Shown here: in pieces, positions 1 through 64,000 of the stretch
Position numbering within the stretch: the first letter of the stretch is position 1
Layout of the letters: each line of letters opens with the position of its first letter
NCBI RefSeq assembly: GCF_028369105.1
Contig: NZ_JAQNDO010000001.1
Coordinates: forward strand, 4,122,501-4,186,500
DNA from: Polyangium mundeleinium
GTDB taxonomy: Bacteria; Myxococcota_A; Polyangia; Polyangiales; Polyangiaceae
Length of the DNA: 64,000 bases
Direction: 5' to 3'
The notes under the pieces: model-generated
The model's input: the letters and a program-made list of their open reading frames with translations, nothing else
What the model was told of the DNA's origin: nothing
Databases searched by the model: none
Translations under genes and position numbers: made by a program

Positions 1-93
1 GCTCGAACTCGAGGCTCCGCTCGGATCTCCTCCGCTCGAACCACACCCCACCGCGGCAAGGCCAGTGATCAGAACCAATGCCAAGGTCTTCAT
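1..93 (-). CDS. Lipoprotein, N-terminal part only (runs off window)
   Basis: An ATG on the minus strand at 93 opens a frame that stays open to the window edge. The first 31 codons read as a lipoprotein signal: a Lys after the start Met, a hydrophobic stretch (LALVLITGLAAVGC) ending in a lipobox with Cys17, then a Gly/Ser/Asp-rich linker of the kind seen in the other lipoproteins of this window. It lies 76 bases downstream of the ATP-grasp gene on the same strand, so the two may be cotranscribed. No strong Shine-Dalgarno sequence is seen. The mature protein lies outside the window and its function cannot be judged. Confidence 0.6.
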   Translation of the reverse strand, partial: MKTLALVLITGLAAVGCGSSGGDPSGASSSS

Positions 94-169
94 GCCGCCG
101 ATATTACACGGAGTCGTCGCAGCACCGATATCCTTCCTCGTCGAGCCCGTGCCCGACAGAGGCTCGGCG

Positions 170-1393
170 CTATGGGGGCGACGCGCCGCGTTGCGCGAGG
201 TTGGGGAGAGGCCACATGACCCCGGGGCTCTGTTCGACGCGTCCTCCGATGAGCTCTGCCGCACTCTCGAGAATCTCGGCTTGCGTCGACTCGGCATACC
301 CAGCACGGCGTGCGAGATCGGCGCCCAGCGCAGCGACGAGCAAGGCGTGCGCCGCGGGCACGTTGTAGCCTGCGGCATAAAGCGGGTTGAGCTCGAGCAC
401 CACCGGCCCGCCTCCTCGAAGGAAGGCGAGATCCGCCACGTAGTTCGGCGGCAGATCCGCCGCGAGCAGGGCCGGCGCGAGAGCGCGTACGGCATCGTCG
501 ACGACCCAACGCCGGGCGGCAAGCGCGCTTTCGAGGGCATGGCGCGGCTCGTCGGCGAGGACCTCGAAAGGGCCATGATAACTCGCCATCAGCAGACGCC
601 CGCCCAGCACCGTGAGCCGCACCTCGAAGGGGACACGAATGGCATCACGCGCGCCCGCAAGCGCTGGTAGCTCGATTCGCTCGAGATCGATGTGTTCACG
701 TAATGCGAGGCCGCCGACGTCGAGGGCCACGCGCAGGCGGCGGATCACCTCGAAGACGGTGGCCTCGATATCCGCCTGGTTGTTCCCGAAGTAATGTTCC
801 GGGTTGGTCGACTTGGTCGACGAATAGAAGCCTCGAACGAAGATGCCTTCGTGAGGATCGATCTCCGCATCGGAGAGAGCATTGTAGATCGCCTCGGTCA
901 ACTTGCTGCGCACAGCTGCTGGCGAGTCGATGGCCGCGGCGCACGCGTCATCCACGCGCAGAAAGGCCGTGCGCGGGGTGGGGATGCCGGCGCGCGTGAG
1001 GACCGGATAAGAACGATCGAGTCCGAGGACCCGCTCCACGTCGTCGGGAGCGTCCAGGACGCATGCTGGCTTCTGGGCGCTGACGCGATCGAAAAGGGCC
1101 CTGTAGCTCTCGCGGGGAAGCATCGGCAGGTCGATCCAGCACACGCTGCCGCGCACATCGCCAAGGGACGCGTCCAGAGCGCCTGCATGACGGACCGAGA
1201 GGTCCCAGGAACGCAACCGGGCGAGCTTGGTCCAGAAGGTGTGGCGGCGTTTGATCATGGCCACGTTGCGAGGGTCGGCGTGGATGTCAAAAGCGCGGTC
1301 GAGGTCGGAGATCAGCGTGATGCGGGGCACCGCCTCAGGTTCGCACATCCGGCGGAGGAAGTGATCGATGGTGTGCCGCACGGTCGGCACCAC
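170..1393 (-). CDS. ATP-grasp domain protein
   Basis: This 407-residue protein looks like a free-standing ATP-grasp enzyme, a family that couples ATP hydrolysis to carboxylate-amine or similar ligation through an acylphosphate. The C-terminal third carries the metal-binding strand signature (VVLELNPLYAAGYNVP, about residue 332), preceded by FLRGGGP and a basic/acidic central region (FEVRLTVLGGRLLM) typical of the fold. The N-terminal 150 residues form a pre-ATP-grasp region (VCWIDLPMLPRESYRALF). No signal peptide is present, so it is cytoplasmic. The start is a GTG at 1393 with only a weak ribosome site; a start near residue 16 is possible. It follows the giant kinase gene by 39 bases on the same strand. 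The substrate cannot be inferred. Confidence 0.65.
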   Translation of the reverse strand: MVPTVRHTIDHFLRRMCEPEAVPRITLISDLDRAFDIHADPRNVAMIKRRHTFWTKLARLRSWDLSVRHAGALDASLGDVRGSVCWIDLPMLPRESYRALFDRVSAQKPACVLDAPDDVERVLGLDRSYPVLTRAGIPTPRTAFLRVDDACAAAIDSPAAVRSKLTEAIYNALSDAEIDPHEGIFVRGFYSSTKSTNPEHYFGNNQADIEATVFEVIRRLRVALDVGGLALREHIDLERIELPALAGARDAIRVPFEVRLTVLGGRLLMASYHGPFEVLADEPRHALESALAARRWVVDDAVRALAPALLAADLPPNYVADLAFLRGGGPVVLELNPLYAAGYNVPAAHALLVAALGADLARRAGYAESTQAEILESAAELIGGRVEQSPGVMWPLPNLAQRGASPP

Positions 1394-1432
1394 ACGCCAA
1401 GGACCCGCGCCGGCCGGTCCGCCTCGCCGTGA

Positions 1433-4400
1433 TCAATTCCGCCGGCGTGCGCGTCCCATTGCGTAGGCGATGCCGCTCTGGAGCGTCCCCTTGGTCACGA
1501 TGGCGGCGAGGTCGAGGTCGAGATCCACGATCGCGCGCGCGAAGTCCGGGCGCATGCCCGTCAGGACGACCTCGGCGCCGATCAGGCGGAGCGCGCTCGC
1601 CGACTGCAGCAACGCGCCAGCCGCGCGCGCGTCCACGCGCTTCATCCCCGTCACGTCGATGATGACCGTGCGCGCCCTGTGCGCTTGGGCTCCGTGGAGG
1701 ACCGCTTGCATCATCGCCTCGGCGCGCTGCGTGTCCATCGTCCCGATGAGGGGGAGCACGAGGATCTCCTCCATAATCGGGATGAGCGGCATCGAGAGCT
1801 CTTCGAGCCGCGCGCTTTGCATCTGGATGATCTCCTCCTGAAGCGCGGCGCGCGCCGTCTCCGCCTGCGCGCGCTCTTCGAGCTCCCGCTCCAGGCGCTC
1901 CTTGGCCGCGGAGAGCTCCTCGGTGCGGCGGGCGATTCCCTGTTCGAGGTGCTGGTTGAGCTCCCGGAGCTCGGCGCTCATCGATTGCAGCCGATCATAA
2001 AGCATCGCGTTTTCGATGGAGATGACCGCTTGCGCGCAGAGCATCTGCAAGAACTCCAGCCGCTCCTCGGCGAACGCGCCTGCGGTGCGGTTGTGTTCGA
2101 GGTACAGGACGCCGCGACAGCGGCCCTGGTGGATCAGCGCGACGGCGAGCACGCTCTGAGGAGCGGCGCTCCGCACGTGAGCGTCCGCCGCGAAACGCGG
2201 GTCGCGCGCGGCGCTCTCCAGCACGAGCGGCTCTTGCGTGCGCGCCACGTAGCGGACGATGGATTGGGCCAGATCCGCGCGCGCTTCGAGGGGGGTGTCG
2301 AGCCGAGATTCCACGAGATCCGGGCTGACCTGGAACCGGGCCTCGACGACCCACGCGCCGCCCCGATCGAGGATCAGAAAGCCACGCTCCGCGCCGGCAT
2401 TGGCGAGGATGATGCGCATCAACCGCTCGATGAGCTGATCCAGGACGATCTCGCCGGAGAGCGCCTGCGCGGCGCGAACGGCGGTCGTCAGGTCGAGCAG
2501 CTTGCCGACCGTCGACCGGATCGAGAGGGTCGTCGCGCCGACCCCGACGGCAGGGGCGGGCGGGACGTCCGGCGTAGACAAGAGGGCCCTGTGTTTTCTT
2601 TCGAGCTGCGCGACCTTGATCGTGGCACCCCAGCGGAGGTAACCATAATGAGCCTCGGTCAAATAGGTGCGGGCGTTCTTCGATTGTCCCCGCCCGAGGA
2701 AGAAGAGGCCGTAGAGCTCGTTCGCGATCGCCTCGTCCTGCGTGAATCCGTGCTTCCCGGCCAGCGCGATGGCCTGCTCGTAGGCGTCCATGGCTTCGCC
2801 GGGGCGCCCTTCGAGCCTCGCGATCTCGGCCGCGACGAGGGCGTGCCGGTGCGCGGTGTTCTCCGGGCAGGCGTCCGCAAGCGAAGACAGTTTTTCCCGG
2901 TACCGGGCGAGCCGATCGAGGAGGCGCGGCCTCTCTTCGGGCTTCGCATCCGCGTGCACCGCGGCGAGCACGAGGCTCGCATAAAACGGCAGATCGGTCG
3001 GCCAGTGATGCCCCACGACGGCCCCCGCGGCCTCCTCGGCGCTCTCGATGAGCGGGAGCGCCGCGGAGGGACGGTCGTGCAGGAACAGCGTGAGGGTCTT
3101 GTAGGTGAAATAAAGGACCCGGACAAACCCCATCATGACCGGATCGAGGCCCGCGACCCACGCCGCCTCGTCGAATGTCCCGTCGTTGAAGGACGTGGGG
3201 CTCTCGGTGTCTCCCCGCATGCAGGCGATCGTCTGCTGAATCGCGAGGAGCTGTGCGCTCGACATGGGGTTCTGGATCCGCTTCAGGATGGCGCTGCTGC
3301 GGCGCGCCTCGGCGGTCACGACGTCGAGCGGATCGCCCAGCCGAAAGAGGGTCACCGGGACGAAGACACACGCGAACGAGCCATACACGAGCTCGCCCGA
3401 CTGGAGGCTCAATTGCCGGGCCCGCGCGAAGTGCGGGAGCACCCCCCGCAACGGATGTGCATACCCGGCGAACGTCGCGAACGACTGGGTCACCTTGCAG
3501 AGCAGCGCCGGGTCGCCGTGCGCCTCGGCGAGCGTGAGCCCGACCTCGCCGAAGACGCGGCTTTCGGCATAACGCCCGAGCGCCCCGGCCAGATAGAATC
3601 CGTACGACACATAGGATTGAGCGGTCGGGCCGCAATGGCCACGCGTCATCCCGCGCAAGGTCTGCGTGGCGAGGACCAGCTTCCAGAACCGGATGTCGAT
3701 GCAGTACGCAGGGACCAGCAGATCGGGGAGAATCCGGGCCGCCGCGAGCTCCTCGGGATCCTTCAGCTCAGGCGACGCGAGGAGCGCGCCAGAGCCCCCC
3801 TCCGTGAGGAGGCGATCGATCCGCTCGGCCTCGCGCGTCGCGGTCTCCTCCGCTTCCTCCGGGGTCCGGGGGAGGTCGACGCCGAGCAGCGCGAGGCCCG
3901 CACGCCCCGCGTCCATCGCCTCGGAGAAACGCCCGAGCGAGGTGTACATGATGGCACGCACGCCGTAGGCGTCTGCGCGCTGCCACGCGCGGCCGGCCCG
4001 CCCGAGAATGATATCGATGAGCGCGTCGGCCTGGGCGGAGCGCCCCGCCATGGCCTCGCACTCCGCCTGATCCCGGACGAGCGCGAACGACAGGTCGTCT
4101 TCGTCGACCCACCCCTCGTCGTGGATCAGGGCGACGCCCGCCGCGAGGAAGGCCGCCGCCTCGCTGTACGCGCCTTGGCCCTTCGCGGCCCGGCCGGCCT
4201 GGAGATTGAGCCGCGCGACCGCCCGCTTCTCCTCGCCGTCCTGGAGGTGAGCGGCGCCCGCATTGAGCTGGCGGGCCGCGTCGAAGAGCTCCTCGGGCCG
4301 CGCGCCCTCGCCGAGCGCACGATGGAGCCGCCGTCCAATCCGCAGGTGAACCCCGGCCCGTACCTCGGCCGAGGCCAGCGCGTACGCCGCTTGCTCGACG

Positions 4401-6529
4401 CGATCGTGCAGGAATCGATACCGCGCATTGATCGCGGTCTCCCCGTCCACGGCGGTGGCGTCCGAGGGATAGAAGCCGGGCGCGACGCTCGGGACCTCGC
4501 CGTCCTCCGACGTCGGCAGGAGCAGGTAGTCCTGATCCAGGGGCACGAGGAACCCCTCCCGAAGGGCGGGCCATAACGATGCGGCCACGCGGCCCGGGGG
4601 CTCGCCGGCGATTGCATGCAGCGTCGCCAGGTCGAACTCGCGGCCGATGCACGCCGCGATGGATACCATTTGCTGGGCGCGCAGATCGAGCTGCCCGAGG
4701 CGCGCGGCCATGAGATCGGCCACGTTGTCCGCGATTGGCGCCGCCGCGATCTCGGCGTCGTCCCACGTCCATTTCCCCTCGGCTCGATCCACGCGAAAGA
4801 GGCCGTCGCGATGGAGCGCGAGGAGGAGCTGCGAGAGGAAAAACGGATTGCCCCCCGTCTTGGCACCGAGCTGCCCGGCGAGCGTCCGGAGGCGCTCCGG
4901 AGCGCTCCGCGGGAGGGTGTCCCCAAGGAGCCTCACGACGCTCTCCTCGTCGAGCGGACGGATCGCGAGCTCCGTCGGAATCACGCCCTGCTTCCGGATT
5001 TCGCGCAGCGTCATTCGAAGCGGGTGTGTGTCGTCCACCTCGGTGTCCCGATAGGCTCCCATGAGCACGACGGCGCTCCCGGCCGGATCCGTCGTGAGCA
5101 GGCGCATGAGCCAGAGCGATGCGGCGTCGGCCCATTGCAGATCGTCGATGAAGAAGACGAGCATGCGTTGCGGGCCGGAGAGGGCGCGGACGAAGCTCTG
5201 CATCAGCATGCCGAGCCTGTTCTGCGCTTCGACGGGACCCGCGGGGGGGGCGGGGGGCTGAGGGCCGATGACACGCTCGAGCTCGGGAACGAGGTCGATG
5301 AGGAGCGCGCCGCCCTCGCCCAGCGCCGCGAGAAGCGCGCTCCGGCGCTCCGCGAACCGATCCGGCGGCTCGCTGAGCACGCCCTTCACGAGCTCGCGGA
5401 AAATCTGCGTGAACGCGCTGAACGGCATATCGCGGCGCAGCGCGTCGAATTTGCCGGCGACGAGCTGGCCCCCTCGAAGCGCGAGGGTGCGCTGCACTTC
5501 CTGGACGAGCACCGATTTGCCGACGCCCGCCGCGCCCGCGAGGAGGACGATCTCCGCCGCCCCGCCGCGGCTCATCCTGTCGAACGTCGAAAGGAGGGCC
5601 GCGACTTCGGTTTCGCGCCCGTAGAGCTTCTCCGGAATGGTCAGCGTATCGCGGATGTCCCTGCGCCCGAGCTCGAACGCCTCGATGTCGCCGCCGGCGT
5701 CGAGCGCCGCGACGCACCTCGAAAGATCGGCCGCGAGCGCGGCGGCTTGCTGATAACGGTCTTCCGCGGCCTTGGCGAGGAGCTTCATCACAATCGCGGA
5801 CAGGACGTCCGGGATCCCCCTCCGCCGCTCGTGAGGGGGTGCAGGCACACGCGCGGCGTGGCTGTGCACGAGATCGATGGGGTCCTGCTCGTCGAACGGC
5901 GGGGCGCCGGTCAGCATCTCGTAGATCGTGGCGCCGAGGGAGTAGAGATCCGCGCGGGAGTCCACCGTGCGCCTTAGGAGGCCGGTCTGCTCGGGGGCGA
6001 TATAGGAGAGCGTCCCTTCAAGGAACGCGTGACCCCCTGTGGGTGCGCTTTCGTGGGACAGGAGCGTGGCGATGCCGAAATCGATGAGCCGGACGTCGGA
6101 GGGGCGCTCCCCCACGAGGACATTGTTCGGGTTGACGTCTTTATGGATGACGCCGCGCGCATGGACGCCGTCGAGGATTCGGGCGAGCGCGAGCGCGATG
6201 TCGAGGCAGGCGCGGAGCTCGAGCGGGCCGCGTCGCAGGCGGAGAGCGAGCGATGCGCCGCCGGTGTCCTCCAGGACGAGCGCGAGGCCGGCGCCAACCC
6301 GGAGGAGCGCGTGGGCCTTGATGACGCCCGGACCCTCCAGCATGCGCAAGATGGCATGCTCGTGGCGCAGCCTGGCCAGCTCGCGCGGGTGCGGACGCTC
6401 CCCCCGCGTCACTTTGATCACGACAGGTGCGCGATCGTTGTCCCGGAGAGCACGGAAAATGGCTACCCCAGGCCCCTCGTGAATCTTATCGAGTTCGAAA
6501 TAATTTGGAATGAAGAGCATGGCTTCCAT
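1433..6529 (-). CDS. Ser/Thr protein kinase-AAA ATPase-GAF-STAS fusion
   Basis: A 1698-residue cytoplasmic signalling protein. Residues 1-280 are a Ser/Thr kinase: a Gly-rich loop, VVIKVTRG with the ATP lysine, a catalytic loop written HKD instead of HRD, DFGIATL and an APE motif. Next comes a PknK/AAA_16-type ATPase with Walker A (GAAGVGKS) and Walker B (VFFIDDLQWAD), then several hundred residues of TPR-like helices, a GAF domain (from LDLTTAVRAAQALSG), a coiled coil and a C-terminal RsbR-type STAS domain (VIIDVTGMKRVDARAAGALL). The commoner family layout ends in a histidine kinase; here STAS takes that place, suggesting output to a stressosome-like partner. The ATG at 6529 has only a weak upstream AAAGGG; 6520 is an alternative. 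A further 44 in-frame codons upstream to 6661 are not conserved-looking. Confidence 0.85.
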   Translation of the reverse strand: MEAMLFIPNYFELDKIHEGPGVAIFRALRDNDRAPVVIKVTRGERPHPRELARLRHEHAILRMLEGPGVIKAHALLRVGAGLALVLEDTGGASLALRLRRGPLELRACLDIALALARILDGVHARGVIHKDVNPNNVLVGERPSDVRLIDFGIATLLSHESAPTGGHAFLEGTLSYIAPEQTGLLRRTVDSRADLYSLGATIYEMLTGAPPFDEQDPIDLVHSHAARVPAPPHERRRGIPDVLSAIVMKLLAKAAEDRYQQAAALAADLSRCVAALDAGGDIEAFELGRRDIRDTLTIPEKLYGRETEVAALLSTFDRMSRGGAAEIVLLAGAAGVGKSVLVQEVQRTLALRGGQLVAGKFDALRRDMPFSAFTQIFRELVKGVLSEPPDRFAERRSALLAALGEGGALLIDLVPELERVIGPQPPAPPAGPVEAQNRLGMLMQSFVRALSGPQRMLVFFIDDLQWADAASLWLMRLLTTDPAGSAVVLMGAYRDTEVDDTHPLRMTLREIRKQGVIPTELAIRPLDEESVVRLLGDTLPRSAPERLRTLAGQLGAKTGGNPFFLSQLLLALHRDGLFRVDRAEGKWTWDDAEIAAAPIADNVADLMAARLGQLDLRAQQMVSIAACIGREFDLATLHAIAGEPPGRVAASLWPALREGFLVPLDQDYLLLPTSEDGEVPSVAPGFYPSDATAVDGETAINARYRFLHDRVEQAAYALASAEVRAGVHLRIGRRLHRALGEGARPEELFDAARQLNAGAAHLQDGEEKRAVARLNLQAGRAAKGQGAYSEAAAFLAAGVALIHDEGWVDEDDLSFALVRDQAECEAMAGRSAQADALIDIILGRAGRAWQRADAYGVRAIMYTSLGRFSEAMDAGRAGLALLGVDLPRTPEEAEETATREAERIDRLLTEGGSGALLASPELKDPEELAAARILPDLLVPAYCIDIRFWKLVLATQTLRGMTRGHCGPTAQSYVSYGFYLAGALGRYAESRVFGEVGLTLAEAHGDPALLCKVTQSFATFAGYAHPLRGVLPHFARARQLSLQSGELVYGSFACVFVPVTLFRLGDPLDVVTAEARRSSAILKRIQNPMSSAQLLAIQQTIACMRGDTESPTSFNDGTFDEAAWVAGLDPVMMGFVRVLYFTYKTLTLFLHDRPSAALPLIESAEEAAGAVVGHHWPTDLPFYASLVLAAVHADAKPEERPRLLDRLARYREKLSSLADACPENTAHRHALVAAEIARLEGRPGEAMDAYEQAIALAGKHGFTQDEAIANELYGLFFLGRGQSKNARTYLTEAHYGYLRWGATIKVAQLERKHRALLSTPDVPPAPAVGVGATTLSIRSTVGKLLDLTTAVRAAQALSGEIVLDQLIERLMRIILANAGAERGFLILDRGGAWVVEARFQVSPDLVESRLDTPLEARADLAQSIVRYVARTQEPLVLESAARDPRFAADAHVRSAAPQSVLAVALIHQGRCRGVLYLEHNRTAGAFAEERLEFLQMLCAQAVISIENAMLYDRLQSMSAELRELNQHLEQGIARRTEELSAAKERLERELEERAQAETARAALQEEIIQMQSARLEELSMPLIPIMEEILVLPLIGTMDTQRAEAMMQAVLHGAQAHRARTVIIDVTGMKRVDARAAGALLQSASALRLIGAEVVLTGMRPDFARAIVDLDLDLAAIVTKGTLQSGIAYAMGRARRRN

Positions 6530-6893
6530 GGTGTAGAGCGGTGCCCTTTTTGGCCCCCGAACGGCCCCCGAACGTTGAAGGGCGAGGGTTTCACACCGCT
6601 GAATATTCGTCAACGCCGAGTTGAACCGAAGTTTCGTGTTCGGGCGGCCCATGGAAGACAACGACGCCGGGGTCGCAAAGAATGCCGCGGTGCGCCACTT
6701 CGGTGAAACGGGAATCTAGGTCAAACAATGTCCGGACTGCGGAATTCCTATTTCGCGTGCGCCATGGACGGTGCTATCCTATCGATATCTCGCGCGCGTT
6801 GACCCTGTTGTGAATGGTGCATGACCGCGCGGGTTGTCATGCGCGTCGGCGCCTGCGGGATTGGTGTCAACATTCGATGTCATGAGGTGACCC
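6530..6893. promoter_or_regulatory. Divergent intergenic region with inverted repeat
   Basis: This gap separates the divergent kinase and SnoaL-like genes and must hold both promoters. An inverted repeat at 6819-6842 has 7-base arms (GCATGAC / GTCATGC) around a 10-base GC-rich centre, ending about 51 bases before the ATG of the plus-strand gene. That position and size suit a dimeric regulator site, but no second copy is seen. The bases just before 6894 (GAGGTGACCC) are a good ribosome-binding site. No recognisable sigma-54 or strong sigma-70 elements were found by eye. Confidence 0.35.
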
Positions 6894-7352
6894 ATGTCCG
6901 GAAAAGCTCAGATCAGGCAAAAGCTCGAGATTCACGACCTCGTCGCCAGGTTCGCTGATCTCGTGAACCGCAAGGCGATGAATGAAATGCACCACCTCTT
7001 CACGCCGGATGCGGTGCTCGACATCACCGGCTTCCAGCACATCGTCGGTCGCGCCAACATCATCACGTTCCTGACCGACATCCTGAGCCTTTGGAGCGGT
7101 ATCGTGCAGGCGGTCCACTCCGGCACCGTCGAGCTCGTGCCGGATACGCACCCCCAGCGGGCCACGGGGCGCTGGTACCTGACCGAATTCGGCGTGAAGG
7201 AGAGCGTCGACACCTATGTGGGCGGCGTCTACAGCGATGACTACGTGCGGACGGCGAGCGGATTCCGGTTCACCCGGCGTCGGTTCGATCTTCTTTACAT
7301 GCGCGCCGGGACGACCGTCACGGCCCAGCCGTTTCCCTCCGACCTGCCCTGA
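6894..7352 (+). CDS. SnoaL-like (NTF2 fold) protein
   Basis: A 152-residue cytoplasmic protein of the SnoaL-like/NTF2 superfamily, a cone-shaped fold used both by small enzymes (polyketide cyclases, dehydratases, isomerases) and by ligand-binding proteins. The N terminus matches the family: helix KLEIHDLVARFADLVNRKAM, then LFTPDAVLDITGF, then a strand-rich half (ATGRWYLTEF, VGGVYSDDYV) and an Arg-rich FRFTRRRFDLLYMR strand. The start is firm, with GAGGTGA five bases upstream. It is transcribed divergently from the giant kinase and followed by a strong hairpin at 7497-7530. The substrate is not predictable. Confidence 0.8.
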   Translation: MSGKAQIRQKLEIHDLVARFADLVNRKAMNEMHHLFTPDAVLDITGFQHIVGRANIITFLTDILSLWSGIVQAVHSGTVELVPDTHPQRATGRWYLTEFGVKESVDTYVGGVYSDDYVRTASGFRFTRRRFDLLYMRAGTTVTAQPFPSDLP

Positions 7353-7496
7353 AGCGCCTGGCGAGCGCCGCCATCGAGCCCTTGCGTCGCGTCATGTCGA
7401 GCGCGTTGGGCGCGGATACACGAGGGGACGCGAATTGCCTCTCGTGACGAAGCGTCGCGTGGCCAGGGAGCTCCCCCCACCATAGACAATCTGCAT

Positions 7497-7530
7497 GAAC
7501 GAACCCCCGGAAAAATCCGGGGGTTCGTTC
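7497..7530 (+). terminator. Strong hairpin, likely terminator
   Basis: A perfect 15-bp stem (GAACGAACCCCCGGA and its complement) closes a 4-base A loop, 144 bases after the stop of the SnoaL-like gene. No clear T run follows on either strand, but the stem is among the most stable in the window. The symmetry would also stop transcripts coming from the minus strand. Confidence 0.6.
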
Positions 7531-7594
7531 TGTGCGTCGATCCATCGTAGAATACTGCCCGACGCTCCGCAGCGCCGAACCGTCGAAACGGGGA

Positions 7595-7785
7595 TCACCG
7601 AAGCAGGCGCATGGGGAGTGTCCTCGGGTCGCGATCCGAGAGATTGTCATCGCCGAGGAGGCAAGGGCCGGAGCCGGGCTCCCAGCGGGAGATCTCGAGC
7701 AGGGCCGGGGGTCGTCGCGCAGGCGCTGGAGCTCGGCGGGGTGCCGGAGCAGGGTCCAGATGGGTTTCGCGATCTGGTTCATTCG
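7595..7785 (-). pseudogene. Possible cytochrome P450 remnant
   Basis: On the minus strand, codons between about 7783 and 7700 read PIWTLLRHPAELQRLRDDP, which closely matches the segment after the I helix of bacterial P450s. Immediately downstream, but in another frame, comes PALLEISRWEP, resembling the following E..LRW.P region. No start, I-helix threonine, ExxR or heme cysteine can be joined to it. It looks like a short decayed piece of a P450 gene with at least one frameshift. Because it overlaps in family position with the longer P450 remnant at 11 kb, it is not the missing end of that gene. The rest of 7531-7826 shows nothing else. Confidence 0.35.
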
Positions 7786-7826
7786 TCCTGATTGACATGC
7801 CGGTCGATGCCGTCGACGATCGCCGC

Positions 7827-8780
7827 ATGATGAAGCGTATCTTGTGCATGGGGTTGTTTATCGTGGGGCTCGTCCACTGCTCGGGGGGCGAAAACGGGGC
7901 GACGACCAGCCCCGGGGGGCAAGGGGGCGGTGCGGGGGGATCGAGCTCGAGCGCGGGCGGGAACGGAGGCATGAACGCGGGCGGCGGCGGCGCGGGAGGC
8001 GAAGGAGGCATCGTCTTCCCGAGCGGCTCCGGGGGCGGGTCGTGCACGCCGGTGAGCGCGGTCGAGACGGTGTGCGACGGCAAGGACGACGATTGCAACG
8101 GCCGTGTCGATGACGTGGATGTGGGGAAGGATGGGATCTGCGATTGCTTGCGGCTCGGCATCGTCGGCAGCCCGGGGAGTAAGCCCTCCTCGAACTTCCA
8201 GGCCTGGCTCGCGGCACGAGGCACGAGCGTGGAGCGGACGCACCAGACGCCCGCGGAGGTCTTCGACGCTGCGTTCCTCGATAAGTACGACGTCATCATC
8301 TTCGATCGGCTGGCTCGAACGTACACGGCCGAGGAAGCGAACGCCCTCACGGCGTGGGTGGAGATGCGGGGTGGGTTCGTCTCGATGACGGGATATACCG
8401 ACGCGGCACCTGATTTCTACACGAACACGCTGCTCGCCCCGTTCGGGCTCGAGTACCAGCCCGGTCTGCACTCCGAGCCAGTGACGATGTTCGCGGCGCA
8501 TCCGGTGACCGCGGGGCTCTCGTCGGTGACGTTCCAAGGCGGGTACCTGGTCAAGGACCTCGGCGGGAGCAGCGGCACGAGCGCGGCGATCGGGAGCATC
8601 TCGGCCGGGCCCGTGGCATTCGCGCACGAGCGGGGCAAGGGCCGGGCCGTGGTGTGGGGCGACGAGTGGATCGAGTACGACAGCGAATGGCAATCGCTGC
8701 CCGAGATCGAGCAGCTATGGGTCAACATTCTCGCGTGGATCGGACCTCAGGATAGCTGTCAGGTGACGGTGCCGAAATGA
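7827..8780 (+). CDS. Lipoprotein with metal-binding motif and amidotransferase-like domain
   Basis: A 317-residue predicted lipoprotein. The signal MMKRILCMGLFIVGLVHC ends in a lipobox Cys18, followed by a Gly/Ser/Ala linker of about 50 residues. Then comes a MopE-type putative metal-binding motif (VCDGKDDDCNGRVDDV), a calcium-loop-like Asp cluster common in myxobacterial surface proteins. The remaining 200 residues resemble the class I glutamine amidotransferase/ThuA-like fold: YDVIIFDRLART, a MRGGFVSMTGY turn, AAHPVTAGLSS and GKGRAVVWGDEWI. No catalytic Cys-His-Glu set is obvious, so a binding role is as likely as an enzymatic one. The start could also be 7797 or 7830; 7827 places the basic residue correctly before the hydrophobic core. 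Confidence 0.75.
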   Translation: MMKRILCMGLFIVGLVHCSGGENGATTSPGGQGGGAGGSSSSAGGNGGMNAGGGGAGGEGGIVFPSGSGGGSCTPVSAVETVCDGKDDDCNGRVDDVDVGKDGICDCLRLGIVGSPGSKPSSNFQAWLAARGTSVERTHQTPAEVFDAAFLDKYDVIIFDRLARTYTAEEANALTAWVEMRGGFVSMTGYTDAAPDFYTNTLLAPFGLEYQPGLHSEPVTMFAAHPVTAGLSSVTFQGGYLVKDLGGSSGTSAAIGSISAGPVAFAHERGKGRAVVWGDEWIEYDSEWQSLPEIEQLWVNILAWIGPQDSCQVTVPK

Positions 8781-9955
8781 CGAATGGCTCGTCACCCGCC
8801 AGGCTGTAGGTACAGTCGATCTCGGCTGCGTCAGCACCTGTGGCGTCTGCGCAAGCCGAGCGCGAGGGCGGCGATCGCGGGGAGCGCGAGGGCCGGGGAG
8901 GGGTTCGCGTCGGGGCCGGTCGAGATGCGCATAAGCCCGTGGAGATGGCCTCGCCGTCGGGGGCGGCCGGCGCGCCCCCCTGGCGCGACCTCGTCACGCG
9001 ACGAGCGGCGTGGCTTGTCGCGTGATCGGCGCGTGTTACGCCGCACGATCATGTTCATGTTCACACCTTCGAGCCGCTCGACCGCCTGCGCGACGTGGTC
9101 GGCGCCTCGCGGTTCGCGTTTGGCTTCCGAGGTTCAGGAAGGCTGCGTAGCGGCGGAGGTCGAAGAGTACAGCCTTCGAAGTCGGAGGGAGGAGACTTCG
9201 ATCACGGGCTCGCCGCCTTCGAAGTCGGAGGGAGGAGACTTCGATCACGGGCTCGCCGCCTTCGAAGTCGGAGGGAGGGGACTTCGATCACGGGCTCGCC
9301 GCCTTCGAAGTCGGAGGGAGGGGACTTCGATCACGGGCTCGCCGCCTTCGAAGTCGGAGGGAGGGGACTTCGATCACGGGCTCGCCGCCTTCGAAGTCGG
9401 AGGGAGGGGACTTCGATCACGGGCTCGCCGCCTTCGAAGTCGGAGGGAGGGGACTTCGATCACGGGCTCGCCGCCTTCGAAGTCGGAGGGAGGGGACTTC
9501 GATCACGGGCTCGCCGCCTTCGAAGTCGGAGGGAGGGGACTTCGATCACGGGCTCGCCGCCTTCGATATCAAAGACGCCAGGCTCGATCACGAAGGGGGG
9601 CGGCCTCGTCGACGAACGCACCGAGGTTGCCAGCGAGGTCCGTTGCTTCGTCTACGTTGTCGCGGATAGGTATTTGTCTTTACGTGTCCGCGAGTACGTT
9701 CCAGGCTCGCACGGGAGACCGGGCTCGCAAGGTGACGGGCAAGCGCCTGTCACGAGATGACACCCTGGCGCATCACCCAGGGAGCCCGTGGAGTTCAAAG
9801 CCGAGATCGAGCAAGCCGAGGGGCTCGGCCGCATCCTCCCTGTCGTGGACGATGCCTCGGCGACCTCCCCGACGGGCTCCGGGTTCTCCACGTGGTGAGG
9901 ATAGAACCCAGGTGCGCGAGAGCTTGGTGCTCGGTTGAATGGCCTACGCCATCAA
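8781..9955. other. Gene-poor stretch around the 43-bp repeat block
   Basis: About 1.2 kb with no convincing gene. Frames are long here only because of the GC-rich repeat block at 9173-9570. On the minus strand, 8831-8920 encodes a hydrophobic helix followed by arginines and a stop (PALALPAIAALALGLRRRHR), similar to a sortase-like C-terminal anchor but without a gene body before it. On the plus strand a GTG at 9788 opens a 36-codon frame ending at 9898 with ordinary-looking protein sequence but no ribosome site. I treat both as possible remnants. Confidence 0.5.
9173..9570. repeat. 43-bp tandem repeat, nine full copies
   Basis: Nine head-to-tail copies of a 43-base unit start at 9173, 9216, 9259, 9302, 9345, 9388, 9431, 9474 and 9517, with a partial tenth at 9560. 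Copies are almost identical; the first two share an A where the other seven carry G (GGAGGAGAC against GGAGGGGAC). Each unit contains an 8-bp inverted repeat (TCGAAGTC / GACTTCGA) around a purine-rich GGAGGGAGGG centre. The period is not a multiple of three, so each copy is read in a new frame; every 129 bases the frame returns. This argues against protein coding and for a structural or recently expanded element. Confidence 0.9.
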
Positions 9956-10981
9956 TCAGCGCGTCTTGGATTTCGCGGTCGCCTTCTTTGCAGGCGCCTT
10001 CTTTGCGGTCGCCTTCTTTGCAGGCGCCTTCTTTGCGGGCGCCTTCTTCGCGGGCGCCTTCTTGGCCGCGGGCTTCTTGGTTGCCAGGAGCGTGCGGAAG
10101 CAGTCGGCCAGTTTTTGGTGCCGAGGCAAAAGGGACTTGCGCCAATCGAGCTTCGTCGTTGCGGCGGTGCCTGCCTCGAGCGACGCGATTTCACGATCGA
10201 TTTGCTCGAACGCTTGCGTCAACACCTCGATCGGCAGGCCGCGAAGGCTCTCGTTCAGGCCACCATTCCCCGTGATCGCGTCCCAGAGTTGTTGCACGGC
10301 TTCATCGGCGACGCTTGCACGCCGGTCGGCCCACGCCTCGAGCAGGAGCGAGAACCGCCCCGCTTCGCCGGCCGCGTCGGCGCCCTGGTAACGCTCGGCT
10401 TTGCCCGCGCGGAAAGCCTCGTACGCCGCGATGGCTTCCTCCGGCACGGGCACTGCGGGGTTGAATGTCCACGCCGGCGGGTACGGTCCACGCAAGGACA
10501 GGTGCTTCACCGCGGCGACCGCGAGCCGCTCGTCCTCCCCTCGAAGAAAAGCGGCGACGGCGTCGAGCCAGCGCTCCTTCGCCTCGAGCACCTTCGCGAA
10601 CACCTCGGTTTCGGCCTTGGCGTGGTGAAGGGGGCCGAAGGGCTCGGGCTCGTTCCGGACCTGCTTCGGTTTCCGGCTCGTCTGGACCGTGTCCGCCTGC
10701 CAGAGCGTCCCGGGCGGGGCGTGTTCGAGGAACGCCGCGAGGCGGCCGCACATTTTGTCGACCGTCTCGACATCGTACCTCGTGAGCCCGTTCGCAGAGC
10801 GGGACATAGGATCGAGCATGGGCAGGTGTTCCGCGAAGAAAGAGCCCTCGACGACGCGAACAGGGTTGATTCCTCGCCCGCAGAAACCACAGACCGGATC
10901 GAGCAGGGTGCGGTCTGGCGTGACACGAGCGCCGTTGTGTTCATGGTCGGCGGCGACGAGTGTAGGCAGAATTTTCGGCAT
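9956..10981 (-). CDS. Unrecognised protein with histone H1-like C-terminal tail
   Basis: A 341-residue protein of unknown core. Near the N terminus is a CGFCG pair (about residues 31-35) that could bind zinc together with other cysteines. The middle is helical and acidic (LHHAKAETEVFAKVLEAKERW). The last 40 residues are a Lys/Ala/Pro tail built from repeats of AKKAP or AKKAT, very like histone H1 and the H1-like DNA-binding proteins of myxobacteria, so DNA or RNA binding is likely. The ATG at 10981 has AGGGGAGC just upstream. The gene lies directly downstream of a truncated P450, whose open frame runs over its first 158 codons or so in another register. Confidence 0.7.
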   Translation of the reverse strand: MPKILPTLVAADHEHNGARVTPDRTLLDPVCGFCGRGINPVRVVEGSFFAEHLPMLDPMSRSANGLTRYDVETVDKMCGRLAAFLEHAPPGTLWQADTVQTSRKPKQVRNEPEPFGPLHHAKAETEVFAKVLEAKERWLDAVAAFLRGEDERLAVAAVKHLSLRGPYPPAWTFNPAVPVPEEAIAAYEAFRAGKAERYQGADAAGEAGRFSLLLEAWADRRASVADEAVQQLWDAITGNGGLNESLRGLPIEVLTQAFEQIDREIASLEAGTAATTKLDWRKSLLPRHQKLADCFRTLLATKKPAAKKAPAKKAPAKKAPAKKATAKKAPAKKATAKSKTR

Positions 10982-11039
10982 GCTCCCCTATAAGGCAGAG
11001 CCCGTCCGTTTGTCACGTCGTAGAACGCTCTGCACTCGA

Positions 11040-12024
11040 GGAATACGCAGGCCAACGAGGGACCCGCCGGGTAGAGCCGCAGCACCTCCTTGATCACCTG
11101 CAGCGTGTACGGGAGCTGCCGCAGCTCGTTCGCGGTCGGCATCCGTCCGCCGAGCACGCGATCGAGCTCCTCGTGCAGGCGCTCGGTCACGTTCGGGTTC
11201 GTCGCGAGCGCGTACCAAGCAAACGTCACGGTGCGCGCGGTGGTCTCGTGCCCCGCGAAGAACGTGGTCATCGACTCGTCGCGTAGCAAACTCTCCGACA
11301 TCGCCTGGCCGGTCTCGTCATCGCGCGCCTTCATCAGCCGCGAAAGGAGGTCATCGGGCCACTGCGCCTCGTCGGTGCCGCGTCGCTGCACGATGAGCGC
11401 GCGGATCGAGCGATGCACCATCTCCCGCGCCGCGAGGTACTTGCGATTTTTCGAGGTGGGCAGCCACATGGGGAGCGTCGGACCCGCCATCGGGTCGTTG
11501 ACGAACGAGAGCATCGTCTCCACCGCGTCCTTCATCTGGTGGATCGACTCCATCGTCTCCGTGCTGAACATCGCCTTCAGAATGATGGAGGCGGTGACAT
11601 TGGTCATCTCCTCGGCGATCTCCACCTCGGTGCCCTTGCTGGCGAGCGCCTCCCAGCGCTCCAAGAGGCGTGCGCCATCGCGAATCATCAGCTCCGCGTA
11701 CGCCTGGACGCCCTTCGGTGTGTAGAAAGGCGCCATCAATTTGCGCTGCCGACGCCAGAGATCCCCGTTGCTCGCGACGATGCCGTTGCCGATCAGGTAC
11801 TTTCGCACCGCGTCGTAGCTGCCGAGTTTTTCGTACTTCTGCCGATGGCTGACGCTGATGCGCTCCACCGCGTCAGGGTGCATCGCGAAGACCAGCGTGC
11901 GCCGACCGATGCGCACCTGGAACACGTCCCCGTGCTGGCGCCACTGCCTCCCCACGAAATCGAGGAATCCGAGGGTTCGAACGCCGTTGAGGAACTGCAG
12001 TAGATGGGGGCCGGGGGCTTGCAT
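11040..12024 (-). pseudogene. Cytochrome P450, truncated before the heme-binding loop
   Basis: From the ATG at 12024 (GGAGGG seven bases upstream) about 327 residues read as a clear class-II-like P450: the N-terminal region LLQFLNGVRTLGFLDFVG, the C-helix motif NGDLWRRQRKLMAPFY, the oxygen-binding I helix FFAGHETTARTV and the K-helix ExxR motif (IKEVLRLYPAGP). Homology stops right after that motif. About 120 residues are missing, including the FGxGxRxCxG loop whose cysteine ligates heme, so the product cannot be an active P450. The frame remains open to 10507, but the sequence after about 11040 is unrelated. A deletion that joined this gene to the region before the H1-like gene would explain it. 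Confidence 0.85.
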
Positions 12025-12383
12025 GCTCAGGCCCTCCCACAGGCCGCCACGCCCAACGTGCGTGCGGAGAAGAGAGGAACGACGGCACAAGCGGCGGCAA
12101 CGGGCCTCAGCGCATTCGGCCTCATACGGGAATCTGCTCGGGGTGAATTGGTTCAGCGGAGGGCGGGATCGACGGATCCTCACAAGAGTACCCGGCCGGG
12201 GAACACCGTCAAGATTGCCGGGAGCTCGAATCACGGATTCTGCGCCGAATCGCTCTTCCCAGGGAAACCGCAACGGCGCGAAAGACGATGCGTACATGGG
12301 CCCCGTGCGCGCGCGTGGCGAGGGCGCGTGCCTTGCAATGGCCCACGTGCCCGCGCCGCCGTGGGCATGGGGGGGACAGGAGC
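12025..12383. promoter_or_regulatory. Divergent intergenic region
   Basis: About 360 bases between the minus-strand P450 remnant and the plus-strand beta-propeller lipoprotein. It must hold the promoter of the downstream lipoprotein run and any surviving promoter of the P450. No clear hairpin, direct repeat or recognised promoter element stands out. The last bases (GGGGGGACAGGAGC) are the ribosome-binding site of the next gene. Confidence 0.4.
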
Positions 12384-13772
12384 ATGCGGGGGGGACTGCG
12401 CATCCTGACGTTTGCTGCGGGCGCCCTGGGGGGCGTCGGCTGCGGGGAGGGCGTCCTCGACACCGGAATGGCGGTCCACGGCAATGCCCTCCTGCCGACT
12501 GCGGGCCGCGGCGAGGTCGTCTGGGCCCGCGCCTTCGGGGATCCTGCTGCATACACGCACGGGAGCGCGGTGGCCGTAGGGCCCGCAGATGAGATCGTGA
12601 TCGCTGGGGATGCGGGAGGGACCCTCGATCTCGGCCTCGGGCCCATTGTATCGCCCACGGGCGAGGGGCGGCTCTTCGTCGCCGGCCTCGATCCGCAGGG
12701 GCGAACCCGGTTCGGCGTACGTTTCGACAACGCGCTGATCGAGGGCCCCAAGGGCATGGCCGTGGGTGCCGGGGGCCACGTCTTCGTCGGCGGCAGGCTG
12801 CTCGGCACGACCGATTTCGGCGCGGGCCCCCTCGGCTCCAGCGGCGACGCGTTCGTCCTCGCGCTCACGCCCGACGGAAAGACCGCATGGGCGCGCACCT
12901 TTTCGGCCACGCTGAGGGCTTCGGTGACGAGCCTCGCCGTCGATCCCCGGGGCAATGTCGTCCTTGCCGGCGTTTTCCGCGGCACCATGGTGCTCGGCAC
13001 GAACGCATTTTCCGGCGCGGGGAACATATTTCTCGCCCGCCTCGATCCGCAGGGAAACATCACCTGGAGCAAGGGTCTTCCCGGCATGAACCCGCAATAC
13101 GTGCGCGCTGTTGCCGTGGACCGGGAGGGGCACGTGGTGATCGCGGGCTCCTTTTACGATAGCATCGATCTCGGCGACGGCCGGCGCGAGAGCGCCGGGG
13201 ACACGGACGTGTTCGTCGCGAAATTCACCGAAGCGGGCACGCTCCTCCATGGCCTTCGTTTTGGCGGATCGCGGCACGATACGGCTCCCGACCTCGCCCT
13301 CGACGTCGAAGGAAACGCATTCCTGGCCGGCCTCTTTCGTGGTGAGCTCGATCTCCGCGACGCACCCCTCTCCGCGACCGAGCCCTCCCTGTATCTCGCG
13401 AAGCTCGATCCCCAGGGACGCACGCTCTTCGCGCGTGGCTTCCAGGGCTCGACCCATCGCCCATTGCTTGCAGTCGACGCGAGCGGGGAGCTGCGGCTCG
13501 GGGGCGGCTTCCGGGGCACGCTGCACCTCGGGGACGTTCCGCTCGAAGCATCGGGCGACGACGTTTTTCTCGCCAAGCTCACGTCGGACGGCACCGTCCT
13601 CTGGCGCCACGGGTATGGCGACGACGAGTTCCAGGCGGCGAGCAGCCTCGCCGTGGACCCGCAAGGCAATACCCTCGTGATCGGCAGCTTCCGGGGGACG
13701 CTCGATTTCGGGGGCGAGCCGCTCGTCGGCCAGGAGCCGTCCGACGCATTCATCACCAAGCTCTCTCCGTGA
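12384..13772 (+). CDS. Beta-propeller (SBBP-type repeat) lipoprotein
   Basis: A 462-residue predicted lipoprotein: signal peptide with lipobox GGVGC, then seven or eight repeats of about 50 residues. Each repeat has the pattern of a small hydrophobic strand, xxVDxxGNxVxAGxFxGTxDLG, then DxFxAKLDPQGxTxWxR, for example AVDPRGNVVLAGVFRGT. This is the SBBP/NHL-like beta-propeller seen in many surface proteins of myxobacteria. A role in binding at the outer surface is an inference; no catalytic residues are visible. ATG 12384 is preferred over an in-frame ATG at 12288 because it gives a proper signal peptide and follows GGACAGG. It is followed after 11 bases by a related gene. Confidence 0.8.
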   Translation: MRGGLRILTFAAGALGGVGCGEGVLDTGMAVHGNALLPTAGRGEVVWARAFGDPAAYTHGSAVAVGPADEIVIAGDAGGTLDLGLGPIVSPTGEGRLFVAGLDPQGRTRFGVRFDNALIEGPKGMAVGAGGHVFVGGRLLGTTDFGAGPLGSSGDAFVLALTPDGKTAWARTFSATLRASVTSLAVDPRGNVVLAGVFRGTMVLGTNAFSGAGNIFLARLDPQGNITWSKGLPGMNPQYVRAVAVDREGHVVIAGSFYDSIDLGDGRRESAGDTDVFVAKFTEAGTLLHGLRFGGSRHDTAPDLALDVEGNAFLAGLFRGELDLRDAPLSATEPSLYLAKLDPQGRTLFARGFQGSTHRPLLAVDASGELRLGGGFRGTLHLGDVPLEASGDDVFLAKLTSDGTVLWRHGYGDDEFQAASSLAVDPQGNTLVIGSFRGTLDFGGEPLVGQEPSDAFITKLSP

Positions 13773-13783
13773 CGGAGGATGCC

Positions 13784-15133
13784 ATGCAGCGCTTTGCACC
13801 CGCCATGATCATCGGATGTGCCGCAGTCTCCCTGGGAAGCTGCTCGGAGGGCGAGCCTGGGACGGTGGAGGCTCCCATGACCTCGGTCGTTTGTCCGGAA
13901 GACGGTCCGGTCACGGGCGCGGAGGTGTTTACGCGCAGCTTCGTCGTGGATACGATCCTGCGTGACATCGGGCTCGGCGTGGGAGTGGACGCGGCGGGCA
14001 ACACCCTTGTGGCGGGCACCTTCCGCAATACCGTCGATCTAGGCGGTGGCCCCCTCGTCGCGGCCGGCGGCCACGACCTGTTCGTTGCCAAGCTCGATCC
14101 CGCGGGCGCGACCGTCTGGAGCGTGCGTTTTGGCAGCCAGGAGGACGAGCGATTCGCCGCCCTCGCGGTGGACGAGGCGGGAGGCATCTGGCTCGTGGGC
14201 AGCCATGGTCTCTGGGGGAGTGGGTTTGACGTGATAGCGCTGGATTCCACGGGCAAGCAGCGCTTTTCCCGCACCTATGGCGGCGGCGACTATCAGGTCG
14301 TGAACGCGGCGGCGGTCGACCGGGAAGGCTCCCTCCTCCTCGTCGGACATTACGAGGGGCGAGATCTCGACCTCGGCCTCGGTCGGCTGGGCGTGTACGG
14401 GGAGGGATTTCTCGCGAAGATCGGCCGCGCGGGGAACACCGTTTTTGCTCGGCCGATCTCGGGATCGAGCGACAATGATCTGAGGGACGTCGCGGCCGCG
14501 CCGGACGGCGACGTCGTTCTCGCGGGGTCGATGCGGTCCGTGCTCTCGCTCGACGGAATCGAAGGTGCGGGCGCAGGGGCTACGGACGCCTTCGCGGCGC
14601 GGTTCGATGCGCGCGGGCAGCCGCGCTGGATCCGTCGGTTTGGCGGTCCTGAATTCGACGAGGGACACGCGGTGGCCGTCGATGGGTTGGGGAATACATG
14701 GCTCACGGGGGGATTCGAGCAGATCGCTGATCTCGGTGCCGGCCCCATCGCCGCCCGGAATGGCTTCGAGCACTTCGTGGTCGTGCTCGATCCCGCCGGC
14801 CGTCCCTTGCGCCATCGCCTCGGCTTGCCTCGACGAATCGCGGCCGACGGCGCCGGCAATGTGGTCCTCGCAGGGGAATTCGATGGCACCCTCGAGGGCT
14901 TCGGCGACACGCTGACGAGCGGGGGCGGCACGGACGCCTATCTCGTGAAGCTCGGCCAAACGGGGGAGGTGCGCTGGTCCAAGCGTGTCGGTGGCGCCAA
15001 ATCGGAGACCGTGCGTGATCTCGCAGTGAATTGCCGGGGCAGGATTGCGCTCGTGGGCTCGCGCGTGGATCCCACGACTTTGCACGAATTCGAGGGGCCC
15101 ATCGAGATGTTTGTTATGGCGCTTGCGCCCTGA
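13784..15133 (+). CDS. Beta-propeller (SBBP-type repeat) lipoprotein, second copy
   Basis: A 449-residue paralogue of the preceding gene. The signal MQRFAPAMIIGCAAVSLGSC ends at a lipobox, and the mature part has the same 50-residue repeats (GVDAAGNTLVAGTFRNTVDL, DLFVAKLDPAGATVWSVRFG, AVDGLGNTWLTGGF). The start at 13784 has GGAGG eight bases upstream and lies 11 bases after the previous stop, so the two are cotranscribed, probably from a local duplication followed by divergence. It differs by a C-terminal Cys pair region (VNCRGRIALVGS) and by a longer N-terminal linker before the first repeat. Confidence 0.8.
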   Translation: MQRFAPAMIIGCAAVSLGSCSEGEPGTVEAPMTSVVCPEDGPVTGAEVFTRSFVVDTILRDIGLGVGVDAAGNTLVAGTFRNTVDLGGGPLVAAGGHDLFVAKLDPAGATVWSVRFGSQEDERFAALAVDEAGGIWLVGSHGLWGSGFDVIALDSTGKQRFSRTYGGGDYQVVNAAAVDREGSLLLVGHYEGRDLDLGLGRLGVYGEGFLAKIGRAGNTVFARPISGSSDNDLRDVAAAPDGDVVLAGSMRSVLSLDGIEGAGAGATDAFAARFDARGQPRWIRRFGGPEFDEGHAVAVDGLGNTWLTGGFEQIADLGAGPIAARNGFEHFVVVLDPAGRPLRHRLGLPRRIAADGAGNVVLAGEFDGTLEGFGDTLTSGGGTDAYLVKLGQTGEVRWSKRVGGAKSETVRDLAVNCRGRIALVGSRVDPTTLHEFEGPIEMFVMALAP

Positions 15134-15177
15134 GCCTTCTTCGATGGGGATCCCTGGGAACCAAAAGGATTCGGGTC

Positions 15178-16293
15178 ATGCATGCCTCCCTGCTCGCGCT
15201 CTCGTTTTCCCTCGTTCCGATTTATACCATTTCTCCCGAGCCCCTGTCGGTTCGTGGCATGCAGCTCGGGGACATCGACGGAGACGGGGAGCTCGACGTG
15301 GTGCTCGCCCACGGGGGCAACCCGCCGCTCTATGGGGTCAGCGTGCTGCTGAACCGAGGATCGGGCGCCTTGTCGCAGCCGCGGTCGTACCGGATCTCCG
15401 ACAATAGCGGTACGGGTCTGCGGATCGCCGATTTCAATGAGGATCATCGCCTCGACCTCGTGGTGATGACCCGCGGGGCGGACGGAATGAGGTCGGTCGA
15501 CGTGCTGCTCGGTCAGGGGGAGGAGGGCTTCGGAGCGCCGCGAGTCGTGGCACCCAACGAGAAGGTGAACGGGGTCGAAGTGGGGGATTGGAACGCGGAC
15601 GGGCATCGGGACATCGTCGTGGGAAGCAGCTCCGTCGAGGGGGATGCTCCGCTCGTGCTCCTGTTCGGTCGCGGGGATGGCACCTTTGCGCCGCCCGTCG
15701 AGCACCGGGGCGAGTATACCCTCAGGAATCTCGCTGCGGGGGACATGAACGGCGACGGCACGGTCGATATCGTGGCCGAAATGTACGAGGCGCCGGGCGA
15801 GGGGGTCGCGACGTGGAGCGTGGCCGTGTTTCTCAACGACGGTACCGGGCGACTCGCTGCGCCGCCGCTGAAACATCCAGTCGCCTGGAAGTATTGGAAG
15901 GACCTCGAGTTGCTCGACGCCAATCGCGACGGGCGCCTCGACGTGGCCCTGATTCCGGCCTACGAAAATGAGGTTGCCGTGCTGCGCGGCGAAGGAGATG
16001 GCAAGCTCGGCGAGGTCACCCGTCATGCGACCGGTCGTGGTCCGGTGTCTCTGGCCGTCGGCGATGTCGATCGGGACGGTTTTCCCGATCTGGTCACGGC
16101 CAACGCAGAGGACAAGACGCTCTCCGTGATTCTCCTGGGTGCCCCCGGCAGCCCGCCCAAGCACTGGGAGCTTCCGCTGGGGGATACGCCTGCTGCCGTG
16201 GCGCTCGGGAACATGGATGGGAATGCCGGACTGGAAATCGTGAGCGCGGGCGAAATGGGGCGCATCACGGTCGTCGGACTCCGCGAACCCTGA
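15178..16293 (+). CDS. FG-GAP/VCBS repeat protein
   Basis: A 371-residue exported protein with seven FG-GAP/VCBS-type repeats. Each carries a calcium-loop-like Asp/Asn cluster: LGDIDGDGELDVV, IADFNEDHRLDLV, VGDWNADGHRDIV, AGDMNGDGTVDIV, LLDANRDGRLDVA, VGDVDRDGFPDLV and the weaker LGNMDGNAGLEIV. Such repeats fold as an integrin-like beta-propeller and usually bind calcium and a surface ligand. The N terminus (MHASLLALSFSLVPIYTIS) is a short signal sequence without a lipobox. Start 15178 is chosen over upstream in-frame codons, which overlap the previous gene. It is 44 bases downstream of the second propeller lipoprotein and probably in the same transcript; a hairpin follows at 16302. Confidence 0.8.
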   Translation: MHASLLALSFSLVPIYTISPEPLSVRGMQLGDIDGDGELDVVLAHGGNPPLYGVSVLLNRGSGALSQPRSYRISDNSGTGLRIADFNEDHRLDLVVMTRGADGMRSVDVLLGQGEEGFGAPRVVAPNEKVNGVEVGDWNADGHRDIVVGSSSVEGDAPLVLLFGRGDGTFAPPVEHRGEYTLRNLAAGDMNGDGTVDIVAEMYEAPGEGVATWSVAVFLNDGTGRLAAPPLKHPVAWKYWKDLELLDANRDGRLDVALIPAYENEVAVLRGEGDGKLGEVTRHATGRGPVSLAVGDVDRDGFPDLVTANAEDKTLSVILLGAPGSPPKHWELPLGDTPAAVALGNMDGNAGLEIVSAGEMGRITVVGLREP

Positions 16294-16301
16294 CCGAACC
16301 C

Positions 16302-16326
16302 GCCCCACGCTTGCCGCGTGGTGGGC
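16302..16326 (+). terminator. Hairpin after FG-GAP gene, possible terminator
   Basis: Eight bases after the FG-GAP gene stop, CCACGC pairs with GCGTGG around a 5-base loop, and the stem can be lengthened by two or three more pairs if one base is bulged. There is no T run. It may end the propeller lipoprotein transcript. Confidence 0.35.
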
Positions 16327-16384
16327 TACCTGAAGCGCTCGCGCCGCCTCAATGGATCCATCGGGGCACTTGGAGGGGCGGACG

Positions 16385-17674
16385 ATGCGATGGCTACCCT
16401 GGGGGATTCTATGCTTGGCGGTCCATCCGGCTGCGGTCCCCCCTTGCCCCACCGACCTCCCCGGCTGGCGCGACTGGCACAAACGAATGACCGATACCTT
16501 CTTTGCCAGCAATCTCCGTGACGAGATCCTCCTCGAGATCGGCGCGCAGCTACGCCGCTGCAATCTGCAACTCGAGGCGGTTCCGGCCGCCAAGAAATGC
16601 ATGAGGAACTTCTCGAGCTTCTTCGAAGCGGTGACGCGGGAGAAGTTGACCACCGGCCACCTGCTCGGCGCTTCGATTCCGGACGAGAAGTACTTCTCCG
16701 AGATGCCGTACCCCGAGATGTTGGAACTCCCGGAAGCCCTGAAGGACCAGCAATTTCTCCGATGGCTCGACACCAACGACGACGAATCCCTGGCGAGCGC
16801 GCTGAGATACATCGACCAGATCAACGAGACGGTTCTCGAACCGCCATTCGAATGGGTCGCTTTCATCTACGAATCACAGCATTTGCCCACGCCCGACGGA
16901 ACGGGCGCGCTCGGTCGGTTCTTCATCTACGTTCCGCGCCAAGACTTCGACCAGCACATCCAGTTCGGGCTCCAGCACGATCCTGCCCGCGAGTTGCCCA
17001 AGGGCGTCTCGGTCGTGGCCGTCCAGAAGACGGAGGCGGGAACGGGCGAGGCGCTGAGGAGGCCACGCGCGAGAATGAAGGACTTCTGGCGGAAACGCGA
17101 CGGCGAACGGATCGAGATCAGCACGCGATTGAAGGAAACCGGGCTCGCCGAGAACTGTTACGCCTGTCATAAGCAGGCCACCCTTCCCATCACCCCCGAC
17201 CCCCTGAAGTTCGACCAGGAGCGCTTCGGAGCGGCGTTGAACACGATCAACAAGAGAATGGCGAGCTACGGCGCCATCGATCTCGACGGATTCACGCGAG
17301 CGGCCTACGGGCCGCCGATGGGGCCCCGCACCTCTCCGCTGCGAACACCGGAATTTCTCGCGGATTGCTCCGCCGGGCTGGTCAAACCGGAGCGGCTCGC
17401 GCGGCTCGGAGAAGCCATGCAATGCGCCACGTGCCACGATGGGGACCGGCGGGGGGAGCTGAATTATCCGAGCGGGATCCGGATGCAACCCAAGGGCGGG
17501 ACGCTGATGAGCTGGTACGTCGTGAATCACCAGAAGATGCCGTTGGGCGTGACCGACCTCTCCCTCTTCGAACGTAAAGCCCTGGTGATGTGCTTGAATG
17601 CCGAGTACTATCGGGGGCAGGGCGATCAGCCCGGGCTCCTCGAGTCGTGGATGCGCCAGGAGGCGTGCTGGTGA
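16385..17674 (+). CDS. Exported di-heme cytochrome c-type protein
   Basis: A 429-residue protein with a signal peptide (MRWLPWGILCLAVHPAA) and two c-type heme motifs: CYACH at residues 258-262 and CATCH at 347-351. After the second motif, LMSWYVVNHQKMPLG supplies a Met that could be the sixth ligand. The N-terminal 250 residues have no heme motif and include FEWVAFIYESQ and LGRFFIYVPRQDF, unlike any family I recognise; the whole may be a large cytochrome domain of unknown redox partner. Acts in the periplasm after heme attachment. GGAGGGGC lies eight bases before the ATG. It follows the FG-GAP gene on the same strand, with a weak hairpin between. Confidence 0.75.
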   Translation: MRWLPWGILCLAVHPAAVPPCPTDLPGWRDWHKRMTDTFFASNLRDEILLEIGAQLRRCNLQLEAVPAAKKCMRNFSSFFEAVTREKLTTGHLLGASIPDEKYFSEMPYPEMLELPEALKDQQFLRWLDTNDDESLASALRYIDQINETVLEPPFEWVAFIYESQHLPTPDGTGALGRFFIYVPRQDFDQHIQFGLQHDPARELPKGVSVVAVQKTEAGTGEALRRPRARMKDFWRKRDGERIEISTRLKETGLAENCYACHKQATLPITPDPLKFDQERFGAALNTINKRMASYGAIDLDGFTRAAYGPPMGPRTSPLRTPEFLADCSAGLVKPERLARLGEAMQCATCHDGDRRGELNYPSGIRMQPKGGTLMSWYVVNHQKMPLGVTDLSLFERKALVMCLNAEYYRGQGDQPGLLESWMRQEACW

Positions 17675-17760
17675 GCGTTCGCACGCGTTAGCTCCCCGTG
17701 CTCGCTCGTTTCCCCGAGACCTGCGCTCCGTTTGCCGCCGTTCTGGGTTAGAAGGGGCCC

Positions 17761-19212
17761 ATGCCTCGCCCCTTCAGACACCCGGCGCCGCTCGAGATCG
17801 GAGGCGACGAGCTCCGCGACCTCGTCTCCGCCTGCATGGATCGGCTCGCGCCGTGGCTCGATGGGCTGAAAGAGCAGCCCGCCCATTCGCTCGACGGCAG
17901 CCACAAGGTCGCCCGCGCCTTCGACGAGCCCATGCCCGAGCGCGGCGTGCCCTTCCGGCGCGTGCTCGCGAGGCTCTTCGATCGCGCCCTTCCGGTCAGC
18001 TTGAATGCGGCTTCGCCGGGGTATCTCGGGTACATTCCCGGCGGCGGCCTGCCGAGCACGGCGCTCGCGGATCTCATCGCCGACATCACCAATCGTTATA
18101 CGGGCCTCTGGATGCCTGCGCCCGGATTGGTGCAGCTCGAGATCAGCGTGATTCGCTGGTTCTGCTCGCTCGCGGGATATGGTCCTTCCGCGGGGGGCTG
18201 GCTTTGTTCAGGGGGGTCGATCGCGAACCTCGCCGCCGTCGTGGCGGCCCGCGAGGCGAAGCTCGGGGAGGCGTTCGACGGGGGCGTCCTTTATACCTCG
18301 GAAGGAGGGCATCACTCGATCTCGAAGGCTGCACGCGTCGCCGGTTTTCCGCGGCGGAACACGCGTGTCTTGCCCGTGGACGAATCGTTCCGGTTGCGGC
18401 GCGACGCCCTTGCCAGGGCCGTCGCGGAGGATCGGGCCGCGGGACGCCGGCCTTTCCTGGTCGTCGCGCAGGCCGGCTCCACGCCGGTGGGCGCGGTGGA
18501 TGATCTCGCCGCATTGGCCGATTTCTGTGCGGCGGAGGGGTTATGGCTCCACGTGGATGCGGCGTACGGCGGGTTTTTCCTCCTCACCGAGCGCGGGCGG
18601 GCCGCGCTCGCAGGGATCGAGCGGGCGGACTCCATCGCGCTCGATCCGCACAAGGGGCTCTTTTTGCCCTATGGAACCGGCTGTCTGCTCGTGAAGGAGC
18701 TCGCGACCTTGCGTGCTGCCTTTGCCGAGACGGCCGCGTATCTGCCGCCTTCGCAGGAGGACGAAGACCACTGGAATTTCGCCGACCTCGGCCTCGAATT
18801 GAGCCGTCCGGCCCGCGGTCTTCGTATCTGGTTGCCGCTCTGGCTCCACGGCGCGTCGGCATTTCGCGACGCGCTGAACGAGAAGCTCGATCTCGCGCGA
18901 AGCGCGGCGGCGCGGGTAGGGGCCCTGCCCGGCGTGCGTATCGTGGCCGAGCCCGCGTTGTCCTTGTTCGCGTTTCGCGTCGAGCCGCCGGGCATGAAAG
19001 CCGCGGAGCTCGACGCGTTCAATCGGCGCGTGCTCGCCCGCGTCAATCAGCGAAAGCGCCTGATGTTGACGGGGACGACCTTGCGTGATCCTGCTCTTGG
19101 AGAGGAGGTCTTCGTCCTCCGTGTCTGCGTGCTTTGCTTCCGTACCCACGAGGATCGAATCGACATGTTGTTCGAGGATCTCTCGGAGGCCATCGCGGAC
19201 CCGCGGGGATAA
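17761..19212 (+). CDS. PLP-dependent decarboxylase, group II
   Basis: A 483-residue cytoplasmic enzyme of the group II PLP decarboxylases (aromatic amino acid, glutamate and related decarboxylases), which release CO2 from an amino acid to give an amine. Visible hallmarks are the substrate-side NAASPGYLGYIPGGG, the GSIANLAAVVAAREAK cofactor-binding segment, the aspartate motif LWLHVDAAYGG and the Schiff-base lysine in SIALDPHKGLFLPYG. Length fits the family. The start has AAGGGG just upstream. It stands alone between the cytochrome and two small exported proteins. The substrate cannot be told from sequence; the Trp/Tyr-rich active-site loop is compatible with an aromatic or bulky substrate. 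Confidence 0.85.
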   Translation: MPRPFRHPAPLEIGGDELRDLVSACMDRLAPWLDGLKEQPAHSLDGSHKVARAFDEPMPERGVPFRRVLARLFDRALPVSLNAASPGYLGYIPGGGLPSTALADLIADITNRYTGLWMPAPGLVQLEISVIRWFCSLAGYGPSAGGWLCSGGSIANLAAVVAAREAKLGEAFDGGVLYTSEGGHHSISKAARVAGFPRRNTRVLPVDESFRLRRDALARAVAEDRAAGRRPFLVVAQAGSTPVGAVDDLAALADFCAAEGLWLHVDAAYGGFFLLTERGRAALAGIERADSIALDPHKGLFLPYGTGCLLVKELATLRAAFAETAAYLPPSQEDEDHWNFADLGLELSRPARGLRIWLPLWLHGASAFRDALNEKLDLARSAAARVGALPGVRIVAEPALSLFAFRVEPPGMKAAELDAFNRRVLARVNQRKRLMLTGTTLRDPALGEEVFVLRVCVLCFRTHEDRIDMLFEDLSEAIADPRG

Positions 19213-19455
19213 GGAGGCAGCTTCCTCCGTCCCAGCGCGCTTCGTGGATCCGCGCCACCACAAACCACAACCGAGGTCGGCGCCTCGCAAGGTCCGCTCG
19301 CGCCAAACGTGGGCGAACACGCCGTTAACAATCCCAAATCCCGGCTTCACGAGTGGCTCATGGCGCGGCGGCAGAGTGTTCGTTGGTCAGGGCGCCTGTT
19401 CGAGCAGGCTTTCCGCGGCCTGGGCATTGGCGCGGATCAAGGATGGAGGTCGGTG

Positions 19456-20019
19456 ATGCGGCAGATACGACGTGCCTTTACGTGGACCGCGCTCATGGCA
19501 ATCGTGCCGGGAGGTGCTTGGGCGCAATCAACTCCGCCCGCGGCAGGGCAGCCGCAGAAGCCGGGGATCGAGGCGGCGCCCCACGGCGGTCGGCCCGGCA
19601 GGCCCGGTGAAGGCCAGGGCGCGGCCGCGCGCAGGCCCGGGGAGCCCGAAAGGCCCGTTGAGCCGCAGGGGAGGCCGCCCGGTGAGCCGCAGGGGAAGCC
19701 CGGGGACACGCTCCGCCCGGGGCAGCCGGATGCGGGCGCGCCGGCCGCGCCGCGGAGGGAGGACGACACCGGTCGCGCCGCCCGGCGGAAGGCCCAGGTC
19801 GACAAGGAGCGCCCCGCGGTGGAGGCGTCGCTCAAGCGCCAGCCGATGGATGAAGCGCTCCAGCAGGAGATGAAGCACCACGCGGAGCGTATCGCGCGGC
19901 TCGAGCGGATTCAGAAGCTCGCCGAGCAGTCCGGCGACACGGCCACGGCCGAGCGGGCCAAGAAGGTCCTGGAACAGGAAAACGCGCGGTATTCGAAGTT
20001 CATCCAGTCGCGAAAGTAG
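19456..20019 (+). CDS. Exported Pro/Gly/Arg-rich protein with coiled coil
   Basis: A 187-residue exported protein of unknown function. A clear signal peptide (MRQIRRAFTWTALMAIVPGGAWA) is followed by about 80 residues rich in Pro, Gly, Arg and Gln with collagen-like GxPxRPG spacing, then a charged helical C-terminal half (MKHHAERIARLERIQKLAEQ) that should form a coiled coil. The start follows GGAGGTCGGTG. Upstream in-frame codons to 19309 are not included because they would precede the signal peptide. The next gene begins seven bases after its stop, so they form a two-gene unit with another exported protein. Confidence 0.7.
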   Translation: MRQIRRAFTWTALMAIVPGGAWAQSTPPAAGQPQKPGIEAAPHGGRPGRPGEGQGAAARRPGEPERPVEPQGRPPGEPQGKPGDTLRPGQPDAGAPAAPRREDDTGRAARRKAQVDKERPAVEASLKRQPMDEALQQEMKHHAERIARLERIQKLAEQSGDTATAERAKKVLEQENARYSKFIQSRK

Positions 20020-20026
20020 GCGATTC

Positions 20027-20248
20027 ATGAAGCATTTGCTCTGGATTGGTATTTGTGTCCTCCTCGGCTGCGAGGGCCGCGCGGGAAGCCAGGAGAGCAC
20101 GCCCGCGGGCGCGGCCTCCCAGGCGAGCGCCGTCGCGGACACCGACATCGCCGTCCCCGCCGATTACGAGGACAAGGCGACGCGCAAGATCACCACGGAC
20201 AATTACAAGAAGGAGCTCGACGATCTCGAGCAAAAGGTCGGGAAATGA
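20027..20248 (+). CDS. Small lipoprotein
   Basis: A 73-residue protein with a textbook lipoprotein signal (MKHLLWIGICVLLGC, Cys15). The mature part is short and polar: a Ser/Ala linker and a charged helix ending KKELDDLEQKVGK. It may be anchored in the outer membrane with its helix pairing with the coiled coil of the preceding protein; this is inference from the shared transcript and composition. It ends 16 bases from the stop of the convergent cheA gene. Confidence 0.7.
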   Translation: MKHLLWIGICVLLGCEGRAGSQESTPAGAASQASAVADTDIAVPADYEDKATRKITTDNYKKELDDLEQKVGK

Positions 20249-20264
20249 ACGTGGGCGGGCCGCC

Positions 20265-22382
20265 TCAGATCAGACGCGCCACGGCCTCGAGCAACTTGCG
20301 CTGATCGAAGCGGCCCTTGACGATGTATTCGTCGGCCCCCGCGGCGCTCCCCTGCGCCAGATCCGTCGGCCGATCCAGGCTGGTCACGAGAATCACCGGC
20401 AAGCTCTTGAGCTTGGGATGCGCGCGAATCCGCTGGGTCAGCTCCACGCCATTGAGCCGCGGCATCTGGACGTCCGAGACGACCAGATCGTAAGCGCCTC
20501 CTTGCAGCGCTTGCCAGGCGGCCTCGCCGTCGTTCGCCGTGTCCACCTCGTATCCCGCGGCATCCAGGATGTTCCGCTCCAGCGTCCGGCTCGTGAGCGA
20601 ATCATCGACCACCAGAATGCGTCGTTTCTTCATCGCCTCCGCCGCGTGGACCGTCTCCGTGCGCTCGCCCTGCCGACCCCGCGCCACATCGAGCAGGCGC
20701 GGCACGTCGAGGACGACGGCCAAGACGCCGCTCCCCAGGATCATCGCCCCCGCGATGCCCGGAATACGCGGGACGTTCCAGGGGAGCCCCTTGGCGACGG
20801 ACTCCACTTCCCCGAGGACCTCGTCCACCACGACGCCAAGGCGCGTCGCGCCGTCGGAGAGCGCGACGACGAGGAGTTTGGCCGCGTCGGTTTGTCGGGG
20901 CTCCTGCATCAGCGCCGAGAGCCACCGCAGCCGCAGCGGCTCACCCTCGGCGTCCGGCACCGCCGCGACGCCGTCGACGACCTGCACCTCGGAGGAAGCC
21001 ACCCGAAACGCGCGCGCCACGTAGGCCGTCGGGAGCGCATAAGCGGTGCGCGCCGTGCGCACGAGGAGCGCCTTCGTCGAGACCACCGTCGCCGGCACTT
21101 CCATCCGGAACGTGCCCCCGGCCATCGTGGGCTCGGCGATGCGGACGTGGCCCCCGAGCTCCGAAAGCCGCTGCTTGACGATATCGAGGCCCATGCCTCG
21201 GCCACTCACGTGGCTGATCGATGGCGCCGTGGAAAAACCCGCGAAAAAGACGATCTCGGCGGTCTCCGTGGCATTCATGCGCGCCAGCCGATCCGGCGAC
21301 AAGAGCCCCCGCTCGACGGCCCGGCGGCCGATCTCGGCCGCATCCAGGCCCCGCCCGTCGTCGGACACCTCGAGCTCGACCATCATCCCGGGCGCTCGGG
21401 CGCGCACGCGGATCGTGCCCATGCGTGGTTTGCCCTGGCGCTCCCGGACGTCGGGCGGCTCGATGCCGTGATCCACCGCGTTGCGCAGGAGGTGCATCAT
21501 CGGATCCCGCAGGCCGTCGAGGATCTGCCGGTCGACCTCGATGTCCCCCACGTCCGCGACGAGGCGCGCTTCGCGGCCGACGGCGTGCGCAGTCTCCGCC
21601 ACCGTCCGCCGCCATTGCGGCACCACCCCGGCGAGCGGCAGCATGCGGGCGCGCTTGACGGCGGCCGACCAATCGCGGACGAGGTGCCCGGCGCGCTGCA
21701 CGTCCTGCCGGTTCGCCTCCACCAGAGCATCCAGCCTGCGGGTCGCCTCCCCGAGGGCCGCGCGCAGCTCCCCCGAGGCAGCTCGCTCGATCTGCGAGAG
21801 GTCGAGGAGGCATTGCTCGAGCTCGGCGTGGCGCACGTGCCTGCGCCCCTGCGCGACCAGGAACTCCTCGGCGAAATGCATCAAATCGTCGAGGCGGCTC
21901 GCTTCGACGCGCACCGTGAACGTGGTCGACGCGCTCGCGGGGGCGCCCGGCTTCGCCGGCAGGGTATCGCTCGTGGGGGCAAGATCCGAGGAGACCGTGG
22001 GCTCGGAGACCGTCACCGGCTCCGAGGAGGCCGCGAAGACACGCGCGGCATCGAGGGGCGTGTCTCCCCCCAGAAAACGCGATATGAGGCCGATCCCGTC
22101 GCGCAGGCGCATGACCACTTCGGCGATCGGCGTGCCCTCCTGGCGATAGGCGCCGAGCGCCTCTTCGAGGCCGTGCGCGACCACCTCGACGCCCTCGCTG
22201 CCCGCGACACGCGCCGCCCCCTTGATGTTGTGGAGGATGCGGAGCGCTCGCTCGAGCGCCCAGGCGTCGCCCAGCGTCTCCGACGCCGCGAAGCGCTCGA
22301 CGACCCGCGCGAGATCCTCCAGCGCCTCCGTCGCCTCGTCGCAGAACAACGGCCAAATGTCGTCGTTATCGCTCTGGCTCAT
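20265..22382 (-). CDS. cheA: Hybrid chemotaxis histidine kinase CheA with receiver domain
   Basis: A 705-residue CheA-REC hybrid. Residues 1-110 are an Hpt domain with the phospho-accepting histidine at 51 (RILHNIKGAARVAG). A linker and dimerisation region follow, then the HATPase core with N box (LLRNAVDHGIEPPDVRERQ), G1 (DDGRGLDAAEIG) and G2 (SGRGMGLDIVK), then a CheW-like regulatory domain and a C-terminal receiver (RILVVDDSLTSRT; acceptor Asp in LVVSDVQMPRLNG; switch Lys in EYIVKGR). No P2 CheY-docking domain is obvious. It takes signals from the adjacent MCP through the two CheW proteins; the attached receiver may be a phosphate sink or the output. Last gene of the minus-strand che operon, 51 bases after the MCP gene. 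Confidence 0.92.
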   Translation of the reverse strand: MSQSDNDDIWPLFCDEATEALEDLARVVERFAASETLGDAWALERALRILHNIKGAARVAGSEGVEVVAHGLEEALGAYRQEGTPIAEVVMRLRDGIGLISRFLGGDTPLDAARVFAASSEPVTVSEPTVSSDLAPTSDTLPAKPGAPASASTTFTVRVEASRLDDLMHFAEEFLVAQGRRHVRHAELEQCLLDLSQIERAASGELRAALGEATRRLDALVEANRQDVQRAGHLVRDWSAAVKRARMLPLAGVVPQWRRTVAETAHAVGREARLVADVGDIEVDRQILDGLRDPMMHLLRNAVDHGIEPPDVRERQGKPRMGTIRVRARAPGMMVELEVSDDGRGLDAAEIGRRAVERGLLSPDRLARMNATETAEIVFFAGFSTAPSISHVSGRGMGLDIVKQRLSELGGHVRIAEPTMAGGTFRMEVPATVVSTKALLVRTARTAYALPTAYVARAFRVASSEVQVVDGVAAVPDAEGEPLRLRWLSALMQEPRQTDAAKLLVVALSDGATRLGVVVDEVLGEVESVAKGLPWNVPRIPGIAGAMILGSGVLAVVLDVPRLLDVARGRQGERTETVHAAEAMKKRRILVVDDSLTSRTLERNILDAAGYEVDTANDGEAAWQALQGGAYDLVVSDVQMPRLNGVELTQRIRAHPKLKSLPVILVTSLDRPTDLAQGSAAGADEYIVKGRFDQRKLLEAVARLI

Positions 22383-22433
22383 CCCGCCTCTTCGCTTGCG
22401 CGCTCGGACCCTCGTTTCTCGCTGGAGACACGG

Positions 22434-24077
22434 CTAGAACCGATCGCTGGTGGCTTTGAGGTCGAACGTGAGGCGCTCGATGTCCACGACCGCGCCTTCG
22501 AGTTGCCGGACGCCGGTGGCGTTGTCCCGCGCGGCCTTCGAGATGCCGCCGAGCGCCGAAGCGATCTGCGCGACGCCGGAGGCCTGCTGCGCCGAGGCGC
22601 CGGCGATCTGCCGCGCCCGGGCGGAGCTGTCGCTCAGCACCACGGCCAGGTTCTCCACGATGTCGCGCACCGCCTCGACCGCGCGGCGCCCGTCGTCGCA
22701 GCGCTTGGTGCCCTCCTCGGTCGCCATCACCGCGCTCTGCGTCGCCTTCTGGATCTGCGCGAGGATGCCCCGGATCTGCTGGGTCGCGCGCTTGCTTTGT
22801 TCGGCGAGGCTGCGCACCTCCGACGCGACCACGGAGAAGCCGCGGCCCTGCTCGCCGGCCTTCGCGGCCTCGATGCTCGCGTTGACCGCGAGGAGGTTGC
22901 TCTGCTCCGCGAGATCACTCACCGCGTCGACGATCGTCGCGATCTGCGAGGTCTGCTCGGAGAGCTGGAGGATCTGGGACGCGATGCCGGCGACGCGCTC
23001 GTTGATCGTCTGCATCATCGCCATCGCCTCGAAGAGTTTGTCGCGGCCGAGGTGGCCGTTCTTCGCGGCCTCGTCCGAGATCTGCGCGACCTCACGCGCG
23101 CTCGCCGCGGCGGCCTCGCTCGTTTGCTTCATCTCCTCCACGGTCGTGCTGACCTCCGTCACCGCCGAGGCCTGCTCGGACGCCGTCCCGGCGTACTCCT
23201 TGGCGGTGGCGCTGATCTGGGTCGCGTTCGTGGAGAGCCGGGCGACGCCCTCGCGCATGCTCTTCGTCACGGTCCGCAGCCCATCGGTCATCTCGCGCGC
23301 CGCCCCGACGAGGGTGCCGACCTCGTCGTTCGCCTGCGCGCCGCCCGCGGCGACGTCGACCAGCTTGAGCTCCTCCGAGGCGCCCGCGGTGTCGCCCGCC
23401 GCCATCTTGCGGAAGACCTCGACGAGCCGTGAGATGGGCGCCGCGATCGTCCCCGAGAGCCAGAAGGCGAGCGTGACCGCCACCGCGAGGACGAACCCGA
23501 TGACGAGGATCAACATGTTCCGCGCCTCGGTGTACGTGGCCTGCGCCTGATTGGACGCGGTCGTCGCCTCGCGCCGGTTGTAATCGAGCAGCGCGTCGAG
23601 CGCGACGTTCGAGGTATCGTAATGCGTCTTCGCCGCTGCGAAAAAGTCCTTGCGGGCCTCCTCGTTCTCGTTTTTACGGCTCCTCGCGAGGAGACGCGCG
23701 GCTTCTGCGAGGTGCGCCCGATGCGCATTGACGAACGCGTCGTGGAGTCTCCGCTCGTCGTCGGCGGTGATGGCGCGCTCGTACTCCTGGATTCTCTTGT
23801 CGATGGTGTCCTGCTGCGTCTTGATCTCGACCTCGATGCGCCCCATCTCCCCCTCGTTTACCGAGTCGATGTGGCTGAGGTAGAGCAGGCGAAGGTCGGA
23901 GGTATTCGCATTCAACATGCCGAGCGAATCGACGCTCGGGACGGTGTTCTCCGCGAGGTCTCTGCTGACGTTGCGCAGGTTTCCCGCCTCGTAGACGCTC
24001 ACGATGCCGAGCACGCCCGAGAGTACGGTGACCGCCAGAAACCCTGCCAGCATCCTGCCGCGTATGGTCAAGTTCAT
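22434..24077 (-). CDS. Methyl-accepting chemotaxis protein
   Basis: A 547-residue transmembrane chemoreceptor. N-terminal TM1 (MLAGFLAVTVLSGVLGIVSV) is followed by a roughly 150-residue four-helix-bundle-like periplasmic domain, TM2 (NMLILVIGFVLAVAVTLAFW), a HAMP segment (APISRLVEVFRKMAAGD) and the cytoplasmic signalling domain. The hairpin tip is well conserved (DLAEQSNLLAVNASIEAAKAG), and flanking Gln/Glu-rich helices hold the methylation sites for CheR. ATG 24077 is preferred because GAGGAAA lies five bases upstream; an in-frame TTG at 24089 would overlap the CheW stop. No C-terminal CheR-docking pentapeptide is present. Confidence 0.92.
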   Translation of the reverse strand: MNLTIRGRMLAGFLAVTVLSGVLGIVSVYEAGNLRNVSRDLAENTVPSVDSLGMLNANTSDLRLLYLSHIDSVNEGEMGRIEVEIKTQQDTIDKRIQEYERAITADDERRLHDAFVNAHRAHLAEAARLLARSRKNENEEARKDFFAAAKTHYDTSNVALDALLDYNRREATTASNQAQATYTEARNMLILVIGFVLAVAVTLAFWLSGTIAAPISRLVEVFRKMAAGDTAGASEELKLVDVAAGGAQANDEVGTLVGAAREMTDGLRTVTKSMREGVARLSTNATQISATAKEYAGTASEQASAVTEVSTTVEEMKQTSEAAAASAREVAQISDEAAKNGHLGRDKLFEAMAMMQTINERVAGIASQILQLSEQTSQIATIVDAVSDLAEQSNLLAVNASIEAAKAGEQGRGFSVVASEVRSLAEQSKRATQQIRGILAQIQKATQSAVMATEEGTKRCDDGRRAVEAVRDIVENLAVVLSDSSARARQIAGASAQQASGVAQIASALGGISKAARDNATGVRQLEGAVVDIERLTFDLKATSDRF

Positions 24078-24085
24078 GTCTTTCC

Positions 24086-24625
24086 TCAATCCGTGGTCGC
24101 CCGGGTTGCCAGATCCGGGCTTTCCCCCTCGCCCTGCGCGACGGGAAGTCGCTCGACGTCGATGATCGCGATGAGATCCTTCGTCATGGCTTGAATGGGA
24201 CGATGCGAATCGGCCTTCATCTGCGCCGACAGTTCGTCCTCGTGAATGTCCCGGAAGCCGAGGACGGACTCGACCGCCAATCCGAGCGGCCCTCCCGCGC
24301 CCTCCACGACGGCCATGGCGCTCGCGCGCTCTCCGCCCGCGCCGAGGATCGACGCGAGATCCACGACGCCGACGATCTCGCCGCGGACGTGCGTGATGCC
24401 GAGCAGCCAGCGCGGGAGGCCCGGCAGCGCGGTGATATCGGGGATCGGGACGATCTCGCGTAACACCTCGACCGGGATCCCGAGGCGCTGCGTCGCCGCG
24501 CCGACGAGCGCGACCCGGGCGGCGATCCGGCGAGGCCCGTCGTCGTTCGCCGTCCCGGCCAGGCGCTCCGCGCGCCGCTTGAGGATCTCCTCGCGCGTCG
24601 CGACGTTTTCCTGTCGTGCTTTCAT
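24086..24625 (-). CDS. cheW: CheW-like coupling protein
   Basis: A 179-residue CheW, the adaptor linking chemoreceptors to CheA in the signalling array. The CheW fold is clear: RLGIPVEVLREIVPIPDITA, the LLGITHVRGEIVGVVDLASI core, then the second barrel with FRDIHEDELSAQ and the C-terminal strand DLIAIIDVERL. A charged N-terminal helix (KARQENVATREEILKRRAER) of about 40 residues extends the usual start. The ATG at 24625 overlaps the cheR stop in ATGA, so it is translationally coupled, and GGAAGGA lies just upstream. It is one of two CheW proteins in the operon. Confidence 0.88.
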   Translation of the reverse strand: MKARQENVATREEILKRRAERLAGTANDDGPRRIAARVALVGAATQRLGIPVEVLREIVPIPDITALPGLPRWLLGITHVRGEIVGVVDLASILGAGGERASAMAVVEGAGGPLGLAVESVLGFRDIHEDELSAQMKADSHRPIQAMTKDLIAIIDVERLPVAQGEGESPDLATRATTD

Positions 24626-26049
24626 AACAGTCCTTCCTTGACGAACCGTACGGCGTCGAGGAGCTGCCCCGCCGTGGTCTCGCCGTCCTCGAGCTGCGCG
24701 TCGGCTGGGGAATTCACGAGGAGCGCTTCCAGCGCGCGCCCTTGCGTGATGGCCTGCCCGACCTGACCGGCTCTCTGCAGCGCAACGACGTACCAATAAC
24801 GTGCGAGTCGGTGCTCGGGCCGCAAGAACAACGTTCGCCGTAGGTCCTCCACGGCGGCCTCGGGTTTGCCTCGCTCCAGCGAGAGCTGGGCCCGGATCAT
24901 GTATCCGATCGGCGCCGTCGAGGGCTGCTCGAGCAGCGCCGTGACGACCGTGAGCACGGCGGCGGGGTGGCTCAAATCGGCGCGACGTAAGGCCTCCGCT
25001 TCGGCATCACGAGGGTCTGCGGGCGCCGGGGCCGCAGGCGGCGCCGGGGTCGCAGGCCGCGCCGGGGCCGTAGATCGCGCCGGGGCCGTAGATCGCGCCG
25101 GGGCTGCGCGGACCGACGCGCGCGCCGGCCGCCCTGCCGCGGGGAGGGTTGCGCGCGCGCCCGAAGCGGAGTGCCCTGCGCGCGAGGAGCGAGGCGCACG
25201 GCCGCGGCGGCTCGATGGCACGGGCTGGTCGGGCTCGAAGCCCGGGGCGCGTGAGCGATAGATGCTCGTGCTGTCGTGGCCCACCTCGACGAAAAATGCC
25301 GTGTTCGGTCGAGGATCGGCAGGTGCTACGATGAGCAGCCCGCCGGGCCGGAGCACGCGGTGAAACTCGCGATACGCGTCGGCGATCACGCTCGGGCTGA
25401 GGTAGATGGCGACGTTCCGGAAAAACACGGCGTCCACCGAGGCCGCGGGCAACGTCGCCGCATGGTGCACCACGTGCCCCACGTCGAAGTTCACCGCCCG
25501 CCGGACGAGGTCCGCCACCTCGGCGCTCGTCCCTTCTCCGCGCCGAAAATAGCTGGCCGCGAGCCAGGCCGGCGCGTCGCGAAAGGCCCACGCGCCGTAG
25601 ACGGCGGCGCGCGCCTTGCGGATCGCCTCGGGGCTGATGTCCGACCCGAGAATGCGGACCCGCGCGAGCGCGCTCGCGCCGAGCCGCGCGTGGACGGCGA
25701 TGGCAATGGAATACGGCTCCTCGCCGGTCGCGCAGCCAGCCGAGAGCACACACGCGCTCGCGAGCGGATCGGCGGAGAGCCGCGCATGGATCGTATCGAC
25801 CAGAAAATCGAAATGGCCGTGATGCCGAAAAAAAAACGTCTCCCGGACGGTGAGGTGGTCGAGGAGCTCGGGCAGGAGAGAAGGCCACGTCGCCGGTTCC
25901 CGCTTCAGCGCCTCGACCGTGGTGCCGCGACGAACCGCGATGTGTTCGAGCCCGCGCGAGGCCTGGACCGCCCAATCGTCGCGCGGTGAGAGCCCACTCG
26001 CGCGCGCGATCGCGTCGAGCAACGCGTCGAGCCCGCCCTCGCCGCTCAT
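24622..26049 (-). CDS. cheR: CheR methyltransferase with TPR domain
   Basis: A 475-residue fusion. Residues 1-270 are a CheR-type SAM-dependent methyltransferase that methylates glutamates on chemoreceptors: N-terminal helical subdomain, the LTVRETFFFRHHGHF segment, SAM-binding LSAGCATGEEPYSIA and the VFFRNVAIYL motif. A Pro/Ala/Arg linker containing ARSTAP repeats follows, then a C-terminal TPR region (LSLERGKPEAAVEDLRRTLF). TPR-bearing CheRs are known from Frz and other non-flagellar systems, where the TPRs direct interactions. Its start overlaps the preceding cheW stop by ATGA. No CheB is found in the operon or window. Confidence 0.9.
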   Translation of the reverse strand: MSGEGGLDALLDAIARASGLSPRDDWAVQASRGLEHIAVRRGTTVEALKREPATWPSLLPELLDHLTVRETFFFRHHGHFDFLVDTIHARLSADPLASACVLSAGCATGEEPYSIAIAVHARLGASALARVRILGSDISPEAIRKARAAVYGAWAFRDAPAWLAASYFRRGEGTSAEVADLVRRAVNFDVGHVVHHAATLPAASVDAVFFRNVAIYLSPSVIADAYREFHRVLRPGGLLIVAPADPRPNTAFFVEVGHDSTSIYRSRAPGFEPDQPVPSSRRGRAPRSSRAGHSASGARATLPAAGRPARASVRAAPARSTAPARSTAPARPATPAPPAAPAPADPRDAEAEALRRADLSHPAAVLTVVTALLEQPSTAPIGYMIRAQLSLERGKPEAAVEDLRRTLFLRPEHRLARYWYVVALQRAGQVGQAITQGRALEALLVNSPADAQLEDGETTAGQLLDAVRFVKEGLL

Positions 26050-26642
26050 CGCCCCGGCATCTCCTCGTGCCCCGCGCGCGGAGCCTCGGGAGGTTCGTCG
26101 AGCGGCGGGATGTCCGAGGTGGCGATGAGGCGGCTCAGGCTGAAGAGGAGCACGAGCCCCTTGGCGTCGCGGAGCGTCGCCCGCACGTAAGGCGCGATGG
26201 GCAAACTCGCCCCCGGGGCATTCGTGCGCTCTGCCAGCGCGAGCACGCTCACGCCCAGCACTTCCTGCACGACGAGGCCGATTCGCTGCTCGGCGTGCCG
26301 GCAGATGACGATCTGATCGTCAAGGTCGAGCGCCCGCCCTCGGCGTTCGATCCGGGCCGCCACGTCCAGCACCGGGAGCGCCCGACCGCGGAGGTTCAAG
26401 AGCCCGTGCACCCACGGAGGCGCTTCGGGCAAGGGCGCCATCGCGGCCGCGGGGACCGCGCGCTCGACGACGTCGAGGGGCAAGGCGACCCGCGTCTCCT
26501 CGACCCGACAAACGACCGCCTGGATCTCGCCCGCGAGGGGCAGCGGTTCGTCGACTTCGTGTGCCGACGTGGAGCGCTCGAGCTCATAGAGGCGTCGCTT
26601 GAGCTCGGCGATTTCCCGCCCGATGTCATGACGCGTGCTCAC
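26046..26642 (-). CDS. cheW: CheW-like coupling protein, second copy
   Basis: A 198-residue CheW with an N-terminal coiled segment (REIAELKRRLYELERS) before the fold. Core motifs are present: VVCRVEETRVALPLDVVERA, the docking strand PWVHGLLNLRGRALPVLDVA, LVVQEVLGVSVLA and a C-terminal strand GLVLLFSLSRLIA. Sequence is clearly different from the other CheW in the operon, so the two probably bridge different partners or build alternative rings. Coupled to both neighbours by 4-base ATGA overlaps. Confidence 0.88.
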   Translation of the reverse strand: MSTRHDIGREIAELKRRLYELERSTSAHEVDEPLPLAGEIQAVVCRVEETRVALPLDVVERAVPAAAMAPLPEAPPWVHGLLNLRGRALPVLDVAARIERRGRALDLDDQIVICRHAEQRIGLVVQEVLGVSVLALAERTNAPGASLPIAPYVRATLRDAKGLVLLFSLSRLIATSDIPPLDEPPEAPRAGHEEMPGR

Positions 26643-27418
26643 GGTCCCCCCGATGCTCGTGCCGGTCTTGCGAGCTGCGCGGAGACCGCTGCGACGATCG
26701 CGCGCGCGTCGCCCGTCTTGCGCAGATGGCCCGCAGCGCCGAGGCGCTTGGCCGTCGCGCGGAGCAAGGTATCCGGTTGGTTGGAAAAAAGAACGACGGG
26801 CGTCCGGTGAAAGACGCCATTTTGCGAGAGCCGTCGGAGGAGGGCGCTGGCGTCCTGCTCCGCGATGGACAGGTCGAGCAGGATCAGCGCGGGCGGCTCT
26901 CCGGCGAGCGCTTCGACGGCGGCCGCCGATGTGTTTGCCGTGAGCACGCGAAACCCCGCTTCCTCGAGCGCGCGCTGCACGACGCGGAGCACGGTGCGGC
27001 TATCGTCCACGACGAGGATGGTCTGCGGCCGCGCCGCGAGGGGGATGGCCTCGCGCCCCCGACGTTCGGCGCGCGCCGGGGCGTGGCTCTTGCTCTGTGT
27101 GGCCGTGCCCCGCAGCACCTCCGAGAGCGCCCGCACCGTCTCGTCGACGAGCCGCAACGCGTCCTCGGGGCTTCGGCTCGTGTCCCGTCGCAGATCACCC
27201 ACGGCCCCCTCGAGCCGGTATGCGAGGTCCCGGAGCGCCGGCAGATCGACCATCAAGAGAATGCCTCGCAGCGTGTGGGCGTCGCGGGAGAGCTCACGCA
27301 CGGCGGCTCGATCCGACGGGCAGGCGCGCAGCGAATCACGCGAGCGAACCAACGAGGCGAGGAGCAGCTCGGATTCCTCGAGGAAATCGCTCATGAGGAG
27401 CTGGTGCTCGGAGGCCAT
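26639..27418 (-). CDS. Hpt-receiver fusion response regulator
   Basis: A 259-residue protein. Residues 1-110 look like an Hpt domain, with the likely phospho-histidine in RDAHTLRGILLMVDL. After an Ala/Arg-rich linker comes a receiver domain: TILVVDDSRTVLRVVQRALE, acceptor Asp in ALILLDLSIAEQD, a Ser/Thr-position residue in VVLFSNQ, and a C-terminal switch Lys in HLRKTGDA. It has no output domain, so it probably acts as a phosphotransfer intermediate in the che operon, carrying phosphate to or from CheA and the REC-STAS protein. It overlaps the downstream cheW by ATGA and is 78 bases after the upstream gene. Confidence 0.82.
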   Translation of the reverse strand: MASEHQLLMSDFLEESELLLASLVRSRDSLRACPSDRAAVRELSRDAHTLRGILLMVDLPALRDLAYRLEGAVGDLRRDTSRSPEDALRLVDETVRALSEVLRGTATQSKSHAPARAERRGREAIPLAARPQTILVVDDSRTVLRVVQRALEEAGFRVLTANTSAAAVEALAGEPPALILLDLSIAEQDASALLRRLSQNGVFHRTPVVLFSNQPDTLLRATAKRLGAAGHLRKTGDARAIVAAVSAQLARPARASGGP

Positions 27419-27496
27419 TTCGTATGCTCTGTCTTTCTCTGCGCGGATCGTGTCGACGCGCCGCGGGCCGAGCGGCCGAGCGGCGGCGCCAGGATC

Positions 27497-28435
27497 TCAG
27501 CTCCCTGGGAGGAGACCCGACCGCACCTTGTCGAGCCACGCCCTCGCCGCGGCTTCGTCCCGGGAGAAATGTCGGTGTAGGGGCTTGCCGGTGAGCTTCG
27601 ACACCGCACGCTGGACCATTTCGAGGACCACCTGAATATGGAAGTCCGCACCAAACGCGGCCATTGCGTGGGGCGGCACGCGCCTGGCCCACGCGCTCAT
27701 GTGATCCCGCGCCGCTGCATCGAGGGCGACGGTCTCGGACATATCAAAAAGGATGAGATAATAGGAACGCGGGCCGGCCCACTCCTCCAGCTGCGAGAGA
27801 GCAGCCTTGCCGCTGCCATTCGCGCCACCGCTCCGCGTCTTGAGCACCACGAGGTCCGGCGGCTCGATGGTGATGTCGAAGCTGCCGGTTTCCTGGTCCG
27901 GCGTCCTCCTCCTCGTGGAAGGGGGACCTTCGCTGCCGCTTTGCCGGGTCGATGCTTCACCGAGGGGGTCCGAGAGGAGCGCGGATGCGGACATACGCAC
28001 CCGGCTCGACGGCTCGACGAGCATCGCGGCTTCCAGCGCGCCGACGAGCTCCTGCGCGTCTTCGGGCTTCTGGATGGCGCCGTCGGCCCCGAGGCGCTCC
28101 GCAAGCTTCTGCAAGACGCCCTTGTGCATGTTGCTGCACAGGATCACGCGTACACGCGGCGCGGTGAAGGTCTCGCGGATCATGCGCATCAGACGCGGGC
28201 CGTCGAGCTGCGGCATATTCACGTCGAGCAACACGACCTCGCAGCCCGTCTCCCGTATCGCCTGCAAGCTCCCCTGGGGCCCGTGGTGAAAACGCGCGAC
28301 CAAGCCCGCGCCGTCGAGCGTCCATGCCGCGCGCCGGCCGAAGTCGTCGTCATCGTCGATGATGAGGACTTTTTTTCGAGGTGCAGCGATCACCCCCCGC
28401 CGCGGAACCCTGAGGGCTGTGTTGCGATGATTCAA
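27497..28435 (-). CDS. Receiver-STAS-like response regulator
   Basis: A 312-residue protein and first gene of the chemosensory operon. Residues 15-140 are a receiver (KVLIIDDDDDFGRRAAWTLD, acceptor Asp in VVLLDVNMPQLDG, ILCSN with the Ser, and AIQKPEDAQE with the Lys). A linker of about 60 residues leads to a SpoIIAA-like/STAS-like C-terminal domain (YYLILFDMSETVALDAAARD, about residues 185-305). This would let phosphorylation control a partner-switch protein rather than a motor. The start is a TTG at 28435 with GGGGAG five bases upstream; a GTG at 28393 would start nearer the receiver and is a serious alternative. Confidence 0.8.
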   Translation of the reverse strand: MNHRNTALRVPRRGVIAAPRKKVLIIDDDDDFGRRAAWTLDGAGLVARFHHGPQGSLQAIRETGCEVVLLDVNMPQLDGPRLMRMIRETFTAPRVRVILCSNMHKGVLQKLAERLGADGAIQKPEDAQELVGALEAAMLVEPSSRVRMSASALLSDPLGEASTRQSGSEGPPSTRRRTPDQETGSFDITIEPPDLVVLKTRSGGANGSGKAALSQLEEWAGPRSYYLILFDMSETVALDAAARDHMSAWARRVPPHAMAAFGADFHIQVVLEMVQRAVSKLTGKPLHRHFSRDEAAARAWLDKVRSGLLPGS

Positions 28436-28678
28436 AATCTCTCCCCATCGTTCGGATTAACACAATCAACAGCCCGGCGTCAATCGCCATCACCGTGGTC
28501 TGTCCACGAAAAGGCCTCGACCCGTCCACCGGCTCGACCAACTGGTTGACGCCGCGGGTAACGTCAATACGATGACGATCGCGCCCCGCGTCGCGCGACG
28601 CATGGTCAACGTAGATACCACGGTGATTGGGGCCCCGCGTTGCGCGGCGCGCTGGTGTACGTGTGCTGTCCCCCCCTC

Positions 28679-28715
28679 CATGGATTCCGCGTCTTTCTGG
28701 GACGCGGAATCCATG
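28679..28715 (-). terminator. Strong hairpin directly after lipase stop
   Basis: A perfect 15-bp stem (arms 28679-28693 and 28701-28715) closes a 7-base loop and begins one base after the TAA of the lipase gene. There is no U tract. It should separate lipase transcription from the che operon promoter, which must lie in the remaining bases between 28436 and 28678, where no clear promoter motif was recognised. Confidence 0.6.
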
Positions 28716-28716
28716 A

Positions 28717-30150
28717 TTACGGCGTCGGGGTTCCCGCGCAGGTCACGGGGGCGCTCGTGGCGCAGGCCTTCTCGAATGGTTTGCCTGCGACGCGATCCCC
28801 GAGGAAGGAGAGGATCTCCGGCAGCGCCCAGGTCGTGGCCTTCGTGTGCGAGGCGGAAGCGCACTCGAGGTAACGCATGGGCATCCCGGCGTCGCACAGC
28901 GCCCCGAATGCGACGCGCTCGGTCGGCGTATCGACCAGCGCGTCCGCCTCGCCCGTGATGAAGAGGATGCCATAACTCGCCGCGTCCTTCTGGATGCGCG
29001 ACACGCTCGTGGTGGTCAAACCATTCTCGGCCGCCATGCAGCCCCACGGCGCGAGCTCGCCGAGCTTCCCCGACGCGGCCGCGTCGAGCATCTCGGGCTG
29101 GAAGATGGACGTCAGCATGTCCTTGCCCGAAAGGAAATCCCCCGGATCACACCCCGCGCCCAGGGCGGCCGGGACCTCCGCGTCGAGCGGCGGGAGCAGC
29201 ACCTCCGCGAGTTTGTCCTCCGCGCCGTACCAGCCCGCGCTCGCGCCATAAAAGGCGACCATGTTGTCCGTCGATTGGCGCTTCGTGGTGAGCGCGAGCG
29301 TGCCCTCGCCGAGCATGTCCGCGGGCGGGACCGTGGTCGCAATGCCTACGATGTCGAGTTCGCGCGCATAATAAGGCGCGAGACGATCCACCCAAAGCGC
29401 CGCGTGCCCGCCCTGGGATCCACCCACCACGGCGAGGCGCGCCGAGGGCCGCGCGCCGCCCTCGCGGATCTCCTCGGGCAAACGCAGGACTGCGCGGGCC
29501 GCGTCGAGCGAGGCAATGGCCGTCGCCTGACCGACCAGGTACGGGTGCAAGAAGCCCGTGGGCGGCGGCTCGTTCTTGAGGCCAATGTAATCGGGAGCGA
29601 CGACGACATACCCAATCGACGCGAGTGCGGCTGCGAGCGCCGCGGTGTCCGTTTCTGCGCTCGGGCCGCAGCCATCGGTGAAGCCGCTGGTGCCGTGCAG
29701 GACCATGAGCGTCGGCAATGCCTCGGCGTCCTCGGGCACGCTCGTCGGCCACGCGAGCAGCGCCGTCGCCTCCACCGCCTTGCCGCGATCCTGCGTCACG
29801 TACGTGAAGACATGGGTCACGACGTCGTATTTGAGCGAAACGGGCAGGTTGCCGAGTGTCTCGGCCGCGAGCGCGTCGAGCAGGCCTTTGGGGTACGTGG
29901 CCGTCGCCCTGTGCGAGGTAATCTCGCCGAGCGAGAGATCCCTTTGCCAGGCGTGATCGGGCTGCCCGCAACGGGCCGGGGCATCGGCGAGGGCGTTGGT
30001 CTCGGGGGTCCCCGCGACCTCGGGGGCCGGGATTTCCGGCTTCCCCGGGCCACTCGGTGGCGGAGGACTGTCCTCCCCGCCACATGCGGCGAGGGCGAGG
30101 GTGCTGCCAAGGAGAATGCCGCGAGCGCGGCGATCAAAAAGGTACCTCAT
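28717..30150 (-). CDS. Lipoprotein lipase/alpha-beta hydrolase (secretory lipase type)
   Basis: A 477-residue predicted lipoprotein of the alpha/beta-hydrolase fold, resembling the secretory lipase family. Signal peptide with lipobox ALAAC, then a Pro-rich linker. The nucleophile elbow is VVGGSQGGHAALW (GxSxG serine); the oxyanion strand is TLMVLHGTSGF; the likely acid and histidine lie in ILFITGEADALVDTPT and SASHTKATTWALPEILSFL. Several cysteines could form disulfides. It would hydrolyse ester lipids at the cell envelope or outside. No neighbour suggests a pathway. The gene ends in a strong hairpin. Confidence 0.85.
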   Translation of the reverse strand: MRYLFDRRARGILLGSTLALAACGGEDSPPPPSGPGKPEIPAPEVAGTPETNALADAPARCGQPDHAWQRDLSLGEITSHRATATYPKGLLDALAAETLGNLPVSLKYDVVTHVFTYVTQDRGKAVEATALLAWPTSVPEDAEALPTLMVLHGTSGFTDGCGPSAETDTAALAAALASIGYVVVAPDYIGLKNEPPPTGFLHPYLVGQATAIASLDAARAVLRLPEEIREGGARPSARLAVVGGSQGGHAALWVDRLAPYYARELDIVGIATTVPPADMLGEGTLALTTKRQSTDNMVAFYGASAGWYGAEDKLAEVLLPPLDAEVPAALGAGCDPGDFLSGKDMLTSIFQPEMLDAAASGKLGELAPWGCMAAENGLTTTSVSRIQKDAASYGILFITGEADALVDTPTERVAFGALCDAGMPMRYLECASASHTKATTWALPEILSFLGDRVAGKPFEKACATSAPVTCAGTPTP

Positions 30151-30278
30151 GGGCCGCGCACCTTACGCGTTGTGCCGCGGGACGACAATGACCTCGCGCG
30201 CGCTGCCACGCGGAGCACGACCCTCGAAGCGCGGATGTCAAAAGGATGCGCGACGGAAACGCGGGCGCCGACGTTGGA

Positions 30279-30668
30279 TCAACGAGCCGCGCTCGCCGCG
30301 CGTCCGGAGCGCCAGAACAGGAAGCCTGCCACCAGGGGCGCCAGCGCCGCGACGAGAATCGAGCCTGCCACCAGCGTTCGTCCGCAGTCGCCGGCGCGAG
30401 CGCTCATCCACGAGCCCGGATGAAGCGCCACCACGAGGAACAAGGGCCCCTGCGTGCGCCAGCCCGCGGCGCGCAGCCGAGGCGCGAAGGCCGCGCCCCC
30501 CGCGACGAGCAGCGTCACGACCCACAGGATCCAGCCGAGCCGCTCGGCGCGAAGGATCGCTTCCATCGCACCCGGACCCGAGCACGCAAACGCGGAACCC
30601 TGGACCGCCAGCATGGCTGCGGCGATCCCCGAGAGGCACAACGGCCCGAAAGAGCTCATGGGGCGCAT
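30279..30668 (-). CDS. Small membrane protein
   Basis: A 129-residue protein with a signal or first membrane segment (LCLSGIAAAMLAVQGSAFAC), a second segment (GWILWVVTLLVAGGAAF) and a third near the C terminus (LVAGSILVAALAPLVAGFLFW). Between the last two lies a loop with HPGSWMSARAGDCGRT, which includes a second Cys that could pair with the first in the periplasm. No family recognised. The start at 30668 has no strong ribosome site; the ATG three codons later is equally possible. Confidence 0.6.
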   Translation of the reverse strand: MRPMSSFGPLCLSGIAAAMLAVQGSAFACSGPGAMEAILRAERLGWILWVVTLLVAGGAAFAPRLRAAGWRTQGPLFLVVALHPGSWMSARAGDCGRTLVAGSILVAALAPLVAGFLFWRSGRAASAAR

Positions 30669-30837
30669 TTTCAGAAAGGCAGCTAAGCAAACGGTCTCGA
30701 GCTGTCAAGCGACGTCGCGTTTGTTGCTATCGCATTTCCGGAGCCGTGGTGATGGGTGTGGCGCGCGGCTCCCCGGCGAGGGGCGGCGCTTTCAAATCGG
30801 CGGTGGGTGGCCCGGCTGGATGATTTCGATCGTCCCG

Positions 30838-31587
30838 TCACGCCCGCGTGGGCACCTGCTCGGCCGGCCCTGGCGGGCCCGGGCGCGCCTTGCGGAGCAC
30901 CTGATCCGGCTCGAGCGCGCGCGCCGTGAGCCCCGCGAGCGCGGCGCCGAGGAGCGGCGCGACCCAGAACATCCAGAGCTGCGCGAGTGCCCATCCGCCC
31001 ACGAACAGCGCAGGCCCCGTGGAGCGCGCAGGGTTGACGGAGGCATTGGTGATCGGGATGTCGACGAGGTGAATCAACGTCAAGCAGAGGCCGATCGCGA
31101 TCCCGCCGAACGTATTCATCGCGCGCTTCGACGTGGCTCCGAGGATCACGACGACGAAGAAGAAGGTCAGCACGACCTCGACGAAGAACGCGGACGACGC
31201 GGCATAGCCGGCGGGCGAGTGCGCGCCATAGCCGTTCGCGCCGAGGCCGCTCGCGACAGGGTCGTAGCCGCCGGGCATGCCTCGCGCGACGAGCAGCAGG
31301 AGGCCCGCGCCGACGACGCCGCCGATGAGCTGGGCCACGACGTACGGCAGCACTTCCGCGCGTGGGAAGCGTCCGGCCGCCGCGAGCCCCACCGTGACGG
31401 CCGGGTTGAGGTGCGCGCCCGAGATGTGGCCGAATGCGTAGGCCATGGTGAGCACCGTGAGGCCGAATGCGAACGCGACGCCGAGGTTTCCGATCTTGTC
31501 GCCCGCGATGACCGCGCTGCCGACGCCGCCGAGCACGAGCCAGCACGTCCCGACGGCCTCTGCGATGATCTTTTTTCCGATGGACAT
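30838..31587 (-). CDS. aqpZ: Aquaporin (AqpZ-type water channel)
   Basis: A 249-residue aquaporin with six transmembrane segments and both half-helix signatures: [20 protein letters not shown] and [20 protein letters not shown], the second carrying the selectivity-filter Arg after NPA. Length and the [20 protein letters not shown] segment match bacterial AqpZ water channels rather than the larger glycerol facilitators. The start at 31587 has a GGGGGGACT ribosome site and gives the usual N terminus ([20 protein letters not shown]); an upstream in-frame ATG at 31659 would add 24 uncharacteristic residues. Located in the inner membrane; transcribed alone. Confidence 0.92.
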
Positions 31588-31728
31588 GAGAAGTCCCCCC
31601 CTTTCCCCGCCCGGAACGTGGGGTAGGGCGCGCGCACGTCCAGGCGCCCACCTGTTCACGTTCGACGCGGGAGATCCGGATCCAAACAGCCAAGCGAGCG
31701 CACCTTCGAGGGCTCGACCTCGACCATT

Positions 31729-34551
31729 TCAGGTGGTGCTCGCCGATGGCTTCGACGTGTCCTCGTGTATCCCCTCCACGCTGGTATCGATGGGCAGGGA
31801 AAGCGAAAACATGGTGATCTCGCCGGGGACGCTGTGGGCCTCGACCCGCCCGCCATGCGCCTCCACGAGGCCCCGCACGATGTAGAGCCCGAGCCCGAGC
31901 CCCTTGATCATGCTGCCTTTCGCGCGTCCTCGCTGAAATCGCTCGAACAGGGTGCGCATGTCCTCGGGCGGAATGCCCGGCCCCTGATTCCGCACCGCCA
32001 CCACCACCTCGTCGCCGCGTCGCTCCGCGAGGAGCTCGATTGGCGTCCCGGGGAAGCCATATTTGACCGCATTGGAGAGGAGGTTCTCCGCGACCTGCTC
32101 GATCCGTTGCGCGTCCACGAAGAGGGCAGGGATCTCGCCGTGGATCGAAATCGTGACGCGCTCGCGGTTGTCGCTCGCCTCGATGACGCGTCCGAGCAGC
32201 GCCGGGATATCGGTCGGCGCGCGCAAGAGCTCCAGCCTGTGGGTCTCGATCCTCGAACCATCGAGCAGATCGCCGATCATGCGGCTGAGCCGCGCTGCGC
32301 TCCCGACGATCCGCTCGCCGCGGCTGCGCGCCGTGGCGTCGGCCCCGGAGCGCGCGAGGGCCCCGGCGAGCGTCATGATGGTCGTGACCGGCTGGCGCAG
32401 GTCATGGGCCACCACGCTGGTCCATTCCTGGCGCAATCGCTCGAGCTCCTTCAGCGGCGTGATGTCCTCGTACGTCACCACGGCCCCGACGATCTCGCCC
32501 TCTTCATTGCGAATGGGGGACGCATTGTTCAAGACGGGTACGTCGGGCTCGTGGGGCGTCCGGACGAGCAGCTCCCGTCCCGTGACGACCTCGCCCCGCA
32601 GGGCACGATTCAGCGAGAGATCCTGATCGGGGACCGGCGAGCCGTCCGGCAGGTGGAGCCGCTGCCGCAAGAGACCGAGCACGTCCGTCGGCATGGCCTC
32701 GCCCATGAGCTCCTCCGCCTTGTGGTTCATGAGAAACTCCGGCTCTTTGTCCAGCTTGCAGAGCACGATTCCAATGGGCGAGCGGTCGATCACGGTCCGG
32801 AGCCACCGCCGCTCCGTGGACAAGGCGTGAACGAGCCGCTCGCGCTCCGCTTCGAGCCGGCGCTGCTCGGTCACGTCGTCATTGATGGCGAATGCCCCGA
32901 GGAACCGGCCATTCGGATCACGCACCGGCGCTGCCGAGTTCAGCACGAACTTGCGGATGCCGTCGAAGGTCTGGATCTCGACGAGCTCGTTCAGCGCGGT
33001 CTCACCTTTTTTCACGGCGCGGGAGAGGGCCCATTCGTCGGACTTGACCTCCTTGCCCGTGTCGACCCACCATCCCTTGTATTCGTCGAATTCTTCCGGC
33101 CCGACGAACCTCACCCCGCCCCAGATGCGCTGTCCGGCGGGGTTGATCAGCACCAGGTTGCCGTGCTCGTCGGAGACCCATACCCCGACCGGCAACGTCT
33201 CGAGGACCTTCCGGAAGAGGGCCTCGCTCTTCTGGAGCGCCATTTCGGCGCGACGTTGCGCCGTCACGTCCTGGTTGATGACGAAGCCCCCGATGATTCG
33301 CCCTTTCGGGTCGCGCACCGGCGCCGCCGAGTTCAGCACGATCTTGCGCGAGCCGTCGAAGGCCTGGATCTCGATGAGCTCGTTCAGCGCGGTCTCGCCT
33401 TTTTTCACGGCGCGGGAGAGGGCCCATTCGTCGGCCTTGACTTCGTTGCCCGTCTCGACCCACCAGGCCTTGAATTCGTCGAATCGCTCCGGCCCGACGA
33501 ACCGCGTCTCGTTCCAGATGGTTTGTCCGGCGGGGTTCATCAAGATGACGTTGCCGTGCTCGTCGGAGACCCATACCCCGACGGGCAACGTCTCGAGGAC
33601 CTGGCGGAAGAGGGCCTCGCTCTTCTGGAGCGCCTTCTCCGCGCGGCGTTGCTCCGTCACGTCCTGGACCGTCCCCCACATGCGGAGCGCGCGTCCCGCG
33701 TCGTCGCGGATCACGTCGCAGTCCACGTGCATGATCCGCTCCCGGTCGCCGACCGCGAGGATACGGTGATCGGTCGAATACGAGGAGGCGTCTCCGCTGA
33801 GGGCTCCTCGTACGACCTCGTCGACCTCCGCGCGATCGTCGGGATGCACAAACGAAAGGAAGTCCTCGTAGGTCTTTTTTTCGGCCGAGGGAGGCAGGCC
33901 GAAGAGGCGGAAGCACTCATCCGACCAGAAGACCTCGTTCGTGCCGATCTCCCATTCCCAGCTCCCGATATGGGCGATTCGCTGGGCGCGGGCGAGTCGC
34001 TCCTGGCTCCGGCGCAGCGCATTCTCATCCGCCGGACGCGCGGAGCCCAGCGTGGCCCCGATCAAACTGGCGAAGGCCGAGAGCATGGGGAGCGTCCGGT
34101 CCCGGCCGCTTTCGGCTGTCGGCGTGAAGCAAACGAGGAGCCCGAGCAGACGCTCCCCGGCGATGAGCGGGGCCGCGAGGGCTCTCTGGCCGCATCCGAT
34201 CTCCGCGGCCACGCGCGCATCGAAGGGGGCATCCTTCGCTGCGGCGTCGACCTCTGCGGCCTTGCGCGTGCGCGCCACCCGGGCGATCAGGCTGGCGGAT
34301 TCGAGCGGGAGCGAGGCGAGACGGGCGAGCAGCGCTTCAGGTGCACCGTGATGCGCGGAAACGGCGAGCGTACGCCCGTCTTCGCTGACGCCGTAGAAAA
34401 GCGTCACGTGTGTGCCGAGCGCCGAGGCCACGAAGTCGACGGCGATGCGGTGCGCGTCCCGAGGCTCGACGGAGCTGCTCAGGAGGCGCGCCGCGAGCGT
34501 GGAAAACGTATCTTCGCTGCTGGCAACGATGCTCGTGTCGGCCCCTGCCAT
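31729..34551 (-). CDS. Sensor histidine kinase, GAF-PAS-PAS-PAS-PAS
   Basis: A 940-residue soluble histidine kinase. An N-terminal GAF-like domain (residues 1-165) is followed by a PAS_3-type domain (IAHIGSWEWEIGTNEVFWSD), two nearly identical 131-residue PAS units (each ETLPVGVWVSDEHGN ... DVTEQRR), a fourth PAS (IDRSPIGIVLCKLDKEPEFL), then HisKA with the phospho-histidine in VVAHDLRQPVT and HATPase (NLLSNAVKYGFPGTP, GLGLGLYIVRGLVEAHGG). No receiver domain and no adjacent regulator gene, so it is an orphan. Its catalytic region resembles that of the kinase at 35741-38593, suggesting an old duplication. Confidence 0.9.
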   Translation of the reverse strand: MAGADTSIVASSEDTFSTLAARLLSSSVEPRDAHRIAVDFVASALGTHVTLFYGVSEDGRTLAVSAHHGAPEALLARLASLPLESASLIARVARTRKAAEVDAAAKDAPFDARVAAEIGCGQRALAAPLIAGERLLGLLVCFTPTAESGRDRTLPMLSAFASLIGATLGSARPADENALRRSQERLARAQRIAHIGSWEWEIGTNEVFWSDECFRLFGLPPSAEKKTYEDFLSFVHPDDRAEVDEVVRGALSGDASSYSTDHRILAVGDRERIMHVDCDVIRDDAGRALRMWGTVQDVTEQRRAEKALQKSEALFRQVLETLPVGVWVSDEHGNVILMNPAGQTIWNETRFVGPERFDEFKAWWVETGNEVKADEWALSRAVKKGETALNELIEIQAFDGSRKIVLNSAAPVRDPKGRIIGGFVINQDVTAQRRAEMALQKSEALFRKVLETLPVGVWVSDEHGNLVLINPAGQRIWGGVRFVGPEEFDEYKGWWVDTGKEVKSDEWALSRAVKKGETALNELVEIQTFDGIRKFVLNSAAPVRDPNGRFLGAFAINDDVTEQRRLEAERERLVHALSTERRWLRTVIDRSPIGIVLCKLDKEPEFLMNHKAEELMGEAMPTDVLGLLRQRLHLPDGSPVPDQDLSLNRALRGEVVTGRELLVRTPHEPDVPVLNNASPIRNEEGEIVGAVVTYEDITPLKELERLRQEWTSVVAHDLRQPVTTIMTLAGALARSGADATARSRGERIVGSAARLSRMIGDLLDGSRIETHRLELLRAPTDIPALLGRVIEASDNRERVTISIHGEIPALFVDAQRIEQVAENLLSNAVKYGFPGTPIELLAERRGDEVVVAVRNQGPGIPPEDMRTLFERFQRGRAKGSMIKGLGLGLYIVRGLVEAHGGRVEAHSVPGEITMFSLSLPIDTSVEGIHEDTSKPSASTT
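32878..33663 (-). repeat. Tandem duplication of a PAS domain, period 393 bp
   Basis: Within the histidine kinase gene, two adjacent segments of 393 bases (131 codons) are nearly identical in DNA; for example CGTCTCGAGGACC occurs at 33196 and again at 33589. Each encodes one PAS domain with its linker. The high DNA identity implies a recent duplication or ongoing gene conversion. Confidence 0.85.
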
Positions 34552-34724
34552 CTTGTCCCACGCCGCCGCAGTAAAACATGATCAAGGCTTCGTGTCACGC
34601 TTACAAAGTTCGTCGAAAGTAGGATCCTGCTCGCGCTCGTGCGCCGGGCGCTCGGTCGGATCCGACGTTCGCGCGAACCTGACGTCTCCGCGGCACCGTC
34701 GGCTCGCTCGAACCGAGCGGAGCT

Positions 34725-35552
34725 TCAATAACGAGCCATGTAGTCCGCAAACAGGGTCATCAGCCGGCGCGTCACCACGCCCGGCTTTCCGTTGCCGATT
34801 TTGAGGTCGTCGACCTGGACCACCGGCACGATGTTCTTGTTGGTCGCCGTGAGAAACGCTTCCTCGGCCGAGGCAAGCTCCGTTTCCGCCACGTCTCTTT
34901 CCTCGATCTCGATACCGGCTTTTTTCGCGAGATCGAGGACGAGATTTCGCCTCGTCCCGAGGAGCACGGCGTCACGGGCGGTGATCAACCGCCCGTTCTT
35001 CACGAGGAAGAAGTTGCTCGTGGAGCACTCCAGGACCCTGCCGTTCACCACGTAGAGGATCTCCACCGCCCCAGCGCGGATCCGCTCCTTCTGCAGGCGT
35101 ACCGCGGCCAGATAGTCCGTCGTTTTGGCCTCTGGCACGATCCGCTCGTGCGAACACCGGATGACCTTCGCTCCCTTCTCGAAGACCTTCCTGGGGAGCT
35201 TTTGGATTGGCTCCGAAAGAACATACAAACGCGGCTCGTCGACGAGGAGCCCGTTCGTGGCGACGCCGCCCGTGAGCAGAAGCCGGATGTTGCAGTCCTC
35301 CCCTTCGTTCTTTGCGAGCAGCCGATCGATCGCCTCACGAACGGCCTTCTCTGGGAGTGGAATTTTCAAGCCGAGGAGCTTCGCCGAGCGTTGCAAGCGC
35401 CTCCAGTGCTCCTTCCACAAAAACGGCTTGCCGTTCACCGTTTTCAGGAAATCGAACACGCCATAACCACGCAAGACTGCCAGATCCGTGATCGGCAACG
35501 TCGCCTTCTCCGTCGGCACTATCTTTCCGTCGTGATAGCAGTAAGGCTTCAT
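34725..35552 (-). CDS. Class IV aminotransferase
   Basis: A 275-residue cytoplasmic PLP enzyme of fold type IV (branched-chain aminotransferase, D-amino acid aminotransferase or 4-amino-4-deoxychorismate lyase). Hallmarks: YHDGKIVPTEKATLPITDLA, RGYGVFDFLKTVNGKPFLWK, the Schiff-base lysine in VPEAKTTDYLAAV, the ECSTSNFFLV segment that holds the catalytic Glu and phosphate ligands, and TGG near the substrate pocket. The length fits D-amino acid aminotransferase or the lyase better than the roughly 310-residue BCAT, but motifs do not decide. The start has AAGGTGGGG upstream. Divergent from the histidine kinase at 35741. Confidence 0.82.
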   Translation of the reverse strand: MKPYCYHDGKIVPTEKATLPITDLAVLRGYGVFDFLKTVNGKPFLWKEHWRRLQRSAKLLGLKIPLPEKAVREAIDRLLAKNEGEDCNIRLLLTGGVATNGLLVDEPRLYVLSEPIQKLPRKVFEKGAKVIRCSHERIVPEAKTTDYLAAVRLQKERIRAGAVEILYVVNGRVLECSTSNFFLVKNGRLITARDAVLLGTRRNLVLDLAKKAGIEIEERDVAETELASAEEAFLTATNKNIVPVVQVDDLKIGNGKPGVVTRRLMTLFADYMARY

Positions 35553-35740
35553 GCGGCCCCCACCTTAGCAGGCAGGCTGATTGGCGTGCCAGGGCGCCGT
35601 GCGTCGGGAGGACCGCGGGTCGGGTCGGCAAAGCACGCGCAGGCGTGCACGTTCCTGGTCGCGCGCGGCCGTTCGCCCGCGAGCGCGAGTGGCCCGTGGC
35701 CCCCGTGGGTCTTATATTCGCCGGAGGACGAGCCGCCTGC

Positions 35741-38593
35741 ATGAGCCTGGCCGTAAAGCGAGAGCCGGAGGCATCGGTCCCCAGTCCGGACCGTGCGAAA
35801 TCGCTCGTGCCCCGCGCCGCGAAGCCTGGACAGGGAGAACCGCCCGGGGGGCGGGTCGCGCTCGCCGTCGGGGAATCCGTGGCGGCGCTCGCTGCAGGCG
35901 TCTGCTCGCCAGAATACGTGATCGAAACGTTCCTCGTGCAGATCGAGCGTCACCTCGACGCGCGGATCGCCTGCCTGTACGGCTTCGTGGACGGCCCACC
36001 GCTTCGGCTGCTCGCGCAGCACGGCATTCCGAGCGCAGCCCTTGCCGGGGTATCGGAGATCGCGCCTGCGCAAGGACCTACCCTCGTGACCGAGGCCATC
36101 GCGATGCGGAGCCCTCTCTGCGTCGAGGCTGCCATGCCCGAGGCCAGCACGTTCGTCGATGCCCGCACGATCGTTTCGTGTTGCGAGGTGAAGGTCGTGA
36201 TCGTGGCGCCTCTCGTCGCCGCAGGGCAAATCCTCGGGGCGGTCACGTGCGGCATTACGCACGAGGTCTCCGACCGTGACGAGGAGCAAGCCGTCGTCGT
36301 GGCGCTCGCCTCCGTCTTCGCGTGGGCCCTCGACGGGGCCCGCTCGCAGGAGCGATTGCTCAAGCACATCGACGAGCTTGCGCGTGCTCAGGAGGTGTTC
36401 CGCAATGTGGAAGAGCGCCTCAACCGTACGATCGACGACGCGCCCATCGGAATGGCGCTGGTGGGCCTCGACGGCCGCTTCGTGCGCGTCAACCGCGTGC
36501 TCTGCGACATCGTCGGCTATGGTCGCGAAGAACTCGAGCGGCTGCGCTTCCAGGACATCACGCATCCCGAGGATCTCGAGATCGATCTCGAGCAAGTCGC
36601 ACGGCTGCTCCGCGGGGAGATCGAGCGGTATCAGCTTGCCAAGAGGTACGTTCGCAAGACAGGCGAGGTCGTCGACGTCATGCTGAGCGCGTCGATGGTG
36701 CGCGACGCCCGCGGCATCCCGCTCCATTACATCTCCCAAATCGAGGACATCACCGAAAAACGGCGGATCGAGGAGCGGCTGCGGCAGAGCGAGCGCAAGT
36801 ACCACGCGATCTTCCACAGCGCCCGCGAGGCGATCGTCCTCCTGGACGAGCAGATGCGCTTCGTCGACGCGAACCCGGCCGCGTGCGCGCTTTTTCACGA
36901 GACGCGCGAGGAGGTGATCGGGCGGCGGATGACATCCCTCATCACGCCCACCACGGCGGCGCTGCTCGAAGAGCCGTGGCGGCGCCTCTCCGTGCAGGGG
37001 GAACTCGACCTCGAAGTCACCCTGCACCTCCACGACAGCAGCACGATCCCCGTCGAGCTCGGCGCGAGGGCGCATTTCGTCCCGGGGTTTCACCTCATGA
37101 CTTTGCGCGACGTCTCGCGCCGCAAGCGCACCGAGGCGGCGCTTCGCCTCAGCGAGGCGCGTTTCCGATTCCTCGCGGAGAACGCCTCGGACGTCGTGTA
37201 TCAGGTCTCCTTCAAGCCGCGCCGTCGATTCGAATACGTGAGCCCCTCCGTGCTCGCCATGACCGGTTATCCCGTCGAGCAATGGTACGCCGATCCCGAG
37301 CTCGCCATGAAGATCGCGCACGAGGACGATCGAGAGATCTACGAGCGGTTCCGGAACGATAACGAGGCCGAGTCGCTCCTCATCCGGTTTCATCGAAAAA
37401 ACGGGGAGCTCGCGTGGGTGGAGATCAAGGGCACGACCATCCGGGACGAACTCGGCGTCCCGATCGGGCTCATTGCCGTGGCGCGTGACATCACCGAGCG
37501 AAAGAGAGCCGAGCAGGAGCGCGAGGCGCTCCTCGAACAAATGGAGGCGGATCGGAGCCGGTTGAGGAGCGTCATCGAGCACACGCCCGTGGGGATCGTG
37601 CTGGCCGTCGGGCCCAAAGGGGATCGGACCTTGGCGAACCGCAGGGCCGCGGAGATCCTGGGCCGGTCACCGCGGCCCGACGAGCTTTCTTCGTCGTACC
37701 TCGCGGCCCTTTGTGATCCCTCCGGAAAAAACCTCCCCCCGGAGGCGCACGCGATGGCGCGCGCCTTGCGCGGCGAGGAGACGCGCAGCCGCGAGCTGCG
37801 CGTGGGCCGCCCGGACGATATGGGTTTGCCGGTGCTCGAGAGCGCGAGCCCCGTCCGCGACGCGCATGGCCACATCGTCGGCGCCATTGCGACGTACGAG
37901 GACATCACGCGCCTCAAATGGCTCGAGCAAATGCGCGACGAGTGGAGCTCCATCGTGGCCCACGAGCTGCGCCAGCCTCTCACGGCGATCGCCAGCCACG
38001 CGGCGTTGCTCGCGCGCACCGACGAGCCCACGCAGAAGCGGCGCGCGGAGAACATTTGCCAAAGCGCCGCGCGGCTCAACCGGCTGATCGGGGATTTGCT
38101 GGATACCACCCGCATTGACGCAAAGCAGCTCGAGCTCGCGCTCGAACCGACGGATCTGCCTTTGCTCGTGCGGGGCGCCGTCGAGCGCGCCTCCCTCGGA
38201 GGGCGAGGCGAGATCGTGATCGTGGGGGAGGTCCCGCGGGTGCTCGTGGATCCCACGCGTATCGAGCAGGTGCTCGGGAACCTCCTTTCGAATGCCGTGA
38301 AGTATGGGGCGGCGGACACGCCGATCCGCGTATGGGTCGAGGGCACGGAGGAGGGCGCGCGCATCTCGGTGCACAACCGGGGAGCGCGTATCCCGGCGGA
38401 GGACATTCCACGCCTCTTCCAGCGGTTTCGGCGGCTGCACAAGGGGCCCGTGCTCGGGGTGGGTCTCGGGCTGTACGTTTGTCGGGGCATCGTCGAGGCG
38501 CACGGCGGCAGGATATGGGTCGAGAGCGACGACGCGGGGACGACGTTTCGGTTCTCGCTGCCGAGAGCGGAGATCGGGGCCGCGCGGAGGTGA
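35741..38593 (+). CDS. Sensor histidine kinase, GAF-PAS multi-domain
   Basis: A 950-residue soluble histidine kinase. GAF-like sensor (residues about 35-190), then PAS (IDDAPIGMALVGLDGRFVRVN), PAS (IFHSAREAIVLLDEQMRFVD), PAS_3 (LAENASDVVYQVSFKP), a PAS-like unit (IEHTPVGIVLAVGPKGDRTL), HisKA with phospho-histidine in IVAHELRQPLT, and HATPase (NLLSNAVKYGAADTPI, GVGLGLYVCRGIVEAHGG). No receiver. The start is set at 35741, where GGAGGA lies twelve bases upstream; upstream in-frame codons to 35645 look noncoding. Like its relative at 31729, no cognate regulator is adjacent. The divergent aminotransferase gene lies 188 bases away. Confidence 0.88.
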   Translation: MSLAVKREPEASVPSPDRAKSLVPRAAKPGQGEPPGGRVALAVGESVAALAAGVCSPEYVIETFLVQIERHLDARIACLYGFVDGPPLRLLAQHGIPSAALAGVSEIAPAQGPTLVTEAIAMRSPLCVEAAMPEASTFVDARTIVSCCEVKVVIVAPLVAAGQILGAVTCGITHEVSDRDEEQAVVVALASVFAWALDGARSQERLLKHIDELARAQEVFRNVEERLNRTIDDAPIGMALVGLDGRFVRVNRVLCDIVGYGREELERLRFQDITHPEDLEIDLEQVARLLRGEIERYQLAKRYVRKTGEVVDVMLSASMVRDARGIPLHYISQIEDITEKRRIEERLRQSERKYHAIFHSAREAIVLLDEQMRFVDANPAACALFHETREEVIGRRMTSLITPTTAALLEEPWRRLSVQGELDLEVTLHLHDSSTIPVELGARAHFVPGFHLMTLRDVSRRKRTEAALRLSEARFRFLAENASDVVYQVSFKPRRRFEYVSPSVLAMTGYPVEQWYADPELAMKIAHEDDREIYERFRNDNEAESLLIRFHRKNGELAWVEIKGTTIRDELGVPIGLIAVARDITERKRAEQEREALLEQMEADRSRLRSVIEHTPVGIVLAVGPKGDRTLANRRAAEILGRSPRPDELSSSYLAALCDPSGKNLPPEAHAMARALRGEETRSRELRVGRPDDMGLPVLESASPVRDAHGHIVGAIATYEDITRLKWLEQMRDEWSSIVAHELRQPLTAIASHAALLARTDEPTQKRRAENICQSAARLNRLIGDLLDTTRIDAKQLELALEPTDLPLLVRGAVERASLGGRGEIVIVGEVPRVLVDPTRIEQVLGNLLSNAVKYGAADTPIRVWVEGTEEGARISVHNRGARIPAEDIPRLFQRFRRLHKGPVLGVGLGLYVCRGIVEAHGGRIWVESDDAGTTFRFSLPRAEIGAARR

Positions 38594-38774
38594 TTCCGTG
38601 ATGGGCGAAGGCAGGAGGCGCCCGACTTCGTCCCGATTCCCCTCGACGGGGACGCGGGGACGACGTGCCATCTTGTCCGCGCATTTGCAGGAAGGGTGCA
38701 GCGACGGGCGCTGCAGGACCGAGGATGGTCGGGCCGCCATCCCAGCCGGTGATTCCGCCGGCGAGGGATGATGC

Positions 38775-40182
38775 ATGTCGATCAGGAACAACCCGGGGCG
38801 GAGCCCCCTGCCTTCGTCGCCTCCCGAGGCCTGGGAGTCGCTCTTGCGTTTCACGCGGCTCGCGGGCCGTCCGCTCGAGCGTTTCCTCCGGATCGAGGCC
38901 GCGAGCGGCATTCTGCTGCTCGTCGCGGCGGCCGTCGCGCTCCTATGGACAAACTCGCCGTGGGCCGGGAGTTATTTCCACCTCTGGAACACCCCGATCG
39001 GGATCCACCTTCGAGCGGACGCTCGCATGGTTCGTCAACGACGGGCTGATGGTGATTTTCTTTTTCGTCGTCGGAATGGAGATCCGCCGCGAGATCCACC
39101 ACGGCGAGCTTTCCGAGTGGCGTCGCGCGGCGCTCCCCGCCGTGGCTGCGCTGGGCGGGATGCTCGCGCCAGCGGCGCTGTACCTCGCCTTCGCCGGGGC
39201 TCCCGCGACCCGATCGGGGTGGGGCGCCCCAATGGCGACGGACATCGCCTTCGCCGTCGGTATTCTCACGCTGCTCGGCAAGCGCGTCCCAGCGGCGCTG
39301 CGCGTGCTCCTGCTCGCGCTCGCCGTCATCGACGACCTCGGGGCCATCGTCGTCATCGCGCTGTTTTATTCGTCGGGAATCGTGGTCTCGGGGTTGATCG
39401 TCGCCGCGGCAGGGTTTGTCGGGGTGCTTCTGATGCAGCGGTTCGGCGTGCGCGCGAAGCTCGCGTACGTCCCGCCGGCCCTCGTCGCGTGGGCCGGCGT
39501 CTATGCGGCCGGCGTGCATCCGACGATCGCCGGCGTGCTCGTCGGGCTCGTGACGCCGGTGCGCGCGTGGCTCGGGCCGGACGGGTTTGTTGTCGGCGTC
39601 CGCGGAGAAATCGAGCAGCTCGCGAAGGCCCCGTCGGAGGCGCTCTCGTCCCATGCGCTCGCGGGGACCCTTCGTCACGTGGACGCGCTGCGCCGGGAAG
39701 CCATGTCGCCCGCCGAGAGCCTGATCGAGGCCCTGCACCCCTGGGTGGCCTTCGGCATCATGCCGGTGTTCGCGCTGGCGAATGCGGGCGTTTCCGTGAC
39801 GGGCGGCTCGCTCGATCCCGTCGCGTGGCGTGTGCTCGTGGCCGTCGCCGTGGGGCTCGTCGTGGGCAAACCGCTCGGCGTGCTCGTCGCGAGCGCGATC
39901 GTGTTGCGCTTGCGCCTCGCGACATTGCCGCGGGGCATGCGCTTGCGGCACGTCGTGGTGCTGGGGGTCGTCGCGGGCGTGGGGTTCACGATGGCATTGT
40001 TCATCGCGCAGCTCGCTTTTTCGGACGCGTCGCTGCTCGCCGCGGCAAAGCTCGGCGTGCTCGCGGCGAGCGGCGCGGCGGCGATTGTTGGCCTCGTCCT
40101 CGGCCGATGGCTGCTCGCGCCCGTGCAGGAGGCGGGATCTGCGCAGACGGCGGACGAGGCGGAGAGCTCGACGGACGCGTGA
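38775..40182 (+). pseudogene. nhaA: Na+/H+ antiporter NhaA, frameshifted
   Basis: The NhaA family exchanges Na+ for H+ across the inner membrane. The N-terminal part begins at 38775 ([20 protein letters not shown], then LWNTPIGI) in one frame. From about 39000 the protein continues in the +1 frame ([20 protein letters not shown]) to the stop at 40182, with the key Asp pair intact ([17 protein letters not shown]) and all later membrane segments present. A small indel near GGGATCCACC, between these parts, breaks the frame. Either the gene is newly inactive or the base is a sequencing error; the rest shows no decay, which favours a recent or artificial shift. Joined length is about 468 residues, normal for the family. 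Confidence 0.85.
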
Positions 40183-40253
40183 CCTGCTGACGAAGGCGCG
40201 CGTGCCGGGTGAATCGGCGAAGGGACCCGACGACCTGATGGCCGTGCTCGCGT

Positions 40254-41741
40254 TCAGGGGGCGAGCCAGGTCACGAAGAAGTTCTGGGATCCGAGGGGGA
40301 GGATCTCGTTGTGCACCTTCGGCGCTCCGCCGAAATCGATGGCGGCGTTGTCCCCCGTGAGGATGGCGCGCCCGGTGTGGTCCATACGAACCGCTACGGC
40401 CCGGTCCGGCGACTGCGTACCGAAGCGCTGACTCGCGAGCCAGCCGCCGGAGGGATCGTATTTCGCGATGAAGATATCGTCCCCCTTGGCATTCGCGAGC
40501 AGACCGCCGCCGAGGTCGACGCTCCCGCCGTACGTCCCCGCGACGATGATGCGATCGGCGCTGTCGACGTCGACCGACGCGCCCTCCACCAGCGTGTTCC
40601 CGGGCACGCTGAGGAGGCTTCGGCTCCAGAGGTGATTGCCCGAAGGGTCGTATTTCGAGAGGACCATATCCGTATTGCCATCGCCGACAATCGGACCCTC
40701 CCCTGTATCCACGTACAGCGAGAAGTACGACGAGAGGATGATGTTGTCGCCGCTGTCCACGGCGACGTCGGAAGCCGTCCCCCAGCCGAGACCCGCGAAG
40801 CTCCGGCTCCAGAGGTGGTTGCCCGAACCGTCGAATTTCGCGAGGAAGGTATCGAAATCGGACTCCGACGTGAGCGGCGGTCCATCGAAATCGGTCGTCC
40901 CCTGGAGGCGGCCGCCGAGGACGATGTTGTCTGCGCCGTCGATGTCCAGCGCCGTGCACAGCGAGTTCCCGAAGCCCTTGGCCCATACGAGGTTGCCGTT
41001 CGGGCTCAATTTCATGAGAAAGGAGCTGACCGTGCCCTCGACGTGCAGCGTCGTGCCGATCTCGTCGAACGTCACGTCATTGTTTCCACCGGACGTCATG
41101 GCACCCGCCACGAAGATATCGCCGCTGCTGTTCGTGACCACGTCGAAGCCCGCCTGGTCGGACGGTGCAGGGAAGACGCGCGTCCAGAGAATGTTCCCGT
41201 CCGGAGCCAGCTTCGACACGAGGATGTCCTGATTGACCGGGATGCCGGAGGGCATGTCGTCGCAGAGCATGCCCCCGAAGACATAACCGGTGACGATGAC
41301 ATTGCCATCTCGGTCGAACGTGATCCCCAGCCCATCGCCACTCCTCGCGTGGAGCTGCCGGGTCCAGAGCGGCTTGCTTTCCGCGTCGAACTTCGCGACG
41401 AAGATGTCCCTCCCCGAGTCGTAGCCGCGAGCGGGCGATGTGTCGCCGAGGTGCAGGATGCCCGCAAAGTTTCCGGTGACGACCACGTTGTTCGCGTGGT
41501 CGACGCCGGCGGCCGTGCTCATCTGCGAGGGCACGATATCTTTGCTCTGGACGCCCTCGCCGCAGCCATTTGCGCCGACGCCGCTGCCGCCGCTGCCACC
41601 GCTGCCGCCGCTCCCGCTGGGGTCCAGCGGCGTCTGTGTGGAACTGGCGACGTCCCCAGGGGCGGTGCCGCAGGCCGCCGTCCCGAGCACGCTGGGCAGG
41701 AACACGAGGGCGCCGGCCAGCCCGAGAAATGAATGTTTCAT
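40254..41741 (-). CDS. Beta-propeller (SBBP-type repeat) lipoprotein
   Basis: A 495-residue predicted lipoprotein, paralogous in design to the two at 12384-15133. Signal with lipobox (VLGTAAC), a Gly/Ser linker (GSGGSGGSGGSG), then repeats of about 50 residues with DHANNVVVTGNFAGILHLG, IFVAKFDAESKPLWTRQL and DVDSADRIIVAGTYGGSVDL patterns. The start at 41741 follows GGAGGATCCTT. It is convergent with nhaA (71 bases between stops). As in its relatives, the propeller is probably displayed on the outer surface; ligand unknown. Confidence 0.8.
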   Translation of the reverse strand: MKHSFLGLAGALVFLPSVLGTAACGTAPGDVASSTQTPLDPSGSGGSGGSGGSGVGANGCGEGVQSKDIVPSQMSTAAGVDHANNVVVTGNFAGILHLGDTSPARGYDSGRDIFVAKFDAESKPLWTRQLHARSGDGLGITFDRDGNVIVTGYVFGGMLCDDMPSGIPVNQDILVSKLAPDGNILWTRVFPAPSDQAGFDVVTNSSGDIFVAGAMTSGGNNDVTFDEIGTTLHVEGTVSSFLMKLSPNGNLVWAKGFGNSLCTALDIDGADNIVLGGRLQGTTDFDGPPLTSESDFDTFLAKFDGSGNHLWSRSFAGLGWGTASDVAVDSGDNIILSSYFSLYVDTGEGPIVGDGNTDMVLSKYDPSGNHLWSRSLLSVPGNTLVEGASVDVDSADRIIVAGTYGGSVDLGGGLLANAKGDDIFIAKYDPSGGWLASQRFGTQSPDRAVAVRMDHTGRAILTGDNAAIDFGGAPKVHNEILPLGSQNFFVTWLAP

Positions 41742-41903
41742 AAGGATCCTCCGGAGACGAGCCCCGACGGCACGCGCGCGCCCTCGGGAAGGCTCAAGGG
41801 TGTGACGTCCGATCGTGCGTGAGCAGCGATGTAGACTACACAACTCGGAGGGTAGACGTACCTTTCTCTCCTTGTAAATGCGGCCCTCGTGTCGTAAACG
41901 TGC

Positions 41904-43250
41904 TCACGGTGTGCTTACCCACGTCCCGTGGAAGCCGAACGGAACGCGCTGGGGCAATCGGACACGGGCCACCGGGGCCACGCCGAAGGTCTCGGCGTCC
42001 AATACGACGAGCTCGCTGCCGTCGCGCTCGCCGTCGTAGACGATGCTGAGCAGATAACCCGCATCCTCGGAAGGGTCATGGCCCCTGGGGACGAAGACGC
42101 ATTCGCCGGGAATGCGCCTCGGGCCGAGGTCCTGCGCAGCCGAGGCGCCTGTCGCCGCGTCGTAGCGGCGCAAGCGCGCGCTCCTCGGGGCGCCGGCCAC
42201 GAAATCGCATAGCTCGACGACGTACGTGAAGCGATGCGGCCGCCCGACGCGGCGGTCGTCGATGCGAGGGAAATCGACCACGCGCTCGTCGATCGCCCGT
42301 TCGCGGGTTTGCCCGGACTTGAGGTCGATCTCCCAGCGATGGAGACACGGCGGGCTGGCCTCGAAGCGCGCGCAGCGGGCCCCCTCCAGGACGAGCGTTC
42401 CGTCGCGCTCGAATGCATTGGCGGTGTGGCTGAGGTGACCGGGCTCGATGTCGAACCAGCGCACCACGCCTCCCGCGCGCGGCACCACGCCGAGGCGCGC
42501 CGTGTGGGTCTCGCTCCACGTGAAGGGCATCCCGTCGCCCCAGTCGCGCGTCATGCGGGCGGGCGAATCGAAGAAGACCGCGTAGTGCTCCGTGAGGGCG
42601 AAGTCGTGCATGTGGGAGGGGCTGTCGACCTCGATTTCCCGCTTCGAGATCACCCGTCCAGCCGCATTGGCAATGTAATAGGTGAGGTAAGGCCGCACCG
42701 TCTGGTAGCTGAAAAAGTGGAGCTCGCCCGTCGCGGGACAACGCTTCGGGTGCGCCGTCATCGGTGTGTCCAGGGCTCCGTCGAAATCGAAGACGCCGAC
42801 GGTCGACAGCTCCCGATCGAGCTGCATCGGCAGCGCCGCCTCGACCATCGAAAGGAGCCGGCCCGCGTGCTCGATGACGTGCGTATTCGATGTGCCGCCG
42901 CCGCGCAGCCGCCACGCCCGGGTCGCGCTCGCGTCCTCGCCGTCCGTCGCGGCGTCGAGGTTCGTCCCGAGATACCTGGCGGTCCGTACATAGCGGTTTC
43001 GGTACCAGCGCGCTTTTCCGTTTTCGAGGTGGACGCCGTGCACCATCCCGTCGCCGAACCACCAATGCCGGGAGGCGCCGTCCTTGGGATTGGGTCCGTT
43101 GCGCACATAGGTCCCGGCGAGGTCACGCGGGAGCTCGCCCACCACGGGCAAGTCGTGCGCGGTCACCTCGTCGGTGACCGGCGCGAAGGGACCGCGCAAC
43201 CAGAACGGCTGGGCGGGAGAATGGGCATCGGCCTCTTCGTGGGTGGACAT
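41904..43250 (-). CDS. Carotenoid oxygenase (RPE65/CCD family)
   Basis: A 448-residue cytoplasmic non-heme iron enzyme of the carotenoid cleavage dioxygenase family, which splits double bonds in carotenoids, stilbenes or related compounds. The four iron-binding histidines are in TAHPKRCPATGELHFF, MHDFALTEHYAVFFD, LSHTANAFERDG and FGFHGTWV. The N terminus has the usual GTYVRNGPNPK motif and MVHGVHL. The start has AAGGAAGAGG upstream. The gene diverges from a MarR regulator, and an operator (43273-43284) sits 23 bases before its ATG, so repression by that regulator is likely. Whether the substrate is a carotenoid or an aromatic stilbene is open. Confidence 0.9.
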   Translation of the reverse strand: MSTHEEADAHSPAQPFWLRGPFAPVTDEVTAHDLPVVGELPRDLAGTYVRNGPNPKDGASRHWWFGDGMVHGVHLENGKARWYRNRYVRTARYLGTNLDAATDGEDASATRAWRLRGGGTSNTHVIEHAGRLLSMVEAALPMQLDRELSTVGVFDFDGALDTPMTAHPKRCPATGELHFFSYQTVRPYLTYYIANAAGRVISKREIEVDSPSHMHDFALTEHYAVFFDSPARMTRDWGDGMPFTWSETHTARLGVVPRAGGVVRWFDIEPGHLSHTANAFERDGTLVLEGARCARFEASPPCLHRWEIDLKSGQTRERAIDERVVDFPRIDDRRVGRPHRFTYVVELCDFVAGAPRSARLRRYDAATGASAAQDLGPRRIPGECVFVPRGHDPSEDAGYLLSIVYDGERDGSELVVLDAETFGVAPVARVRLPQRVPFGFHGTWVSTP

Positions 43251-43272
43251 GCGCCCTCTTCCTTGTAGTTGT

Positions 43273-43284
43273 TTGAGTTCTCAA
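43273..43284. promoter_or_regulatory. Putative MarR operator 1
   Basis: TTGAGTTCTCAA is a perfect palindrome apart from its two central bases, and lies inside a wider inverted repeat (TAGTTG ... CAACTA, 43266-43287). It is 23 bases before the carotenoid oxygenase ATG. A near-identical site lies 47 bases away before the marR gene. Paired TTGAGnnCTCAA sites between a MarR gene and its divergent target are the usual arrangement for this family. Confidence 0.7.
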
Positions 43285-43319
43285 CTATCATCCTTGCCTC
43301 ACCGTCGCAAGTGGTTTAT

Positions 43320-43331
43320 TTGAGTGCTCAA
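43320..43331. promoter_or_regulatory. Putative MarR operator 2
   Basis: TTGAGTGCTCAA matches operator 1 at all but one base and lies 15 bases before the marR ATG, where bound repressor would block its own transcription or initiation. Centre-to-centre distance to operator 1 is 47 bases. Confidence 0.7.
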
Positions 43332-43345
43332 CAAAAGAGGAGCGC

Positions 43346-43768
43346 ATGTCGGCGTATCATCTGACGTTCTTTTTCGACTTGAACCGGGCGCACGCGACCG
43401 TGATCCGCCGCTTCGACGGCTCGCTCGGCGGGGTGCACGGCATCGGCCTCAACGACCTGCACCTGCTCCAGGTGCTCGACCAGGCGCCCGAGCGCCGGCT
43501 TCGGCGGATCGATCTGGCCCAGCAGCTCGGCGTGACGGCCTCGGGCGTGACGTGGATGTTGCGTCCGCTGGCGCAGCGCGGGCTCGTCACGAGCCAGCCG
43601 AGCGAAGAGGACGGACGTGTCACGTTCGCGGTACTCACCCCAGCGGGGCGCCAGCTCCTCGCGGACGCCGTGCCGACGGCGCGACGGATTGCGGCGGATC
43701 TTTTGGGCCCGGAGGTAAACAAAGAGGAGCTCACGAGGGGCGCGGCGGTGATCACGCGGCTCGGTTGA
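43346..43768 (+). CDS. MarR-family transcriptional regulator
   Basis: A 140-residue winged-helix regulator. The family core is clear: LNDLHLLQVLDQAPERRLRR, recognition helix region IDLAQQLGVTASGVTWMLRPL, the wing QPSEEDGRVTFAVLTPAG, and flanking helices for dimerisation. MarR proteins usually repress a divergent gene and release DNA on binding a small phenolic or lipophilic ligand. Here the divergent gene is a carotenoid oxygenase and both promoters carry matching palindromes. AGAGGA lies before the ATG. Slightly shorter at the C terminus than typical MarR. Confidence 0.9.
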   Translation: MSAYHLTFFFDLNRAHATVIRRFDGSLGGVHGIGLNDLHLLQVLDQAPERRLRRIDLAQQLGVTASGVTWMLRPLAQRGLVTSQPSEEDGRVTFAVLTPAGRQLLADAVPTARRIAADLLGPEVNKEELTRGAAVITRLG

Positions 43769-43863
43769 GGGACGTCGTCCCAGCTCGGCCGAGGGATCGG
43801 GATCGCACGAATTCTTCTCCAGGAGCACTCCCCCAAACGCGCGGCGGTGCGGTAGCCTGGGGT

Positions 43864-45399
43864 ATGCGCCGCACACCGCTTTTTGCTTCCTCCCTCGCTC
43901 TCGTCCTCGCAACCAGCACCGCCGACGCGCTCGTTACAGAGCCGAACGGCCTTGTCGTGCCGCTCGATTCGGCCAACGGCGAGGTCCAGCTCTACACCAT
44001 GTTCCAGAACTTGAACGATCCCGTCGACTGGAAGGCCGACGCGCATACCACGCCGAACGCGTTCTCGCCGCTGTGCGGCTTCACCGCGAGGTTCGTGCTG
44101 AACGAGGCCGGCTCGCACTTCGGCCTCGCCTGGTACAACGAGACCGGGCAGAAGCCGCAGCCTGCGGATCTGCACGTCCTCGTGCCGCCGAACTCGCCGG
44201 TCGGCACCATGTTCAACGGCACGTCGATCAAGAACGATCCGGGCTACGCCGGCGGGCTCGTCGGTTTCGCGCTCGTGGGCGGCGAGACGCACTACACGAA
44301 CCCGGCGTACAACAACCTCTGCTCGGCCTGCAACCCGGCGGCGCCGTGGGTCACGGCGATGATTTACGCCTCGAAGACCACGCCGAACGCCTATTACATC
44401 GCCTTCGAGGACGGGTCGACAAGCGCGTCGGGCTGGAACAACGACGGCGATTTCAACGACGACGTCTATTTCCTCACCGGCATCACCTGTTCCGGCGGCG
44501 GCCAGCCTTGCGAGACGGGCAATCCAGGCGTCTGCGCGGCGGGCGTGACGCAATGCACCTCGAACGGCGTCGTGTGCCAGCAGCTCACGCAGCCGACGGG
44601 CGAGAGCTGCAACGGGATCGACGACGATTGCAACGGGCCGGTCGACGAGGGGGACATCTGCCCGAGCGGGTTCGTTTGCGACAAGGGCACCTGCGTGGAG
44701 AGTTGCAAGGGCGGCGAATTCGACTGTCTGCCCAACCAGGCCTGCAACAGCAGCGGCTATTGCGTCGATGCCGCGTGCAAGGACGTGTCGTGCGAGGCCG
44801 GCAAGGTCTGCGTCGGCGGCACCTGCAGGGGCCCGTGTGACGACGTCACGTGTCCGTTCCCGCAGGTTTGTCGCGTGGGCGCGTGTGTCGATCCGTGCGC
44901 CGGGGTGACGTGCGAGAGTGGCCAGGTCTGCGACGGCGGCGTGTGCGTCACGCGCTGCGATTGTCTGCCCTGCGCCGGCGGCAAGGCGTGCGAGACGATG
45001 AGCGGCCTCTGCGTGGACGCGGCGTGCATTGGCGTGACGTGCGACGCGGGGACGCATTGCGCGGGCGGGATGTGCGTGGACGATTGCATGGGCGCCGCGT
45101 GCCCGACGGGCCAGACGTGCATGGCGGGGCAATGCGTGGACAATCCGAGCAGCTCGGACGCGAGCAGCAGCTCGTCGGGGATCTTCGGCACCGGCGGCGA
45201 GGGAGGCGCGGCGGGGAGTGGCGGGATGGGCGGTACGGCAGGGAGCGGCGGGAGTGGTGGTCCCGGCGGCCCCGACCTGAGCGGCAGCGAGGGATCGTGC
45301 GGATGCCGGGTGGTGGGAGACGACGATACGTCGGGTGCCGCGTGGGCGGCGCTGGCGATGATGGGGCTCGCGGCGATGCGGCGGCGGCGAGCGCGCTGA
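43864..45399 (+). CDS. MYXO-CTERM surface protein, Cys-rich
   Basis: A 511-residue exported protein. Signal peptide (MRRTPLFASSLALVLATSTADA), then a roughly 200-residue N-terminal domain that resembles DUF4114-like domains (WNNDGDFNDDVYFLTG near its end). A MopE-type putative metal-binding motif (CNGIDDDCNGPVDEGD) follows, then about six Cys-rich repeats (CEAGKVCVGGTC, CESGQVCDGGVC, CPTGQTCMAGQC), a Ser/Gly linker, and a MYXO-CTERM tail: Cys pair CGC, hydrophobic helix AAWAALAMMGLAAM and RRRR cluster. That tail is a known myxobacterial signal for processing and surface attachment. The start is chosen because it gives the signal peptide; the frame is open upstream through marR but in a noncoding register. 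Confidence 0.88.
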   Translation: MRRTPLFASSLALVLATSTADALVTEPNGLVVPLDSANGEVQLYTMFQNLNDPVDWKADAHTTPNAFSPLCGFTARFVLNEAGSHFGLAWYNETGQKPQPADLHVLVPPNSPVGTMFNGTSIKNDPGYAGGLVGFALVGGETHYTNPAYNNLCSACNPAAPWVTAMIYASKTTPNAYYIAFEDGSTSASGWNNDGDFNDDVYFLTGITCSGGGQPCETGNPGVCAAGVTQCTSNGVVCQQLTQPTGESCNGIDDDCNGPVDEGDICPSGFVCDKGTCVESCKGGEFDCLPNQACNSSGYCVDAACKDVSCEAGKVCVGGTCRGPCDDVTCPFPQVCRVGACVDPCAGVTCESGQVCDGGVCVTRCDCLPCAGGKACETMSGLCVDAACIGVTCDAGTHCAGGMCVDDCMGAACPTGQTCMAGQCVDNPSSSDASSSSSGIFGTGGEGGAAGSGGMGGTAGSGGSGGPGGPDLSGSEGSCGCRVVGDDDTSGAAWAALAMMGLAAMRRRRAR

Positions 45400-45487
45400 G
45401 GTTGGCCCTGGGCGTGCCCTCGGCTCGCCGCGGCGTAGCTTCACCGGTCCGTCAGGAAGGGCAGGGGCGTGCCAGGCGCGGGACGTC

Positions 45488-46059
45488 CTACGCCCCCCGC
45501 CCCGCCCGAGACTCCGTCCTCGAAACGCGTGCATCGTCCGCGTGCCTGCGGAAAACCTCCCCGAGACCCGCGCGCCCCTCGGAACGACGAATTCCCGCCC
45601 GGCGCCGAGCTCCATGTCCATGCCATTGATCCGCAGCACGTAGCTGCCTTCCAGGACGGCGAGGTATTCGTCGGCGTCGCGCCACTGCTCGCCCGTGTCC
45701 GCGTCGGTCTTTGCGTGGCACAGCAAGATCTGCGTGCCATCCGCGCCGTCGAACACGTAGGCCTCGACGCCGGGGATGCGCAGAGAATCCGCCGCGACGT
45801 GGTTCGCCGCGCTCGTCATGAAGGCCGGGAAGCTGCCCAGGCCGAAACGCGCGGCGTACTCTGCATTGAGCGCGGAGAAGCGCGCCTTGTCGAATCCGGC
45901 GGCGGGCGTTCCGTCGACCGCTGCCTCCAGGTTGTCGAGGCAGAAGTGCCAGCCCGTGGCGTCGCGGGCGACGTTCGCGCGATCCGCCGGGATCGTCGTG
46001 AAGCTGAAGCGGTCGAAGCTGCTCGTCTCTGTCCCCGGCGCGTCTGCATGGCTCGCCAT
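45488..46059 (-). CDS. Cupin-domain protein, 3' end uncertain
   Basis: From ATG 46059 about 185 residues look genuine: a helical N-terminal half (FSALNAEYAARFGLGSFPAF) and a cupin barrel with GEQWRDADEYLAVLEGSYVL, NGMDMELGAGREFVVPRG and SAGTRTMHAF. The natural family end should come a few residues after TRTMHAF. In the given sequence that frame has no stop and runs antisense through the MYXO-CTERM gene. A run of six C (plus strand 45493-45498) lies just before; losing two or gaining one base there would give a TAG at 45488, while losing one gives TGA at 45441. I end the gene at 45488 as the shortest reading. Function unknown; cupins of this kind may bind metal or sense small ligands. Confidence 0.6.
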
Positions 46060-46350
46060 CGACTATTTCGATCCGAAGGGAGCCCCCTATCGGATCGGCC
46101 TCGCGCAGGACGGATGCGAGCTCTTCCCCTCGATCTTTCGTTCTCGGACTTCGTCGCCTCCTTTGGTCGCTTCGGGGTGGCCCGCTGGTACCTCGCCTTC
46201 GCCGGCAAGAAGGCCGAGAAGGCGATGAACATCGATTTCGCGGACGAGATCGAGAAGAGCCTCGCGGACTATGCCGGCGCGTTCCCGGCAGAGGTCGCGG
46301 CGCTCCTCCAGCGGGTGGATCGGCGGCGAAGACCCAACGAGTCGGGTTGA
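46043..46350 (+). pseudogene. Gene fragment with frameshift, plus strand
   Basis: Codons from 46043 read SAWLAIDYFDPKGAPYRI then GLAQDGCELFP; near 46125 the sense switches to a second frame reading LDLSFSDFVASFGRFGVARW and on through YLAFAGKKAEKAMNIDFADE to a stop at 46350. Both halves look like real protein, and their join is natural if one base is missing. There is no start codon with a ribosome site and the 5' part is cut by the divergent cupin gene, so this appears to be the 3' remainder of a lost gene, perhaps of the SMI1/KNR4-like type, which is a guess from the DYF..KG..Y pattern. Confidence 0.5.
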
Positions 46351-46373
46351 CTTGATCCTGCGCGTCTAGAATC

Positions 46374-47654
46374 ATGGCGTGGATGGATTCCTTCGTCGCT
46401 TTCATCCCGCTCTCGAACTGGCTGCGGGGCTTCGACCGCTACGGGATGCGGTATTCGAAGGCGTTGATCGGTGAATCGACGTTTCCCGACGCATTCTACA
46501 TGCTGAAGGAGGACGAGCGCTGGGCGCCGGGGCTCGAAAAGGCGCGGCGGCTCGTGGCGAAGCTCGGTCGGCCGAAGGATCGCGTGGTGGCGCTGCGGGC
46601 GCGGCTCCCGGTCGGGCCCGCGGGGATGCGCCCGAACGACGTGACCGGCACGGGCATTGGCTGGCGCTGGCCGGCAAGCGAGATCCCGCTCTCCGGCGTG
46701 GCGTGGGTCGACGAGAAGGATTCGCTCGTGCCCACGCGGCACGAGGAGATCACCGCGGAGGCCTTCCGCCTCGATGACGACGGGCTCGTCGAATGGGCGA
46801 AGTGCCGGCCGCGGAGCGTGTCGGTCCTGCCCGTCGCGAAGGCCTGCCAGGCGCGTTGTGCCTTCTGCTTCTCGAAGGCGAGCGTGTCCGATCTCGCGCG
46901 CCAGCGGAGCGGCACGCTCGACCAATACCTCGCCTGGGCGAAGCTCGCGAAGGAGCGGGGCGCCGAGCGCGCCGTCATCACCGGGGGCGGCGAGCCGACG
47001 CTGCTCGAACCCGAAAAGCTCCGCGCGCTCGTGCGTGGCCTCGCGGGGTTGTTCCCGACAACCCTGCTCATCACGAACGGCGCGCGCCTCGATCTCGCGC
47101 AACTCGAAGCCCTCCGAGAAGCCGGGCTCACCACGCTCGCGGTGAGCCGGCACGGCGTAACGCGAGAAGACGATGCGCGGATCATGGGGATCGAGGTCGA
47201 CTCCGGAGCGCTCGGACGTGCGCCGGGGCTCCGCACGCGGGCGATTTGTGTGCTCCAGCGAGGGGGCGTCGACGACGCCGCGAAGGTGCGCGCCTACCTC
47301 GAACGCAGCGCCGCCGAGCGGTTTCAGGAGGTTTGTTTCAAGGAGCTTTACGTTTCGAGCCTCTCGGAAAACCCGTGGGCGCCGAGCCGCGCGAACCAGT
47401 TTTGCGAAACGAACCAGGTGCCGCTCTCGCTCGTGCTCCACACGCTCGCCACGCTCGGCTTCGAGAAGCGCGCGGAATTGCCCTGGGGGAGCCCCGTGTT
47501 CGAAGGGGAGATCAAAGGCCACGCGCTCCGCGTGGCCGCGTATACGGAGCCCTCGGTCGGCTGGGAGCGGACGCATGGGATTGTACGCTCGTGGAACGTG
47601 ATGGCCGACGGAACCTGCCTCGCCTCGCTGGAAGATCCGAGCTCCACGTTATGA
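46374..47654 (+). CDS. Radical SAM protein
   Basis: A 426-residue cytoplasmic radical SAM enzyme. The [4Fe-4S] cluster motif CxxxCxxC is at residues 158-165 (KACQARCAFCFSKAS), followed by the SAM-binding GGGEPTLLEPEKL and the TLLITNGARLDL strand. An unusual 150-residue N-terminal region (WLRGFDRYGMRYSKALIGES; VALRARLPVGPAGM) precedes the barrel, and no SPASM-like cluster of cysteines follows it. The stop overlaps the ATG of a small aminotransferase gene in ATGA, so the two proteins are made together and probably act in one pathway. The substrate is unknown; no precursor peptide gene is seen nearby. The ribosome site is weak, and an ATG three codons later is possible. Confidence 0.82.
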   Translation: MAWMDSFVAFIPLSNWLRGFDRYGMRYSKALIGESTFPDAFYMLKEDERWAPGLEKARRLVAKLGRPKDRVVALRARLPVGPAGMRPNDVTGTGIGWRWPASEIPLSGVAWVDEKDSLVPTRHEEITAEAFRLDDDGLVEWAKCRPRSVSVLPVAKACQARCAFCFSKASVSDLARQRSGTLDQYLAWAKLAKERGAERAVITGGGEPTLLEPEKLRALVRGLAGLFPTTLLITNGARLDLAQLEALREAGLTTLAVSRHGVTREDDARIMGIEVDSGALGRAPGLRTRAICVLQRGGVDDAAKVRAYLERSAAERFQEVCFKELYVSSLSENPWAPSRANQFCETNQVPLSLVLHTLATLGFEKRAELPWGSPVFEGEIKGHALRVAAYTEPSVGWERTHGIVRSWNVMADGTCLASLEDPSSTL

Positions 47655-48604
47655 ACCACGAAACCTTCCTCGCGCGCCGCGCTGCGCTTCAGGCCGCGCG
47701 GCCCTCGCTCGTCGACCTCGCGGAGCTGAACGTCTACCGGAGCCTCGGGCGTGCCTTCCCCGCCATTTTGCCATCGACCCACCCGGAAGCGCCTTATCGT
47801 TGTCACCTCGCGGAGCGATTCCTCGCGCACCTCGATCTCCCGCAGGCGCTGAAGCCGCGCACGCAGGTCAGCCACGGCGTCCGCCGTTCGCTCCGCGCGC
47901 TCTTCGGGCTCCTCGCAAAGCAGAACGCGCGTGTCGGCGTGCCCGCCGATGTGTACCCCGTGTATCTGCACCTCGCGGCGGAGGCAGGCGCGACGATCGT
48001 CCCGTGGGAGGCGCGCGTCGGTCTTCCCGCGCTCGACACGCTCGATGCATTGTTGATTTGCGAGCCCCTGAAGCCTTGGGGCTCGGCGCTCACGCCCCAC
48101 GAAGCCGACGCGCTTCGGCGCTGGGCGCGCGCGGACGCACGTCGTATGCTGATCCTCGATTCGGTCTACGCGACGCCGCCGACGGAGGTCTCGCGGGAAT
48201 TGCTCGAGGACGAGAGCGCCGTTTTCCTCACGTCGCTGTCGAAGGGATGGCTCGTCCCGGATCACGCGGGGATTTGCATCGTGCCCGAGCGCTTCCGGAA
48301 GGAGACGCGAGACACATTCGCCGAGCTGCCGAAAGACGAACCGCGGCTCCGTATCGGGTATGCGGCGCTCACCGAACATGCTGCGCGCCCCCGGGAGGTC
48401 TCGGCCGCCTTGCGCGAGCGCGCGCGCAGGCTCGACGCGCTGACGAGCGCGAGGCCCGAGCTGAAAGCCTCCCCGTGCATCGGCTACTTCGCGACATCGT
48501 CGAGGTCGTTCCACGAATTGCTGGAAATGGGCATCCTCGGCGTCCCCGCGACGGTCTTCGGCGGGCCCGAGGACCTCAGCGTGCTGTCGAGCCTCGAAGG
48601 CTGA
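47651..48604 (+). CDS. Aminotransferase class I/II-like protein, compact
   Basis: A 317-residue PLP enzyme of fold type I. The Schiff-base lysine is in VFLTSLSKGWLVPDHAG and the cofactor Asp in MLILDSVYATPP; earlier motifs are GVRRSLRALFGLL and VYPVYLHLAAEAGATIVPWE. It is about 60-80 residues shorter than usual class I/II aminotransferases, the C-terminal small domain being reduced (CIGYFATSSRSFHELLEMGI). The start codon overlaps the stop of the radical SAM gene (ATGA), which supports a dedicated two-enzyme step. Substrate unknown. Frame is open upstream through the radical SAM gene but that part is noncoding in this register. Confidence 0.8.
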   Translation: MNHETFLARRAALQAARPSLVDLAELNVYRSLGRAFPAILPSTHPEAPYRCHLAERFLAHLDLPQALKPRTQVSHGVRRSLRALFGLLAKQNARVGVPADVYPVYLHLAAEAGATIVPWEARVGLPALDTLDALLICEPLKPWGSALTPHEADALRRWARADARRMLILDSVYATPPTEVSRELLEDESAVFLTSLSKGWLVPDHAGICIVPERFRKETRDTFAELPKDEPRLRIGYAALTEHAARPREVSAALRERARRLDALTSARPELKASPCIGYFATSSRSFHELLEMGILGVPATVFGGPEDLSVLSSLEG

Positions 48605-48673
48605 GCCGCCGGCCGCTCCCCGACCGTTGGGTCTTCGGGCGTATGGGGATGACGTCCGAAGGGTCGAGGCTCC

Positions 48674-49522
48674 ATGACGATCACAGATCCCGTGGACTCA
48701 TACCGACCATTGCCGGCGTTTGCCGCGATCGTGCTCGTCCTCTTGTCCGGCGCTCGGGCCTCGGCCGTCACGCCGCCGCCCGTCTCGGCGCGGGCGGGCA
48801 CGGCCAGGGTCGACCGCAGCAAACCGAGCGGTCCCACGCCCATGGTGCAGCGCGGGCTCATCCTGCCCACGGGGCTGCTCGATCCGTACGTGAGCTCCTT
48901 CGTCGAGCGCCCCGCCGACAAAGGGTTCCATCGCTTCGGGGCGAGCATCGGTACGTTATGGGGCATGGTCCCCGAGGTGCACGTCGATCTCCAGATCGGC
49001 CCCTATTACATCGGTCAGGAACCGCTCCCGGGCACGAACCGCCTCACCTTCACCGGTCGGTTCGTCAAAACCCGGCCCGTCGACCTCGGCGCCTCCTTCA
49101 TGACCGTATTCGACCCGAACCCCGCGCGCCCGTTCGTCAGCTACGTTCAGCCGGGACTGCCTGCCATCCTCCGCCCGAACAAGCACCTCCGTATCGATAC
49201 CGGCGTCTATGTCCCCTGGTATCCCACCACGGATTCGCATGTCGGCGTTCGCGTCCCGCTGAACGTGTACGTCCAGATCGCGGACCGTTTCCACATCGGC
49301 GGGGCGAGCGTCCTCATCGTCTCGGACCTCCGTGACCCGCAGGCGACCACGTCCGTTCCTGTGGGTTTGACCGGCGGCTACAGCGCAGGCCCGGAGCTCG
49401 ACTTCCTGGCGCTCACGCCGTATGTGACCTGGACGCGCTTCTATTCGTCCGCGACCGGCGCCCTGGACACGCGCGCGTTCGTCGCCGGACTCATTGCCGA
49501 CTTCATTATCGATCTCCGGTGA
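48674..49522 (+). CDS. Predicted outer-membrane beta-barrel protein
   Basis: A 282-residue exported protein. The signal is PLPAFAAIVLVLLSGARASA, after an 11-residue polar start. The mature part alternates hydrophobic and polar residues with aromatic girdles (VHVDLQIGPYYIGQE, RLTFTGRFVKTRPVDLGASF, HIGGASVLIVSDL) and ends FVAGLIADFIIDLR, with alternating hydrophobics expected for a barrel closing strand. About eight to ten strands are plausible. No family recognised. A small porin or envelope adhesin are both possible. Confidence 0.65.
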   Translation: MTITDPVDSYRPLPAFAAIVLVLLSGARASAVTPPPVSARAGTARVDRSKPSGPTPMVQRGLILPTGLLDPYVSSFVERPADKGFHRFGASIGTLWGMVPEVHVDLQIGPYYIGQEPLPGTNRLTFTGRFVKTRPVDLGASFMTVFDPNPARPFVSYVQPGLPAILRPNKHLRIDTGVYVPWYPTTDSHVGVRVPLNVYVQIADRFHIGGASVLIVSDLRDPQATTSVPVGLTGGYSAGPELDFLALTPYVTWTRFYSSATGALDTRAFVAGLIADFIIDLR

Positions 49523-49587
49523 ATTACCTGTCACGGCGGGCGTGACGTGACTCGGGTTACCTCCTATCCTCGGGAGTGGAGGTTCCC

Positions 49588-50562
49588 ATGCATTTTCTTC
49601 ACCGCTCGTTGCAATTTGTGGTCCCTGCGGTGCTCGTCCTCTCCGCGTGCACGGTCGCGCCCAATGGCTCGCGCTCCTCGGAGAGCGGCGCCGAGGTGGG
49701 CGAATCGAGCGGCGGGCAGGGCGGGAGCGCCGGGGCCGGCGGGATGGGCGGCGGGAACGCCGGAATGGGCGGTGAGGGCGGAGATCTTTTCGGCGACGGC
49801 GGATTCATGGGCGCGGGTGGTGGATCCGGCGGCGACGGTTGCGCGGACGAGGCGAGGCTCGTTTACATCATCGGCCAGGACAACGAGCTCTACAGCTTCA
49901 ACCCGCCCACGCTCGAAGTGAAGCTCATCGGCGTGATCGATTGCCCCACCGGCGGCCTCGGCACGCCGTTCTCGATGGCCGTCGACCGCCGAGGGACGGC
50001 GTGGATCCTCTTCAGCGACGGCCGCATCTACCACGTCGACGTGAAGACGGCGGCCTGCGCGGCGACCGCGTTCACCCCGGGACAGCAGGGGTTTACCACG
50101 TTCGGGATGGGGTTTGTCTCCAATGCGCCGGGAAGCGCGGAGGAGACGCTTTACGTCGCCGACTACACCGGCAAGGGCCTCGCGCAGATCCATCCGCAGA
50201 CGCTCGAGCTCTCGTTCGTCGGCCCATGGGACCAACTCACCGGCGCGGCGGAGCTCACGGGCACGGGCGATGCGCGGATCTTCGGCTTCTTCAACTACAG
50301 CCCGATCATCATCGCGGAGATCGACAAACTCTCGGGCAAGATCCTGAGCCAGGCCCCGCAGCCGTCGGTGACGATCGGGAGCGGCTGGGCGTTCGCGGTT
50401 TGGGGCGGCGATTTCTGGTTGTTCACGAGCCCCACGGGCGACTCGCAGATCCAGCAGTATCGACCCTCGACCGGGAAGACGACCGTGGTGAAGACGGGCC
50501 TCGGCACGAACATCGTCGGCGCGGGCGTCTCCACCTGCGCGCCGGTCGAGACGCCGAAATGA
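49588..50562 (+). CDS. Beta-propeller-like lipoprotein
   Basis: A 324-residue predicted lipoprotein: signal MHFLHRSLQFVVPAVLVLSAC with Cys21, an extended Gly/Met/Ser linker (GGMGGGNAGMGGEGG), then a 230-residue domain of repeated strands (EARLVYIIGQDNELYSFNPP, FSMAVDRRGTAWILFSDGRI, ETLYVADYTGKGL) that looks like a beta-propeller of the quinoprotein/NHL type. No catalytic residues seen. The ATG at 49588 is used; an in-frame GTG at 49576 adds four residues and lies in the GTGGAGG ribosome site. It converges with the CAP-domain gene, only three bases between stops. Confidence 0.72.
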   Translation: MHFLHRSLQFVVPAVLVLSACTVAPNGSRSSESGAEVGESSGGQGGSAGAGGMGGGNAGMGGEGGDLFGDGGFMGAGGGSGGDGCADEARLVYIIGQDNELYSFNPPTLEVKLIGVIDCPTGGLGTPFSMAVDRRGTAWILFSDGRIYHVDVKTAACAATAFTPGQQGFTTFGMGFVSNAPGSAEETLYVADYTGKGLAQIHPQTLELSFVGPWDQLTGAAELTGTGDARIFGFFNYSPIIIAEIDKLSGKILSQAPQPSVTIGSGWAFAVWGGDFWLFTSPTGDSQIQQYRPSTGKTTVVKTGLGTNIVGAGVSTCAPVETPK

Positions 50563-50565
50563 GCG

Positions 50566-51237
50566 CTACTGGAAGTTTACCGCGATCCACCCACCAGCGG
50601 CGCTGAAGCCACAGGCGACCTTCGAGAAGTATTTCGCGCTCATGTTCACGTAATGCCCGCAGACGTCGCCCGTGGATTGCCCGTAGAAATCGCAATTCGG
50701 GCAGTCCGGGTTGTACCCACCGTTGCAGGCGTCGCAGCCGGAGCATCCGGTCTGATCCCGCTCGGCCCACATCCCATCGAGGCAGCCCGAGACATTGTCA
50801 GCCCCGTGGCCGAGGCACTCGTTCTGGCCGCTGCCATTGCAGGTCGGGTGGAGACCCATGCCCCAGGAGCCGTGCGGCTTGTTGTTCTCTTGATCCCACG
50901 TCGCCTGCTGATCCACGCAGGGCTCCGCTTCCTTCCAGCGCGCGAAGGGCGGGAGCCCCATCGTGGCGCGGTGCGCGTTGATCGTGTCGACACACGCTTG
51001 CCGGGCCGCGTCGTATGGATCGGACCCACCACCGCTGGTGGTCGTGCCGCCGCCGTTCCCGCCGCTGCCGCTCGACGCGCTGCTGCTCGGCATCCCTCCT
51101 TGGCCGGCGCTGCCGTCGCTGCCGCCTTCGCCCGCCCCGCCGCCGCCGCCGCTTTTTTGCGATTCCGCGCCCGAACACGCGGCGACGCCGAGCGCCAAAA
51201 GACACAGAAGAACCCGAGACGCCATCTTCATCGACAT
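50566..51237 (-). CDS. CAP/SCP-domain lipoprotein
   Basis: A 223-residue predicted lipoprotein. Signal SRVLLCLLALGVAAC, then a long Gly/Ser linker, then a CAP (SCP/TAPS) domain: VDTINAHRATMGLPPFARWK, HGSWGMGLHPTC, and CGHYVNMSAKYFSKVACGF, which match the first helix, the active-site strand and the signature strands of the fold. Ten or more cysteines suggest disulfides. Members of this family in bacteria bind lipids or act as proteases; the bacterial role is not established. AAGGAGC lies six bases upstream of ATG 51237; an in-frame Met farther upstream was rejected because it precedes a noncoding-looking stretch. Confidence 0.8.
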   Translation of the reverse strand: MSMKMASRVLLCLLALGVAACSGAESQKSGGGGGAGEGGSDGSAGQGGMPSSSASSGSGGNGGGTTTSGGGSDPYDAARQACVDTINAHRATMGLPPFARWKEAEPCVDQQATWDQENNKPHGSWGMGLHPTCNGSGQNECLGHGADNVSGCLDGMWAERDQTGCSGCDACNGGYNPDCPNCDFYGQSTGDVCGHYVNMSAKYFSKVACGFSAAGGWIAVNFQ

Positions 51238-51314
51238 GGGGAAGCTCCTTGCTACCGCCCCGAGTGTAGAGGACGATAACGGGCGCCTGGTATGGAAAAC
51301 GACCGGGACGGCCG

Positions 51315-52526
51315 TCAAACCCGGTGGTTGGAAGGGGCCGGGGCGCGGCGCGGCTTGCCGGCGCGGCGCTTCATGACGTACCGGAGGGCCTCCTCCAGAT
51401 TCCCGAGCGTCACGACACTCCCGAGGTCCACGCCGAGGCCGACGAGCGCCGTGGCCACCCCGGGATTGACGCCCGTCACGAGCGCCGTCGCGCCGAGCAG
51501 CCCGAGCGCGCGTAACACCTTGAAGAGGTGATCGGCGGTCGTCGCATCGACCTCGCCGATGCCCGTCATGTCGAGGATCACGTAATGCGCTTGGTCATTC
51601 ACGACCGCGTCGAGCAAGGTGGCGAGGATCCGCTCGGCGCGCGCCCCATCGATGGTCCCGACGAGCGGCAGCGCGAGCACGCCCTCCCATACGCGCACGA
51701 TCGGCGTGGAGAGCGTGCGGATCGCGCCCTCTTGCTGCGCGATGAGGTCGAGCTGCTGGCGGAGCGTGCGTTCGGCCTCGACGCGCTCGGTGACGTCCAG
51801 CGCGACGCCGAGCACGCCCTCCACGGGGCCGCCGTCCTCGTGGGTGATCGGGATGTATCGGCATTCCCATACGGTGCCGTTCGTCACGGCGAGGGTCGTT
51901 GAAAAGGTGCCGGCGAGGGCGGCGCGGATCGCGGCGACGATTTCGGTGACGTCTCGGTAGACCTCGAATGCACTCATGCCGACGACCTCGCCGGGCGCGA
52001 AGCCGAGCGCGCGGAGCCCAGCGCCGTCGGACAGCGTGAAAATGCCGTTCTTGTCGGTCGACCAGAGCACGAGCGGGGTGTTGTCGAGCATGCGCCGCAG
52101 GAAGCTGCGCTCGGCGGCGAGCGCGGCGCGCGCCTCGGTCTCCGAGGTCGTGTCGCGAATGAAAGCGGCGCGGCCGAGGAGCTCGCCCTTTTCGTCGTGC
52201 AGGGCGCGGAAAAGCCATTCGCAATGGAAACGCGCGCCGTCTTTCCGGACACACGGGGCCGTGAACGATTGCGGGCTCGTGGTGTCGAGCTGCGAGACGA
52301 GCGCGCCCGGGTCCGCGTCGGTCTCGGGGCCGAGGAGATCGCGTATCGTCTTTCCGATGACCTCGACCCCGATGTACCCGAAGATCCGTTCGGCCTCGGG
52401 GTTCCACGCGACGATGGTGCCCTTCGTGTCGAGACCGACGATGCCCATCGGCGCCTCGCGCGTGAGCGCACCCAGCAACCTTGCATCCTCGAAATGAGCT
52501 GGCGCAGCACGTTCCTCGATCCCCAT
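51315..52526 (-). CDS. PAS-PAS-STAS protein (RsbR-like)
   Basis: A 403-residue cytoplasmic signalling protein. PAS1 (MGIVGLDTKGTIVAWNPEAE, residues 25-130), PAS2 (DNTPLVLWSTDKNGIFTLSD, residues 145-260), a short coiled linker (RTLRQQLDLIAQQEGAIRTL) and a C-terminal STAS domain with VILDMTGIGEVDATTADHL (about 285-400). The Thr in DMTG corresponds to the residue phosphorylated in stressosome RsbR/RsbS proteins. No RsbT kinase lies nearby, so partners are unknown; a STAS domain also ends the giant kinase at 1433-6529 and a STAS-like domain is in the che operon. Confidence 0.85.
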   Translation of the reverse strand: MGIEERAAPAHFEDARLLGALTREAPMGIVGLDTKGTIVAWNPEAERIFGYIGVEVIGKTIRDLLGPETDADPGALVSQLDTTSPQSFTAPCVRKDGARFHCEWLFRALHDEKGELLGRAAFIRDTTSETEARAALAAERSFLRRMLDNTPLVLWSTDKNGIFTLSDGAGLRALGFAPGEVVGMSAFEVYRDVTEIVAAIRAALAGTFSTTLAVTNGTVWECRYIPITHEDGGPVEGVLGVALDVTERVEAERTLRQQLDLIAQQEGAIRTLSTPIVRVWEGVLALPLVGTIDGARAERILATLLDAVVNDQAHYVILDMTGIGEVDATTADHLFKVLRALGLLGATALVTGVNPGVATALVGLGVDLGSVVTLGNLEEALRYVMKRRAGKPRRAPAPSNHRV

Positions 52527-52690
52527 CTCGCCCGTGTACCAAAAGAGCAGCCGCCCGGAAAGCGCTGTCCTCTCGCGGGAGTACGCCTCACTACGGAAGG
52601 GTTGGGTGAGCGGGGGACGTCATTGAGATGACGGTGAGCATCCCTCCTCTACGTGGACGCGGAGGGTTTGGCGGAGCGATTCGTTCGCCC

Positions 52691-54001
52691 TTACGAAACC
52701 AAGGGCTGGGTCGAAAGGCGAGGGGAACGCGCCGCGCCATTGGCACGCCCCTGCTCGACGAGCGCGTCGCCCGCCGGGCGGAGGACCTGCGCCGCCGCCT
52801 GCCGTCGCAACGAGGTGACCTCCTCCGCGGGGAGAAACCCGTGCTCCCGGGGCAACGCCTCGCCCGGGACCGTCGCGTTCTTGCAGGCCATCTGAAGCGC
52901 CTTTTCCAGCGTCGCGGCCACCTCGGCGGCGAGCGCCGCGCCGCCCGTGCCGATCGCCCAGCGCACGAAGGCCCATCCGAGCTCGGCGTGGCGCATCTCG
53001 TCCTCGGCGATCTCCAGCAATGCAAGGCGCACCGCGCGCGGGCCGGCCTCTTGCGCGGTCGCGGCGGCCTCGATGGCCGCGAGCGTCTCGCCCACGCAAC
53101 CCTCGACCACGGTGGCGAGGGTCGTCGCCGTGAGCGAGCCGAGATCCTCGAAGGCCCCGTCGACGGCGAGCGGCCCGAAGCCGAGCGACGTGCCGCCATA
53201 CGCCGACGCGAGCGCCATGGCGAGGCGCGCGTGCCGCACTTCGTCGAGCGCCGCTTGGTGGGCCGCTTCGACGAGCGCCGGCGGCGCGCCGAGCGCCATC
53301 AGCGCCATGGAGAATCGGGCGAACGAGGCCACGGACGCGTGCTCGTAGCGACCTCGCTCGGCCCAGCGCTGCGCGAGGCGCGAGCGCACGTCGGCCGGGA
53401 GAGCGGCCGTATCGAGCTCGCGGAGCGCAGCATTAAAATCGCGGAGGCCCTGGGCGCGATCGGCGGGCGCGTCCGGCGCGCTCGACCAGGCGCTCGGCCC
53501 TTCGCGCACGTCGGCGAGCCGGGGCGTGCCTTGCACGAGGAGCGGCCGTCCATCACAGCCGATCGAGCCGACGAGATAACAGCAGCTCTCGGCGCTGCCG
53601 TCGTCTTCATTGGCAAAGGGCCCCCGGAGCGGCTCGCATTCGCATTCCCCGGATCCCGGTGGCCGGTCCTCGAGGACGACCTTGTCCACGCCAGGACACA
53701 TGCCGTTCACGGGCGTGGTGCAGAGCGTGATGTCGCAACATTGGCCGTGATAGCCGAAACCGTCGTCGTACACGGGCCCGTAACAGGCGGGCGCCGGGGC
53801 AGGCTCGAGGTTTTCGAGAGAGGTTCCCGTGTCGGGGGTGCCGGAGGAGCTGGAGGTGCCGGAGGAGCTGGAGGTGCCGGAGCCGCCGGAGCCGCCGGAG
53901 CCGTCGGAGCCACCCTCGACGCTGGCCCCGCACCCCGAGGCGATGAGGAGGCTTGCGCCCCATTGAGAAGCGACGAGAAGGCGATGGAGGAAGACACGCA
54001 T
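52691..54001 (-). CDS. Ferritin-like domain lipoprotein
   Basis: A 436-residue predicted lipoprotein: signal HRLLVASQWGASLLIASGC, a Gly/Ser-rich linker with SSSSGT repeats, a Cys-rich segment of about 80 residues (DDGFGYHGQCCDITLC, ECECEPL, SCCYLVGSIGC) and a C-terminal ferritin-like four-helix domain. The di-iron style ligands are YEHASVASFARFSMAL (Glu, His), AALDEVRHARLAM and EIAEDEMRHAELGWAF (two ExxRH motifs). A ferritin-like domain at the cell surface is unusual; oxidase or iron-handling activity outside the cell is inferred, not shown. Confidence 0.78.
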   Translation of the reverse strand: MRVFLHRLLVASQWGASLLIASGCGASVEGGSDGSGGSGGSGTSSSSGTSSSSGTPDTGTSLENLEPAPAPACYGPVYDDGFGYHGQCCDITLCTTPVNGMCPGVDKVVLEDRPPGSGECECEPLRGPFANEDDGSAESCCYLVGSIGCDGRPLLVQGTPRLADVREGPSAWSSAPDAPADRAQGLRDFNAALRELDTAALPADVRSRLAQRWAERGRYEHASVASFARFSMALMALGAPPALVEAAHQAALDEVRHARLAMALASAYGGTSLGFGPLAVDGAFEDLGSLTATTLATVVEGCVGETLAAIEAAATAQEAGPRAVRLALLEIAEDEMRHAELGWAFVRWAIGTGGAALAAEVAATLEKALQMACKNATVPGEALPREHGFLPAEEVTSLRRQAAAQVLRPAGDALVEQGRANGAARSPRLSTQPLVS

Positions 54002-54117
54002 GCGGATCTACTTGGCAATCCGTGTGCCGCCGCGCGCACGTGGGGTTTCGCGTCCATGTGTTTGTTCGGGCTGTGCCGGCTTGTGCCGAGCGCGCCAGCT
54101 CGTGCTACCCCGGTGGC

Positions 54118-54837
54118 GTGACCACGGCCGCCCGCCCTCCGCTCCCGCTCCCGAACTCCACGCCCCTCGCGCCTCCCGACGGCTTCGACACGCGCCTCGC
54201 GGAGATCGGCGTTCGCCTCGACGAGCCCGTCCTCGCGCAGCTCGGCGACTACCTCGCGCGGCTGCTCGCGATGAACGAGCAGATGAACCTCACCGCGATC
54301 AAAGATCCGATCGAAGCCTGGGAGAAACACGCGCTCGACGCGCTCACGCTCCTGCCCTTGCTCGGGGACGTCGGCGCGGGATCACGGCTCGTCGATATCG
54401 GCTCGGGCGGCGGATTGCCCGGCATTCCGATCGCGATCGCCCGGCCCGATCTCCAGGTCACGCTGGTCGATGCGACGCAGAAAAAAACGGCGTTTCTCTC
54501 GGCCGTCGCAGCCGCGCTCGGCCTCACGAACGTGGAGGCGCGCGCCGGGCGGGCCGAGCAGCTCGGGGCCGGGGAGCTTCGCGGGGGGTTCGACGTCGTG
54601 ACCGCGCGCGCCGTGGCGCGACTCAACCAGCTCGTGCCGCTCACCGCGCCGTTCGCGAAGCCGGGCGGGCTCGTGCTCCTCGTGAAGGGCCAGCGCGCCG
54701 ACGAGGAGCTCGCCGAGGCCAAGCGCGTGCTCGTCGAGCAAGGCACGACCCACGAGAAGACGGTCGCGACGCCGACGGGGCGGATCGTCGTGCTCCGGCG
54801 AGGATCGGGCGAGGCGCGGCGCAAGGGAAAGCGGTGA
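54118..54837 (+). CDS. rsmG: 16S rRNA (guanine-N7) methyltransferase RsmG
   Basis: A 239-residue SAM-dependent methyltransferase that makes m7G527 in 16S rRNA, a modification near the streptomycin site. Hallmarks: LLAMNEQMNLTAIKDP, WEKHALDALTLLPLL, SAM motif RLVDIGSGGGLPGIPIAI, ATQKKTAFLSAVAAALGL and VTARAVARLNQLVPL. Starts with GTG at 54118; the upstream part of the frame is not rsmG-like. In many genomes rsmG lies with mnmG/parAB; here it stands alone between the ferritin-like gene and the cupin gene. Confidence 0.93.
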   Translation: MTTAARPPLPLPNSTPLAPPDGFDTRLAEIGVRLDEPVLAQLGDYLARLLAMNEQMNLTAIKDPIEAWEKHALDALTLLPLLGDVGAGSRLVDIGSGGGLPGIPIAIARPDLQVTLVDATQKKTAFLSAVAAALGLTNVEARAGRAEQLGAGELRGGFDVVTARAVARLNQLVPLTAPFAKPGGLVLLVKGQRADEELAEAKRVLVEQGTTHEKTVATPTGRIVVLRRGSGEARRKGKR

Positions 54838-54858
54838 ACACGCGCGCCCGGCCGGGGA

Positions 54859-55221
54859 TCACGTCGCGCCGGGCGACTCGCCGCCCCTCGGACCATAAAA
54901 AAGGACCCATACGGCGAGGTCGACCGAGAAATCGATGAATCGATGCGTCGCCCCCGCAGGGACGAACAGCACGTCGCCGGGAGAGAACCGAACCTCGCGA
55001 TCGCCGCAGACGAAGCGCCCGGTCCCCCGCGCCACGACGTAAAGCTCGTCCTGCCCATGCGGCGACTGCGGGTCGACGCCCCGTGGCGCATACAGCTCGA
55101 CCGACATCGAGCCGTGGCGCATGACGACCGTGAAGCGTGGATCGTCCTGCCGCCCGAGCGTCGCGAGCGCCTCGTCGAACGTGGCGAGGAGCGGCGGAAG
55201 CGGAGGGGCCGGATCGGACAT
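54859..55221 (-). CDS. Small cupin-domain protein
   Basis: A 120-residue single cupin barrel. Motif 1 is GQDELYVVARGTGRFVCG and motif 2 FSPGDVLFVPAGATHRFIDF; together they give a possible metal site (Glu, His). The start at 55221 has AAGGAGATA upstream. It is 64 bases after the response regulator gene on the same strand and may be the last gene of that operon. Role unknown; such small cupins are often ligand-binding or stress-linked. Confidence 0.78.
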   Translation of the reverse strand: MSDPAPPLPPLLATFDEALATLGRQDDPRFTVVMRHGSMSVELYAPRGVDPQSPHGQDELYVVARGTGRFVCGDREVRFSPGDVLFVPAGATHRFIDFSVDLAVWVLFYGPRGGESPGAT

Positions 55222-55285
55222 GAGGTATCTCCTTATTCGGGAAGGGACGGCGTTTCCGCGTACCACGCCCCGCGCCGCGCGTCGC

Positions 55286-56014
55286 TCAAGCGGACCTCGC
55301 GGCCACGACTGAAAGTTGCTCCTCGATCTGTCCGATCAACCACCCGATGAAATTCTCTTTGGGCATGACGCTCGAGACGTGGAGCCCCGACCAGATGGGC
55401 GAGCGGACCGAGGAGGTATCGCAGCTCTGCACGACCACGGGCACGTCGCGGATGCGGGCGTCGCTGCGGATCGCGCGGACGAGCTCCACCCCGTTCATCA
55501 CCGGCATGTGGATGTCCGTGATGACGAGCGCGACCGCGTGCGAACCGAGGAGGGAAAGCGCCTCGCGGCCGTTCTCGGCTTCGAGCACCTGAAAGCGTGG
55601 CTCCAGCACCGATCGATACACGTGGCGCAGGAACGCATCGTCCTCGACGAGCAAGATGGCCCCGCCCGTGTCCCCGCCGAGGACACGCGCCACCATCGCC
55701 CGCAGCTCCCCGGCCGTGACCGGTTTTTCCACGTACCCCGAGACGCCGTGCAGGATGGCCTCGGCCTCGCGCTTGACCACGGTGACGAAGACCGTGGGAA
55801 TGCCGTGGCCCCGCAGCATGCGGTTCAAGGCAAACCCATCCATCTCGGGCATGAGGACGTCGAGGAGGGCGAGGTCCGGCTTCCACGTCGAGAGCATCCG
55901 GAGCGCGTCGCGACTGCCCGGGCTCGTGCGTACCTCGTGCCCGACGTCGGCGAGCGCGGAGGCCATCCAGAGCCTGGTTTCGTCGTCGTCGTCCACGATC
56001 AGGAGCTTCGCCAT
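55286..56014 (-). CDS. Double-receiver response regulator
   Basis: A 242-residue protein made of two receiver domains and nothing else. REC1: KLLIVDDDDETRLWM, acceptor Asp in LALLDVLMPEMDG, Thr in VFVTVV and Lys in GYVEKPV. REC2: ILLVEDDAFLRHVY, acceptor Asp in LVITDIHMPVMNG, and VMPKENF with the Lys. With no DNA-binding or enzymatic output it must signal through partners. It follows the histidine kinase gene by 33 bases in the GTPase operon. The start at 56014 has GGGAAGGA upstream; an in-frame ATG at 56047 overlaps the kinase end. Confidence 0.88.
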   Translation of the reverse strand: MAKLLIVDDDDETRLWMASALADVGHEVRTSPGSRDALRMLSTWKPDLALLDVLMPEMDGFALNRMLRGHGIPTVFVTVVKREAEAILHGVSGYVEKPVTAGELRAMVARVLGGDTGGAILLVEDDAFLRHVYRSVLEPRFQVLEAENGREALSLLGSHAVALVITDIHMPVMNGVELVRAIRSDARIRDVPVVVQSCDTSSVRSPIWSGLHVSSVMPKENFIGWLIGQIEEQLSVVAARSA

Positions 56015-56047
56015 GGCCCGTCCTTCCCTCGCTCCGCTTTCCTTCAT

Positions 56048-57169
56048 TCACGCCGCCCTGGCCCCTGTCGAGGTGGCGGCCTTGTGGAGGCGGAACCAGA
56101 ACCGGGCGCCTCCCTCGGGAGACGTGGCGTACCCGATCGAGCCGCCCCAGCGCTCGACGGTGATGCGGCAGAAGTAAAGCCCGAGCCCCGTGCCCGCCTC
56201 GGGCCCGATCCCCCGGCCAAACCGCTCGAACAGCCGCGCCGCGTGCGAGGGCAGAACGCCCGGCCCCTCGTCCTCGACGCTCACCTCGAGGCTCGTGTCG
56301 TCCTCGCGCACGCGCACGCGCACGTGGCCCCCGACCGGGCTGTGGCGGACGGCGTTGTCGAGCAGGTTCACGAGGACCCGCACGAGCCGGGGTTCGTCCG
56401 CGACGACGAGGCTGCCCGGCGGCGGCTCGTCCCGCTCGATCCGCACGTTCCGGCCGCGCGCTCTCCGCTCGTGCTCGGCCACGACACGGCGGATCACGGC
56501 GCGCAGATCACACACCACGGCCTCCTCGTGCGTGGCGTCGAGGCCGCCGTGCTCCGAGGCGAACACGGTCAGGATCTCGCGGATCATCGCGCGCTGCCGG
56601 AGCGCGGCGTCGAGCGCGGCGTCGAGCAGGACGCCGTCCTCGCCGGGCGGATCACGCTCGTCGAGGGACGAGAGCACGCCGAGGATCGTCTGGAGCGGGC
56701 TCGCGAGGTCGTGGACGATGCAATGCATGAGGATGTCCTTCTGCTCGATCTCGCGGGCGAGCGCGTCGTAGGTGATGCGCAGCTCGCGGGCGCGCTGCAG
56801 GACCAGGCGTCGCTCGTGGAAGAGCTCGTCGCAGCGGGTGATCACGAGCAGGCGCGAGGGGCCCACGAGGAGCGCGGTCGCTTCGAGGGGCAGCTCCTCG
56901 CCGCCTTCGGCCGTCTCGCACCAGACGTCGGAGTCGAGCCGCGTCGGGCCTCCGCCCTGCCAGACGGACTCCGCCTCGGGCAGGAAGACCTCGAGGAATG
57001 GAAACAGGCTCTCCACGCGGATGGGCGTGTCCCCGCGGAGGACGCCCGGCCTCCGGCGCGCGAACCAGGCGGGCGCGTCGCCGCGTTGCAAGAACGTCCC
57101 GTCCGGCTGGCGTTCGAGGACGACCTTCCCGAGGGACGCGAGGATCGAGCTTGCGATCGAGGTCTCCAT
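56048..57169 (-). CDS. Histidine kinase, soluble
   Basis: A 373-residue cytoplasmic histidine kinase. Residues 1-120 are a PAS-like sensor of low similarity (TFLQRGDAPAWFARRRPGVL, LLVGPSRLLVITRCDELFHE). HisKA phospho-histidine is H153 in HCIVHDLASPLQTILGVLSS; the ATPase has NLLDNAVRHSPVGGHVRV (N), VEDEGPGVLPSHA (G1) and EAGTGLGLYFCRITVERWGG (G2). The start at 57169 has GAAGGG overlapping the stop of the upstream GTPase gene, 14 bases away. It probably phosphorylates the two-receiver protein that follows. Confidence 0.88.
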   Translation of the reverse strand: METSIASSILASLGKVVLERQPDGTFLQRGDAPAWFARRRPGVLRGDTPIRVESLFPFLEVFLPEAESVWQGGGPTRLDSDVWCETAEGGEELPLEATALLVGPSRLLVITRCDELFHERRLVLQRARELRITYDALAREIEQKDILMHCIVHDLASPLQTILGVLSSLDERDPPGEDGVLLDAALDAALRQRAMIREILTVFASEHGGLDATHEEAVVCDLRAVIRRVVAEHERRARGRNVRIERDEPPPGSLVVADEPRLVRVLVNLLDNAVRHSPVGGHVRVRVREDDTSLEVSVEDEGPGVLPSHAARLFERFGRGIGPEAGTGLGLYFCRITVERWGGSIGYATSPEGGARFWFRLHKAATSTGARAA

Positions 57170-57183
57170 GGCGAGCGAGCCCT

Positions 57184-57687
57184 TCAGCGCTGGAGGAGCG
57201 CGCGGCCGAGCGCGCGGAAGGCCTCTTCGACGCCCGCGCCGGTCTTGGCGCTGGTCTCGAAGACGGGCCAGCGCGCGGCGAGCTCCCGCTCGGAGGCGTC
57301 GTCGAGCTCCCAAAAGGCGCGCAGATCGGCCTTGTTCAGCACGAGGACACGCGGGACGTCGCCGAGCATCTCCGCGGCGGCGTGGTGGAGGGCCATCGCG
57401 GTCTCCACCGTGGCGCGGCGGGTCCCGTCGGCGACGAGGAGGTAGCCGGCGGCGCCGCGCAGGTACGAGAGACGGACGCGCTGGAACTCGTCCTCGCCGC
57501 TCAGATCCCACAGGACCAGGACGATCTCGTGATCGCCGTAGGGGATGTGCTTCGTCTCGATCCGCGTCCCGATCGTGGTCTGGTACTGCTCGGAAAAGAT
57601 GCTGCGGACGAAGCGCATGACGAGGCTCGTCTTGCCGACGCCCGTGGCGCCGAGCAGGCACACCTTGCGCTTCGCGAGCGTGCTCAT
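57184..57687 (-). CDS. Ras-like small GTPase
   Basis: A 167-residue GTPase of the Ras/Rab superfamily, cytoplasmic. G1 P-loop LLGATGVGKTSLVMRF (13-20), switch I YQTTIGTRIETKHI (Thr in TTIG), G3 VLWDLSGEDEF (61-66), G4 VLNKADL (118-121), G5 ETSAKTG (145-148). In the position of the catalytic Gln after DxxG there is Glu, so intrinsic hydrolysis is probably low and GAP-dependent. It starts inside the stop of the upstream OmpA-type gene (ATGA) and thus is coupled to it. It has no C-terminal lipidation site, and differs from MglA in the G3 motif, so it is not the classical polarity GTPase. Confidence 0.9.
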   Translation of the reverse strand: MSTLAKRKVCLLGATGVGKTSLVMRFVRSIFSEQYQTTIGTRIETKHIPYGDHEIVLVLWDLSGEDEFQRVRLSYLRGAAGYLLVADGTRRATVETAMALHHAAAEMLGDVPRVLVLNKADLRAFWELDDASERELAARWPVFETSAKTGAGVEEAFRALGRALLQR

Positions 57688-59414
57688 GAGCCCTCGCGCG
57701 CAGGCGAGAGGCGCACGGCGAAGGTGACCTTGGGCGCGGCCAGATCCGCTTGACCGACGCCCCGCGTGGCAAGCGACACGGTCGGGACGCCACGCGCGCC
57801 GAGCTCGGTCGACACCCGCGAGGCGCGTTCCTCGCTGAGGCGCTGGTTTTTCTCGGGTGTGCCCGTGGCGTCGGCGTGCCCCACGATCTCGATCCGCGCG
57901 GAAAGGCCGCCCCGCGGGGCGGTGTCGAGGAGCGCTTGCACGGCGCGCGCCGCGGCGTCGAGGCGGGCGCGCTCGGCGGAAGACGGGCGGGCCGAGCCGA
58001 GCGGGAACACGATCTGGATGCCCTCCAGCGCGGCCGCCGCCGCCTTTGCGGACGTGATGGCCTCGGCCTCGAACAGGTGCTCGTCGTCGAGCGCCGTGAC
58101 GCCTGGCAGGCTCGTGGCGAGGAGCCGCGCCCGCTCGATCCACGCGCGCTCGGCGACCCCCGCGACACGAAGGGTCCCGTCCACGAGGCCCAGCGAGACC
58201 CCGGGCGGCGGCCGGAGCACCTGGGAGGCGCGTCGCTCCGCGAGCGGAGGATCCAGCGAGTAGATCGGCTTGAACCGCAGCTCGATGTCCGCGGCGTCGA
58301 GCCCATGGCGCGCGCGCAGCGCGGCGGGGTCCTCCGCGAGGGGATCCCCGAGCCCCTCGACGAAGCGGCGTCCTTCGTCGCGCCCCGTCCTCGTCACCAA
58401 AAGGCCGGGCTCCCCGCGCAGCGCCTCCACGTACGTGTCGAAGCGTCGATTCTGGTCGTGCACGCGCTTCCACGCGATCCCGCCGCCGACGAGGGCGAGC
58501 GCCGCGATCGCTGCGAGCACGAGCAGACCGCGGCGGCCGCTCGTCGGCTTCTGGATCCGCTCCTCTCGCATGCACCCGACGAGCGCGTCGCGCGTCGGCT
58601 CGAACACGGCCACCTCGCCCTGGAAGTGCACCAGGGCGTCCGCGTATTTCCGGTGGATCTCCTCCAGCGTCTCGGCGAGCGACGCCTCCACGTCCTTCGA
58701 CGCGACGCCGCGGACGATGGCGACCAGCATGGCGCGCGGGCCGTGCTCGACGATGCCGGTGAGCCCACCGACGCAGAAGCGCGACAACCCGCCTTCTTTT
58801 TCTTCACGAAAGGCGTCGCGGGCGAAATCGTCGATGGCCGCGAGCATCGCCGACACCTGATCGGGATCCTCCGACGTCACGTTCTCCGCGGCCACGTGCT
58901 GCAAGACGATCCCGCTCTCGCGGTGCACCAGGAACACGTGCTCCACCCGGTAGGCGAGGTTGTGGAGCATCACGATCTCGACGAAGGGCCGGCCGGTGCG
59001 GGCCGCCTCGATGCGCCAGCGCAGGCTCGTCAGCGTCATCGTCCGCTGGACCATGTCGTCGACCCGCAGGAGGAGCGCTTCGAGCGCGGCGCGGGCGGCC
59101 TTCCGGATGGCGGGGCCGATCGAGGGGAAGATGGCCTCCGCGAAGAGCTCCGGGTTCTTGCGGACGGTCTCGTGGATGCTCGACAAGAGGAGCGGCTGCA
59201 TCGCGGACGCGAGCTCCTCGCCGCGCTTCTGGCTCACGACGGCCGCGCGGGCCAGCACCTCGCCGATGGCCTCGGCGAGGGCTTCGGGCGTCTCGAGCTT
59301 GTGTTCGAGGGACTTCAGCCGCTCCTGTTCGGGCTTCACGAGCAGCGGGCGGAGGTCGTCGAGGGTGTAGTCGTGCTCTCGCCGCCGCGCCCGCGCGCGC
59401 AGGCGGGCGCTCAT
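57684..59414 (-). CDS. Inner-membrane protein with possible roadblock/longin-like region, BON and OmpA domains
   Basis: A 576-residue protein with one membrane segment (295-314, GLLVLAAIAALALVGGGIAW). The cytoplasmic side contains a helical region (20-145) and then 145-275, a strand-helix pattern (VEHVFLVHRESGIVLQHVAA, AMLAAIDDFARDAF, EIHRKYADALVHFQGEV) that suggests a roadblock/longin-like fold; this is weak but relevant because such folds bind small GTPases (MglB is one). The periplasmic side has a BON-like segment (about 395-445) and an OmpA-type peptidoglycan-binding domain (470-570) with the Asp and Arg anchor residues in GHADATGTPEKNQRLSEERA. The start overlaps the previous stop by ATGA. 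Confidence 0.78.
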   Translation of the reverse strand: MSARLRARARRREHDYTLDDLRPLLVKPEQERLKSLEHKLETPEALAEAIGEVLARAAVVSQKRGEELASAMQPLLLSSIHETVRKNPELFAEAIFPSIGPAIRKAARAALEALLLRVDDMVQRTMTLTSLRWRIEAARTGRPFVEIVMLHNLAYRVEHVFLVHRESGIVLQHVAAENVTSEDPDQVSAMLAAIDDFARDAFREEKEGGLSRFCVGGLTGIVEHGPRAMLVAIVRGVASKDVEASLAETLEEIHRKYADALVHFQGEVAVFEPTRDALVGCMREERIQKPTSGRRGLLVLAAIAALALVGGGIAWKRVHDQNRRFDTYVEALRGEPGLLVTRTGRDEGRRFVEGLGDPLAEDPAALRARHGLDAADIELRFKPIYSLDPPLAERRASQVLRPPPGVSLGLVDGTLRVAGVAERAWIERARLLATSLPGVTALDDEHLFEAEAITSAKAAAAALEGIQIVFPLGSARPSSAERARLDAAARAVQALLDTAPRGGLSARIEIVGHADATGTPEKNQRLSEERASRVSTELGARGVPTVSLATRGVGQADLAAPKVTFAVRLSPAREGS

Positions 59415-59977
59415 GACTGCTCGGCGCGAGGCTCCGACGTGCGTGCGGCCTCGACGACTCCGCTCGCGGGGCCGGCGGCCTCGGACGGCTCGCCGGTGTA
59501 CACGGCGAGCTCACGCTGGAGCGTGGACATGAGCTCGTCCCGCAGGGAGCGTGATTGCTCGACGAAGCCCTTGGCCTCATCGAGGATCTGCTGGCGGAAA
59601 TCACGCTGCGCCCGGACGAGCCCGTCCTCGAGCTTCTTGATGCGCTGGTCGAGCTCGGCGACGGCGTCCCGCGCCTCGCGCGCCACGTTGTTCAGCGCGG
59701 CCACCTGCGCGGCGCGGTCGGACTCCCGCTGCGTGCCCTGCGCGTCCGTCTCTCGCTTCACGTGGGCTTCGAGCACGTCGATCATGCGCCTCGTATCGGC
59801 GCGCAGCTCGTCGCCTTGCGACGCGACCAGACCCTCGATGCGCGCGAGCTTTCGCTCGAAATCGCGAACAATGGCCCCGAAGAGGATCTCACGCACCTGA
59901 TCGAGGTTGTTCGCCGGCGCCGTCGCTGTGTGCGTGGTCCCCCTGCTTTCGAGCTCCGCTCGTGCACTCGGGTTCAT
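59411..59977 (-). CDS. Coiled-coil protein, first gene of GTPase operon
   Basis: A 188-residue soluble, mostly coiled-coil protein (from IVRDFERKLARIEGLVASQG to about residue 165) with a short polar N terminus and an acidic, Ala/Pro-rich tail (GEPSEAAGPASG). No membrane segment or enzyme motif. The heptad-rich helix (EARDAVAELDQRIKKLEDGL) should give long parallel dimers. The start at 59977 has GAGGGGA upstream. Its stop overlaps the start of the OmpA/BON gene (ATGA), so it is made in step with it, presumably as a scaffold or effector of the operon's GTPase. Not recognised as any named family. Confidence 0.7.
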   Translation of the reverse strand: MNPSARAELESRGTTHTATAPANNLDQVREILFGAIVRDFERKLARIEGLVASQGDELRADTRRMIDVLEAHVKRETDAQGTQRESDRAAQVAALNNVAREARDAVAELDQRIKKLEDGLVRAQRDFRQQILDEAKGFVEQSRSLRDELMSTLQRELAVYTGEPSEAAGPASGVVEAARTSEPRAEQS

Positions 59978-60136
59978 GGCTCCCCTCGTCGCGACCGGCC
60001 TCTCGCGTGGACTTGGCCGCGAGCGTTCCGGGCCCCCTTGTCGTCCAGATGCGCTGGAATCCATAGGAAATGACTCCCTTGGCCGCGCTGGAACCATAAT
60101 GCCGTGGACGCTCATCGCCACCCCCGGCACCGCTGG

Positions 60137-60161
60137 CGTCGGCCGATCGGATCGGCCGACG
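60137..60161 (-). terminator. Hairpin between MuiA-like gene and GTPase operon
   Basis: An 11-bp perfect stem (CGTCGGCCGAT / ATCGGCCGACG) with a 3-base loop lies 13 bases after the stop of the MuiA-like gene. No U run follows. It probably ends that transcript, so the GTPase operon should have its own promoter between 59978 and 60136. Confidence 0.5.
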
Positions 60162-60173
60162 ACGCTCGTCGGC

Positions 60174-62084
60174 TCAGAACTGCTGCTCGATCTCGATCAG
60201 CCGCTCCTCGAAATCGATCTTCCGCTTCGGGGCGGCGGCCGGGCTCGGCATGTGCATCTCTTGCATCTGCTTGCGCCGCACGTCGAACACGAGCGACGGC
60301 GGATATTCGACCTGGTACGACACGCGGAACTCGCGCTCCTCGCGCGGCGCGAGCGTCACCGTGAAACGCACGATCCCCTTCGCGTCGGGCTTCTCGTTCG
60401 GCGTGATCTTGACGTTGCTCACGCGGATCTCGGTGTTCTCCGAGACGGGGATGCGCTCGGCGAGGACCACGGTGACGGGGCGATCCGACAGGTTCTTCGC
60501 TTTGCTCACGAACGAGAGCTGCATGCGGTTTCGCGCGTTGCGCTGGAGCGAGCTCTGGTGTTTGTCGAGCTCCCGCGTGAGCTTGACCTGGTCGGCCACA
60601 CTAAAAAAGACCGAAAAGTCCTCGTCCTTGGTGACGAAATCGATATCGGTCATGCCGAGGAACGCGCCGTCCTGATACCGCGCGACGCTGCCGGGCAGGA
60701 GCGGCTGGCTCGTCTTGTTGGCCATCTCCAGGGTGACGGCGGCATTGAGCGACTCTTCCGGGGCGGCGATGATGCGGCGTTGCGCCTTGATGCGGGTGGA
60801 CCCCGTGCGGAGCCGGATCGAGCGGCCGTCCGAGCGCACGATCGCCGGATCCTTCGCGACGAAATGCGCCGTCGTGCCGCGCGTCTGCAGGCCCTGGAAG
60901 ATCTGCACGGTCTTGCTCTGCACGCGCTCGAGCAGCGCCAGGTTCGACGAATAGGATTGATCGAACTGCTCCACCTCGGAGACGCGCTGCGACGACGCCT
61001 GGTTCATCCGGTTCCAGTGGCGGTTCTGCTCCTCGAATTTCTTCTGCGCGGAGCTGAACGAGGTCACCTGCCGCGTGATGCTCCTCGTCACCTCCTGCGT
61101 CTTGCCGAGCGCCAGCATTTCAAGCTCGGGGATACGCTCGCTGTCCGACGAGGACTGCGTCGAGAACGAGAGCTCCGCGTGGCTCCAATCTTCGCCCGTC
61201 GTCTGCGTGACCACGGCGAACGACGTGAGCTCCACCCAGTCGGGATCGGCCGCGCTGGCGCGCACCTCGTGCATGGGCTCCCACGTGGCGCCGGGCGTGG
61301 CGTACGTGAGCGTCAGGGTCGCATTCGCGGCGGCGGTGCCTTGCACGGTCACGAGCACCGTCGTCTCTTCCAGCTTGGTCAGGCGGCGCAGCTCCTCCAG
61401 ATTGCGGGCGCTCGCCTCCACGTCGGGGGCGAGCTGCTCGCGCGCAGCCTGCACCTCACGCCGCGACGCGCTCGTCTTGCGCAGCGCCCCGGAGACGAAA
61501 TCGATCACCTGGCCATACGTGTCGACCTTGATCTCTTTCGTGACGGCGTCTCCTTCGAGCTTCTCCACGGAAAACACCTTGATCGATTCGACGTGTTGTT
61601 GCTGCGCGTTCAGGATCGCGAGCTCGTCGTCGAGCGCTTGCAGCTTCCGGAGCAGCGCCTTGTGTTTTTCCTCGACCTTGCGGAACCCTTCGTCCGTGGA
61701 TCGCGCGAGGAAGCGCCGCTCGACGATCACGTCCACGATCTTGCCGGCGCTCGTGGCGGCGCGCACGGAGCCCTCGTCGACCCAGCCGGGCAGCTTCTTG
61801 AAGCGGAAGACCGTGGGCTCGGGCGTCAGAGCCACCGCCGCCTCGCGGCTCACGAGGGCCCGATCGGAGTACACCGTGACCTTGGTGATCCGCGACGCCA
61901 CGCCTCGATCGGCGGGGTCCTCGGCCGTATCAGCGACACTCGCGGCGAGGGCAAACACAGGCGGCGTGCTCGGCGTCGGACTCTCCGCGCGCGGCGTCAC
62001 GGCCGGAGGCGTGCTCGTGCACCCGAGAGCTGCGGAAACCAAGAGGGTGAGGGCGATCCACTTCGAAGGGAGGGGCGGCGTCAT
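60174..62084 (-). CDS. MuiA-type (DUF4139/DUF4140) lipoprotein
   Basis: A 636-residue predicted lipoprotein of the mucoidy-inhibitor MuiA family, whose members carry an N-terminal DUF4140 and a C-terminal DUF4139 region and whose biochemical role is not established. Signal LTLLVSAALGC with lipobox. The N domain begins ITKVTVYSDRALVSREAAVAL, then a coiled middle part (KHKALLRKLQALDDELAILN), and the C region contains LTYATPGATWEPMHEVRA, TGEDWSHAELSFST and FTVTLAPREEREFRVSYQVE, which closely match the family. Most likely in the outer membrane, facing the periplasm. A hairpin follows. Confidence 0.85.
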   Translation of the reverse strand: MTPPLPSKWIALTLLVSAALGCTSTPPAVTPRAESPTPSTPPVFALAASVADTAEDPADRGVASRITKVTVYSDRALVSREAAVALTPEPTVFRFKKLPGWVDEGSVRAATSAGKIVDVIVERRFLARSTDEGFRKVEEKHKALLRKLQALDDELAILNAQQQHVESIKVFSVEKLEGDAVTKEIKVDTYGQVIDFVSGALRKTSASRREVQAAREQLAPDVEASARNLEELRRLTKLEETTVLVTVQGTAAANATLTLTYATPGATWEPMHEVRASAADPDWVELTSFAVVTQTTGEDWSHAELSFSTQSSSDSERIPELEMLALGKTQEVTRSITRQVTSFSSAQKKFEEQNRHWNRMNQASSQRVSEVEQFDQSYSSNLALLERVQSKTVQIFQGLQTRGTTAHFVAKDPAIVRSDGRSIRLRTGSTRIKAQRRIIAAPEESLNAAVTLEMANKTSQPLLPGSVARYQDGAFLGMTDIDFVTKDEDFSVFFSVADQVKLTRELDKHQSSLQRNARNRMQLSFVSKAKNLSDRPVTVVLAERIPVSENTEIRVSNVKITPNEKPDAKGIVRFTVTLAPREEREFRVSYQVEYPPSLVFDVRRKQMQEMHMPSPAAAPKRKIDFEERLIEIEQQF

Positions 62085-62155
62085 GGCAAGGCCCTACTGT
62101 ACGGGCGAGTCGCGCCGAGGATCTATTTTTCCCGAGGTGTGACCCGGCAAGCGGC

Positions 62156-62692
62156 ATGGAGTACGATGCCCCCATGCTGCTCCCGACGCTGCGCTACCAA
62201 CTCGACGTGTCCTGGGCTCTCCTGTCCCTGCATCTGGACGGCCTCCGCGATGAAATGTGCCTGTGGGAGCCCGCGCCCGGCGCATGGACGGTGCGGCCCG
62301 CGAACGGTCGCTGGGTCGCCGATCTCATCCTGCCCGAGCCGAACCCGCCGCCCACGACCACGATCGGCTGGGTGACCTGGCACATCGGCTGGTGGTGGAC
62401 AGGCGCGCACGCCCATACCTTCGGCGCAAAGCGCGGCGAGCCCCTCGACATGATCGAGCACGCAAAGACCGTGGACTGGCCCGGCAGCGCCGCCGCCGCC
62501 GCCGCATGGCTGACCCGCCTGCGAGATCAATGGGTGCAGGCGCTCGACGGTCTCACGGAGGCCGATCTCGACCAGCACATCGCATGGTTCGACAAGCCCC
62601 TGGGCCACGTGATTGCCTGGGCCAACATCGAGCTCATGAAGAATGCCGCCGAGGTGGGTCAGTTGCGGCTCCTGTACCAGAGCCAAAGGTGA
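62156..62692 (+). CDS. DinB-like protein
   Basis: A 178-residue protein of the DinB/YfiT four-helix-bundle superfamily, which often bind a metal through three histidines and include thiol-dependent transferases. Visible ligand-like histidines are in VTWHIGWWWTGAHAHTF; LLSLHLDGLRDEMCLWEPAP and WVQALDGLTEADLDQHIAWF match the usual helices. The start may be 62156 or the Met six codons later, which gives a more typical N terminus (MLLPTLRYQLDVSWALL). Followed by an unrelated Cys/His hydrolase-like gene 45 bases on. Confidence 0.8.
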   Translation: MEYDAPMLLPTLRYQLDVSWALLSLHLDGLRDEMCLWEPAPGAWTVRPANGRWVADLILPEPNPPPTTTIGWVTWHIGWWWTGAHAHTFGAKRGEPLDMIEHAKTVDWPGSAAAAAAWLTRLRDQWVQALDGLTEADLDQHIAWFDKPLGHVIAWANIELMKNAAEVGQLRLLYQSQR

Positions 62693-62737
62693 TGATCGCC
62701 GAGGGCACCGCGTGGTAACCTCGACCGCGGAGCCACC

Positions 62738-63517
62738 ATGTATCTCGATTTGCTCAGCGCTGGGAACAACGGGTTCGAGACCGCGATCAATCGCTCCTTT
62801 CCGCGATTCCGGAGCAGCCGGCTGAGCGCCGTCGTCACGGCCCTCCAGAGGGTCCAGGCGAGCCCGATTCAGCTCAACATGGCCAACCTGATGCATGCGC
62901 TCCACACCTGGCGCACGCAGGATCCGAACGAATGGGCGAACCGTGGCGGGACGAACGGCGTCGCCTATCGCCTCTGGATGGAGACCAAGCAGCGGCTCCG
63001 CAACGCCACCGGGTACCTGCCTTATCCCAACGACCCGCTCCTCCCCGGCGGCTGCCCGGGGACGACGCTCCTCGGCACCTACGTACCTCCCGCACCCGAG
63101 GGCGTCGGGGAGATCTGCCACGGCTTCACCTATCGCTGGCTCGTCGCGCGGGGCAAGCTCCCGGAGACGCGCCCGGCCCAGGGCGCGGGCTGGAACGGGG
63201 TGGTCATGGCCCCCGTCCTCTTTCCGAACGGCGTCAATACGTACGCGGCCGCCAGGGCCGGCGGCGTCCTCCAGGTCCAGGCCGGGGATCTCGTCGGATT
63301 CTACGATCCCAATACGCTGCTGCTCCAGCACACGGTCATCGTGGAGGCGCAGAACCTCTGGTTTGGCGCGAACAACGCCGGCACGTTCCAGCAACCGATC
63401 GGGCGCACCCAGGTCAACCTGAACGCCGTGCCCATGGGTTACGCGTGGATCGATGGAGGCAATCAGTGGCAGACGCCACTGGGGACCTGCGACGTCGTGT
63501 ATCGCCGCTTCCCCTGA
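62738..63517 (+). CDS. Predicted Cys/His hydrolase-like protein
   Basis: A 259-residue protein that I cannot assign to a named family. Two regions look catalytic: Cys127 at the start of a helix (GEICHGFTYRWLVARGKL), and GDLVGFYD followed by LLLQHTVIVEA with His198 and a downstream polar residue in WFGANNAG. This order of Cys, then GD-strand, then His is that of the papain-like/NlpC/P60 fold. The N-terminal 90 residues are helical (LMHALHTWRTQDPNEWANRG). No signal peptide, so if it is a toxin or effector it leaves by another route; no immunity gene is visible next to it. A repeat block begins 36 bases downstream. Confidence 0.55.
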   Translation: MYLDLLSAGNNGFETAINRSFPRFRSSRLSAVVTALQRVQASPIQLNMANLMHALHTWRTQDPNEWANRGGTNGVAYRLWMETKQRLRNATGYLPYPNDPLLPGGCPGTTLLGTYVPPAPEGVGEICHGFTYRWLVARGKLPETRPAQGAGWNGVVMAPVLFPNGVNTYAAARAGGVLQVQAGDLVGFYDPNTLLLQHTVIVEAQNLWFGANNAGTFQQPIGRTQVNLNAVPMGYAWIDGGNQWQTPLGTCDVVYRRFP

Positions 63518-64000
63518 CGCGAGGCCCGGTCGGAAGAGGCGACGTCGAGCCTCCGGAGACACGAGGTCATGCCTTGGAGGGACGACGTCGCGTCTCGGAG
63601 ACACGAGGTCGTGCCTTGGAGGGACGACGACGTGTCTTGGGAGCGTGCGACCGAGCCTCCGGAGACACGAGGCCATGCTTTGGAGGGACGACGACGTGTC
63701 TTGGGAGCGTGCGACCGAGCCTCCGGAGACACGAGGGCGTGCCTTGGAGGGACGACGTCGAGTCTCGGAGACACGGGGTCATGCCTTGGAGGGACGACGA
63801 CGTGTCTTGGGAGCGTGCGACCGAGCCTCCGGAGACACGAGGTCATGCCTTGGAGGGACGACGTCGTGTCTCGGAGACACGAGGTCATGCCTTGGAGGGA
63901 CGACGACGTGTCTTGGGAGAGTGCGACCGAGCCTCCGGAGACACGACGTCGTGCCTTGGAGAAACGAGCGCGAAGGAAGGCGCGGCGGGCTCGCTGCGCA
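63518..64000. repeat. Interspersed 33-bp repeat with alternating 9- and 31-bp spacers
   Basis: Eight copies of a 33-base core (starting CGGAGACACGAGG) begin at 63554, 63596, 63660, 63724, 63766, 63830, 63872 and 63936. Distances are 42, 64, 64, 42, 64, 42 and 64 bases, so the spacers are of two fixed kinds, 9 and 31 bases, each well conserved. The short junction in copy 7 is a palindrome (TCGTGTCTC G GAGACACGA). Because 64 is not a multiple of three, reading frame shifts between copies; open frames across the block on the minus strand are not likely to be genes. The copy at 63936 is partly degraded at its 3' end and no gene follows up to 64000. Confidence 0.85.

Follow-up and report, generated by a model that had tools for sequence, protein, structure and literature searches.

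At one point of the DNA analysed here, a gene for a radical SAM enzyme runs directly into a gene for a compact PLP enzyme. The stretch as a whole, called the window below, has 64,000 nucleotides and is part of a 13.25-Mb genome (C1:4122501-4186500). The locus raises the question of whether two such genes can form a unit by themselves and, if they do, on what the unit would act. Both open reading frames, and the ATGA by which they overlap, were found as an earlier note on this DNA had described them. Their positions are collected in the table.

Table. Features of the radical SAM and PLP gene pair, in positions of the window
Feature	Position	Strand	Residues
Radical SAM enzyme gene, 426 aa	46374-47654	+	CX3CX2C, residues 158-165 (46845-46868)
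N-terminal domain of the radical SAM enzyme, residues 1 to ~139	46374-46790	+	
Compact fold-type I PLP enzyme gene, 317 aa	47651-48604	+	Lys198, Asp170, Tyr173; Lys141
ATGA overlap of the radical SAM and PLP genes	47651-47654	+	

A search of other genomes, which the earlier note had proposed, recovered the pair far outside the source strain. The PLP gene lay directly downstream of the radical SAM gene in all 17 intact full-length copies. When the junctions were read, a 4-bp overlap (ATGA or GTGA) was seen in 15 of these 17 pairs, the window included; in the remaining two, the genes overlapped by 23 bp (G709) or were separated by a 12-bp gap (Agitococcus). The radical SAM protein may start at Met4 (46383) as an alternative to 46374, since in L017 the first ATG is not kept in frame and M-D/E-S-F is preserved.

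Intact copies were carried by Polyangium, Myxococcus/Citreicoccus, a deltaproteobacterial MAG, two gammaproteobacterial genomes, two Embleya megaplasmids and two phage or phage-like contigs. With five from Polyangium, five from Myxococcus/Citreicoccus and two from Embleya among them, the 17 copies are not independent events. Scanning a single genome of each GTDB species brought up 13 loci: four in Polyangium, four in Myxococcus, and one each in Citreicoccus, the deltaproteobacterial MAG, a Verrucomicrobiota-binned contig, an Agitococcus MAG and Sorangium. The nearest named relatives were the four Polyangium loci, with 92-96% identity in the radical SAM protein. Plasmid records, which make up the whole coverage of Actinomycetota, added the two Embleya copies, and IMG/VR added one on a 465-kb contig. 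The class of the Agitococcus MAG, which we take to be Gammaproteobacteria, yielded one more genome (G709; 2/321 including Agitococcus), and the phylum around the Verrucomicrobiota MAG yielded that MAG itself (1/240). Of the 377 genomes surveyed in the source phylum, 13 had a match within E 1e-18: four with full-length genes (G000, G004, G005 and G356), four with a cousin lineage described below as group B, and five with weak matches (68.8-73.3 bits). The PLP-enzyme profile found a match in 12/12 of the genomes or records given. These surveys are samples (59, 377, 321 and 240 genomes), and in the larger genomes the best first-look candidates were those scored.

Closer to the source, the radical SAM gene was found in six of 59 near genomes (E ≤ 1e-20). 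Within that sample it was present in five of the six genomes of the source genus, in 0/31 other genomes of the source family (31 genera), and as one partial match (39%) in the 22 genomes from other families of the source order. The genus member without the pair (G001) has the right flank, and its left side is different. Sorangium holds fragments of both genes only (residues 1-55 and 283-389 of the radical SAM protein, 221-316 of the PLP enzyme). Absence from one genus genome in six and the broken Sorangium remnant indicate that the pair is dispensable. More distant radical SAM genes were also inspected. Phage genes L071 and L072 (29-30% over the core) had no PLP-family profile match nearby, the ORFs around L071 being listed as well, and five Myxococcota matches of 69-73 bits (L040-L044) had no PLP-profile match within 1.5-kb flanks.

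The viral origin of two copies was assessed from the proteins encoded on the same contigs. The 465-kb IMG/VR record encodes a terminase large subunit (phrog_2, E 2.6e-52); a second protein, encoded about 7 kb upstream of the pair, matched families of phage ATPases and clamp loaders. The other contig, of 195 kb and binned in the Verrucomicrobiota MAG, encodes a phage-type DNA polymerase, DnaB-like and other helicases, GroEL and a minor-head-protein match. It had no phrog_2 match, the five of that MAG lying on other contigs, and no capsid or terminase gene was found among the 13 proteins scanned (241 genes were predicted, in ten pieces). We read this contig, from its protein matches, as a large phage or phage-like element.

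No constant third gene was found across lineages when stop-to-stop ORFs of at least 60 aa from the 17 loci were compared all against all, among the matches listed. What the lineages had in common in that comparison was the two genes and their antisense shadows, with the exception of single matches between Embleya and Myxococcus, between Embleya and G709, and between the phages. The two Embleya neighbourhoods were unlike each other. About 5 kb upstream of the pair, M. dinghuensis (L023) has two genes, again among the matches listed, with 32-56% identity to genes upstream in Polyangium; they look like ArsR- and SRPBCC-type genes. Among 812 segments of at least 20 aa within 1 kb of the pair, none was common to the lineages (0 matches at E 1e-3), which agrees with the remark in the earlier note that no precursor peptide is adjacent; an unlinked, shorter or fast-changing precursor would escape this comparison. 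A RiPP cluster was considered and set aside, as there was no SPASM match and no common small ORF within 1 kb. A known defence system was likewise rejected, PADLOC giving weak pVip matches only. At the level of sequence, the two genes form a conserved overlapping pair. It is spread over several phyla, plasmids and large phages, and no third gene constantly accompanies it.

To describe how the two proteins have diverged, their identity matrices were compared. The correlation was high (r = 0.989 for the 17 copies and 0.977 for 10 spread copies), and 0/5000 permuted matrices reached either value, in a permutation that ignores shared ancestry. In seven close comparisons, dN/dS ranged from 0.10 to 0.24 in the radical SAM gene and from 0.12 to 0.36 in its PLP neighbour. 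These low ratios indicate that both genes are maintained under purifying selection. Together with pairing in 17/17 intact copies, they rule out chance neighbours. The pairing is well supported by these comparisons; its chemistry we infer.

The radical SAM enzyme was matched by the Pfam Radical_SAM family at residues 154-265 (E 1.2e-13; 52 bits against a cut-off of 29.5). The three cluster cysteines of CX3CX2C were invariant in 17/17 proteins, as were Cys292 and Cys321, and Cys415 was present in 16/17 (Val in L068). No SPASM domain was matched in Pfam at E up to 1. The statement in the earlier note that SPASM cysteines are lacking was thus right, but a claim of no further conserved cysteines would be wrong in view of Cys292, Cys321 and Cys415. 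A resemblance of the C-terminus to the cluster hairpin of MoaA was entertained and dropped; Cys415 is alone in that region. A C-terminal stretch, R-S-W-N...D-G...S-L-E, was invariant in seven aligned proteins.

The best NCBIfam matches of the window's protein (P0001) were MoaA, at 39.8 of 284.05 bits, and viperin, at 37.6 of 180 bits. The homologue L068 reached 41.2 of 180 bits against the same viperin model, and PADLOC gave a pVip match at E 1.5e-9. When a profile of the family was run against the PDB, AbmM (E 2.7e-6), viperin and MoaA came out on top. They accounted for 12 of the 18 rows (AbmM 1, viperin or viperin-like 9, MoaA 2), the remaining six being HemN, GDGT-MAS, SkfB, two anSME sequences and PqqE. 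An AlphaFold2 model built from seven sequences had a mean pLDDT of 78.9, falling below 50 at residues 154-177 around the cluster loop. Its closest structural neighbour was tetraether synthase (7tol; Z 19.5, rmsd 4.4, 297 residues), followed by MoaA (1tv7, Z 17.8), viperin (16.9), SuiB (16.9) and SkfB (16.7); the RNA enzyme RlmN was also among the neighbours. Profiles and the predicted model together suggest a core nearest to MoaA, viperin, AbmM and tetraether synthase, with no curated family cut-off reached.

The N-terminal region of some 150 residues, which the earlier note had called unusual, was indeed so: residues 1-150 matched no Pfam family, and the region was confined to its own family in the genomes sampled. 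In the model of the whole protein it forms a domain of about 135 aa with block pLDDT values of 74-94. No convincing sequence match was found in Pfam or the PDB (best E 0.096 and 0.2), and a profile of the domain found its own family only in 377 + 369 genomes, save one marginal match (E 0.0089). The intact members that were translated or aligned had the domain, and in the genomes sampled it occurred only in fusion with the radical SAM core. The VIA-align rows barely cover it. An ADP-ribosyltransferase-like fold, suggested by the strand pattern, was without support from Pfam (8 members, E up to 10) or from the PDB profile search. Neither this radical SAM family nor the domain at its N-terminus has a name in Pfam, NCBIfam, PADLOC or PHROGs as searched.

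The PLP enzyme of the window (P0002) itself had no Pfam match, and its homologues L028 (38.3 bits) and L030 (30.9 bits) reached Aminotran_1_2, the cut-off of which is 19.7 bits. A profile of the family found 61 PDB sequences at E ≤ 0.01 (best 2.6e-10), many of them aminotransferases. Against ten aminotransferase-family segments from the own genome, hhalign in global mode gave 99.5% (E 4.6e-22). CobD was the best NCBIfam match, with 30.1 bits for P0002 and 44.3 for L028 of the 290.55 required. The model was modest to poor (pLDDT 65.1), and its structural neighbours were Plu4 (Z 14.7), CobD (13.1) and MppP/RohP (12.8). Neither protein scored above the cut-off for any family of a known pathway, so no match of both to a well-known pathway was seen. 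With the pair recurring elsewhere as well, its earlier description as a small new biosynthetic or modification pair appears a fair one.

Catalytic residues were read from a reference alignment with 10 of the 14 aminotransferases of the own genome. In this low-identity alignment, the Schiff-base Lys198, the pyridine-nitrogen Asp170 and the O3' Tyr173 were kept in 17/17. The Asn position of NP-N-TG was taken by Lys141 in 16/17 (Ile in one), and in 17/17 the C-terminal carboxylate Arg was absent at the aligned strand. The C-terminal helix is lacking too. The earlier note had also judged the aminotransferase shorter than its family, and it is, having 317 aa where the ten aligned segments have 357-399 aa, and a C-terminus that ends early. 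Its shortness is largely explained by where the chain stops, close to the strand on which ordinary aminotransferases carry the carboxylate Arg. Given the missing Arg, a plain alpha-amino acid is probably not what the enzyme acts on. That the protein works as a PLP enzyme is plausible, but it is not a classical amino-acid aminotransferase. As several classical residues are missing, it could also be non-catalytic or regulatory.

The cousin lineage (group B, the window's own family being group A) was found in four genomes of the source phylum (G058, G193, G224 and G318; loci L059-L062). Its radical SAM protein aligned with the family over 286 columns (hhalign 100%, E 3.2e-54) and is without the N-terminal domain. 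Upstream of it in L060 and L061 lie a MoxR-type ATPase (AAA_3 and AAA_lid_2 in L061), an unknown protein, a protein with HEXGHH and D-x-S-G-S motifs, and two unknown proteins; the whole stretch is visible in these two loci, L059 and L062 stopping at a contig end. The HEXGHH/D-x-S-G-S protein had no Pfam match, and we read its two motifs as metallopeptidase-like and vWA-like, respectively. The group B protein upstream of the radical SAM gene was also considered as a counterpart of the N-terminal domain, and it is not detectably so (probability 0.3%). Downstream of the radical SAM gene lies an aminotransferase-like protein with a weak PDB profile match (E 0.0033), in which Arg is aligned with the Schiff-base Lys in 4/4. 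Homology of this partner to the group A PLP family was considered and not detected (hhalign probability 0.5%, BLAST none); a weak PDB match and motif reading are all that tie it to the aminotransferase fold.

The seven L061 proteins of the group B operon were then compared with the 17 loci of group A. Six of them had 0 matches there at E 1e-3; the L061 radical SAM protein was matched in 17/17, and in the control L060 all seven were matched. The presence of a PLP-fold-like neighbour in this related radical SAM lineage as well suggests that the functional link between the two is old and that one side has lost or altered its catalytic role. According to the available text of a paper on MoxR-vWA conflict systems, one class of these, other than group B, has a radical SAM protein, which is predicted to modify a peptide effector (PMC7159879).

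Taken together, these data favour, with a probability of roughly 40%, a self-contained and horizontally mobile two-enzyme module that would carry out consecutive steps on one ubiquitous substrate, perhaps a nucleotide. Radical SAM and PLP enzyme couples usually lie inside long clusters. This pair is found by itself across several phyla as well as on plasmids and giant phages, and must therefore find its substrate in every host; both enzymes would act on one compound common to all hosts. The radical SAM enzyme, with a MoaA/viperin/AbmM-shaped core and a private N-terminal domain, would abstract a hydrogen and oxidise or rearrange the substrate. The PLP enzyme would then aminate the product (or eliminate from it or decarboxylate it), which it would bind without the usual alpha-carboxylate Arg. 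The logic would resemble that of BtrN in aminoglycoside synthesis, where radical SAM oxidation is followed by PLP-dependent amination by its aminotransferase. A nucleotide or nucleotide-sugar would be the first choice of substrate, held weakly: the guess is made because most of the profile-nearest solved radical SAM enzymes act on nucleotides or nucleosides, but it is weakened by the lipid enzyme at the top of the structural matches and by SuiB and SkfB, which score as well as viperin. As the substrate must exist in every host, the reaction probably touches core metabolism, and untargeted metabolomics of one operon could reveal it.

The pair may instead modify a macromolecule, such as a tRNA, a ribosomal or phage protein, or an unlinked peptide, to which the N-terminal domain would bind. 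This alternative is doubtful but deserves attention, given the peptide enzymes SuiB and SkfB and the RNA enzyme RlmN among the structural neighbours, an N-terminal domain that recurs in those intact members that were translated or aligned, carriage by large phages, and a cousin operon with a MoxR-type ATPase and a vWA-like protein; for another MoxR-vWA class, a radical SAM protein is predicted to modify a peptide effector (PMC7159879). It is opposed by the lack of a SPASM match, of a common ORF segment of at least 20 aa within 1 kb, and of any convincing RNA- or peptide-binding family match, by sequence, for the N-terminal domain. A conflict or counter-defence module, in which a viperin-like altered nucleotide would harm an invader or be used by a phage on its host, strikes us as improbable. 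Viperin models, pVip among them, rank high among the weak matches, viperin also turns up as a structural neighbour, the spread is patchy and takes in phages and megaplasmids, and the cousin lies in a MoxR/vWA-like operon, an arrangement tied to conflict systems in the text available (PMC7159879). Yet the scores are far below the 180-bit viperin cut-off, and MoaA matches as well. No gene constantly adjoins the pair, hence no defence gene does, among the matches listed, nor are the other proteins of the cousin operon encoded near group A copies; viperins are not known to need a PLP partner.

It is improbable, too, that the PLP-fold neighbour is degenerate, with a structural or regulatory part, and that the radical SAM enzyme alone is catalytic. 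Such a state would fit the Asn-to-Lys change, the missing carboxylate Arg, the truncated C-terminus and the Arg of the cousin partner in place of the Schiff-base Lys; it is at odds with the retention of Lys, Asp and Tyr in every copy and with purifying selection. The module acting in two steps on a substrate common to all hosts remains our preferred reading. A bolder extension, which we regard as a long shot, would have an unnamed two-gene module pass between soil bacteria and giant phages and make an aminated nucleotide analogue as a weapon or shield in conflict, with a cousin that is built into a MoxR/vWA-like machine and has a PLP partner without the catalytic lysine.

No description of the pair was found in the open PMC literature, subscription papers and preprints lying outside that scope. 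A three-gene radical SAM cassette of Photorhabdus, set in changing surroundings, makes a nucleoside antibiotic according to the available text (PMC12691670); minimal nucleoside cassettes therefore exist, a precedent rather than homologous evidence. The FtsH-type MoxR-vWA ternary systems, as far as the available text describes them (PMC7159879), are like group B, whose radical SAM gene likewise sits in an operon of MoxR/vWA-like kind. Group B differs in its aminotransferase-like protein, the word 'aminotransferase' occurring 0 times in the main text as available (PMC7159879), and group A differs in having no such genes near its copies.

Among single enzymes, MoaA (GTP 3',8-cyclase) shares the CX3CX2C motif, is the best NCBIfam match of P0001 and has a like core fold (VIA-align Z 17.8, rmsd 3.5, 252 residues over 139-419). 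The family scores far below the MoaA cut-off, however, and has an extra N-terminal domain and a PLP-gene partner. MoaA binds a second [4Fe-4S] cluster through three C-terminal cysteines, a triad that group A does not have, Cys415 being alone there. Viperin and pVip, whose products are 3'-deoxy-3',4'-didehydro nucleotides, are alike in core fold (Z 16.9), weak profile matches and patchy, mobile spread, but the scores are 37.6-41.2 of 180 bits, and group A has the extra N-terminal domain and a PLP neighbour in 17/17. Tes/GDGT-MAS has the highest Z over nearly the whole model, with 13% identity, a lipid substrate and 28-30 of 450 bits in NCBIfam setting it apart. Of the nucleoside-antibiotic enzymes, AbmM tops the PDB profile search and has a structural Z of 12.8, and BlsE (7vob) has Z 16.1; identity is 18-19%, both sit in many-gene clusters, and neither has such a second gene. 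On the side of the PLP enzyme, CobD, HisC and Aminotran_1_2 share the fold and the PLP Lys, Asp and Tyr, whereas group A has Lys for the NP-N-TG Asn and does without the carboxylate Arg and the C-terminal helix.

In the radical SAM protein, Cys292 and Cys321 were invariant across the 17 intact full-length copies compared, and Cys415 was kept in 16. Comparison with the loci of four Polyangium relatives (L017-L020) showed that a segment is absent from the window just upstream of the pair, measuring 1.17 kb by L017 and about 2.8-3.2 kb by L018-L020. The loss fuses what is left of a - strand SRPBCC/cupin-like gene to the tail of a gene on the + strand that looks like SUKH/SMI1, both labels being assigned by eye from sequence. 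This tail terminates immediately 5' of the pair, which is intact despite the loss. In Sorangium cellulosum So0008-312, the pair is present as a decayed copy, in which only residues 1-55 and 283-389 of the radical SAM protein and 221-316 of the PLP enzyme remain.

Coordinates of the features
Feature	Record	Position	Strand
Radical SAM gene	window	46374-47654	+
Stretch upstream of the pair	window	45465-46350	
Point of segment loss	window	about 46003	
nhaA-I riboswitch	window	38694-38742	
Putative NhaA antiporter gene	window	39049-40182	
Decayed pair	L029 (Sorangium)	1719-2447	
Phosphohydrolase match	L068 (465-kb phage record)	19485-20120	
ORFs near radical SAM gene	L071 (viral contig)	9917-12121; 12907-14493	

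Elsewhere in the window, an nhaA-I riboswitch (52.6 bits, cut-off 37) was found about 300 bases 5' of the predicted start of what looks like an NhaA antiporter gene.

On the phage record that carries the pair, a protein about 7 kb downstream of it matches the metal-dependent phosphohydrolase family phrog_990 (E 5.6e-24). On another large viral contig, ORFs near a radical SAM gene resemble RNA 2'-phosphotransferase (KptA) and nicotinamide phosphoribosyltransferase, as judged by reading their translations.

The operon of the cousin radical SAM lineage (L059-L062) is conserved among Myxococcota relatives. It comprises a MoxR-type ATPase, a HEXGHH/vWA-like protein, uncharacterised proteins, the radical SAM protein and an aminotransferase-like protein, the last with Arg where the Schiff-base Lys is expected.
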